Below the pieces are notes generated by a model. That model had not been told where the DNA came from, ran no database searches, and saw nothing but the letters and a program-made list of their open reading frames with translations. The translations under genes were made by a program, and so were the position numbers. DNA of 35,095 nucleotides from Acidobacteriota bacterium (GTDB lineage Bacteria > Acidobacteriota > Terriglobia > Acidiferrales > UBA7541), in assembly GCA_003224085.1 (NCBI GenBank), contig QHYK01000099.1, positions 1 to 35,095 on the forward strand, read 5' to 3'. Position 1 is the first letter of the stretch; the number at the start of each line of letters is the position of its first letter. Shown one piece after another: positions 1 to 35,095 of this stretch.

Positions 1-99
1 GTGCCAGCGACCGTAGTTCGGCATATCGGCGACCACATCAAAAATCGTTTCGGCAGGACCGTGGATTTCACTCGTGAAACGCAGGTTTCTGACAGTCAT
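1..99 (-). CDS. SRPBCC-family protein, N-terminal 33 residues (runs off the window)
   Basis: Reading the minus strand from the ATG at 99 gives 33 uninterrupted residues to the window edge: MTVRNLRFTSEIHGPAE, then TIFDVVADMPNYGRWH. The pattern of a beta strand, then a P-A-x-x-I/V-[FW]-x-x-[VL]-A-D helix, then a Y-x-x-W turn is the classic start of SRPBCC / polyketide-cyclase-like ligand-binding proteins. An AGAGGA Shine-Dalgarno lies about 10 nt upstream of the ATG, which supports this start. Members bind hydrophobic ligands or act as START-like or Aha1-like domains, so no specific substrate can be inferred from this fragment. The rest of the gene is outside the window. It points away from the gene at 380, so 100-379 is a divergent intergenic region. 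Confidence 0.7.
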   Translation of the reverse strand, partial: MTVRNLRFTSEIHGPAETIFDVVADMPNYGRWH

Positions 100-184
100 G
101 CAGGCTAATTCCTCTCGCAAAGAAGAGTCGAAAAATCACCACATGAAAGCCAACTCCTGGTAAGTCGCGTTCGCGGAGAAGTGG

Positions 185-224
185 TTTCGGACCGATTTCA
201 CATCGACGAGATCGCTGTTACACG
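185..224 (+). repeat. Dispersed ~40-bp degenerate repeat, copy A
   Basis: TTTCGGACCGATTTCACATC and the following 20 nt align base for base, with substitutions, to 1761-1799 and 4107-4147. The shared skeleton is TTTCG, then GATTCCACATGGACG, then CGCTGTTAATC. Copy A also shares AAGTGGTTTCGG with copy B just upstream. This is the most diverged copy. It lies in the 100-379 intergenic stretch, in which I see nothing else. Confidence 0.45.
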
Positions 225-379
225 TCCGTGTGAACGAACGTTGTTGACGAAATGAGTCCTCCCTCGGTCATTAGGGAAACTCGGCACAGATACTGGTGTC
301 TAATCATATAGGAATCATCACTCGCATAGCATGGACTGCCACAGAGCATTTTTGCTCACGGCAGGGACCTTAGGTCAGC

Positions 380-1666
380 ATGGAAAAATCAAAGCGCGAT
401 AGCGGTCAACATGAGGGCCCTTTCGCCCTGCACGAAATCACATTTTCAGTAGACATCGCATGTGCCATTGCGTATGCGGTCCTTGTATACATTTCCAAAA
501 GCCAAGGTTCCTGGACTCCCAAGAATGACTCGACCTATTTCTTTCTCCGAAGCACATATAGGGTCAATGATCTTCTGCGTCTCAGTTCAATTGGCACGGT
601 CTCCACAAGAGAGGTCGCTCGTCAATTTCCATCTCGATGGAGTCAGGTCGGAGCCGAGCTATTAACCGTCGTCACCATCTTCGGTGTGGCCTCACTGTTT
701 GTCTTGTTCTTGAGGCTTGTTCCTAAGTCAAGCTTGTATCGCGAGTTGCTGAGGTATGTAGCCGGCGCGACGGCACTGTTCGCCACGCCAGCTTGCTACT
801 TATACGTATCAAGACTGACGTGGAATTGGGCGCCGGAGTCACTCCCGGTTTCGTCCTACCCATCTTGGCAAATTTTCCCGTTGACCGTGCTTGTGGCGGA
901 GGTGCTCTCCTTTGGCATTTTGTTGAGAGGATACCGAGGGCGGTTCATTCCCGCTCTGGTCCTGAACACCTTCCTGTTCCTCCACTATGCGTTTTGGTTG
1001 TTTGTTCTTTGGCCGAGAATTGGTATTTCAGGGTTTAGGCTATACTCGCCATTCGCGCTGCTGTTGGTCTTTCTGCTTTCGGGAGTTGTCTGGCTGCTCT
1101 ATTTTAGGTTGCCAGACACGGATGCCATTGCGACAACTGAGTCTAAAAGAGCCGGAAGATGGGCGTATTTCACGGCGGCCTTCTTCCTCGCGGTCCTCAT
1201 TTTTGTTTGGTTGCCCACCAGCGGGAGCACGAGCGTGACTCACCCTAAGAATATTGAATCACTCAGAATTCAAATGTCACGAGGCCCCTGTTATGGCAGG
1301 TGTCCCAGCTACACCGTAACGATTCACGGAAATGGGTCAATCGAATATGTTGGCGAGCGGTATGTCAAAACCCGAGGCCTACAGGTCGGCCGACTTGGAC
1401 GCGAACAGGTCCTTGCGGTGTTGCGGAGCCTGGACCGGGCGCAGTTCCCAGCCCTTGAGGACCGTGCTTTCACATGGTGTTTCGACTCTGCGAGCGTTGG
1501 GATATCCGTTTCAGCAGATGGGAGCACAAAGCGAGTCGTCAGCGATAGCTATTGCGATGGAGCTAAGGCTGGAGCGCAAGCCAAGTTTGTGCGAGCGGCT
1601 GATGAAATTGACGCAATTCTTGATGCCAAGCGGTGGTTAAGCTGCGACGGTCCATGCCGCGAGTGA
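380..1666 (+). CDS. Multi-TM membrane protein with C-terminal DUF6438-like domain
   Basis: This 428-residue protein has two parts. Residues about 20-280 contain some seven hydrophobic segments (roughly 24-40, 93-113, 125-143, 166-184, 190-211, 222-242, 262-279) and form an integral inner-membrane region with no family I recognise. Residues about 290-420 match the DUF6438 pattern: SRGPCYGRCPSYTVTI at 300-315, followed by G-x-x-x-Y-x-G, then a helix (REQVLAVLRSLDRAQF), and further Cys at 367, 392, 423 and 427. DUF6438 proteins are small, usually exported, and of unknown function; the paired Cys suggest disulfides, so the domain is probably outside the cytoplasm. The ATG at 380 has only a weak AGG nearby. 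The fusion to a large membrane region is less usual than the stand-alone form. Confidence 0.8.
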   Translation: MEKSKRDSGQHEGPFALHEITFSVDIACAIAYAVLVYISKSQGSWTPKNDSTYFFLRSTYRVNDLLRLSSIGTVSTREVARQFPSRWSQVGAELLTVVTIFGVASLFVLFLRLVPKSSLYRELLRYVAGATALFATPACYLYVSRLTWNWAPESLPVSSYPSWQIFPLTVLVAEVLSFGILLRGYRGRFIPALVLNTFLFLHYAFWLFVLWPRIGISGFRLYSPFALLLVFLLSGVVWLLYFRLPDTDAIATTESKRAGRWAYFTAAFFLAVLIFVWLPTSGSTSVTHPKNIESLRIQMSRGPCYGRCPSYTVTIHGNGSIEYVGERYVKTRGLQVGRLGREQVLAVLRSLDRAQFPALEDRAFTWCFDSASVGISVSADGSTKRVVSDSYCDGAKAGAQAKFVRAADEIDAILDAKRWLSCDGPCRE

Positions 1667-1742
1667 GCCGAACGAGGCTTCTTTCGCAACCGCTGCTAAT
1701 GGCTCACCAGCGCCACGAAGTGCGGCCAGTGCCTGTGTAGTG

Positions 1743-1766
1743 CCGAAACCGTCCAAGTGGTTTCGG
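1743..1766. terminator. 8-bp perfect hairpin between convergent genes
   Basis: CCGAAACC (1743-1750), an 8-nt loop, then GGTTTCGG (1759-1766) form a perfect stem that G-T pairs can extend by two. It sits between the stops of two convergent genes (1666 and 1893), which suits a bidirectional transcription stop. There is no U-tract on either side, so it is not a textbook intrinsic terminator. It overlaps the start of repeat copy B and may instead belong to that repeat. Confidence 0.35.
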
Positions 1767-1799
1767 TGGATTCCACATGGACGGGAGCGCTGTTAATCG
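1761..1799 (+). repeat. Dispersed ~40-bp degenerate repeat, copy B
   Basis: Begins TTTCGGTGGATTCCACATGG and ends CGCTGTTAATCG. It is the closest match to copy C (4107-4147). In one frame it reads F-G-G-F-H-M-D-G-S-A-V-N-R-P, which resembles a decayed coding end, but no open gene surrounds it. Confidence 0.5.
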
Positions 1800-1892
1800 T
1801 CCAAGTGAACCCAACGCTCCGGCTACTTCTGTTCGGCCATGGTGCACACGACGGGACGCTCGACAGATCGAAAGTACTCCGGTTGCCGGAGA

Positions 1893-3452
1893 CTACTGGG
1901 CGGGTTTTTCGACTTTTTCTTGGGGCCGAGATCTAAGCGGCACCCGCACTGGGCGGTACAAGTTCGAAGCTGCACCCAACAGGAGCTCTGCTTTCAGGTA
2001 CGACGATGGAAGGCTCTCAATGAAAGCGATTGTCAAGTCTGGATCGTTTTGGACACCGACCTGCACAAGGGGCCCTATTCCCTTGAAGAAATGAATGTCG
2101 CCAGTTCTTTGCTGCTCCAAAACAACGCGATTTGCGGAGGCAAACGCACGTTGAAGCAGATCGTGTAATTCGTCGTTCTTGTTTTGCGCGACCGCGACGA
2201 AGGCCCGGGCCGAAAACAGGTTCACGTTCATTTCGTCATCCACAGGCCTATTCGTGCTTTGAGCTTCGGCAATTAATTCTGCTGCCCGTTCCGGATAATC
2301 ACCAGCGATATTGCGCGCTACATCGAGCGCGGTACTGGCGCGGTCACCGTCCGGCAACTGTTCCGCCATAGCGATCGCCGCTTCGGGGTTGACATGCGAA
2401 AGGCTGACCGCATCCATGTGGGTTTGTTGTTGTTCGGACGTGGAGGAAGACCACCGATGGTGGAAACGGATAGGGTGCAAGCGAGCCGCTTTGCTGAATT
2501 CTAGGGTTCCTTGCAACTCCGGTCTGGTTGCTTCCAACTGTTTGGCAAGTTCGGCGTCACGGTTTATCAGCGATCCTAAAAACAAAATTGTCGCGTCGAT
2601 GGTATTGTGCGCCTTCACGACTCTGCCGTCGCTGGTGTAGCCTTCCAATTCAAACTGGTACCTGCTTGTGTCCGCGGCAAGCAGGTTCTTTACCAGTGCG
2701 CGCAAAGCGGGCTGTACCGAATCAAATGGGAGGCCTCCCGCTAGCACTTCGAGCATCTTCCCAAACTCAAAATCATCGGAGTACTGATGAGCGTTTTGGC
2801 TATATCTGGCAAATGCCGGCTCTAAAACTGATTCAAGAACACGAATTGCATGTTGATTATCCTTGCCCCAATCATTCAGGGTAGCTTGCATTGCCGCATA
2901 CCCCAGCGCCGCGTACGGATAGAATCCCTGTTTGCCCAGGCGATCTGCTTCCTGCTGCAAGACGGGCAACGCGCTCACTCCATCGCGCTGAATCAAAACC
3001 TCAAATAATCGGTGCACCAGCGCCATTTCGGGCGGTGAGGCGGCCCACTTTGGCACAGGCTCTCCTATGTTCAAGCTCTGGAGAAGTTCCAAGGCTCGAC
3101 CCGAATCTAATCGGATCAGTAAACCGATAGCGGCGTTCTGCGTGGACGTGCGTTGTGGCCCTTTCGATTGAGATGAGAATGTGAACAGTTCACTTGCCCA
3201 CTCTCGTCCCAGGTCGGGGCGCAATTGCGAAACCAGATCGGCTTGGCGAGGTAGCAAATTCATCAGACGAATCGGCACCGGCAACTGCTGACCCAAGTCA
3301 TGGCTCTCTTGCAGAAGCCTTATGATAGTGGTGTCGGCGTCACTCGTCGAAAGCACTCCAGATTCGCTGGATTGGGATTCGTTCTGTTGAGCTTTTAAGA
3401 GGCTAGTGAAGAGTACGAACGAAGCGAGGAGCGTACAAACTGGCCGCCGCAT
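1893..3452 (-). CDS. Secreted helical-repeat protein of unknown function
   Basis: The 519-residue product opens with a clear Sec signal peptide (MRRPVCTLLASFVLFTSLLKAQ, cut near residue 22). The rest is almost wholly alpha-helical, with repeated helix pairs rich in Ala, Leu and Glu, for example AIAMAEQLPDGDRASTALD followed by DYPERAAELIAEA. This is the look of TPR- or HEAT-like solenoids found in many acidobacterial secreted proteins of unknown function. No catalytic motif is visible. The last ~20 residues turn basic and Pro-rich and lose the helical pattern, so the C-terminus may be replaced or shortened. The next gene on the same strand (stop at 3672) is 219 nt upstream of this start, so this is probably a separate transcript. 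Confidence 0.75.
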   Translation of the reverse strand: MRRPVCTLLASFVLFTSLLKAQQNESQSSESGVLSTSDADTTIIRLLQESHDLGQQLPVPIRLMNLLPRQADLVSQLRPDLGREWASELFTFSSQSKGPQRTSTQNAAIGLLIRLDSGRALELLQSLNIGEPVPKWAASPPEMALVHRLFEVLIQRDGVSALPVLQQEADRLGKQGFYPYAALGYAAMQATLNDWGKDNQHAIRVLESVLEPAFARYSQNAHQYSDDFEFGKMLEVLAGGLPFDSVQPALRALVKNLLAADTSRYQFELEGYTSDGRVVKAHNTIDATILFLGSLINRDAELAKQLEATRPELQGTLEFSKAARLHPIRFHHRWSSSTSEQQQTHMDAVSLSHVNPEAAIAMAEQLPDGDRASTALDVARNIAGDYPERAAELIAEAQSTNRPVDDEMNVNLFSARAFVAVAQNKNDELHDLLQRAFASANRVVLEQQRTGDIHFFKGIGPLVQVGVQNDPDLTIAFIESLPSSYLKAELLLGAASNLYRPVRVPLRSRPQEKVEKPAQ

Positions 3453-3671
3453 ACAGATCTCCCACCGGCATAGATTCGCCCCTGATTATACATCCTTGCA
3501 GGTCTCAGCGATGTCTTGGGGCCTCAACAAGTAGGCTTGGCCTTCGGATCAACGGATAGTCAATATGAATACACAAAAAAGCGTTTGCGTTTGCCGATTC
3601 ACTTCCAGTTACCCGATTAGTAACGAGATCGGACAAGGAAGGAGCGACCCACTTGTCCGACAAAAGCCAGA

Positions 3672-4019
3672 TTACTGGGAAGCCGTGAACTTCCCTCTGC
3701 GCTTCCTGGCTATCCACTCGACGGACTTAACCAGCAGTACGATAGCAATAAACCAAGCGGCAGCAACGACGAGAGCGTCCCAATAAAATTTGCCGGGTCG
3801 AGTTTCCTCTAGCAATAGTCGTCGCAGGTCGATTGCTGCTCCTAATGAGCAGAGCGCAAAAAATATACGAAACCCTTTCTTAATCCACGGACGGTACGGA
3901 GGACCGCTAATACCGTAGAACTTTATGAATCGTCGCCAATCAATATTCCACCAAAGCGTCCATGCGAAACCCGCCATCAAAAACCCGATAGTCATCACTT
4001 CTTCATTAGGCGTCTGCAC
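3672..4019 (-). CDS. Small membrane protein, unknown
   Basis: A 115-residue protein with hydrophobic segments at about 9-25, 50-66 and 80-100, Trp-rich loops (TLWWNIDWRR) and a basic tail (ARKRRGKFTASQ), consistent with a three-helix inner-membrane protein with its C-terminus in the cytoplasm. The GTG at 4019 has a GAGG about 6 nt upstream; an in-frame ATG at 3995 is the alternative start. I do not recognise a family. It lies head-to-head with the CPBP protease gene, so the ~170 bp between them (with repeat copy C) probably holds both promoters. Confidence 0.6.
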   Translation of the reverse strand: MQTPNEEVMTIGFLMAGFAWTLWWNIDWRRFIKFYGISGPPYRPWIKKGFRIFFALCSLGAAIDLRRLLLEETRPGKFYWDALVVAAAWFIAIVLLVKSVEWIARKRRGKFTASQ

Positions 4020-4106
4020 CCTATGCCTCGGCGTCCCAACGAGAATTTACCACGATTTTGTCCAAGTGGCTGGCAAGTGGCGTTCTCGTCCATTTGACCA
4101 GCGACC

Positions 4107-4147
4107 TTTCGCGGCGAATTCCATATGTACGCGAACGCTGTTAATCA
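4107..4147 (+). repeat. Dispersed ~40-bp degenerate repeat, copy C
   Basis: TTTCGCGGCGAATTCCATAT through CGCTGTTAATCA aligns with copies A and B. The 60 nt before it also contain GTCCAAGTGG, as in copy B. It ends about 40 nt upstream of the protease start codon at 4189. Confidence 0.5.
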
Positions 4148-4188
4148 GGCGCTATTCGAATTGTTATACACTCGCGGTAAGACATGGC

Positions 4189-5298
4189 ATGTCTCCCTCA
4201 ATCGTACTTCTAGTCTTGTATCCCCTTATCAGCCTTGGTGCGACTGACCTCTTTTACTCGCTGTGGCCAAAGAAGCGGCCACCAGTTTCGAGTTTGGCTG
4301 CTCGCGCCCAGACCGAAGCTGAGAAGGGGGCTACGGCTCGCTTGGGGGCATTAATATCGCTCTTTATCTACGGCAGCTTGATGTGTGGCACCGTCCTGTG
4401 GCAGCTGTTCTTTTCCGTGGGTCTGGACAAAGTCGGTTTCTCCAGTAACAAGCGGCTAACGAGTGCGCTTATCGGCGGTTACTTAGGCATTTCTTGGGCG
4501 GGCGCTTCAATTTGGCTTCTAGTGCTGGGCGCCGCAACGGGACGGATGCGGCGCGAAATCCGTGGACTAATGGCTCCGCTCAAAGTCCAAATTGCTGTTT
4601 GGCTGATGGGAGCTCTAGCGGAAGAGACCTGGCGGGTAATGGCAATTGCGGCTCTGGTGACCAGCCGAAATTCGCCTCTTTTTTCGGTCGTCGCCGTAGG
4701 CGTTGCCTTTGGCATCGGGTTCCTAAACCTGGGCCTCCAGCGTGCGGCCGCTGCCAGCCTCGAAGGAGTGTTCTTCGGGTTTCTTTTCTTGTGGCAGGGG
4801 TCTTTCCTTGCTCCCTTTACGGCTCATCTAGGGGTTCAGGCAGTCTACCTATGGGGAGTGGGAGAATGGTCCCAAGACCCAAGGAGCCGCAAAACTTGGC
4901 AGATACCGGGAACCAAATGCCCAGTTTGTCAGGCAAATTTGAAGCTACTGCAAATCAAGCTGAGTGAAGTATTCGCATGTCCGTCATGCAAGGAGCCTTT
5001 GAGCCTTTCGGACGGGTATCAAAATCTGATGCGCTTTTCAGGTGCGTTTTCATTCTGTTCCTTGAACCTCTGCACGCTCGTTCTATTAACGAGCTGGCTC
5101 CCCGGTGATTTAGGCGCTTGGCTCACTTTCCCGGTATCGTATGGACTAGCAACCAGCGGTCTTTTCCTCTATCAAAGAGCATTTACACGGCTCTTTCCTC
5201 CTCGGCTGCAACGAGGGGCTCCTTACTTTATCACTCTAAATCTTGAAGGTCGCCACAAATCGAAATCCGGCAACGGTGAAGACCATGACAGCAACTGA
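4189..5298 (+). CDS. CPBP-family (Abi/CAAX) intramembrane protease with zinc ribbon
   Basis: I start at the ATG at 4189, not the longer in-frame ORF from 3925: upstream residues are hydrophilic, overlap the opposite-strand gene and carry the intergenic repeat, while residue 1 onward is a clean membrane segment. The 369-residue product has about eight hydrophobic segments. The glutamate motif E145-E146-x-x-R149 (AEETWR) is the CPBP motif 1, and H213 (FTAHLGVQA) fits the last conserved His. The usual F-x-x-x-H motif 2 reads AFGIGFLN (174-180) with no His, so proteolysis is uncertain. Residues 244-267 hold two CPxC pairs (CPVC, CPSC) 16 residues apart, a zinc ribbon inserted between the protease core and two more TM helices. 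CPBP proteins process prenylated or membrane substrates or act in bacteriocin immunity; the partner here is unknown. Confidence 0.75.
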   Translation: MSPSIVLLVLYPLISLGATDLFYSLWPKKRPPVSSLAARAQTEAEKGATARLGALISLFIYGSLMCGTVLWQLFFSVGLDKVGFSSNKRLTSALIGGYLGISWAGASIWLLVLGAATGRMRREIRGLMAPLKVQIAVWLMGALAEETWRVMAIAALVTSRNSPLFSVVAVGVAFGIGFLNLGLQRAAAASLEGVFFGFLFLWQGSFLAPFTAHLGVQAVYLWGVGEWSQDPRSRKTWQIPGTKCPVCQANLKLLQIKLSEVFACPSCKEPLSLSDGYQNLMRFSGAFSFCSLNLCTLVLLTSWLPGDLGAWLTFPVSYGLATSGLFLYQRAFTRLFPPRLQRGAPYFITLNLEGRHKSKSGNGEDHDSN

Positions 5299-5549
5299 AG
5301 AACTTCTGCCCTGGGGCAACTCCCGGGCCAGGCCGGCGACGCAAACGAGGCAACAGGACTCCAAATAGGACCGACTGCAAATCATGTGTACTACGGAATG
5401 GATTCATCGCGGAATCTTCATATGAGCGACGGACGATCATACCCCCAATGCAACGGACCTTGCGATGAAGTCGCCGACTGGACCAACTAGCTCCAGGAAT
5501 TTCAGTTTCCGATGATCCGACTTATCGGGCACTTGGGCACAGTGTTCCA

Positions 5550-6620
5550 CTAAGGGATGCCGGTCCTCTTTGTTTCGGGCGTAAGCAAAACCACTCTCCC
5601 TGGCGTTTGTTCAATTCGGTCGATTGCACGAATCGCTTCAGCGTAAGGAACATCTGGCTCCGCATCAAAAAACACGGTGCAGCTTGCCCTTGCCCCGATT
5701 TGCGCCCTCAATGCGTCCGACAGGTTGTCCGGCTCAATTCTTGCGGAGTTCAAATACCATTTGTTGCTCGATTCCACGCGAACCACGCACGCCTGCTCAC
5801 AAGGGACATGTTTGAATAGGGATGACTCTGGAAAATATGTGAGGACAAACAGCCCGTACGAACGATGGTCGTATCCCCATGCATAGTGAAACACAAGAAT
5901 CCCAGAGATTACTAACAGAAGCAGAATCTGCGAGTACAGCAGACCAATTTGAGAGAAGAAAGGAATCCACGGCGCGACCTTCACTCTGTGGAGTGCTGGA
6001 TAACCATGGAGGGAACGCGGCGGTTCAAAAAAGTCGAGACCTTCCGCGCGGCGCCTGCGAAGGCTTTCTCGTATGCCTACAATCAGAACACCCAGACCGA
6101 TAGACCCTGAAAGAAATGAAATCCAAAATGCATTCTGGTAGTACCTATTCCACCGGAAGAAATCGTCGTTACTGGCGATGACGTACAATCGCGGATTGCC
6201 TGCATCTAAGCATCCAGTATCAGAGAGAACTTCAATCCGAAGATTGTAGTGGCCGCGCTTGCCTTCAAATCCTCCAAGGAATGAACCAGTGACCGTATCT
6301 CGCCCTCTGGCGCGGCTCTCATCCTCTATCCACTGATAGCGATAAACAGGAAGACCGCCGAGAGAAGATATTCGTCGTGTCTCCAATCCGACGCCGTTGC
6401 TGCAGATGAGATTGCCACCTTGGGAAAGACCAATGTCGATGGAGTAAGAACCGTGGATGTTTAAGTCAAGATCAGCGTTAATGGTGCCGCGAACCAGCGA
6501 TACGGGCATGTCCACCGCTCGCAACGTTCGAGATTGAATCCAGTATGTCGTCCCGATAAATCCAACGATGGCGGCGAGGAGTACGACACATCCCACCATT
6601 ATGGTAGGGGGTCTCCGCAT
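5550..6620 (-). CDS. Membrane protein with C-terminal ExbD/TolR-like domain
   Basis: The 356-residue protein has a TM helix at about 8-27, a periplasmic domain with two Cys (73 and 137) to about 160, TM helices at about 166-184 and 228-246, and a C-terminal soluble domain. Residues 286-350 follow the ExbD/TolR periplasmic pattern: W-Y-L-N-S near 288, then L-x-x-A-L-R-A near 300-306, V-F-F-D-A-E near 316-321, V-P-Y-A-E-A-I at 324-330, and V-V-L-L-T-P at 343-348. In canonical ExbD this domain dimerises and binds peptidoglycan or TonB-box partners to couple proton motive force. Here the canonical single TM helix with its conserved Asp is replaced by a three-TM region, and no exbB/tolQ neighbour is present. 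It is probably an unusual relative with the domain reused; exact role unknown. Confidence 0.65.
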   Translation of the reverse strand: MRRPPTIMVGCVVLLAAIVGFIGTTYWIQSRTLRAVDMPVSLVRGTINADLDLNIHGSYSIDIGLSQGGNLICSNGVGLETRRISSLGGLPVYRYQWIEDESRARGRDTVTGSFLGGFEGKRGHYNLRIEVLSDTGCLDAGNPRLYVIASNDDFFRWNRYYQNAFWISFLSGSIGLGVLIVGIRESLRRRRAEGLDFFEPPRSLHGYPALHRVKVAPWIPFFSQIGLLYSQILLLLVISGILVFHYAWGYDHRSYGLFVLTYFPESSLFKHVPCEQACVVRVESSNKWYLNSARIEPDNLSDALRAQIGARASCTVFFDAEPDVPYAEAIRAIDRIEQTPGRVVLLTPETKRTGIP

Positions 6621-6844
6621 ATCTATTCAGACTCCGTAGCCTTGGAAATGTTCCCAGGGCTTCGAGTACTCGGAACTTTAGATGAGTATTGTTGACGAAT
6701 GCCACCCTAGCAATGACTGAAACTCGTGGATATGTTCGGGAGTAACACGGGTCAACTCCTTCCATGAGAAGGCCGGTGAGTGTCAAGTCTTTCCTTTCAT
6801 TTTTTCCGGCTCGCAATACTCTGCCGACTAGGTCCGGACAGAAA

Positions 6845-7132
6845 TCAGCCCTCTGCCGGCTTTCGTGCACCTTTGTTTGGTCGACTCGGCCCGGGATCTT
6901 CAAAGAGAAATTGGTTTCGATCGTTAATGGCAAGCGCACGGATTCGGCCCTTTCGTCCCCAATCCGCAATCGTGTTTGTTGAAACGCCGCACCGTCGTGC
7001 AATCTCAAGAGTGGTAAGCATGCCTCGTTCACGAAGCCGATCGAAGCGGCTCTTGAGTCCGTAGGCCGTTCGAATGTAGCCAACGGCTGGTGATGTCAAC
7101 GGCAAGCCGTCGCCTGTTTTGAACCCGTTCTC
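6845..7132 (-). pseudogene. C-terminal remnant of a large serine recombinase
   Basis: The minus-strand frame reads GFKTGDGLPLTSPAVGYIR, then YGLKSRFDRLRERGMLT, then a helix-turn-helix (EIARRCGVSTNTIADW), then ALAINDRNQFLFEDPG. This order (T-G-D-G-x-P-L, 'YGLKSR..RLRERGMLT', HTH, 'NDRN..L(Y/F)E.PG') is the C-terminal end of site-specific serine recombinases common in soil bacterial mobile elements. Upstream of about 7132 the frame no longer resembles the family and no resolvase catalytic domain is found, so only the tail remains. It lies directly beside the broken DsbD-type fragment, suggesting an old insertion and decay. 6621-6844 holds nothing I can support. Confidence 0.65.
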
Positions 7133-7354
7133 CGATCCTTGATCCGCCCTCAAGATCCGGTTCGCCGCCGCCAGATATTCGTTTCGCAACGGGATCCTTG
7201 ATCGACTGTTCCGGTGACATAGGCGAGCAGCCGCACCCAAAGCATTCCAGAGCCTCCCTAACTTGATCGTCGAACTCGGATTGTACATGCTCTTGACGTT
7301 TCAGAAACCAGCTGTGCGAGGAAATCGCGAGACCGGAAAACAAGCCTTTTCAAT

Positions 7355-7605
7355 GCTTTTGAGATTTTTGACCATACGGGCAAATTCAGGATCGCCGAGG
7401 ATGTAAGGGTTGGCGCCTCTAAAGCTGGCGATGGCTTCCGCGCCCTGTTGTCAGCTAGCAAGACCGTTTCGATTGAGGGAGAGCTGCACTATCAAGCCTG
7501 CGACAAGACGATTTGCTATCCACCTACGTCGGTCCGGTAAAATGGGAGTTGCAGATTCAACCTCTTGACCTGAAGCGATCTCCAAAGGCCATTCAACACA
7601 AATAG
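7355..7605 (+). pseudogene. DsbD alpha-domain-like 3' end, frameshifted
   Basis: The plus frame from about 7355 gives F-E-I-F-D-H-T-G-K-F, then VSIEGELHYQACDKTICYPP, closely matching the end of the thiol-disulfide interchange domain (DsbD_N-like) proteins frequent in Acidobacteriota, in which 'YQACdd..C(Y/L)pP' carries the redox Cys pair. After T-S-V a single missing C moves the frame into a stop (TAA). Restoring one C in GTCCGGTAAAATGG continues P-V-K-W-E-L-Q-I-Q-P-L-D and then I-Q-H-K-stop at 7605, the usual family ending. The 5' part of the gene is gone. I conclude a truncated, frameshifted pseudogene. Confidence 0.6.
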
Positions 7606-7658
7606 ATCCTTGGGTTGATGGAACTAGGAAGTACCAATGCTTTGGAAGGACGAAGACC

Positions 7659-8132
7659 ATGAGTAACGTCGTTTACGTTTCCAAATCTCGTATCGAACGC
7701 CGCGAGGGGCCCCTCCGTATTGCACACCTGCCGGGGGAGTCCAAGCCTGTAATTTATAGTGTCCACGGGGCCATTGCCGAACATTACAAAATTGACCCCG
7801 CGAAACTCAAGGAGTCGCACTCTTCGACCATTGATTACGTTATTTCCGCCACTGCCGGTTGAATGATGGGCACTTTTGGAGGTGCGCTGGAAGCGCGCCA
7901 GATTGATGCCAGCAATAGGAAATTGACAGCCGAAGTGACCGGCGAAGTGGAAACCGAGGATGGCGTGCTTGTGATCCGCCGCATCCATGTTGCGATGCGG
8001 CTAGTGGCGCCCGAAAGCGCCAGGGAGACAGTCGAACGTACGCACGGCGTTTACGCCATGCACTGCCCGCTCTATCGCACTCTGCACAAGGCGATACAGC
8101 TCAGTTCTTCTTTCGAGCTCGCTACTCTCTGA
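7659..8132 (+). CDS. OsmC-family peroxiredoxin, putative selenoprotein (in-frame TGA at 7860-7862)
   Basis: Two abutting ORFs in the same frame (67 codons, TGA, 89 codons) together make one 157-residue OsmC-family protein. OsmC/YhfA proteins reduce organic hydroperoxides or related electrophiles with a Cys pair. The first Cys follows a small-residue stretch (A-A-G-G-C in E. coli YhfA); here ISATAG-TGA-MMGTFGGALEA places the TGA exactly on that Cys. The second Cys is present in MHCPLYRTLHKA, just before the conserved S-S-S-F-E-L end. GGAAGGA 8 nt before the ATG is a good ribosome-binding site. A stem-loop fitting the bacterial SECIS pattern follows the TGA. OsmC-like selenoproteins are known from metagenomic selenoproteome surveys. 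Both halves show no other damage, unlike the neighbouring pseudogenes. The alternative is a simple nonsense mutation from TGC; selA/selB/selC/selD are not in this window. Confidence 0.75.
7869..7910 (+). promoter_or_regulatory. Candidate bacterial SECIS element
   Basis: Beginning 6 nt after the TGA: a short outer helix GGCA (7869-7872) with TGCC (7907-7910), an internal loop, then a 7-bp upper stem GGTGCGC (7881-7887) with GCGCGCC (7893-7899; six Watson-Crick pairs and one G-U), closed by the 5-nt loop TGGAA (7888-7892). The apical loop begins 25 nt after the TGA and has G at its second and third positions, matching the consensus for bacterial SECIS elements (upper stem-loop 16-37 nt downstream, G within the first two loop bases). 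SelB would bind this loop. A GCAC/GTGC pairing is a competing fold. Confidence 0.6.
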
Positions 8133-8194
8133 ACTTCTACTTCTAGTCTTTTGAGCTTTCGAACCGCCCTGAATTTCATCCTGCGAGCTCTCGC

Positions 8195-8308
8195 GGAGAA
8201 GTTCACAAGGTCGGGATCAGCAATGGCCAGTATGCGGGACGTGTCCCCAAGGTTAAAACCCTCCCGAAATTCGCTTTTGGCCACATTGATGGTATACAGC
8301 TCGTGCAT
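8195..8308 (-). pseudogene. N-terminal fragment of a DUF4440/SnoaL-like (NTF2-fold) protein
   Basis: From the ATG at 8308, with a GGAGA ribosome-binding site about 6 nt upstream, the frame reads MHELYTINVAKSEFREGFN then LGDTSRILAIADPDLVNFS. The pattern 'a..EfRe.yN.GD..rllai..d' is the start of DUF4440 / SgcJ-EcaC NTF2-fold proteins. After about residue 38 the similarity ends and the frame simply runs on antisense to the osmC end, so the gene is cut. It is bordered upstream by the group II intron stump, whose truncation point is at about 8370. Confidence 0.45.
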
Positions 8309-8370
8309 TCTTTCTCTCCATGCTCTTTTGAGATGAGCCTTAGTTCGCAGTCAATCCTAACGGAATAACA

Positions 8371-8808
8371 GATGTTGAACGGCTTGTCTGTCGCACGCAT
8401 CGAGGTCCTCCTGTTTCCAGTTGCTTCGGTCATGCGACCACTTGACCCGACCCCTTTGCTCCAGCCCCATTACGAGCCTTCTTCGCTCATACGAGTCGGT
8501 CCGCCCCAGTGCTCCGCATCGGTACGCTCGCCTCGCGGTTTTGGCCGCTTGGGCTTCTCCCTTCGCATCAGAGCGACTGGTTCCTGCAGTTCCACGCGAC
8601 AGCCTGCATCCGCTTCACGCCCTCTCTACGCCGGTCGCCGTCCGCTCAGTCATCAGGCACCCCGCGGACTTGTCCCAGGAAAACCATACGCCCCTGGTTT
8701 CGACGACTCTTGAGTTCTTAACGACGCGTCTTCGAAGGGTTCACTTTCGTTCGTCTCTCGGATGCTCACCTGCACGAGTTGTACTCGCGCTTTTCCTCCA
8801 ACGCACAC
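8371..8808 (-). mobile_element. Truncated group II intron (5' half plus first ~20 codons of its RT/maturase)
   Basis: The minus strand carries a compact structured RNA-like sequence with short runs I know from bacterial group II intron domain I: GAACGAAAGTGAACC, GGAACTGCAGGAACCAGTCG, CTCTGATGCGAAGGGAGAA, GTAATGGGGCTGGAGCAAAG. It ends in the start of the intron-encoded protein (MTEATGNRRTSMRATDKPFN I, ATG at 8433 or 8400). The 'AtdKPF.I' start is typical of group II reverse transcriptases, which continue with a V-W-x-A-Y helix; here the match stops after N-I at about 8371. A GTGTGCG at 8808-8802 fits the 5' boundary consensus GUGYG, but the true end could lie further out. RT core, domains V/VI and the 3' end are missing, so it cannot splice alone. 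Long plus-strand ORFs here are shadows of the RNA. Confidence 0.7.
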
Positions 8809-9005
8809 CACCATGGCTCTTTACCACAGCAGCTTGGAGTGGTTTGAGACCTGCTCCTGAAAGCCGATCTCGAGGGACCTTCCCTCATCTCTCGCGCAGC
8901 TTATCCACACGGTTTATTAGTTCATGATTGAACTCCTTATCCGTATGCTTCCTGCAGCACACTATGGTGAAAAAACTCGTCCTGGTCGCTGCCCTGAGCC
9001 GGAAC
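8809..9005. other. Intergenic stretch, no gene supported
   Basis: A short ATG-initiated stretch at about 8964 reads MVKKLVLVAALSRNSLLCAR and then stops, like a signal-peptide remnant, but nothing follows it. The rest may be flanking sequence of the intron. Together with the weak ORF at 9006-9239 this covers the gap before the CRTAC1 gene. Confidence 0.3.
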
Positions 9006-9239
9006 TCATTGCTCTGCGCACGTTGATGATAAATCGGGCCCGGCAGCGCTTTGCAAGTGGAGATTCCCGGCATCCTTAATATATGTGCTGATAGTGAGCC
9101 CCTCGCCCGCTGTCCCGTCGACGGTTATGCCGCTTCCCTCTCGTAGTACTACGAGCGCACCTAGTCTTAGGTTTCTCAGACATTGAGCCTCGACAGGCTT
9201 AAGCGCCTTGAACGCAAGCGCATCGAACGATGTTCTCAC
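9006..9239 (-). CDS. Possible small ORF downstream of the CRTAC1 gene
   Basis: A 77-residue frame starts with GTG at 9239, only 6 nt beyond the CRTAC1 stop and on the same strand, so it could be translated from the same message. The sequence (GALVVLREGSGITVDGTAGE then GLTISTYIKDAGNLHLQSAAG) has strand-like alternation but matches no family I know. No convincing Shine-Dalgarno is visible. It could be chance. Confidence 0.2.
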   Translation of the reverse strand: MRTSFDALAFKALKPVEAQCLRNLRLGALVVLREGSGITVDGTAGEGLTISTYIKDAGNLHLQSAAGPDLSSTCAEQ

Positions 9240-9245
9240 AGAAGA

Positions 9246-10940
<1,695 letters not shown>

Positions 10941-11229
10941 TCTTGCCCTAGATCGCAGGATTGTGTTGGTCCTCTCTCGAAACAATTCTTGATTTAAGCC
11001 ACTTCAACGCGGCGCGCGGCTTGGTCCAAACCCTCATGGCTAGTCTATTGTAGGCACGCCTAAAAGCCCAAGAGAAGGGTTGCAAAGCTCTTAGCATGGA
11101 CGCTGGGCCGCGCAGGCAATCAGCGCGTGGATTTGCCAATCCGGAATCGTGTTTACAGCATGAACGGCTCATGGTAACGTTTGCGCACTTTTGGGGGCCT
11201 GCTGTATTCGAAATGCAAGGGGTGCGAGG

Positions 11230-14200
11230 ATGCCACCTTTGTTTCTGCCTTCTAAGCAAACCATGAAATTCTTGTTATTGACCCTCGTTTTGCTGCTTCC
11301 CTCGGCTCTCTTTGGACAAATTGATACGGGGTCCATCTTGGGCGTGGTTAAGGACGCTACCGGCGCGGCCATTACGAAAGCGACTGTGACGGTCACAAAT
11401 ACCGCCACGGGCGTCTCACAAACCACTTCCGTCAACGAGTTGGGAGAATATCAGGTCTTGGCGCTTTTTCCGGGGATCTACTCCGTTAAGGTGACAGCAG
11501 ATGGCTTCGAAGGCGTTGTACGCAATGAAATCACGCTTCACGTGCAAGATCGTCTCGCCATTGACTTCACACTAAAAGTCGGCTCCGTGAAACAGGAAGT
11601 CGTGGTCTCCGCCGGCGAGCCTATGCTGCAAACACAAACCGCAGACATCGGAGATGTTGTGGACACACGGCAGGTGAATGATCTTCCGCTGAACGGCAGA
11701 CGCTATGCTGATTTGGCTTTGCTTGAGCCCGGCGTACAGAAATTCTACGCCGCCAATAACCCCGCTCCAGACCGCTTTAGCGCCAACGGAAACCTCGAAC
11801 TCCAAAACAACTTTCTCTTGAATGGGATTGACAACAACTCCTGGTCGGAAAATCTTCAGGAATTCTCGGTGCAGGTCGTACAGCCTCCGCCCGACGCCAT
11901 CGAGGAGTTTCGTGTGCAGACCCGGACCTATTCGACGGAATTTGGGAACTCGGCGGGAGCAGTCGTGAACGCCACTCTGAAGTCAGGCACGAACCACTAT
12001 CATGGAAGCGTGTTTGAATACCTGCGCAACAAAGTGTTGAACGCAAACCTCTGGATTAACGGTCACAACGGTAATCCAGCTACGGGGCCGACGTACACCC
12101 CAAAGGGCCCGTTCGTCCAGAATCAGTTTGGAGGCACACTCGGCGGCCCGGCATTCAAAGACAAGACGTTTTTCTTCGGCGATTTCGAACGGTTCACCAA
12201 CCGCCAATCTACGACCGTCACAAGCACCGTTCCCACCCAGCTGATGAAGCAGGGCAACTTCACAGAATTGCCTTATGCCTTAGCGAATTCCACTGTTCCG
12301 GGACAGGCGGGATGCTACTCGGGCAACATGCTCCAGGCTACAAGCTCGACAGGTCAAACTTGCCTCGACCCCGTCGCCGCTAAACTGATGAGCCTACTCC
12401 CCCCTCCAAGTGTCACCCCGTCGGGGGCAGCGGGAAGCTGGACTGGTGCTCCAAATTATTTCTTCCCAACCACTGTGCCCGACGATGTTTACTCACTTGA
12501 TGGCCGGGTGGACCACAACCTGAAGCAATCGAATCGTCTGTTCGGGTCCTACAGTTATCGCCATGCTAGCCGAGAGGATCCACCGTGGGCCAGCAATGGC
12601 GTCATAGGCAGCGGCAACTTTGCAACGTCCTATCGGATTCACACGCAGCAGGTAGCCCTCGGATGGACCTACCCTTTGTCCAGCAGCAAGGTGAACGACC
12701 TGCGATTTGGTTTTAACCGCGATTATGCTCACAGCGATCCAGTGGGCGTTACTCTCGGAACTTCCCAGGCCCAGAGCCTCATCGGGCTCTCCGGAATTCC
12801 CAATGGCCCTGGTTCTGGAGGTTTACCCCCGATCGAAGTCAACGGATTGACTCGTATCGGAACCTCGCCCTGGCGTCCCCAGTACCAGATTTCGCAGGCC
12901 TGGAATGTCATCGAAAGCCTGAGCTGGCTGAAAGCGAGCCACAGCTTCAAGTTCGGGTATCAGTATCTCAAGCGTTCTGACAACTTCCTGGACATCCGTG
13001 CCCCGCAGGGCGAAATCCAGACCGACGGTATTTACACCGCCAGCGGAAATTTTGGCCTGCCGGACTTCCTCCTTGGCGATGTCGACGGCGTGCATTTCAC
13101 GACGCCCCTCGTCGTGCACTACTACCAGCCCGGTCATTCCTTCTATGGCATGGACACCTGGAAGGCGACACAGAAATTGACGCTTACCTATGGCCTTCGG
13201 TACGAACTGTTTGCGCCGATTTTGGAACGGAAAAATAACGTTTCCAATTTTACGCCTGCCAATGGCGGAGGAATCGTGACCGCTGGCAGCAATGCCTCCG
13301 GCTGGTCTGCCCGCGCTTTGATTCATCCCGACCTCAACGATTTCGCCCCCCGGCTGGGTTTTGCTTATCAGCTGGCCAACCGCGTCGTTGTCCGCGGAGG
13401 TTACGGCGTGTTTTACCAGCACAGCAGCCGCATCGGCTCAGAAAGCCTTCTGCAGTTGAACCCGCCCTTCCTGCAAGATGTCCAACTCAATCAAGGCGGT
13501 ACGAGTACAGTCTTCCAATTGAAAAACGGCTTCCCTTTAAGCACCGTGACCGGCTCCACCGTGAATTTGACGCAAATTCAGTTGCGGGCCCAGGACCCGA
13601 ATCAGCGCTCCGGATACGTCGAGCAGACAAGCTTTGGTCCCGAATACCAGCTCACCTCAGACACCGTCCTGGCCGTTACCTACGTCGGAAACTGGGGACG
13701 CAAGATGAATCGTCTTCGCGACCTCAACATGCCGCAGGTGATGGGCTTTGATACGGGCTGTCCCGTTCTTAAATATAACTACGCCAACTTAAATACCGTC
13801 ACGACGGTTGACACGTTTGCTGGTGCGGGAAACTCCTGCGCTCCCTCCGGACAGCATGCCTTCCTCGAGTACGCTAGCAATGACGGCAATACGGACTACG
13901 ACGCTCTCGAGGTTTCCTTACGGAGGAATATAAGCAAGGGACTCGGTTACACTTTGAACTACACATGGAGCCACGGCCTGGCGAATTTTGGCGATAACCT
14001 CACGGCAAACGCATTTCCTCAGAATTCCTACAACTATGCTGCAGAGATGAGTAACTCCAATCTCGACATCCGCAGCCGTTTTGTCGGCAACTTCACCTGG
14101 GATCTGCCAATCGGAGAGGGCAAGAGGCTCCTCGGCGGTTGGCAGTTCAACGGCATCGTGACTCTCGAAACCGGCACTCCTTTCGACATTTTCGCCTCTG

Positions 14201-14646
14201 ACCCAGGGTACTGGGGAGTACATACCGAGTATGCGGACTGCATTGGCAATCCCTTTTCAGGGACGACCACAGACCACCAGCTCTTTACCACCAGTGGAGT
14301 TTTCCTGAACCCGGCAGCATTCGCGGTGCCTGCGCCCGGAACCTTCGGTACCTGTGCCCCGAACAAATTCCACGGGCCAGGAATCCAGATGGTGGACCTA
14401 AGTCTTTTCAAGCAATTCATGATTACGGAACGTTTTCGGCTCCAGTTCCGCACCGAATTCTTTAACTCCTTCAACCATCCGAACTTCTCTAATCCTAACT
14501 CATTCGTCTTCTGGGGGCCTGGCTTCACGGGACCGTACGGGTCTTTTGGAAAGGTTAGCAATACGCTGGCTCCCATCCTCGGAAACGATTCCGGAGGCCC
14601 CGGCGATCCTCGGGAAATACAGTTCGCGCTTAAACTGTATTTCTGA
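11230..14646 (+). CDS. TonB-dependent receptor, Oar/carboxypeptidase-regulatory-like type
   Basis: An outer-membrane beta-barrel of about 1138 residues. The ATG at 11230 has AAGGGG about 7 nt upstream; an ATG at 11263 would give a tighter signal peptide (MKFLLLTLVLLLPSALFGQ) and is a possible alternative. After the signal comes a carboxypeptidase-regulatory-like domain (about 31-113; SILGVVKDATGAAI, GEYQVLALFPGIYSV), then the plug (VNDLPLNGRRYADLALLEPG, NNFLLNGIDNN, EFRVQTRTYSTEFG, GAVVNATLKSGTN) and a long barrel ending in EIQFALKLYF, whose terminal aromatic residue is the usual outer-membrane sorting signal. Such receptors import oligosaccharides, peptides or other large substrates using TonB-ExbBD energy. 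The substrate is not readable from sequence. The following 14647-14960 shows no gene. Confidence 0.9.
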   Translation: MPPLFLPSKQTMKFLLLTLVLLLPSALFGQIDTGSILGVVKDATGAAITKATVTVTNTATGVSQTTSVNELGEYQVLALFPGIYSVKVTADGFEGVVRNEITLHVQDRLAIDFTLKVGSVKQEVVVSAGEPMLQTQTADIGDVVDTRQVNDLPLNGRRYADLALLEPGVQKFYAANNPAPDRFSANGNLELQNNFLLNGIDNNSWSENLQEFSVQVVQPPPDAIEEFRVQTRTYSTEFGNSAGAVVNATLKSGTNHYHGSVFEYLRNKVLNANLWINGHNGNPATGPTYTPKGPFVQNQFGGTLGGPAFKDKTFFFGDFERFTNRQSTTVTSTVPTQLMKQGNFTELPYALANSTVPGQAGCYSGNMLQATSSTGQTCLDPVAAKLMSLLPPPSVTPSGAAGSWTGAPNYFFPTTVPDDVYSLDGRVDHNLKQSNRLFGSYSYRHASREDPPWASNGVIGSGNFATSYRIHTQQVALGWTYPLSSSKVNDLRFGFNRDYAHSDPVGVTLGTSQAQSLIGLSGIPNGPGSGGLPPIEVNGLTRIGTSPWRPQYQISQAWNVIESLSWLKASHSFKFGYQYLKRSDNFLDIRAPQGEIQTDGIYTASGNFGLPDFLLGDVDGVHFTTPLVVHYYQPGHSFYGMDTWKATQKLTLTYGLRYELFAPILERKNNVSNFTPANGGGIVTAGSNASGWSARALIHPDLNDFAPRLGFAYQLANRVVVRGGYGVFYQHSSRIGSESLLQLNPPFLQDVQLNQGGTSTVFQLKNGFPLSTVTGSTVNLTQIQLRAQDPNQRSGYVEQTSFGPEYQLTSDTVLAVTYVGNWGRKMNRLRDLNMPQVMGFDTGCPVLKYNYANLNTVTTVDTFAGAGNSCAPSGQHAFLEYASNDGNTDYDALEVSLRRNISKGLGYTLNYTWSHGLANFGDNLTANAFPQNSYNYAAEMSNSNLDIRSRFVGNFTWDLPIGEGKRLLGGWQFNGIVTLETGTPFDIFASDPGYWGVHTEYADCIGNPFSGTTTDHQLFTTSGVFLNPAAFAVPAPGTFGTCAPNKFHGPGIQMVDLSLFKQFMITERFRLQFRTEFFNSFNHPNFSNPNSFVFWGPGFTGPYGSFGKVSNTLAPILGNDSGGPGDPREIQFALKLYF

Positions 14647-14960
14647 CTTGCCTTGGGGGAGTGGTGCAGGCTGCTTCTATAATCGTACTTCGACCACCAT
14701 CGCTCAACTCCCAGAGCGTGGGCGCGGAGTTTCCGCCGAGGAGGCCGTGTGGGGAGCGCGCGTCAAATGGTGCGCGGCTAAGGCCTTAATTCTGATCCGG
14801 AGAATCCGTATGTCGAACGAGACAGGTTCCGTGGCCATATTCTCCGAGCGGCGAAACGCGCGAGAGCGTGTCTGCCGGGTTCGGACCTCAGAACTACGAG
14901 TTAATGCCAGTAGTTTTTGCAGTCCTTGGTGGGAAGCGTGGTCGATAGTGAGGTTTTCCC
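14647..14960. other. Intergenic region between the TonB receptor and PIG-L genes
   Basis: 314 bp without a supported gene. No clear hairpin-plus-U terminator follows the receptor stop. The stretch presumably holds the promoter of the PIG-L gene, but I see no strong sigma-70 boxes. Confidence 0.4.
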
Positions 14961-17693
14961 ATGAAGCGAACCCTATTTGTTGGATTGTCTATACTGCTTT
15001 CTTCCGCGCTTTACGCGCAAACACCGTACGACTCCTCGATTGAGGCATCGCCCAGCGCACACGAAATACCCATCAACCGGGGAACGGCAGCTGTGTGGCA
15101 AACCCTTAAGAAGCTCCACACACGCGCCAGCATCATTATGGTAACCGCCCACCCGGACGACGAGGACGGTGGCATGCTGACCTACGAATCGCGCGGAATT
15201 GGCGCGCGCGTCGTGTTGCTGACGCTTAACCGCGGCGAGGGCGGCGCGAACGTTATGTCGTCGAACTATTTCGACGGCCTGGGCCTGGTGAGAACAGAAG
15301 AACTTTTGGCTGCGGACCGATATTACGGGGTTGACCAATACTGGACCAGGGTCGTTGACTATGGATTCTCGAAAACCAAGGCGGAATCGATCGCAAAATG
15401 GACTCACGATCGTGTTCTCTATGACGTAGTGCGCGTCGTGCGCATGACCAGGCCTCTGGTGATCAGTTCGGTTTTCATCGGAGCGCCTTCGGACGGACAT
15501 GGCAACCATCAAACGGCCGGAGCCATGGCCCAGGAAGTATTCAAAGCTGCGGGCGACCCAAATGTATTTCCCGATCAAATTGCGGCCGGGCTAAAGCCGT
15601 GGAGCCCGTTAAAGGACTACGCAAGAACCCCCTGGTTCGGGAACGATGATGGCAAGCTCGCGGCAAATGTGGATATTCCCGAAGGCGAATACGACCCCGT
15701 CCTTGGGATGTCGTACGTGCAAATCTCCCGCGAGGGCCTGGGCCACCAGAAGTCGCAAACCGGCGGCGGCATGATGCCCAAAGCAGGCGCCCTGAGCTCC
15801 ACCTACCACCGCTTTGGATCTGTCGTCCCGGCTTCGGACCAAGAGAGTTCTTTCTTTGACGGCATTGATGTTTCCTTGCTAGGAATCGCATCCTTGGCAA
15901 AAGAGGGCCAGGCCAACTTTCTGGTCCCGGGACTAAAGAAGGTGAATGATTTGGTCGAAAGCGCCATCGGTGAGTACTCCATCGCGTCGCCCGAGAAAGT
16001 AGCCCCAAAGCTAGCGGAAGGTTTCAAGAAAACGGAAGAGCTTCTCCAACAAGTGAAAGCAAGCCGGCTTTCCGAGGAAGACAAGTACAACATCATCTTC
16101 GAATTGGAGATCAAGAAAGCGCAATTCAATAACGCGTTGGCCGAAGCGCTGGGGCTCTCTTTGTCCGCTGTCCTGGTCCCGGAAAACGAACCTGATCCGC
16201 GGTTCGCCATGTTCCTGGGAGACCCGGAAACCACGCGCGTCATTATTCCGGGGCAAGAATTCGGAGTGAAGGCGCATGCGGTAAGCCAGAGTTCAGCCCC
16301 GGTGACGCTAGAAAGCCTCAAAATCCAGGCAACGGACGGAAAGGATTGGGCTATCCATAGCCGAGGAGAAGCGCTCGGAGAAATGGCAAAGGACAAGCCA
16401 GTGGATGTCCGGTTTGACCTCACGGCTCCTGAGAACGAGACATTTACACGCCCCTACTTCACACGGCCCGACATCGAACAGTCCTACTACGACATTTCCG
16501 ACCAGCGATATCTCAACCTGCCGCTTTCGCCATACCCACTCGAGGCGTGGGCGGAATTTCGATACCAAGGTGTTCCAGTTAAAGTTGGGGAAGTAGTGCA
16601 ATCGAGCAAGCGAGTTACTGGAATAGGTGAAGTGCTCGAGCCTTTGGTTTCCGGGCCAGCCGTGTCCCTTAGTGTTTCCCCACGCGCTGGGATCGTTTCC
16701 TTGAATGCCCAAGCCTTCAAACTCGTGGCTACCGTTCGGAGCAACATCAAGGGACCCGGAAAAGGCACTGTGAAGCTCGAGTTGCCCACTGGCTGGACGA
16801 GCCGCCCAGCCTCCGCCGACTTCTCCACAAAGGCAGACGGAGACGAGCAATCCTTGACATTTGAAGTGGTGCCCAACGGACTAGCAGAAAAATCCTATAA
16901 GCTGATGGCGGTTGCCGAGTTCGCCGGTAGAGAGTTTCGTGAAGGGTACGAATTAACGGGCTATCCCGGTTTGCGCCCATACTATCTCTATCGCCCCGCG
17001 GTGTTTCGCACGTCGGGAGTCGATGTCAAGGTCGCCGAAGGGTTGCACGTCGGCTACATCATGGGCAGTGGAGATGACGTGCCCACTTCGCTCGAATCGC
17101 TTGGAATCTATGTGAACTTCCTGGCACCCAATGACGTGGCCACGGCGGACCTCTCCAACTACAATGCCATTTTGCTGGGCGTCCGTGCTTACGCTGCCCG
17201 TGAAGAACTGAGGACGCACAACAGCCGCCTCTTAGACTACGTGAAAAATGGCGGCGTCCTCATCGTGCTGTACAACACCCCGGAATTCGATCACAACTTC
17301 GGACCCTATCCCTATGTGATGGGACAATCTCCCGAGGAAGTGACCGATGAAACCTCCAAAATGGACATTCTCGATCCAAAGAATCCCATATTCGTGTGGC
17401 CCAATCCGATTACGCAGCGCGACTTTGAAGGCTGGGTGGAGGAACGGGGCTCGAAGTTCCTGAAGTCCTGGGATTCGCATTATGTACCGCTGCTTTCCAC
17501 GCAGGATGAGGGTCAGGAGCCTCAAAAGGGTGGATTGCTCTACGCTCGCTACGGAAAAGGGGTTTACATTTACAATGCTTACGCCTTCTACCGCCAGCTG
17601 CCCGAGGGCGTTCCGGGTGCGTTCCGCCTGTTTGCGAATATCGTCAGCCTGTCGAAAAACCCCAACCTCAAGGGGACGGGCTCCGGCAACTGA
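14961..17693 (+). CDS. Secreted PIG-L-family deacetylase with large C-terminal extension
   Basis: The 910-residue product starts with a signal peptide (MKRTLFVGLSILLSSALYAQ); GAGG lies 9 nt before the ATG. Residues about 55-330 are a PIG-L / LmbE zinc deacetylase: the AHPDDE metal-binding motif at 63-68, LNRGEGG at 89-95, R111-T-E-E for the usual RxxE, and H180-G-N-H183 supplying the third zinc ligand. PIG-L enzymes remove acetyl groups from GlcNAc-type sugars. After this come beta-rich NPCBM/NEW3-like segments (about 560-660; NIKGPGKGTVKLELPTGW) and a C-terminal ThuA/glutamine-amidotransferase-like alpha/beta region (about 690-890; YNAILLGVRAY, YVKNGGVLIVLYNTPEFD, GKGVYIYNAYAFYRQLPEG). This multi-domain form is common in Acidobacteriota and Bacteroidota, is likely periplasmic, and probably acts on amino-sugar glycans. 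Its neighbours do not fix the substrate. Confidence 0.85.
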   Translation: MKRTLFVGLSILLSSALYAQTPYDSSIEASPSAHEIPINRGTAAVWQTLKKLHTRASIIMVTAHPDDEDGGMLTYESRGIGARVVLLTLNRGEGGANVMSSNYFDGLGLVRTEELLAADRYYGVDQYWTRVVDYGFSKTKAESIAKWTHDRVLYDVVRVVRMTRPLVISSVFIGAPSDGHGNHQTAGAMAQEVFKAAGDPNVFPDQIAAGLKPWSPLKDYARTPWFGNDDGKLAANVDIPEGEYDPVLGMSYVQISREGLGHQKSQTGGGMMPKAGALSSTYHRFGSVVPASDQESSFFDGIDVSLLGIASLAKEGQANFLVPGLKKVNDLVESAIGEYSIASPEKVAPKLAEGFKKTEELLQQVKASRLSEEDKYNIIFELEIKKAQFNNALAEALGLSLSAVLVPENEPDPRFAMFLGDPETTRVIIPGQEFGVKAHAVSQSSAPVTLESLKIQATDGKDWAIHSRGEALGEMAKDKPVDVRFDLTAPENETFTRPYFTRPDIEQSYYDISDQRYLNLPLSPYPLEAWAEFRYQGVPVKVGEVVQSSKRVTGIGEVLEPLVSGPAVSLSVSPRAGIVSLNAQAFKLVATVRSNIKGPGKGTVKLELPTGWTSRPASADFSTKADGDEQSLTFEVVPNGLAEKSYKLMAVAEFAGREFREGYELTGYPGLRPYYLYRPAVFRTSGVDVKVAEGLHVGYIMGSGDDVPTSLESLGIYVNFLAPNDVATADLSNYNAILLGVRAYAAREELRTHNSRLLDYVKNGGVLIVLYNTPEFDHNFGPYPYVMGQSPEEVTDETSKMDILDPKNPIFVWPNPITQRDFEGWVEERGSKFLKSWDSHYVPLLSTQDEGQEPQKGGLLYARYGKGVYIYNAYAFYRQLPEGVPGAFRLFANIVSLSKNPNLKGTGSGN

Positions 17694-17923
17694 TAAAGAG
17701 TCTGGGTCGAGAGGGCTGTCTTTGACTTAAGTGCGCAGTGTTTCCTCACGGGCCTAGGTTCGTGGTAGGACTTGCGAGCAGCATGTGCCATCACCACCGC
17801 GATGCCGCCGTCCCCGTCCGGCTGACCGGCGCGGACTGCAGGTGGGGCCAAGACACCCGCGGATTTTCTCACACGTTTGCATAGGGTCAGAAGCTCGGCC
17901 GTCAGAGGTATGATACCCAGGCC

Positions 17924-19345
17924 ATGCCTTGGTCCTTCCTTTCTCTCGCCTGCCTCGGATACCTTTTCTTGGCGGCGACCTGCTCAGCGCAGACGCCACC
18001 CACCACTGCGCACGCCGCGGCTTCATTAGAGCAGGCGCGCGAACTTGCTCGTGCCCATCGTTATTCGGAGGCTGCTGCAGCCATGCGAGGTGTGGCGCTC
18101 CCAAGAGATCCTGGGCCACGAATCGCGTTCTTTCGATTGCGTGCCTCGATCGAGTCGGGTCTCGGACACTCAACTGCGGCGGCCACCGACATGGAAGCAG
18201 CCGCCAAGCTTGCGCCCCAAAACGCCGAGTTGCAGGTTGCTGCGGCCCTTGCGCGCTTGGAATCGCAAGTGGAAGCGAAGGTCGATCCTTCCGCGACTCT
18301 CAAGCTGTTACGCGGGGTTTCCCTGCCCGCCGCGCTCCAACTGGATGTTCGCCTTCGCAGCGCAGAAATATTGAGCCGGGCCAATCTCTTCGACCAAGCC
18401 GCAGACGATTTTGCTGAAGCGAGCCAGCTGGCGCCCTATCGTGCGGACATCCTATTCAACCTTGCCTTGGCCCGCTATCGCCTCGGGGTTTGGGACGCGG
18501 CACGGGAAAGCGCGGAACGATCAAAGGCCCTGGAGGACAGCGGCTCGACCGAAAGCTTGCTCGGTGATATCGAGGAGAAGCAGGGCGATGCCCTCGCCGC
18601 TGTCCGCAGTTATCAGGCAGCGGTCAAGCTCGAACCCGGTGTTGAACAGCATCGTCTGGCGTTGGCAACCGAGCTTCTAAAACACCAGACCTTCGATGCG
18701 GCAATTGTCGTCCTCGAACAAGCTGCTGACCTCTTCCCGCAGTCTGTGCGTATTAGGATCCTCTTGGGGATCTCTTACTTTCTCGTGGATCGATCATCCG
18801 ATTCGATTCGCACATTGTTGGACGCAGTTAGACTCGACACGAATGACGCGCTGGCCCTCCGCTATCTTGGTGAGATAACTCTCCAGGACTCAGCTTCGCC
18901 AGATCCTGTTGCGGTAACTCAGATTTGCACGTTTGCCGACACTCATCCTCGCGACAAGAGTGGGAACGCCCTGTGTGGTGGAGTCTTGCTTCGCGTTGCC
19001 GAAGAAAGTGGAAATGACTCTCGCAAAGTCGAAATCCTGCGCAGGCTTCGCAATGCGGTGCAAGTCGCACCGGATGAGGCGTTGGCGAGGTGCCAACTCG
19101 GAAAAACATTGGAATGGTTACAACAATGGCCGCAAGCGCGCACGCAACTTGAAAAGTGCGTGTTATTAAGCCCCGATTCGCCCGAAGGTCATTATCGCCT
19201 TGCACGCGTCTACAGGCGGCTTGGGCTGACAGACCTCTCCACTGAGCAGACCAATTTGCAGCAACGGGCTGCCAAAAAGCAAAGCGAAGAAAGCACCCAC
19301 CGCACGAATACCGTCAGCCGCTTTCTCGTGTTGCTGGACCACTGA
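17924..19345 (+). CDS. Secreted TPR-repeat protein
   Basis: 473 residues, beginning with a signal peptide (MPWSFLSLACLGYLFLAATCSAQ). The Cys before the cut site is in an A-T-C-S setting, so a lipoprotein is possible but the lipobox is poor. The rest is a tandem of about nine TPR-like helix pairs, for example DILFNLALARYRLGVWDAAR, AVRSYQAAVKLEPG, and PEGHYRLARVYRRLGLTDLS near the end. TPR solenoids are protein-protein scaffolds, often in outer-membrane assembly or export. AGAGG lies about 14 nt before the ATG, further than ideal. It is 230 nt downstream of the PIG-L gene with no visible terminator between them, so co-transcription is possible but not shown. Confidence 0.8.
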   Translation: MPWSFLSLACLGYLFLAATCSAQTPPTTAHAAASLEQARELARAHRYSEAAAAMRGVALPRDPGPRIAFFRLRASIESGLGHSTAAATDMEAAAKLAPQNAELQVAAALARLESQVEAKVDPSATLKLLRGVSLPAALQLDVRLRSAEILSRANLFDQAADDFAEASQLAPYRADILFNLALARYRLGVWDAARESAERSKALEDSGSTESLLGDIEEKQGDALAAVRSYQAAVKLEPGVEQHRLALATELLKHQTFDAAIVVLEQAADLFPQSVRIRILLGISYFLVDRSSDSIRTLLDAVRLDTNDALALRYLGEITLQDSASPDPVAVTQICTFADTHPRDKSGNALCGGVLLRVAEESGNDSRKVEILRRLRNAVQVAPDEALARCQLGKTLEWLQQWPQARTQLEKCVLLSPDSPEGHYRLARVYRRLGLTDLSTEQTNLQQRAAKKQSEESTHRTNTVSRFLVLLDH

Positions 19346-19518
19346 ATAAAGTCCGGTGGTTCGCCAAAACCTCAGCGGGACCAAAAACGGCAACTTTCTC
19401 GGTAGAGAAGGCGTAAATACGATCCTCGCCTCGACACAACACGAAGACTTTGGAGGGCAGGAACCCTTGTGCGTGCAGGGCACCTCTATATTAAGGGTGG
19501 GCGGAAAGTCGCTCCGAA

Positions 19519-20133
19519 CTAGGCGGCGGCTCGATCGTAACGGTGGTGGAGGCCTCCGAGTCGCTCCTGCGAAAGGACTGGACCCGAAGCCACGGAACGA
19601 ATCCTGCCGTCAGGTGTCGCCTTCTCAAGTCCGAGATGCGTTCGGTCCGCATGATGATAGCGAACATAGTCGGAGAGCAATCGCTTCAGGTGGTGTTCAT
19701 TCTGCAATCGCTTCCCGATGGTTTCGAAGGAAGGCCAGCCAAGCTTGACCCGGTCAGGATCTTTCGGCGCTCGTTTCATCCAACGGGAGACGGTTCTCTC
19801 GGAAAGTTCAAAGCCGAGCATGCGGATTTCCCCATGGATCCGCGGCGCTCCCGCCGTGCAGTCCGTCAAGAAATGCTCCCAGTTTGGCCGTCGTCGGAAC
19901 TGTGGCATAGTTTCCAGTTCCTTGAAGGCCGATGTGAACGCGTTCGAGAGGCTCCACATCGTCCTCGGCGCGAACTCCTCATGCTGGGGATCGAAGTAGC
20001 GATCATGTACGACTCGAGCCAAGTGCCTGGGGTACCTCAAGTTCTCCCTTGATGAAGGCTCCATAGATGATGATGAACTCGCGGCTTCATTGGAAAGCGG
20101 GCTTGTGCGCCAAGTTTCAACATGTCGGCGCAT
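19519..20133 (-). pseudogene. Chimeric ORF: unknown N-terminus joined to an IS481-type transposase lacking its DDE core
   Basis: The 204-codon frame is open throughout but composite. Its last ~110 residues begin GAPRIHGEIRMLGFELSERT then V-S-R-W-M-K-R-A-P, the linker following the HTH of IS481/rve-type integrase-like transposases. They then jump directly to HHLKRLLSDYVRYHHADRTH and L-G-L-E-K-A-T-P-D-G-R, ending GGLHHRYDRAA, the C-terminus of the same family. The roughly 180-residue catalytic DDE domain normally between these blocks is absent, so it cannot transpose. The first ~90 residues (RTMWSLSNAFTSAFKELETM) resemble the C-terminal end of a different protein I cannot name. Any product would be a deletion fusion. 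Confidence 0.7.
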
Positions 20134-20348
20134 TAGTTCGAAGTTCCGTTGCGGTCGACGCCGATGGAAAGGCTGTCCTCCAACGAGAAGTTCTTGCTGT
20201 GTTTCGCTAAGACAGGCGTGAACACGCCTGGAACAATTTTGCCAAACTCAGAATTCACATCGTTTTGCAAGTTGAGAGCAGGGGTGGCAGTCGAACCCGT
20301 GTTGCAGGTGCCATCAAACAAGAAACGGGCACACTGCCTTCATGCAAC
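20133..20348 (-). pseudogene. C-terminal gene fragment, family not recognised
   Basis: The minus frame is open from just after a TGA at about 20349 and ends with TAG near 20133; its only ATG is at 20321. It reads FLFDGTCNTGSTATPALNLQ, then FGKIVPGVFTPVLAKHSKNF, then IGVDRNGTSN. The composition looks like real exported protein, but there is no proper start or ribosome-binding site. It sits between the TonB-receptor stop (20366) and the transposase chimera. I cannot assign it. Confidence 0.25.
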
Positions 20349-20365
20349 CCAGGGGAGCCAAGAAG

Positions 20366-23300
20366 CTAAAACACAAAGCGGACCGCGAACTGGCCCATGC
20401 GGGCGCCGGTACTCCGGGCCGAATTGACGTAGTTCTGCAAGTTGATGGTGCTGGAGATTTGGCTGAGCGGAGTGGTGCTGTTCACCGTTCGTGCCGGCAA
20501 GCCAAAGGTCACGCGGTTGAACGCATTGTAGAGCTCCATCCGCAACTGCAAGCCCATACTCTCGCGGATTTTGAACGTCTTGGCCAACGCTGCATCCACG
20601 TTCTTCTGGCCCTGCAGGAAGAAGGAGTTGCGGGGTATTGCGCCTGCTGGGAAATCCTGTCCTGGAGAGACGGGAAACTGGTCGCCGGACTTCAAGCTCG
20701 CCTGGGACGGCTGGAAGGCGGTGCCTGGCAACTGAAGCTCCGATTGGGTGTCTAGGCAGCGCCCTGGTGGCACCAGCGGCGTCGGACAGCTACTTTGTGC
20801 ACGCCCGTTGTCAACAGAAGTGTAGAGCAAAGCAGGATCGAGAAGGATCGGGCGGTCGCCGCCCACGCCGTCGAAATTGGCGTCATATCCTGAAAGGACC
20901 GTGAACGGCAGCCCGGACGCGAAAGTGGCTACGCCGCTGATTTGCCAACGGCTCACCCACCAGGCGACCGAGAGCGGACTGAACGCGCCCGGCCAACTCT
21001 TCATCCACGGCAAATCATAAGCTGCGGAAACTACGACGCGATGCGTCTGATCAAAGCTGGAAAGCCCTCGCAGAGAACCCTGCGGGTTAACTGCGCCCAC
21101 CGGAGCGTTCACGTCCGAGCCCGTGAAAGTGGCCTCGGACCCCGTATCCATCGTCTTGCTCCAGGTCCACCAGCCCGAGAGAGTCAGGCCATGGCTGGTT
21201 GCTTTGGTAACTCTCAGTAGCATTGCGTTGTAGTAGGTGAAAGCGAAGTTGCTTAGAAGGACGTTGCGACCATTAGCGGGGTCGGGACGCCGCTCCGCAA
21301 TGCGTTCAGAAGTCGTACTACCCAGGGAAACGTACCCATGCGGTACGCCATTGACGATCATGATACCCTTCTGTGCTAAGGACGCTGTTGTACTGGTCAA
21401 CGACGAGAATGCTTTCAGGGCGCCGCTTGAACCCGGTATCAAGTTGCCGCTGGTATCAAGCGAGTCGCAGATAGGATCGCTGAAGTCCGCGCAGACTCGG
21501 TCGAACACCACGGGCTGAAAGTTTCCGCCACCCACATCCACCGTGACCAGAGGCGATGTGATGGGGAAGCGCGCATCGTTGATGCCACTAAAGAAAGGCA
21601 ATCCTATCCCCCGGTTTCCCTCGTAGCTGACCTGCAGGGCCGTACTCCAGGGCATCTTGCGCTCGACCGTTAGGTTCCACTGCTGGACATAAGGCAGGTG
21701 GAAATTCCGGTCGGGAATCAGAAGGGAGGTCAGCAATTGGCCTCCCGCTTCTTTCACACCGTTGCAACCCGAAGCCGTGGTGCTGCAGGCAGCCACGGCA
21801 GAGCGGCTGGCGGCGCCAGGGGTGAACTGAAAGCCGCAGGATGGATCAGAAACCTCGAACTGTCCGCCGTTGACGAATACCGTCCCCGCTGGATCCGTTA
21901 CATTCGCCCCCGGGTTTGCCAAGCAGGGGTTCGCGAACGAAGTCAAAAGGAAGCCGTTGGGAGGCTGGAAACGGAAGTTCAAGCCGCTTTGCGAAAAGAC
22001 CGACTGGAACACTCGGTCGTAGTAAATGCCGTAGCCGCCGCGGATGACGAAATCACCCGGTCCGCCCGTAATCTTTCTAAGGAAAGAGTTCTGCCCTTCC
22101 GGCGTCCAGGCGAAACCGATGCGCGGCCCCACGTTGTTGTAATCTCCCCCGTAGCCATAACTGAAGCGGTCTTTAATCTCGTGAGGCGGCCGGACGCCTT
22201 CCCAGCGCACTCCCAAATTAAGGGTGAGGTTGCGCTTAAGCCGGAAATCATCTTGGGCGTAAAGGTTTGTCTCGCCGAAGCGATTTTCCGCTTTCGGCAA
22301 ACCGTATCCCTGGTTGTAGCCCGTAAGAACGCCATCCAGGAAGTCCTCCCATCCACTAAAACCTGTTCCGGCCAATGCCTGAGCGCCCGTATTGATGCTA
22401 CCGAAGGTCCAGAAGCCGCGCTGCGTGCCGCTCGCGACATCGTCCAGCGCCTGAAATCGCTGGTCAATGCCCGTGCGCAGAGTGTGGCGCGTGAAGACGA
22501 TGGTGTGGTTGTAGACGAGCTGATGGTCGCGCTGATAGCGGTTGATTGGAACGTTAGTGGAGGTACCGATGATTGTCCCGCCGAAAGGAATTGTGTCGCT
22601 GGAAGCTGCCGGGTTCACTAGCGTCGTGGCAAATCGGATGGTGGGAACCTGATCGCCATCGGTAACATCCTGGTTGGTATTGCGGTTGCCAAATCCATAA
22701 CGGAATTCCCCGGTCTGCCGGGGGCCGTACACATGGGTGAGCGTATACCCGAGGTTATACTGCCGATTATTGTTCGTGCCGAAATTATCCCCCAGGATGA
22801 TTCGGGCCGAGTTCCGAATCTGGCGGCTGTATTGGTAACGTGCGGTCATGGTCGTGCTTGCGTTGGTGTTCCAGTCCATCCTTCCCGTGTAATCCGAGTC
22901 CGGAAATGTGAAGCCCAGACCGGAAACCAGCACGCAGCGGTTCGGTCGGCCGCTCTGAATCACCTGCGCACAAGCCGCCGGATCATTCGGAGTCTTCCCT
23001 TGGAGTTCAGGCGTGTTCCAGAGATTCATCACCGACTTAATGAAATTGAGGTCGCTTTGCAGATTGGGATGAGTGTTTGGATCAACGCAGTAAGGCCCTC
23101 CGGGCTGCGGAGTTTCGCCGGCGTTGCAAGCCCTGGGACCATCTGCCGGAAGCCAGGTAAATCGCGAAATGCTACCTTTGCCTACGTTGGATACTTTCTC
23201 CCCGCTGCCGAAGAAAAACAGCTTGTTCTTCAGGATTGGCCCGCCAATGGTCCCCCCGTACTGGTTTCGCCGTACTGGTGGCCGTTTGCCTCCCGCCTGG

Positions 23301-24127
23301 TTCAGGAAAAAGTCGTTGGCATTAAAGATGTCATTCTGGATGAAGTCGTACGCGTCCCCGTGGAATTCGTTTGTGCCTGACTTGGTTTGCACCAGAATTA
23401 CTGCGCCGCCTGCCCGCCCGAATTCCGCCGAATAAGCATTGGTCAGAACTTGAAACTCCTTGATGGTGCTGATGTTCACGTTCTGGCGGTTCTGGTTTTC
23501 CGAGGAATCGTCGTTGTTCACGCCGTCAATCTGAAACGTGGACGAGCGCGTGCCCTGGCCGCTGAATGCGGCGTAGGATCCGGTCGAGTTCGTCGGGTTG
23601 TTGGACGAGCCGTTGAAAGCTGCTGGCTGAAAGCCAGGAACCTGCTCGACCAGGGAGATAAAGTTGCGACCGGGCAGCGGCGTTGCCTCGACCTGCAATT
23701 CGTTAAGGGTGCTTTTCACCTCGCCGCCCGTCGTGTCGATTAGAGGAATTTCCCCGGCGCGGACTTCCACCTTTTCCGACACGGCGGATGGCTCCAGAAC
23801 AAAATCGGATACGGTATTCTTGTTCAGTTCCACCACCACGCCGTCCTTTTCCACGCTCCGGAAGCCTTGCAGAGCGACGGTCACTTTGTAGCTGCCGATG
23901 GCAAGAAAGCTGAACTGATAGAAACCATCATTATTCGTTGTGGCCTCACGAATCGCTCCCGTTTGCTCGTTGATGGCAGTGACCTTCGTCTGTGGTACGG
24001 TGGCGCCGCTCTTGTCCGAGATATGGCCGCTCAACGTTCCTGTCACTGTCTGAGCCCAGGTACCCGAAGCGCCGATGGAAAGTCCCGCGACGATGAAGAG
24101 CAAAATCCCGATTCGCTTTGTATGCAT
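20366..24127 (-). CDS. TonB-dependent receptor, Oar/carboxypeptidase-regulatory-like type (second)
   Basis: I start at the ATG at 24127, which has GGAGGGAG 6 nt upstream and opens a signal peptide (MHTKRIGILLFIVAGLSIGA then SGTWAQ). The upstream 25 in-frame codons overlap an IS remnant. The 1253-residue product has a carboxypeptidase-regulatory-like domain at about 27-110 (LSGHISDKSGATVPQTKV, GFYQFSFLAIGSYKVTV), a plug (EATPLPGRNFISLVEQVPG, SSTFQIDGVNNDDSSENQNR, AYSAEFGRAGGAVILVQTKS) and a long barrel ending QFAVRFVF. Its role is active uptake of a large substrate across the outer membrane. It is only distantly similar to the receptor at 11230, so it is not a recent duplicate. It is flanked on both sides by IS481-type transposase pieces pointing outward. 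Confidence 0.9.
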   Translation of the reverse strand: MHTKRIGILLFIVAGLSIGASGTWAQTVTGTLSGHISDKSGATVPQTKVTAINEQTGAIREATTNNDGFYQFSFLAIGSYKVTVALQGFRSVEKDGVVVELNKNTVSDFVLEPSAVSEKVEVRAGEIPLIDTTGGEVKSTLNELQVEATPLPGRNFISLVEQVPGFQPAAFNGSSNNPTNSTGSYAAFSGQGTRSSTFQIDGVNNDDSSENQNRQNVNISTIKEFQVLTNAYSAEFGRAGGAVILVQTKSGTNEFHGDAYDFIQNDIFNANDFFLNQAGGKRPPVRRNQYGGTIGGPILKNKLFFFGSGEKVSNVGKGSISRFTWLPADGPRACNAGETPQPGGPYCVDPNTHPNLQSDLNFIKSVMNLWNTPELQGKTPNDPAACAQVIQSGRPNRCVLVSGLGFTFPDSDYTGRMDWNTNASTTMTARYQYSRQIRNSARIILGDNFGTNNNRQYNLGYTLTHVYGPRQTGEFRYGFGNRNTNQDVTDGDQVPTIRFATTLVNPAASSDTIPFGGTIIGTSTNVPINRYQRDHQLVYNHTIVFTRHTLRTGIDQRFQALDDVASGTQRGFWTFGSINTGAQALAGTGFSGWEDFLDGVLTGYNQGYGLPKAENRFGETNLYAQDDFRLKRNLTLNLGVRWEGVRPPHEIKDRFSYGYGGDYNNVGPRIGFAWTPEGQNSFLRKITGGPGDFVIRGGYGIYYDRVFQSVFSQSGLNFRFQPPNGFLLTSFANPCLANPGANVTDPAGTVFVNGGQFEVSDPSCGFQFTPGAASRSAVAACSTTASGCNGVKEAGGQLLTSLLIPDRNFHLPYVQQWNLTVERKMPWSTALQVSYEGNRGIGLPFFSGINDARFPITSPLVTVDVGGGNFQPVVFDRVCADFSDPICDSLDTSGNLIPGSSGALKAFSSLTSTTASLAQKGIMIVNGVPHGYVSLGSTTSERIAERRPDPANGRNVLLSNFAFTYYNAMLLRVTKATSHGLTLSGWWTWSKTMDTGSEATFTGSDVNAPVGAVNPQGSLRGLSSFDQTHRVVVSAAYDLPWMKSWPGAFSPLSVAWWVSRWQISGVATFASGLPFTVLSGYDANFDGVGGDRPILLDPALLYTSVDNGRAQSSCPTPLVPPGRCLDTQSELQLPGTAFQPSQASLKSGDQFPVSPGQDFPAGAIPRNSFFLQGQKNVDAALAKTFKIRESMGLQLRMELYNAFNRVTFGLPARTVNSTTPLSQISSTINLQNYVNSARSTGARMGQFAVRFVF

Positions 24128-24166
24128 TCTTGCTCCCTCCCCGCCCTCCCCGCCCGGTAAGAGCTT

Positions 24167-24373
24167 CGTCGGGAGTGCCTCGATCATGTGATCGTGTTCC
24201 ACGAAAGCTCGCTACGAAGAACGCTCCAATCGTATTTCGAATACTACCATCGATCGAGAACGCATCTTTCGTTGGGAAAGGACGCGCCGGAGCCACGAGC
24301 GATGCAGCCGCCGGAAATGGGGACCGTCGTGGCCCTTCCGCAGGTCGGTGGACTGCACCACCGCTACGAGTGA
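24167..24373 (+). pseudogene. IS481-type transposase, C-terminal 68 codons
   Basis: From about 24167 the plus frame reads R-R-E-C-L-D-H-V-I-V-F-H-E-S-S-L-R-R-T-L, then YFEYYHRSRTHLSLGKDAPE, ending VGGLHHRYE and TGA. This is the very end of rve/IS481-type transposases ('RRECLDHviv.ne..Lrr.l..Y..yYhrsRtHlsLgKDaPe.R'). Nothing of the HTH or the DDE residues before the final region remains. Its 5' break lies 40 nt upstream of the TonB-receptor start codon, so this remnant occupies the receptor's promoter region. It is a different subfamily from the chimera at 19519-20133. Confidence 0.75.
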
Positions 24374-24374
24374 C

Positions 24375-24393
24375 GGGCTGCCTGAAACAGCCC
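24375..24393. terminator. 6-bp perfect hairpin after the transposase tail
   Basis: GGGCTG, a 7-nt loop, then CAGCCC immediately follow the TGA of the IS481-type remnant. There is no U-run, so it may be part of the element's end rather than an intrinsic terminator. Confidence 0.3.
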
Positions 24394-24694
24394 AAATCCA
24401 TCATGCTACGCGTTGCCGCTTGGGCCTTGGCAATTTGCACCCATACCGTCTCACTTGCGGGCCCGTACATCAATTCAGAGACTCAAGCAGGGCCGCATGC
24501 TGCTTAAGCCTTCGATTCAATTGCGGGTATAACATTTGCCATGGGCTCTACGGAATTCTCGGGAGGGACAGCAGAATTCGAGGCCAAGAAAAAAGCGAAG
24601 ACGAAGGCCAAAACTAAGCAACGAGATCTCTTTTAGCTGTCGACGATCGCAGCCAGCAACGCAATCCGCAGTGTTGCTTGCAACGAAAAAACTC
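24394..24694. other. Intergenic stretch with a possible 31-codon tail-like ORF
   Basis: The only item of note is 24541-24636 (+), ATG to TAG, reading MGSTEFSGGTAEFEA then K-K-K-A-K-T-K-A-K-T-K-Q-R-D-L-F. The Lys/Ala-rich end with a final D-L-F looks like the C-terminus of some DNA-binding protein, but there is no ribosome-binding site or longer frame. I do not call a gene. Confidence 0.25.
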
Positions 24695-25033
24695 TTACTT
24701 TGAGCGTGCGCTCGCAGTTGCCAGTAAGAATTTGGGATTCTTTTTGGCAATGTGGAGCAAGCGCAACGCCGTACTCTGTGGCCGTCGAATTCCTTGCTCC
24801 CAACTCTGAACCGCTTTTGGACTGACGCAGAGAAAAAGCGCGAACGCGGTCTGACTCGCGTGCAAGGATTCCCGGACCTTACGAATCTCATTGGGCTTCA
24901 TGGGTTTCGGGGGAGCGGCAATCTCCATCACACGCAAGTCAACTTTTTCGCCGCGCTCGTATGCCTGCGCGTCAGCAAGGGACTGCCGCAGATCGTCGAA
25001 AATGTTGATTACCTTCTTCTTGGTCTTAGCCAT
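24695..25033 (-). CDS. HigA-type antitoxin (HTH_XRE)
   Basis: 112 residues from the ATG at 25033, which has GGGGAGG 6 nt upstream. The C-terminal half is an XRE helix-turn-helix: E-I-R-K-V-R-E-S-L-H-A-S-Q-T-A-F-A, then V-S-P-K-A-V-Q-S-W-E-Q-G-I-R-R-P. The second block is the recognition helix and turn. The N-terminal part (KVINIFDDLRQSLADAQAYE) is the toxin-neutralising, partly helical arm typical of COG2944-type antitoxins. The start overlaps the end of the toxin gene by 25 nt. In this toxin-first arrangement the antitoxin binds the toxin and normally represses the shared promoter. Confidence 0.8.
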   Translation of the reverse strand: MAKTKKKVINIFDDLRQSLADAQAYERGEKVDLRVMEIAAPPKPMKPNEIRKVRESLHASQTAFALFLCVSPKAVQSWEQGIRRPQSTALRLLHIAKKNPKFLLATASARSK

Positions 25034-25296
25034 ACTGAACCTCCCCAATGTTTCTTCAAGTCCGCGACCATCTTTCTGAGCGCCTTCCGCTGGTCATCGT
25101 CTAAGTCCTCCTGCTCATCCTTATCCAAGAGGTACAGCAGCTGCTTGTGCTCCAAGTAAAGGAACAGGTATCGATAGCCGCCCTTCTTGCCTTTGCCTCG
25201 CGACGGATTCGCCGCACGCGCCTTGCGTATCCCGCCTAGCCGCTGGACCATGTTCCCGCGTTCGGGATTCTGGACTAGATCGGTGAGCCGTCGCAT
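25009..25296 (-). CDS. RelE/HigB-type toxin (PF06296-like), probably N-terminally damaged
   Basis: The 95-residue frame reads LVQNPERGNMVQRLGGIRKA, then RGKGKKGGYRYLFLYLEHK, LLYLLDKDEQEDLDDDQRKA. This is the body of RelE-like ribosome-dependent mRNA interferases of the PF06296 type ('npe.G..i.GtGG.RK.R.....GK.gG.Ryiy.y.......LL.lY.KnE..dLt'). Normal members have ~25-30 further N-terminal residues; here only MRRLTD precedes the match, an in-frame TAA lies five codons upstream, and an out-of-frame ATG at 25322 reads M-N-V-D-N-P, a usual family start. One extra base near 25305 would join them, but about 13 residues would still be missing. The toxin may be inactive or simply short. Confidence 0.65.
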   Translation of the reverse strand: MRRLTDLVQNPERGNMVQRLGGIRKARAANPSRGKGKKGGYRYLFLYLEHKQLLYLLDKDEQEDLDDDQRKALRKMVADLKKHWGGSVWLRPRRR

Positions 25297-25322
25297 AAAT
25301 GCGCGGGATTATCGACGTTCAT

Positions 25323-26319
25323 GTGGCCCGGCTGCGAGGGAAGGTAGACGGACGATACGAAAAGAGGCTTATCAAGACAGTGCTAGGGATAGGGTTCGTC
25401 GTGCGCGAGGACACCAACGACCACGGGTTACAAGAACGCAGGCTAAAGCCACGGGAATGGTAAAATGGATTGATGTTTCGCCGGTCGACCGAGCACGCGA
25501 GACGAGAGATCGATGAGACAAGAAATGTACACGGTTCCCCATACTCACTTATTATTAGCACCGCGCACCTAACTTGCCGCTGCTCAACAATTTCTGAATA
25601 GCACTCCTGCCTACCCGCGTTTTCAACATATTCAGCGTGCAGCGAACTCATGAAAATTAAACGACTTGTGACTCCAGACCTCCTGTCTGGGAGAATTCCA
25701 CAGTGAAGTTTGGGGTGAAGAGGCCTTTTGATAAGCCAAAGAAAATACGCGAGATGTTTTGGTCGGCCCTAGCAGACGATTTTCGAACTTTTGTCGTGAT
25801 GCCCGGTAGCTCTGAGTCCATTTTTCAGCACCTTACAGCGTGAATCTTGGTTTCCCGGCGGTCAATGAGTGTAATGGCGATTTGTTTCCATAGGGATTGG
25901 TAGGGGCGTAGGGGCGGTGGGGATCGAAAACAATACCGATTGGAATTTCAAAGAGTTAGAAGGAATGCAAGGGAGCGCTAAGACGTTGAAAAAGAACAAT
26001 AGGGAATGCAAAGGAATCCTTATTGGCCCCTCAATGGCCCCTCATTCTCTTCGACGCATTGAAATTCCTTCGCCTTAAGGTTTTCACCTACTGCTAATCG
26101 GGAAGTCGGCTTCCGGCCCAAATTCCGCGGCGCGGATGGCAAGCCGAAATTCCGGAGAATTCTGAACTAGGTTCACACTGATTAGCTCTGCTGTGATAGA
26201 GTGGCAGTTTGCTGGAAGTTAGTGATACCTAACGGCACCGACAGTCCGTCATTGGTATTCTAAGAAACCCTTTGCTACGACTTTTTGGACCCTAATCGGA
26301 CCCACCATCGCTGAGGTTT
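25323..26319. other. ~1 kb gene-poor region
   Basis: No convincing gene apart from a possible 46-codon ORF (25703-25843). Visible structure: a hairpin CCAGAC-CTCCT-GTCTGG at 25674-25690; a 10-bp inverted repeat GGAATTTCAA (25942-25951) and TTGAAATTCC (26059-26068); and a directly repeated TGGCCCCTCA at 26024-26033 and 26035-26044. This mix would suit a decayed mobile-element end, but I cannot identify one. No tRNA was recognised. Confidence 0.4.
25703..25843 (+). CDS. Possible 46-residue ORF, unknown
   Basis: Starts with GTG at 25703 preceded by GGGAG at 8 nt spacing. It reads VKFGVKRPFDKPKKIREMFW, then SALADDFRTFVVMPGSSES, ending F-Q-H-L-T-A. Composition is protein-like (basic N-terminus, amphipathic helix), but no family is recognised. 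It could equally be a gene fragment left in this repeat-bearing region. Confidence 0.3.
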   Translation: MKFGVKRPFDKPKKIREMFWSALADDFRTFVVMPGSSESIFQHLTA

Positions 26320-27453
26320 TTACCGCATGCCCATTAGCTTGGCCAACGTCTGATTGGCCTTCTGCTTGATGGCCGGGTCGGTCGTTTTGTCGCGCATCTC
26401 CGTGACGTAGCGGATCGCCGTATTCACAGTAATCCATTGCTCTGGAGGCGAATCCGCGATCTTCCATCTGCTGGGGCCAAGCAACTCTTGCGTGGGTTTG
26501 CCGCTAGCTCCAGCCAGGGAGTATTTGTTGCTCAGGACGAGGGTGTAGCCTTCGCGCACTTTGACTCCAGCCGGAACTCCATTCGTGAAACGCAACGAAG
26601 AATCCAGATCACCCAGCGCAATGTATTCGACGTAAAGATCGCCTTTAGCTCCCATGAGGACGGCGTTTCTGATCACAAAATCCCTCGTAATATGGATTTT
26701 GTCCCTGGGCCATGCCGCGGGCTGAACAAGCAAAGCGTCCAGTTCCTTCTGACCCTCGGCCGTCAGCCCCTTGCCGTCTGTTTGCAATGCAACGAATTGT
26801 GCCAAGACCTCCGAAGGCGATTGCCGAGGCTCCGCCGATTGCTGAAATTGTGCATGCACTAGCCCGCTGAGTTCAGCAAAAGCGGCTTGCGCATTTCTCT
26901 TGATGATCGGGCCTATGGATCTGTAACCCATTTCCTGGACATAGCGCATTGCAGCGCCCACAGTGACATGCGGTGAAGATGGAATCGTCTTGATCCGCCA
27001 TTGGGGAACGTCTTGCACTTCCTGCCATCGGCCATCGGTTCCCAATTCGAGGTGCTTGTCGGATCGAATCATGGAAATGTACTCCCGGATCTGAATCGGG
27101 TGATTCTCGGAGGGCCCCGTTAGGCGCGCAAATCGAAGGGAAGAATCGAGCTGGCCCCACACGCTGTACTCCACGACGATCTGGGCCGTGTCGCCTCGAA
27201 TGTCTTGAGCGCGCACTACATACTCCTTTACAACAGTAATCTCCGGATGTTGCGCCCAGGGTTTTTGGTCATAGAGAAAGGCCGACAGTTCCTTTTGGCT
27301 TTCTGAGCTGAGCTGGTTTCCTTCTGCATCCAACTTACAGAAATGTTCAACAATTTTTTTGGGGGAACTCTGTTGGGCTAATGCTGTCTGCGTTTCTACG
27401 TCAACGCCGAGGACTATGATAAACGCAGCGATTGTGAACAGGGTTCTCATCAT
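26320..27453 (-). CDS. Secreted protein with two copies of an unnamed ~165-residue domain
   Basis: 377 residues with a signal peptide (MMRTLFTIAAFIIVLGVDVE then TQTALAQ). The mature protein is an internal duplication: copy 1 (about 30-200) has FCKLDAEGNQLSSESQKELS, VWGQLDSSLRF, QWRIKT and AMRYVQEMGYRSIGPIIKRN; copy 2 (about 212-375) has FVALQTDGKGLTAEGQKELD, ALGDLDSSLRF, RWKIAD and AIRYVTEMRDKTTDPAIKQK. The shared core is therefore a helix, a G-x-L-D-S-S-L-R-F strand, R-W-x-I, and an A-x-R-Y-V-x-E-M helix. I do not know this domain and see no catalytic set. It is the last gene of a minus-strand unit, 10 nt after its paralogue's stop. Confidence 0.75.
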   Translation of the reverse strand: MMRTLFTIAAFIIVLGVDVETQTALAQQSSPKKIVEHFCKLDAEGNQLSSESQKELSAFLYDQKPWAQHPEITVVKEYVVRAQDIRGDTAQIVVEYSVWGQLDSSLRFARLTGPSENHPIQIREYISMIRSDKHLELGTDGRWQEVQDVPQWRIKTIPSSPHVTVGAAMRYVQEMGYRSIGPIIKRNAQAAFAELSGLVHAQFQQSAEPRQSPSEVLAQFVALQTDGKGLTAEGQKELDALLVQPAAWPRDKIHITRDFVIRNAVLMGAKGDLYVEYIALGDLDSSLRFTNGVPAGVKVREGYTLVLSNKYSLAGASGKPTQELLGPSRWKIADSPPEQWITVNTAIRYVTEMRDKTTDPAIKQKANQTLAKLMGMR

Positions 27454-27463
27454 TTGACGATGT

Positions 27464-28765
27464 TCAGCTGCAAGGGGCCCGAGAACCAGACAAAAACTGC
27501 TTCGGTAGGGGCGTACCCTGCTTGTAATTCCTCAGAATGGCAAGAGTCTTCGCAGCATTCTTCTTGATGACAGGATCGGCGGTCTTGTCGCGCGTTTGCG
27601 TCACGTAGCGGATGGCAGTGTCTAGAGTAATGAAGGGCTCGAAAAAAGTGTCTTCAATCCTCCATGCAAGCGGGCCATCAAGTTCCTTCACTGTCGCGTC
27701 TTGTGCAATTTGCCAGTGCTTCTCAGACAGCAGCAATGTAATTCCGAGATAGTCGTCGCCGTAGCACGCGCTGTTGTTATTGCCGGGCAGCATTCTAAAG
27801 GAAGGGTAGTTCGAAAGACGCAGTGACGAATCAAGTTCGCCTAACAAATTGGTGGGAACATCAAACCCGGTCGTACCGCCGTTGGTTTCAATCCCTTTCG
27901 GTTCGGCGTTGGTTTTAATCCCTTTCGGTTCGGCGTCACTACTAACCAAGTCAACGATATGAACCTTGTTCCACCGCGGTTTGGGAACCGAAACAAAAAA
28001 TTCTCCCAGCGCGCTCCACTGGTCAGGAAGTAAGCCACTCTCCAGATCGACAAACCGGCTGGCGACCTTTGACGGAGATTCCTCGGCGGTCCCAGTCACT
28101 GCCGGCAGCGCCGGTACAGGGACTCCAGTCGATAGACTCTTCAAGATTGCAAGGGTTCTCTCCGCGTTGTACTTCATGGCCGGGTCGTTTGATTTGTCGC
28201 GCGTCTCAGTCACCCAGCGGATGGCAGCATCCACACTTACGTTGCTAGACCCACCGCGCCCATTCATTCGCCACCGCAGGGTCCCCTTGGTCTTCTCTTC
28301 GTTCCAGATCGGCCCCCCCATCACGAAGCTGTCCGTGAGCGAAAGAGACTTGTGCGATACCCGCTCAACCGGCTCACCCGCAGCAGAGCTTTTCCCCTTT
28401 GAGAGTTCAGCTCGCGTAAAACGAAGGAAGGAGTTGATCGAACCCCATACGAAGTAATCCACATCCACTTCGTAATACACCGTCCCGTCAACAACGCTCT
28501 TCTTCGCCTCACCGAGACTGTAATTTTTTAGAACGGAAACGGAATCATCGGGAGGCCACGATTGAACGGAAGTAAAAAAATCCGTTAGCTCATGCCACCG
28601 TTCGGGGCCCAGCCACGTGCCTTCCGTGTCCAGTTTGCAGAATTGTTGCACAACCGCTTTAACTTCGTTGGCTTCGGAAGACTGGCCCGTGGGCATCTGA
28701 GTTTGCGCACACACGCCGACCGGCACGAGGAACATCGCAATCGTCAACTTGAGGAGTCTCTTCAT
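27464..28765 (-). CDS. Paralogous secreted protein with two copies of the same unnamed domain
   Basis: 433 residues; signal peptide MKRLLKLTIAMFLVPVGVCA. It has the same two-copy layout as its downstream neighbour: FCKLDTEGTWLGPERWHEL, VWGSINSFLRF, RWRMNG, AIRWVTETRDKSNDPAMKY in the first copy, and FVDLESGLLPDQWSALGEFF, LLGELDSSLRLS, AWRIED, AIRYVTQTRDKTADPVIKK in the second. Copy 2 contains an insertion in which A-E-P-K-G-I-[KE]-T-N occurs twice, from a 27-bp tandem repeat. AGAGG lies 6 nt before the ATG, inside the end of the upstream gene, and the start overlaps that gene's stop as ATGA, so translation is probably coupled. Function unknown; likely periplasmic or surface partner of the upstream protein. 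Confidence 0.75.
   Translation of the reverse strand: MKRLLKLTIAMFLVPVGVCAQTQMPTGQSSEANEVKAVVQQFCKLDTEGTWLGPERWHELTDFFTSVQSWPPDDSVSVLKNYSLGEAKKSVVDGTVYYEVDVDYFVWGSINSFLRFTRAELSKGKSSAAGEPVERVSHKSLSLTDSFVMGGPIWNEEKTKGTLRWRMNGRGGSSNVSVDAAIRWVTETRDKSNDPAMKYNAERTLAILKSLSTGVPVPALPAVTGTAEESPSKVASRFVDLESGLLPDQWSALGEFFVSVPKPRWNKVHIVDLVSSDAEPKGIKTNAEPKGIETNGGTTGFDVPTNLLGELDSSLRLSNYPSFRMLPGNNNSACYGDDYLGITLLLSEKHWQIAQDATVKELDGPLAWRIEDTFFEPFITLDTAIRYVTQTRDKTADPVIKKNAAKTLAILRNYKQGTPLPKQFLSGSRAPCS
27881..27934 (-). repeat. Two tandem 27-bp units inside the coding sequence
   Basis: 27881-27907 and 27908-27934 are identical except for one base. They keep the frame and encode the nine-residue unit A-E-P-K-G-I-[K/E]-T-N twice. 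This is a likely slippage hotspot that changes a loop length in the second domain. Confidence 0.9.
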
Positions 28766-30092
28766 TGTGATCCTCTCGGACTAAGGGGATTCCCACCACA
28801 GCCCTCCGGCTCGCTGGTATTCGGCTTGAACTGACAGGGTGGCACGCCGACGCCACCCCACGGCAACATGTAAAGGGGCTTGGAGGGAAGAAAAACAGGA
28901 CAGGTTTTTAGGGCAGGCGAGGGCGGGTTGGTGCAGGGCGATATGGCCGTCGTAGCAGGGTTCACATCAAAGAACATACCAGCCTTCCACGCATAGACAG
29001 TCACGTTTAGTGTGTTTGCCAACGCCTGAGCAATGGATATGGGGCTAGTGGAGTCTGCCGGGTTTTTGCCCTTTCTACCGCCATGGCAGGCGTACAGCGT
29101 CAGGCTAGCTTTAGGCCCTAATTGCGCGCCCTGAAATACAGCAAGATTGTCGTATGAAACGAGCGCACTGTTTGGCGCGGAAACACCCTTGGGGGGTTGA
29201 TACGGGAAAAGAGCGGACTCACCGGTCCTCTTGCTGGTACCTCCATGCATGAAGAGCACAACGGCCCCCGTAATAAGATTGTTGTTGGCCAATTGAGTTG
29301 CGATGTCCGAAACACTATGGACGCGGAGAAAGTAGGGTTTCGGGAACGCGGGGTCAGCTGTGGGGTCACCTGGGATCACAAAATCGCCAGACTTGAGCAG
29401 GCTCGGATTGCTCGCATTGGGTGGGTTTGTGGCGTAGAGATTCGCGACCGTCGCAAGAGTCTGTGCGGCCGTTTCAAAGTCATTTGCGGTTCCCCCCGGA
29501 TCGCCTACCACGAGAAGGTCTGTTACTTGGCTTCCTCCACCCAATTGAGGGGTGAACATTGCGCGGCTCGGGAACGTTAGGAACGGACTGAGAAGAGCAA
29601 CCCTGTGCGCCGGGTAACTTGCGAGCATGAGTCTTGAGCCGGTGAAGCTAGATTGGCTTCTAAAGCCATTTGCAAACTGCGGCTTAGGGAAAGAAAATTT
29701 AGACGCGGTGCTAGTAATTCCCGTCTGAACCTCACACGGACATTCTGGAACTGCAGTGCCGTTTTGCGACGGGTTACCCCCGGCTGTCGCCGAATAACTG
29801 GTTACGTCAACATCGAATAGTTGCTGTCCCGTATCGGAGATGCTTCCCCCCAAGGTGGCATACGATTCTCCAGTCCAGGACTCCCCCGGGGAACTTGCCA
29901 TTTGGCCGGTGGCGTTGCCGTTGGCGTCGAAAGTAACTGCGGTGCCTGCAGTGCAACCGTTAGGCGTGCAGACTGTTCCCGTGTCTGCGACGATGCCGCC
30001 GTCTGCGGTGGCCATGTCCGCGTTGTACCCGGGAATGGTCCACTTCACGTTGCCGGAAGCATCGAAGGCAATCATGGTAGACGTTCCGTAAT
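28762..30092 (-). pseudogene. 3' part of the giant SBBP/IPT protein gene, separated by IS1380 insertion; possible caspase/CHAT-like domain
   Basis: The frame enters from the IS end reading Y-Y-G-T-S-T-M-I-A-F-D-A-S-G-N, with no ribosome-binding site at the ATG (30075). Counting from that ATG, residues 1-60 (VKWTIPGY, ATADGGIVAD, VTFDANGNATGQ) are the last blades of the quinoprotein-like propeller whose earlier blades end the ORF at 31571. Residues about 185-370 form an alpha/beta domain: DLLVVGDPGG, AVVLFMHGG with H277, LTLYACHGG with C330, then ISIAQALANTLNVTVYAW. A strand-H-G-G followed by strand-x-C-x-G-G and an 'iaqaLa..l.v.VyA' helix-strand resembles clan CD (caspase, CHAT, DUF4347-like) folds, so H277/C330 may be a catalytic dyad; this is inference. 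The stop overlaps the next start (ATGA). Confidence 0.65.
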
Positions 30093-31581
30093 ACCTAAAA
30101 CCGGCGTTAACTTCGCCGTTGTTGAGCGAATTCGCCCAAAAATCGGCATTTGCGCCGAAAATTTATGCAGCAGTCGGCCGATTTTCACCAGAGTAACTTC
30201 AACCCTCCAGCGGTTTTGTCTTATGAACCCGATGCAGTATCTTCTCTGCCCAGGTTTCAATAAGAGGCGAACTTGCTAAGCGCAGAGTAGGTCGGTTCTG
30301 CGGGCGGGTAAGCTCGCCCGGCAGCCAGAACAGTTTGTGCCGGAGCTTGCTCAACGTATAGCTTTGCCATTCCGCGGGAAGACAGGTCCGCTGAAAAGCT
30401 GTGACCAAGTTGTAGGCCAGACGAATTACTTCCAGATACAGGGCGTTGGCCGCAAAAGCGCGAGTCGGAATCTTCGTCAGCGCATAGCTCTCACGAATTT
30501 CCCGGATGCGTCGCTCCATGCCGGCGCGACCATCGTAGAAGTGCCAAACACCGGCCGGTGTCAGGGGCAGATTCGTGTGCCAAGCTCGATATGCATAACG
30601 CTCCAAGGTAAACAAAGTCGGCGCCGGATCACTCTCCGAGATCTTTCTCCGTGCCACAATGCAACGCCGTGCGTCAGGCCAACCGTGGACATGGTGCTCA
30701 AACTCCGCGATCTCCCAGCTGGAATTCATCGGTTCATAGCGCAAACCTCTGAGCGCGCGCTTCAGGGAGGGGATCATGCGCGCAACCACAGAATACTGGG
30801 CGAAACGCACTTCCAGCATCTCCAACACCGGCCCGTAGCCGAAGCCCGCATCGGCTCGCACGCGGAGTTCTCGGATGTCAGAAGGTGTGGAGAGAAAACA
30901 GCAGGCCAACAGTTCCTCGCTGCCCGCCCAGGTTCCCTCATCGCCGCGTCGCAGTTCGACATCCCAGAGGAACGCGGAGTTTGCTTCCACACAGAGCAGC
31001 GGATCATAGGATCGTTTGCCGCGATAGCGCGGATTGTAGCCAACCTCAGCACCTTCTTGGCGACCAAACGAAGTAATCACGGTGCTGTCTAGATCGAAGA
31101 TAAGTCGCGAGCGACGCTCCGGCACGTGGATGAACCTTTGCAACAGGCGATCATTGATGCGATGTAACTCCTTGTGAAGATCAGCCGGGGCATTCAACAA
31201 GAATCGTCGTAAGGTCTGTGGGTCCGGAAAGCTGGGCAAGCCGGTCAGGTAGTGAAAGGTTGTATCCGGGCGTAAGAGAGATGCCGTCTCGATCCGATCG
31301 AGTCCCAATAAGATGACATAGACCAAAGCGAGCAAGAGTTGCGAAATGCTATAGTCCCGACAGTGCCGTGGGTAATGAATTCTCCCAGCTAGAAAGTTAC
31401 GGATATGCAGCAGTCGCAGGAATTCGTTAAAGAAGTAGGTTCCGGAAAAGTGGCTCAGACCCTGATTATTACAGGCGATTTTAACGCTTCGCGGGGATCT
31501 TCGAATCTGCATGGTACAGTAACCTACAGTTAGCATAACCCGCACAATGCAGACATGCAAGGAACCCGCATCAAATGGGCC
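30093..31581 (-). mobile_element. IS1380-family insertion sequence (boundaries approximate)
   Basis: A complete-looking IS1380-type transposase gene lies within an otherwise continuous gene. The left edge is placed at CCTAAAACCGGCG (30093), because IS1380-family ends such as ISEcp1 begin CCTA-A/G-ATT. The right edge is placed at ...AAATGGG (31581), whose complement starts CCCATTTGATGCGGG. The two ends share only part of their first 15 bases and I could not find an exact target duplication, so edges may be off by several to tens of bases. With these edges, host codons AAT-AAT-AGG and TAT-TAC-GGA rejoin in frame. Confidence 0.6.
30199..31512 (-). CDS. IS1380-family DDE transposase
   Basis: 437 residues from the ATG at 31512 (the frame is open to 31560, but the family start fits MQIRRSPRSVKI). 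The catalytic region shows LIFDLDSTVITSFGRQEGAE then V-G-Y-N-P-R-Y-R-G-K-R-S-Y-D-P-L-L, the strongly conserved first-Asp block of IS1380 transposases. A second Asp follows in LRVRADAGFGYG, and ANALYLEVIRLAYNLVTAF near the end supplies the last acidic residue. No frameshift or stop is seen, so the enzyme may be active. Length matches the family (about 430-480). It is read in the same direction as the interrupted gene and could drive transcription of the sequence downstream. Confidence 0.85.
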   Translation of the reverse strand: MQIRRSPRSVKIACNNQGLSHFSGTYFFNEFLRLLHIRNFLAGRIHYPRHCRDYSISQLLLALVYVILLGLDRIETASLLRPDTTFHYLTGLPSFPDPQTLRRFLLNAPADLHKELHRINDRLLQRFIHVPERRSRLIFDLDSTVITSFGRQEGAEVGYNPRYRGKRSYDPLLCVEANSAFLWDVELRRGDEGTWAGSEELLACCFLSTPSDIRELRVRADAGFGYGPVLEMLEVRFAQYSVVARMIPSLKRALRGLRYEPMNSSWEIAEFEHHVHGWPDARRCIVARRKISESDPAPTLFTLERYAYRAWHTNLPLTPAGVWHFYDGRAGMERRIREIRESYALTKIPTRAFAANALYLEVIRLAYNLVTAFQRTCLPAEWQSYTLSKLRHKLFWLPGELTRPQNRPTLRLASSPLIETWAEKILHRVHKTKPLEG

Positions 31582-34500
31582 TATTATTGTACTTTTCGGT
31601 CTCCAATAGCGCCGGATTTAGGTAATAAGAGAGGGCCTGGCCAACATACGATCCATCCTGGAGTTGGAGCACCGGTAAGACGGCATACTGACCAGCCACG
31701 GCCGGGCTCATAATGGCGTCCGAAGCTACCGATCCCGCTGTCGTGGTGGTCAAATGGTACTCGCTTGAAGAGGCCAGATAGCCGCCGCTGCAGCCACTGT
31801 CGGTGGCCAGCGCGCAATATCCGCCTAGCCCGAGCTGCCAGCTCAGCATTGCGCCTTGATCGGCATTGGTGATTATATATTGAACGTTTCCGACGTTCGC
31901 TCCCGGTCCGGAAGCCACCTGCGTATAGTTGTAAGTATCACCGGGAGTCGGCGCGTACACCCTGGCAACGGTATCCTTCCACTGGTTCACGATCGTGTCC
32001 GAGGACGAACCATCCGTTCCCACGCGCAAAATGTGTAGCTTCGTGACGACCGTTTTCGTGCTATTGCAGAGGCGACGGAAAGTCGGCGTGATATTCGCTA
32101 CGTCGTTGATTGCATCAAACTGATCGCCGTTCTCCAACGCGTACCTCAGTCCGCTGAATTGAAGTCCGGTTATCTGCTCCAAGGAGCCAAGGTCACCCAA
32201 GGCAGCGCCTAGATTTCCATTTTCTGTGTCCAACTGCAGCGCATCGAAATAAGAATACGCGGCCACGGGAAAAGGCTCCGTAGCCGACTGCTTTCGTTGT
32301 TCGATAGAATTTTTCGACACATAGCTTGTGTACGCGAATCCATCGCCAGCGATGGTCATTGGGTTGCCGGGAAACGAGTTCACATTCACAGTGCTCGTTC
32401 CAAAACCACCACAGAAACCATCCACGGTGAGCTGAGTCGTCCAATTCTCTGTGGGAACCTTGAATTTGGACGTACCCGTGGAAGGATCAACACCCACCAC
32501 CCAGGCGCCATCCGTGGGGTCGGGAGTACCAAGCGCGTCGCCGCAGGCATCGAAGGCGCAAGCATACTCTATGGTGAAAATGGTGCCATCCGTGTGCACA
32601 GAAGGCTCGGCAAGACCCATATATTGGGGGTTATAGGGCGAAGTATAGGCAGGGTAAGGCTTGCCGGTAATTCCATCGAGTCTGCGCACAGAATTAGCAT
32701 TAAAGCCCCAATCTACGTAACCACCCTGAAAGTCGGGCAACACCAAATCGAAATTGCCCGGTGGCGTCGTCCAAGCCACGGCCCCATTGCTCATGACAGC
32801 TTGCACACTTCCATCGTTCTGTTGCGCGAACACGTCCACTCCACTCGCACTGGGAACCGCTGGAAACTGACCTGCAACACCGGAGCCATCTCCTGGATTC
32901 GACCATATTACCGTTCCAGGCGGCAACGCCAAGCCAGGATAGACCGTAACATCCGCTGAAGCTCCTCCAGCAGTGATGGTTACGTTTCCAGGAGTGACCG
33001 CAGTGAGGATGGGCGGGTCATCGGTGGAAAGAGTGACAATCGTGGTATCGCTGGACGTCCAAGTCAATCCAGTGACGGGCTGACTGTTTGAACCAAGCGC
33101 CTGAACGGAGCGCGTATCGCCGACGACCATGCTGATCACATTGGGATTGAGCGTCAACTGGGAGCTGGAACTAGAAGGGACGGTAAAAGTAACCGCGTTG
33201 CTCCAAAGCCCGTTTTGTTGGATTTTCGCGACACCGCTTACAGCGCTCGCCGCAACCGTAGCGGAGACTTGGGTATCGCTCCAAGAGTTTACCGAGGCTT
33301 GCGCGGCGCCAATCCAGGCAATACCGCTTCCCTGAGAAAAACCGAAACCGGTTCCCTGGATCGTCACCACGGTTCCGGAACTGCCTGTGTTCGGGTTGAT
33401 GCTGGCTATGTGCGGCGCTCCACCGGTAACCGTGAAAGCAACAGAGTTGCTCCACACGCCATTTTGCAATACCTGAGCTGTGCCAGAGTTCGAACCGGCA
33501 GAAACAGTAGCCACAACCTGGGTATCGTTCCAACTGCTGACCTGCGCAGGGGCAGTTCCGAGCCAAACCTGTCCCACGCCTTGCGCACTTCCAAACCCAG
33601 ATCCTGTGATGGTCACCTGACTTCCCGCAGCTGCGCTGGTTGGCGAAACGCTCGTAATCGCTGCTGTGATTACCGTGAAAGGCACGGAGTTTGAGGGAGT
33701 CCCGCTGGGCCGGACCTGCACTGTGCCCGACACGGAACCCGTGGCTACAGTTTCGACGACCGCGGTGTCACTCCAGCTCACGACAACGCCGGGCCTACTA
33801 CCCAACTGCACAGTTCCGCTTCCTTGCACATTTCCGAAGCCGGAACCGGTAATGCTTACTTGCGTCCCCACGGCGCCGATGGTTGGCGATACAGACGTTA
33901 TGGTCGGAGCTGGTGGCACCGAAACAACAGTGACAGTTGTGCTCGCCGTCAGGGCACCCAGAGTCGCCGTGACATCGGCCGTACCAACGCCGAGACCAAG
34001 TGCGAAGCCCTGCGGAAGCGTTGCGACAGTGAGGACGGACGGATTAGAAGAAACCCAAGTCGCCCTGCCCGTAAAGTCCTGTGTGTTGCCGTTATTTAAG
34101 GTAGCGATGGCCGAAAGCTGCTGAACCATCCCCGTAAGTAGTGTCGGGTTCTGCGGAGTAAGCTGGATAGACACAGCCGACGTAGGGAGAGGTATCTCTG
34201 CGACGAAAGCGTTCCGTGTACCTGCCAAAGTTGTTTGATAGGCGCCAGCGGTTGTTGGCAAGTCGGCGGAGCACGTGGCCCCAGCCAGATGCGCCTTCCC
34301 GGCAGGATCGATAGCCACTCCGTTTCCAAGGTCGCCGTTAGCGCAGCTTCCGCCGAAATACGTCGAGTACAACAGACTTGCTCCGGTTGTATCTAGTTCG
34401 ATCAAGAAAGCGTCCCACGAGGAGTTCTTGAGTGCCGTCTGGAAGGCATCGCTTGTAGTCGGGAAGTCACTGGAGGAGGTTGAACCGGCGACGAACGCGT

Positions 34501-35017
34501 CCCCATTGCTATCGACAGCAAGGGCGTTTGCGACTTCGCCCTGGCTGCCGTTTGTGCCCCCCAGTAACGTTGAATAAACGAGGGATTGCGTCCCTGAGTG
34601 TGTTGGATCAAATGCTGCGACGAACGCTTTGCCCCCGGCGCTGTTCGTCGTTTGGAAGGCCCCTGAGGTCACTGGGAAATCGGCTGACGTGGTATCGCCC
34701 GTGACATAGATTTTTCCGCTGGAATCGAGGCCAATGCTGCTTCCCATATCGCCTACTATGATTGCACTTGAACCACCGAGAAACGAGGAATACACAAGAG
34801 ACCGCGACCCGTTTTGCGCGTTGCCAAGTTCGGTAATGAACACATTCCCGTATTGGCTGTTCAAGGCGGTCTGATAAGCGCTCGCTGTTGTGGGAAATGG
34901 ATTTGATCCACCCGAAGTCGTTTGGCCAGTCAGGTAGGCGTTGCCAAATCTGTCGACGCTTATTCCAAGACCATAATCTCCGAATCCACCGCTCGCTCCC
35001 CCTATTGACCTCTGCAT
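31571..35017 (-). pseudogene. 5' part of a giant surface protein: SBBP repeats, Big domains, three IPT/TIG domains, propeller; interrupted by IS1380
   Basis: 1148 codons, all open. Residues 1-275 hold about five SBBP beta-propeller repeats (D-x-x-G-N-A-Y-[LV]-T-G-x-T, D-F-P-x-T-x-x-A-[FY]-Q, S-x-x-Y-S-[ST]-x-[LF]-G-G). Next come a Big-like Ig domain (283-365), three IPT/TIG domains (about 370-449, 452-530, 534-612; each with I-T-S-[VI]-x-P and G-[ST]-G-F-G), a second Big domain (620-695) and a quinoprotein-like propeller that stops at E-T-E-K-Y-N-N where the IS begins. It starts inside a first SBBP repeat (MQRSIGGASGG), with no signal peptide or ribosome-binding site and a TGA six codons upstream, so the true 5' end is also missing or beyond the window. 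Such proteins are large, exported and adhesin-like. With the 28762-30092 part it would exceed 1580 residues. Confidence 0.75.
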
Positions 35018-35095
35018 AAATAATGCAATGGATCAGGACAAAAAATTAGAGAGATCGGATTGCAGGATGCAGCCACGCAGTTTTTCTCGAGAGGT

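Follow-up and report, generated by a model that had tools for sequence, protein, structure and literature searches.

The window (the whole 35,095-nt stretch of Acidobacteriota DNA analysed here) contains an OsmC-type gene whose reading frame is crossed by one TGA, and this TGA, at 7860–7862, is very probably read as selenocysteine (Sec), as a first-pass annotation had claimed. Our confidence in Sec decoding is high. It draws on the selenocysteine machinery of the same genome, on a conserved hairpin behind the TGA, and on sequence comparison, in which all 22 relatives from public genomes and all 33 copies from a phylum-wide search have TGA at the same codon. The best explanation of the whole, which we consider highly likely, is that the gene encodes one 157-residue protein with Sec at position 68, inserted by means of SelB and the hairpin, with an OsmC/Ohr fold and most likely a hydroperoxide-reducing activity. 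The gene and its relatives apparently form a distinct, Sec-only OsmC subfamily of Acidobacteriota, and this subfamily is the advance reported here.

The OsmC-type gene and its in-frame TGA

7644–7650, plus strand: Shine-Dalgarno-like GGAAGGA, found by eye, 8 nt 5' of the ATG
7659–8132, plus strand: gene of a putative OsmC-type selenoprotein (Pfam OsmC match), 157 codons, Sec at codon 68, stop TGA 8130–8132
7860–7862, plus strand: in-frame TGA, putative Sec, at the catalytic Cys column (TGA kept in relatives, aligned to the OsmC Cys)
8064–8066, plus strand: codon of the second (resolving-type) Cys136, invariant in the 39-row alignment A4

From the ATG at 7659, the frame passes a sole internal TGA (codon 68) before reaching its next stop, TGA 8130–8132, which agrees with the earlier description of two same-frame open reading frames parted by a single TGA; the ribosome-binding site described before the first half is also in place. 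Ordinary annotation would presumably split the gene into two false genes. Translated with both TGAs (internal and final stop) as Cys, the protein scores 41.6 bits against Pfam PF02566 (OsmC), above the gathering cut-off of 27.5, and a genome search with the TGA read through gave 33.1 bits for the same gene. Seven other OsmC-type matches occur in this genome, all stop-free and all with Cys at the column aligned to the TGA. An alignment of 85 rows set 51 from the subfamily beside 34 from outside it. At the TGA position, 33 of these 34 have Cys (counting any TGA there as Cys) and one has Ser, which bears out the proposal that the TGA sits at the first catalytic Cys. The second Cys, said to be intact, is indeed present as codon 136. 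At this second place, Cys is followed by Pro or Ser in 51 of the 55 aligned subfamily rows; in the remaining four, this place is cut off, damaged or ambiguous (N). The region of L125 (G044:C49) has ambiguous bases in and after the gene, second Cys codon included.

Both halves of the gene are under purifying selection. Median dN/dS is 0.09 before the TGA and 0.12 after it (106 of 190 pairs usable, L051–L053 left out of the set), and for the closest relative, L033, the values are 0.03 and 0.07. The stretch behind the TGA, with its low dN/dS, is therefore protein-coding and constrained, and the earlier statement that the halves are otherwise undamaged holds.

Conservation of the TGA in relatives

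A single-protein scan of public genome contigs, with a reach of close relatives only, gave 22 loci, all from Acidobacteria by title, and every one has TGA at the position of codon 68. Twenty-one of them then run without another stop to the C-terminus or as far as the match extends; the remaining one, L052, diverges from the family at about codon 114, meets a stop at codon 122, and is therefore a damaged copy. With a profile built from the window protein and its relatives (A1), 396 genomes of the phylum gave 33 matches at E 1e-10 or better, in 32 genomes (the window's own included); a TGA is the single stop in each. A second, broader profile (A4, 39 of the 55 rows, leaving out L051–L053, L077, L124, L125 and ten more close rows) was searched in the same genomes at a threshold of 1e-7 and gave 39 matches in 38 genomes. 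These were the same 33 one-TGA copies (E 8.6e-68 to 5.1e-18, the weakest being the partial copy in G029 and the next 1.7e-48), a contig-edge fragment in G077 (1.7e-22) that stops short of the TGA column, and five stop-free matches (1.3e-9 to 6.5e-8). The last TGA copy and the first stop-free match that covers the column differ in E by over eight orders of magnitude. In the G029 copy, L124, the match to the family is limited to roughly codons 58–130, and L076_1 is a chance match.

Neither Cys nor a stop other than TGA was found at the column in the 22 relatives or in the 33 copies covering it among the 396 genomes. Those 396 genomes yielded no Cys form of the subfamily, with at most nine candidates scored per genome in both profile searches, so a low-ranked Cys form could be missed. 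With no Cys form seen, the exchange between Cys and Sec that the first-pass annotation had proposed looking for is visible only between OsmC subfamilies and is not seen within this one. It had also named other stop codons or frameshifts in near relatives as contrary evidence: TGA is the only stop at the column throughout, and two copies (L052 and the one in G029) are damaged elsewhere.

The recurrence of TGA in relatives is also why we reject a plain pseudogene, in which a nonsense mutation split an OsmC gene. Such decay would suit a genome that has seven other stop-free OsmC-type matches, and a gene whose direct upstream neighbour is a broken remnant, but TGA at the same codon in 22 of 22 and 33 of 33 copies, never another stop, purifying selection behind the TGA, and a conserved hairpin make it highly unlikely. 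Sequencing error is an unlikely source of the TGA because many other assemblies have TGA at the same codon.

Selenocysteine machinery

The window's genome (6.8 Mb, 159 contigs, 97.2% complete, 2.3% contamination) carries selA (contig C58, 462 bits), selB (C7, 353 bits, cut-off 242), tRNA-Sec (C122, 66 bits, cut-off 47; also tRNA-Sec according to ARAGORN, with anticodon tca, i.e., UCA) and selD (C89, 344.5 bits, cut-off 125). All four of the genes that had been suggested as a check on Sec decoding (selA, selB, selC for the tRNA, and selD) are thus in the same genome. The 5' end of selD runs off its contig; the start was recovered from the end of C18, which overlaps C89 by 136 identical nt (L030/L028, G000:C18 + C89). 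In addition, selD itself carries an in-frame TGA (MVKAAG-U-AAK). Since it is both split by contig ends and interrupted by a TGA, plain annotation would probably miss its start. A second match to the tRNA-Sec model, at 47.6 bits just above the cut-off, was rejected, as ARAGORN calls it tRNA-Trp.

Other redox genes of this genome are interrupted in the same way. A Prx-DsbD_N gene (C58:5682–6650), 57% identical to the relative P0002, has its TGA in RSADW-U-PFC, and a peroxiredoxin (L130, G000:C151:162875–163234) has one in FTGG-U-TKQ and is a candidate selenoprotein. The machinery and these further TGA-interrupted genes together make it very probable that this organism decodes UGA as Sec. The stretch G000:C44:35558–35869 also has one TGA.

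Of the 396 phylum genomes, 256 have a selB match and 252 a selA match at E 1e-60 (approximately 64%). Among the 32 genomes that bear the OsmC gene, 28 have selB, 29 have selA, 27 have both and 30 have at least one at the same threshold. Presence of the gene is associated with the machinery (one-sided Fisher p 0.0027 for selB and 0.0004 for selA, with kinship ignored). A tRNA-Sec check covered the five gene-bearing genomes without selA and/or selB (G055, G080, G277, G314 and G317) plus the window's own; in all five, a tRNA-Sec (tca) scored over the cut-off and ARAGORN agreed. Two of these, G080 and G317, have neither selA nor selB at 1e-60; both are draft genomes with tRNA-Sec present.

The hairpin behind the TGA

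7881–7899, plus strand: predicted bacterial SECIS hairpin, 7-bp stem 7881–7887/7893–7899, loop TGGAA 7888–7892

The stem begins 18 nt and the loop 25 nt after the TGA. Published limits for a bacterial SECIS (Fig. 2 legend of PMC13188914) are a loop of 3–9 nt, a stem of 4–16 bp, a G in the first two loop positions, a spacing of 16–37 nt and a free energy of −7.5 kcal/mol or lower. The window hairpin lies within all of them (7 bp, UGGAA, 25 nt, −12.6 kcal/mol), so the stem, loop and spacing reported by the first-pass annotation, and its statement that they fall inside the SECIS window, agree with the coordinates and with these limits. Refolding the region, which had been proposed as a check, gave a modest result: 7860–7912 folds at −19.4 kcal/mol (z −2.43, with 5 of 200 shuffles as good), and two other stretches folded gave z −1.31 (17/200) and z −1.05 (29/200). 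The fold energy by itself is only moderately unusual; it is the comparison of relatives that supports linking the predicted hairpin to the TGA beyond chance. Rfam searches of 6500–9000 and of the whole window gave no match to a SECIS family, an absence that carries little weight.

Across the 55 rows (54 distinct), the seven stem pairs are standard in 92.1% of cells versus 88.2% when shuffled, in 15 cells both partners are changed (shuffle mean 3.1), and the covariation score is 0.237 versus 0.173 shuffled, with 0 of 500 shuffles as high for each of these measures. Two of the five covariation measures did not rise above shuffles, namely both-side-changed pairs (256/500) and further pair types (493/500). 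Two pairs covary, G-C becoming A-U in 11 distinct rows and C-G becoming U-A in 4, and sliding the partner strand by 1–3 columns lowers pairing to 57% or less. A free energy of −7.5 kcal/mol or lower in the same register was found in 51 of the 55 rows.

Codon usage was compared in the 23 closest rows. Synonymous diversity comes to 0 for Ala GCG, 0 for Leu CTG and 0.09 for the second Ala GCG of the stem, and to 0.50 and 0.42 for the Gly and Arg codons at its outer ends; all 45 other four- or six-fold columns lie above 0.2. Among 46 contiguous runs, that of the five stem columns has the lowest mean diversity, and a value as low came up once in 100000 random draws. The stem is held by frozen synonymous codons and compensatory changes. 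At least one inner hairpin pair is broken in five of the 55 rows: L033 (C-A), L059 (G-G), L065, L072 and L074. L072 and L074, both from one genus (g55), have an alternative hairpin slightly upstream; the closest relative, L033, has a weakened one (−7.2 kcal/mol over 19 nt, or −8.7 when a longer piece is folded); and L065 reaches just −2.4 kcal/mol in this register.

From these conserved parts, we propose that SelB with Sec-tRNA(UCA) would recognise the mRNA hairpin at 7881–7899 and insert Sec at UGA 7860–7862, and that the OsmC gene would be translated as a single 157-residue selenoprotein.

Neighbourhood of the gene

7379–7602, plus strand: Prx-DsbD_N remnant, C-terminal end only, in two frames (tblastn; DsbD_N 21.3 bits, below the cut-off of 25)

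The OsmC gene of the window stayed intact while this neighbour decayed, and a longer, TGA-bearing relative of the remnant is found elsewhere in the genome. Prx-DsbD_N lies directly upstream of the OsmC gene in only 7 of the 55 loci, many of which are short or cut, so a general operon is not shown. Six of the seven upstream genes have an in-frame TGA in W-U-P[FY]C, the L034 copy is 5'-truncated, and the L033 copy loses the frame towards its C-terminus; domains were read from the L035 protein. Prx-like UxxC selenoproteins (PMC1088965) are also redox selenoproteins, and a Prx-DsbD_N relative with UPFC or UPYC stands directly upstream in six relatives, but their fold and family differ from those of the window OsmC protein.

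In the rest of the window, the sole Rfam match over the gathering score is a group II intron domain (RF01999, 8768–8886, minus strand, 114 bits). There is no minus-strand open reading frame of at least 90 aa between 7988 and 8768, and the match looks like an isolated intron piece. A DDE transposase (PF13701, 30199–31560, minus strand, 161 bits) and two large outer-membrane beta-barrel proteins (PF25183, 11191–14646 on the plus strand and 20366–24202 on the minus strand) are also present.

Predicted fold and function

An AlphaFold2 model from the 39-row alignment reached a pLDDT of 95.0 (an earlier model from 23 close rows was weak, at 78.7), and in this model the window protein has the OsmC/Ohr fold. 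Its best structure match is 2onf (Z 14.7, rmsd 2.3 over 138). The first 34 matches range from Z 14.7 to 8.2 with identities of 6–18%, and 31 of them have OsmC, Ohr or osmotic-stress titles, the other three (1ml8, 2egt and 2ql8) being neutrally titled; the first unrelated match has Z 7.8.

The predicted fold also bears on whether the TGA could be a true stop giving two short proteins, or a site of regulated read-through giving two products. The TGA lies within predicted helix 57–79, where a break would cut the domain in two, and this, with the conserved hairpin, makes either arrangement extremely unlikely, even though the next codon is a possible start in most rows (ATG or CTG in 54 of 55, CTA in L065). 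Some truncated product is to be expected in any case, since recoding is seldom complete, and this would count in favour of two products.

Taking the gene as encoding one Sec-containing protein, ten residues are invariant in the 39 rows: R20, H36, D59, U68, G71, T72, L77, G95, C136 and P137. Xylella Ohr has a triad of Arg19, Glu51 and Cys61, with Cys125 as partner (PMC5962072), and the counterparts would be R20, Sec68 and C136, with R20 and C136 assigned by place and order. The invariant Asp59 is one position off the Ohr catalytic Glu in the 85-row alignment. Sec68 would thus take the place of the peroxidatic Cys and Cys136 that of the resolving Cys, making hydroperoxide reduction the most likely activity. 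In the mechanism we propose, a hydroperoxide would be reduced through the selenolate, a selenenyl-sulphide would form with Cys136, and a thiol or lipoyl reductant would then open it. The Cys-based Ohr/OsmC peroxidases have a fold in common with the modelled protein (Z up to 14.7), and their peroxidatic Cys aligns with its Sec; they differ in using Cys and Glu, whereas the window protein has Sec, an Asp one place off, and low identity to them. By analogy, an OsmC/Ohr-type seleno-peroxidase is the most economical reading, and we hold it with moderate confidence.

A selenoprotein of another kind, such as a thiol or persulphide handling enzyme built on the OsmC fold, is possible but rather unlikely. 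Identity to solved OsmC/Ohr proteins of merely 6–18%, the shift of the Ohr Glu place by one, and the Prx-DsbD_N fusion neighbour of some relatives (which also fits thiol-disulphide exchange) would accord with it, but R20, D59, Sec68 and C136 are invariant in the 39 rows and resemble Arg19, Glu51, Cys61 and Cys125 of Ohr, which favours the peroxidase.

Place among OsmC selenoproteins

OsmC-like selenoproteins have been known since 2005, when three sequences with UXXT were described from the Sargasso Sea (PMC1088965). They are also given with UxxT in the GOS data (PMC2398784), and they still appear in reviews of 2022 and 2026 (PMC9312934, PMC13188914). For Acidobacteria, a 2006 survey lists four selenoproteins in three families (PMC1794560), and the main text on deep-Sep, where OsmC is absent, has one Acidobacteriota test genome with three known and no new selenoproteins (PMC12013277). 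Among the open-licence PMC papers searched, we found no description of an OsmC selenoprotein of Acidobacteriota.

The first-pass annotation had associated the gene with the OsmC selenoproteins of marine surveys. Such proteins do exist, but the window gene belongs to a different family. Like the putative selenoprotein of the window, the marine proteins (COG1765; PMC1088965, PMC2398784) are of the OsmC superfamily, with Sec for the first catalytic Cys and a SECIS after the UGA. NCBIfam NF041052 (OsmC_like_Se, titled 'OsmC-related (seleno)protein') is probably this marine family, judging from its UxxT-fitting motif. Against NF041052, the window protein scores 13.8 bits, below the cut-off of 95, and three relatives score 28.0, 26.6 and 16.8 bits. 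Whereas the marine/NF041052 family has UxxT, the motif is U-x-x-G-T in all 55 rows of the window subfamily (GG at columns 10–11 and AC at columns 13–14 are invariant in the DNA alignment), and UxxT does not occur there. Among the matches listed, NF041052 is over its cut-off in two of the 396 genomes, G377 (TGA, U-L-L-T) and G148 (Cys), and G377 carries both an NF041052 member and a copy of the window subfamily.

In a FastTree tree of 85 sequences (leaving out L051–L053 and L124, and taking 25 of 30 NF041052 loci, with L103 out of frame and four more left out), the window group is one clade (51 of 51, no intruders, support 0.865) on a long branch, and the NF041052 member L090 (ULLT) is positioned apart from it. 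The matches listed include a third TGA-bearing OsmC pair, L121 (G066:C46, GUTSIT) and L122 (G128:C136, AUTSMT), with TGA at the same catalytic column as in the window gene and GCGC-stem hairpins behind. Unlike the window clade, this pair groups with a Cys protein, L115 (support 0.91), and so looks like an independent Cys-to-Sec change. Other stop-bearing matches are that of G026, which has TAG, and that of G156, not placed in the six-frame listing. The tree suggests that Cys gave way to Sec on several separate occasions within the OsmC superfamily, with the deep nodes of such short proteins being uncertain.

A more far-reaching idea, which we put forward tentatively and think quite possible, is that the subfamily is obligately selenium-dependent. 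Its members would all use UGA without reversion to Cys, would have an origin apart from the two other Sec-OsmC groups, would over part of their distribution belong to a two-selenoprotein redox locus with a Prx-DsbD_N selenoenzyme, and would carry out a reaction that Cys could not sustain. A clade without a known Cys form is easily overlooked. If real, this one would be a natural test of why some enzymes fail to revert to Cys, and it would give OsmC biochemists a selenolate counterpart of Ohr.
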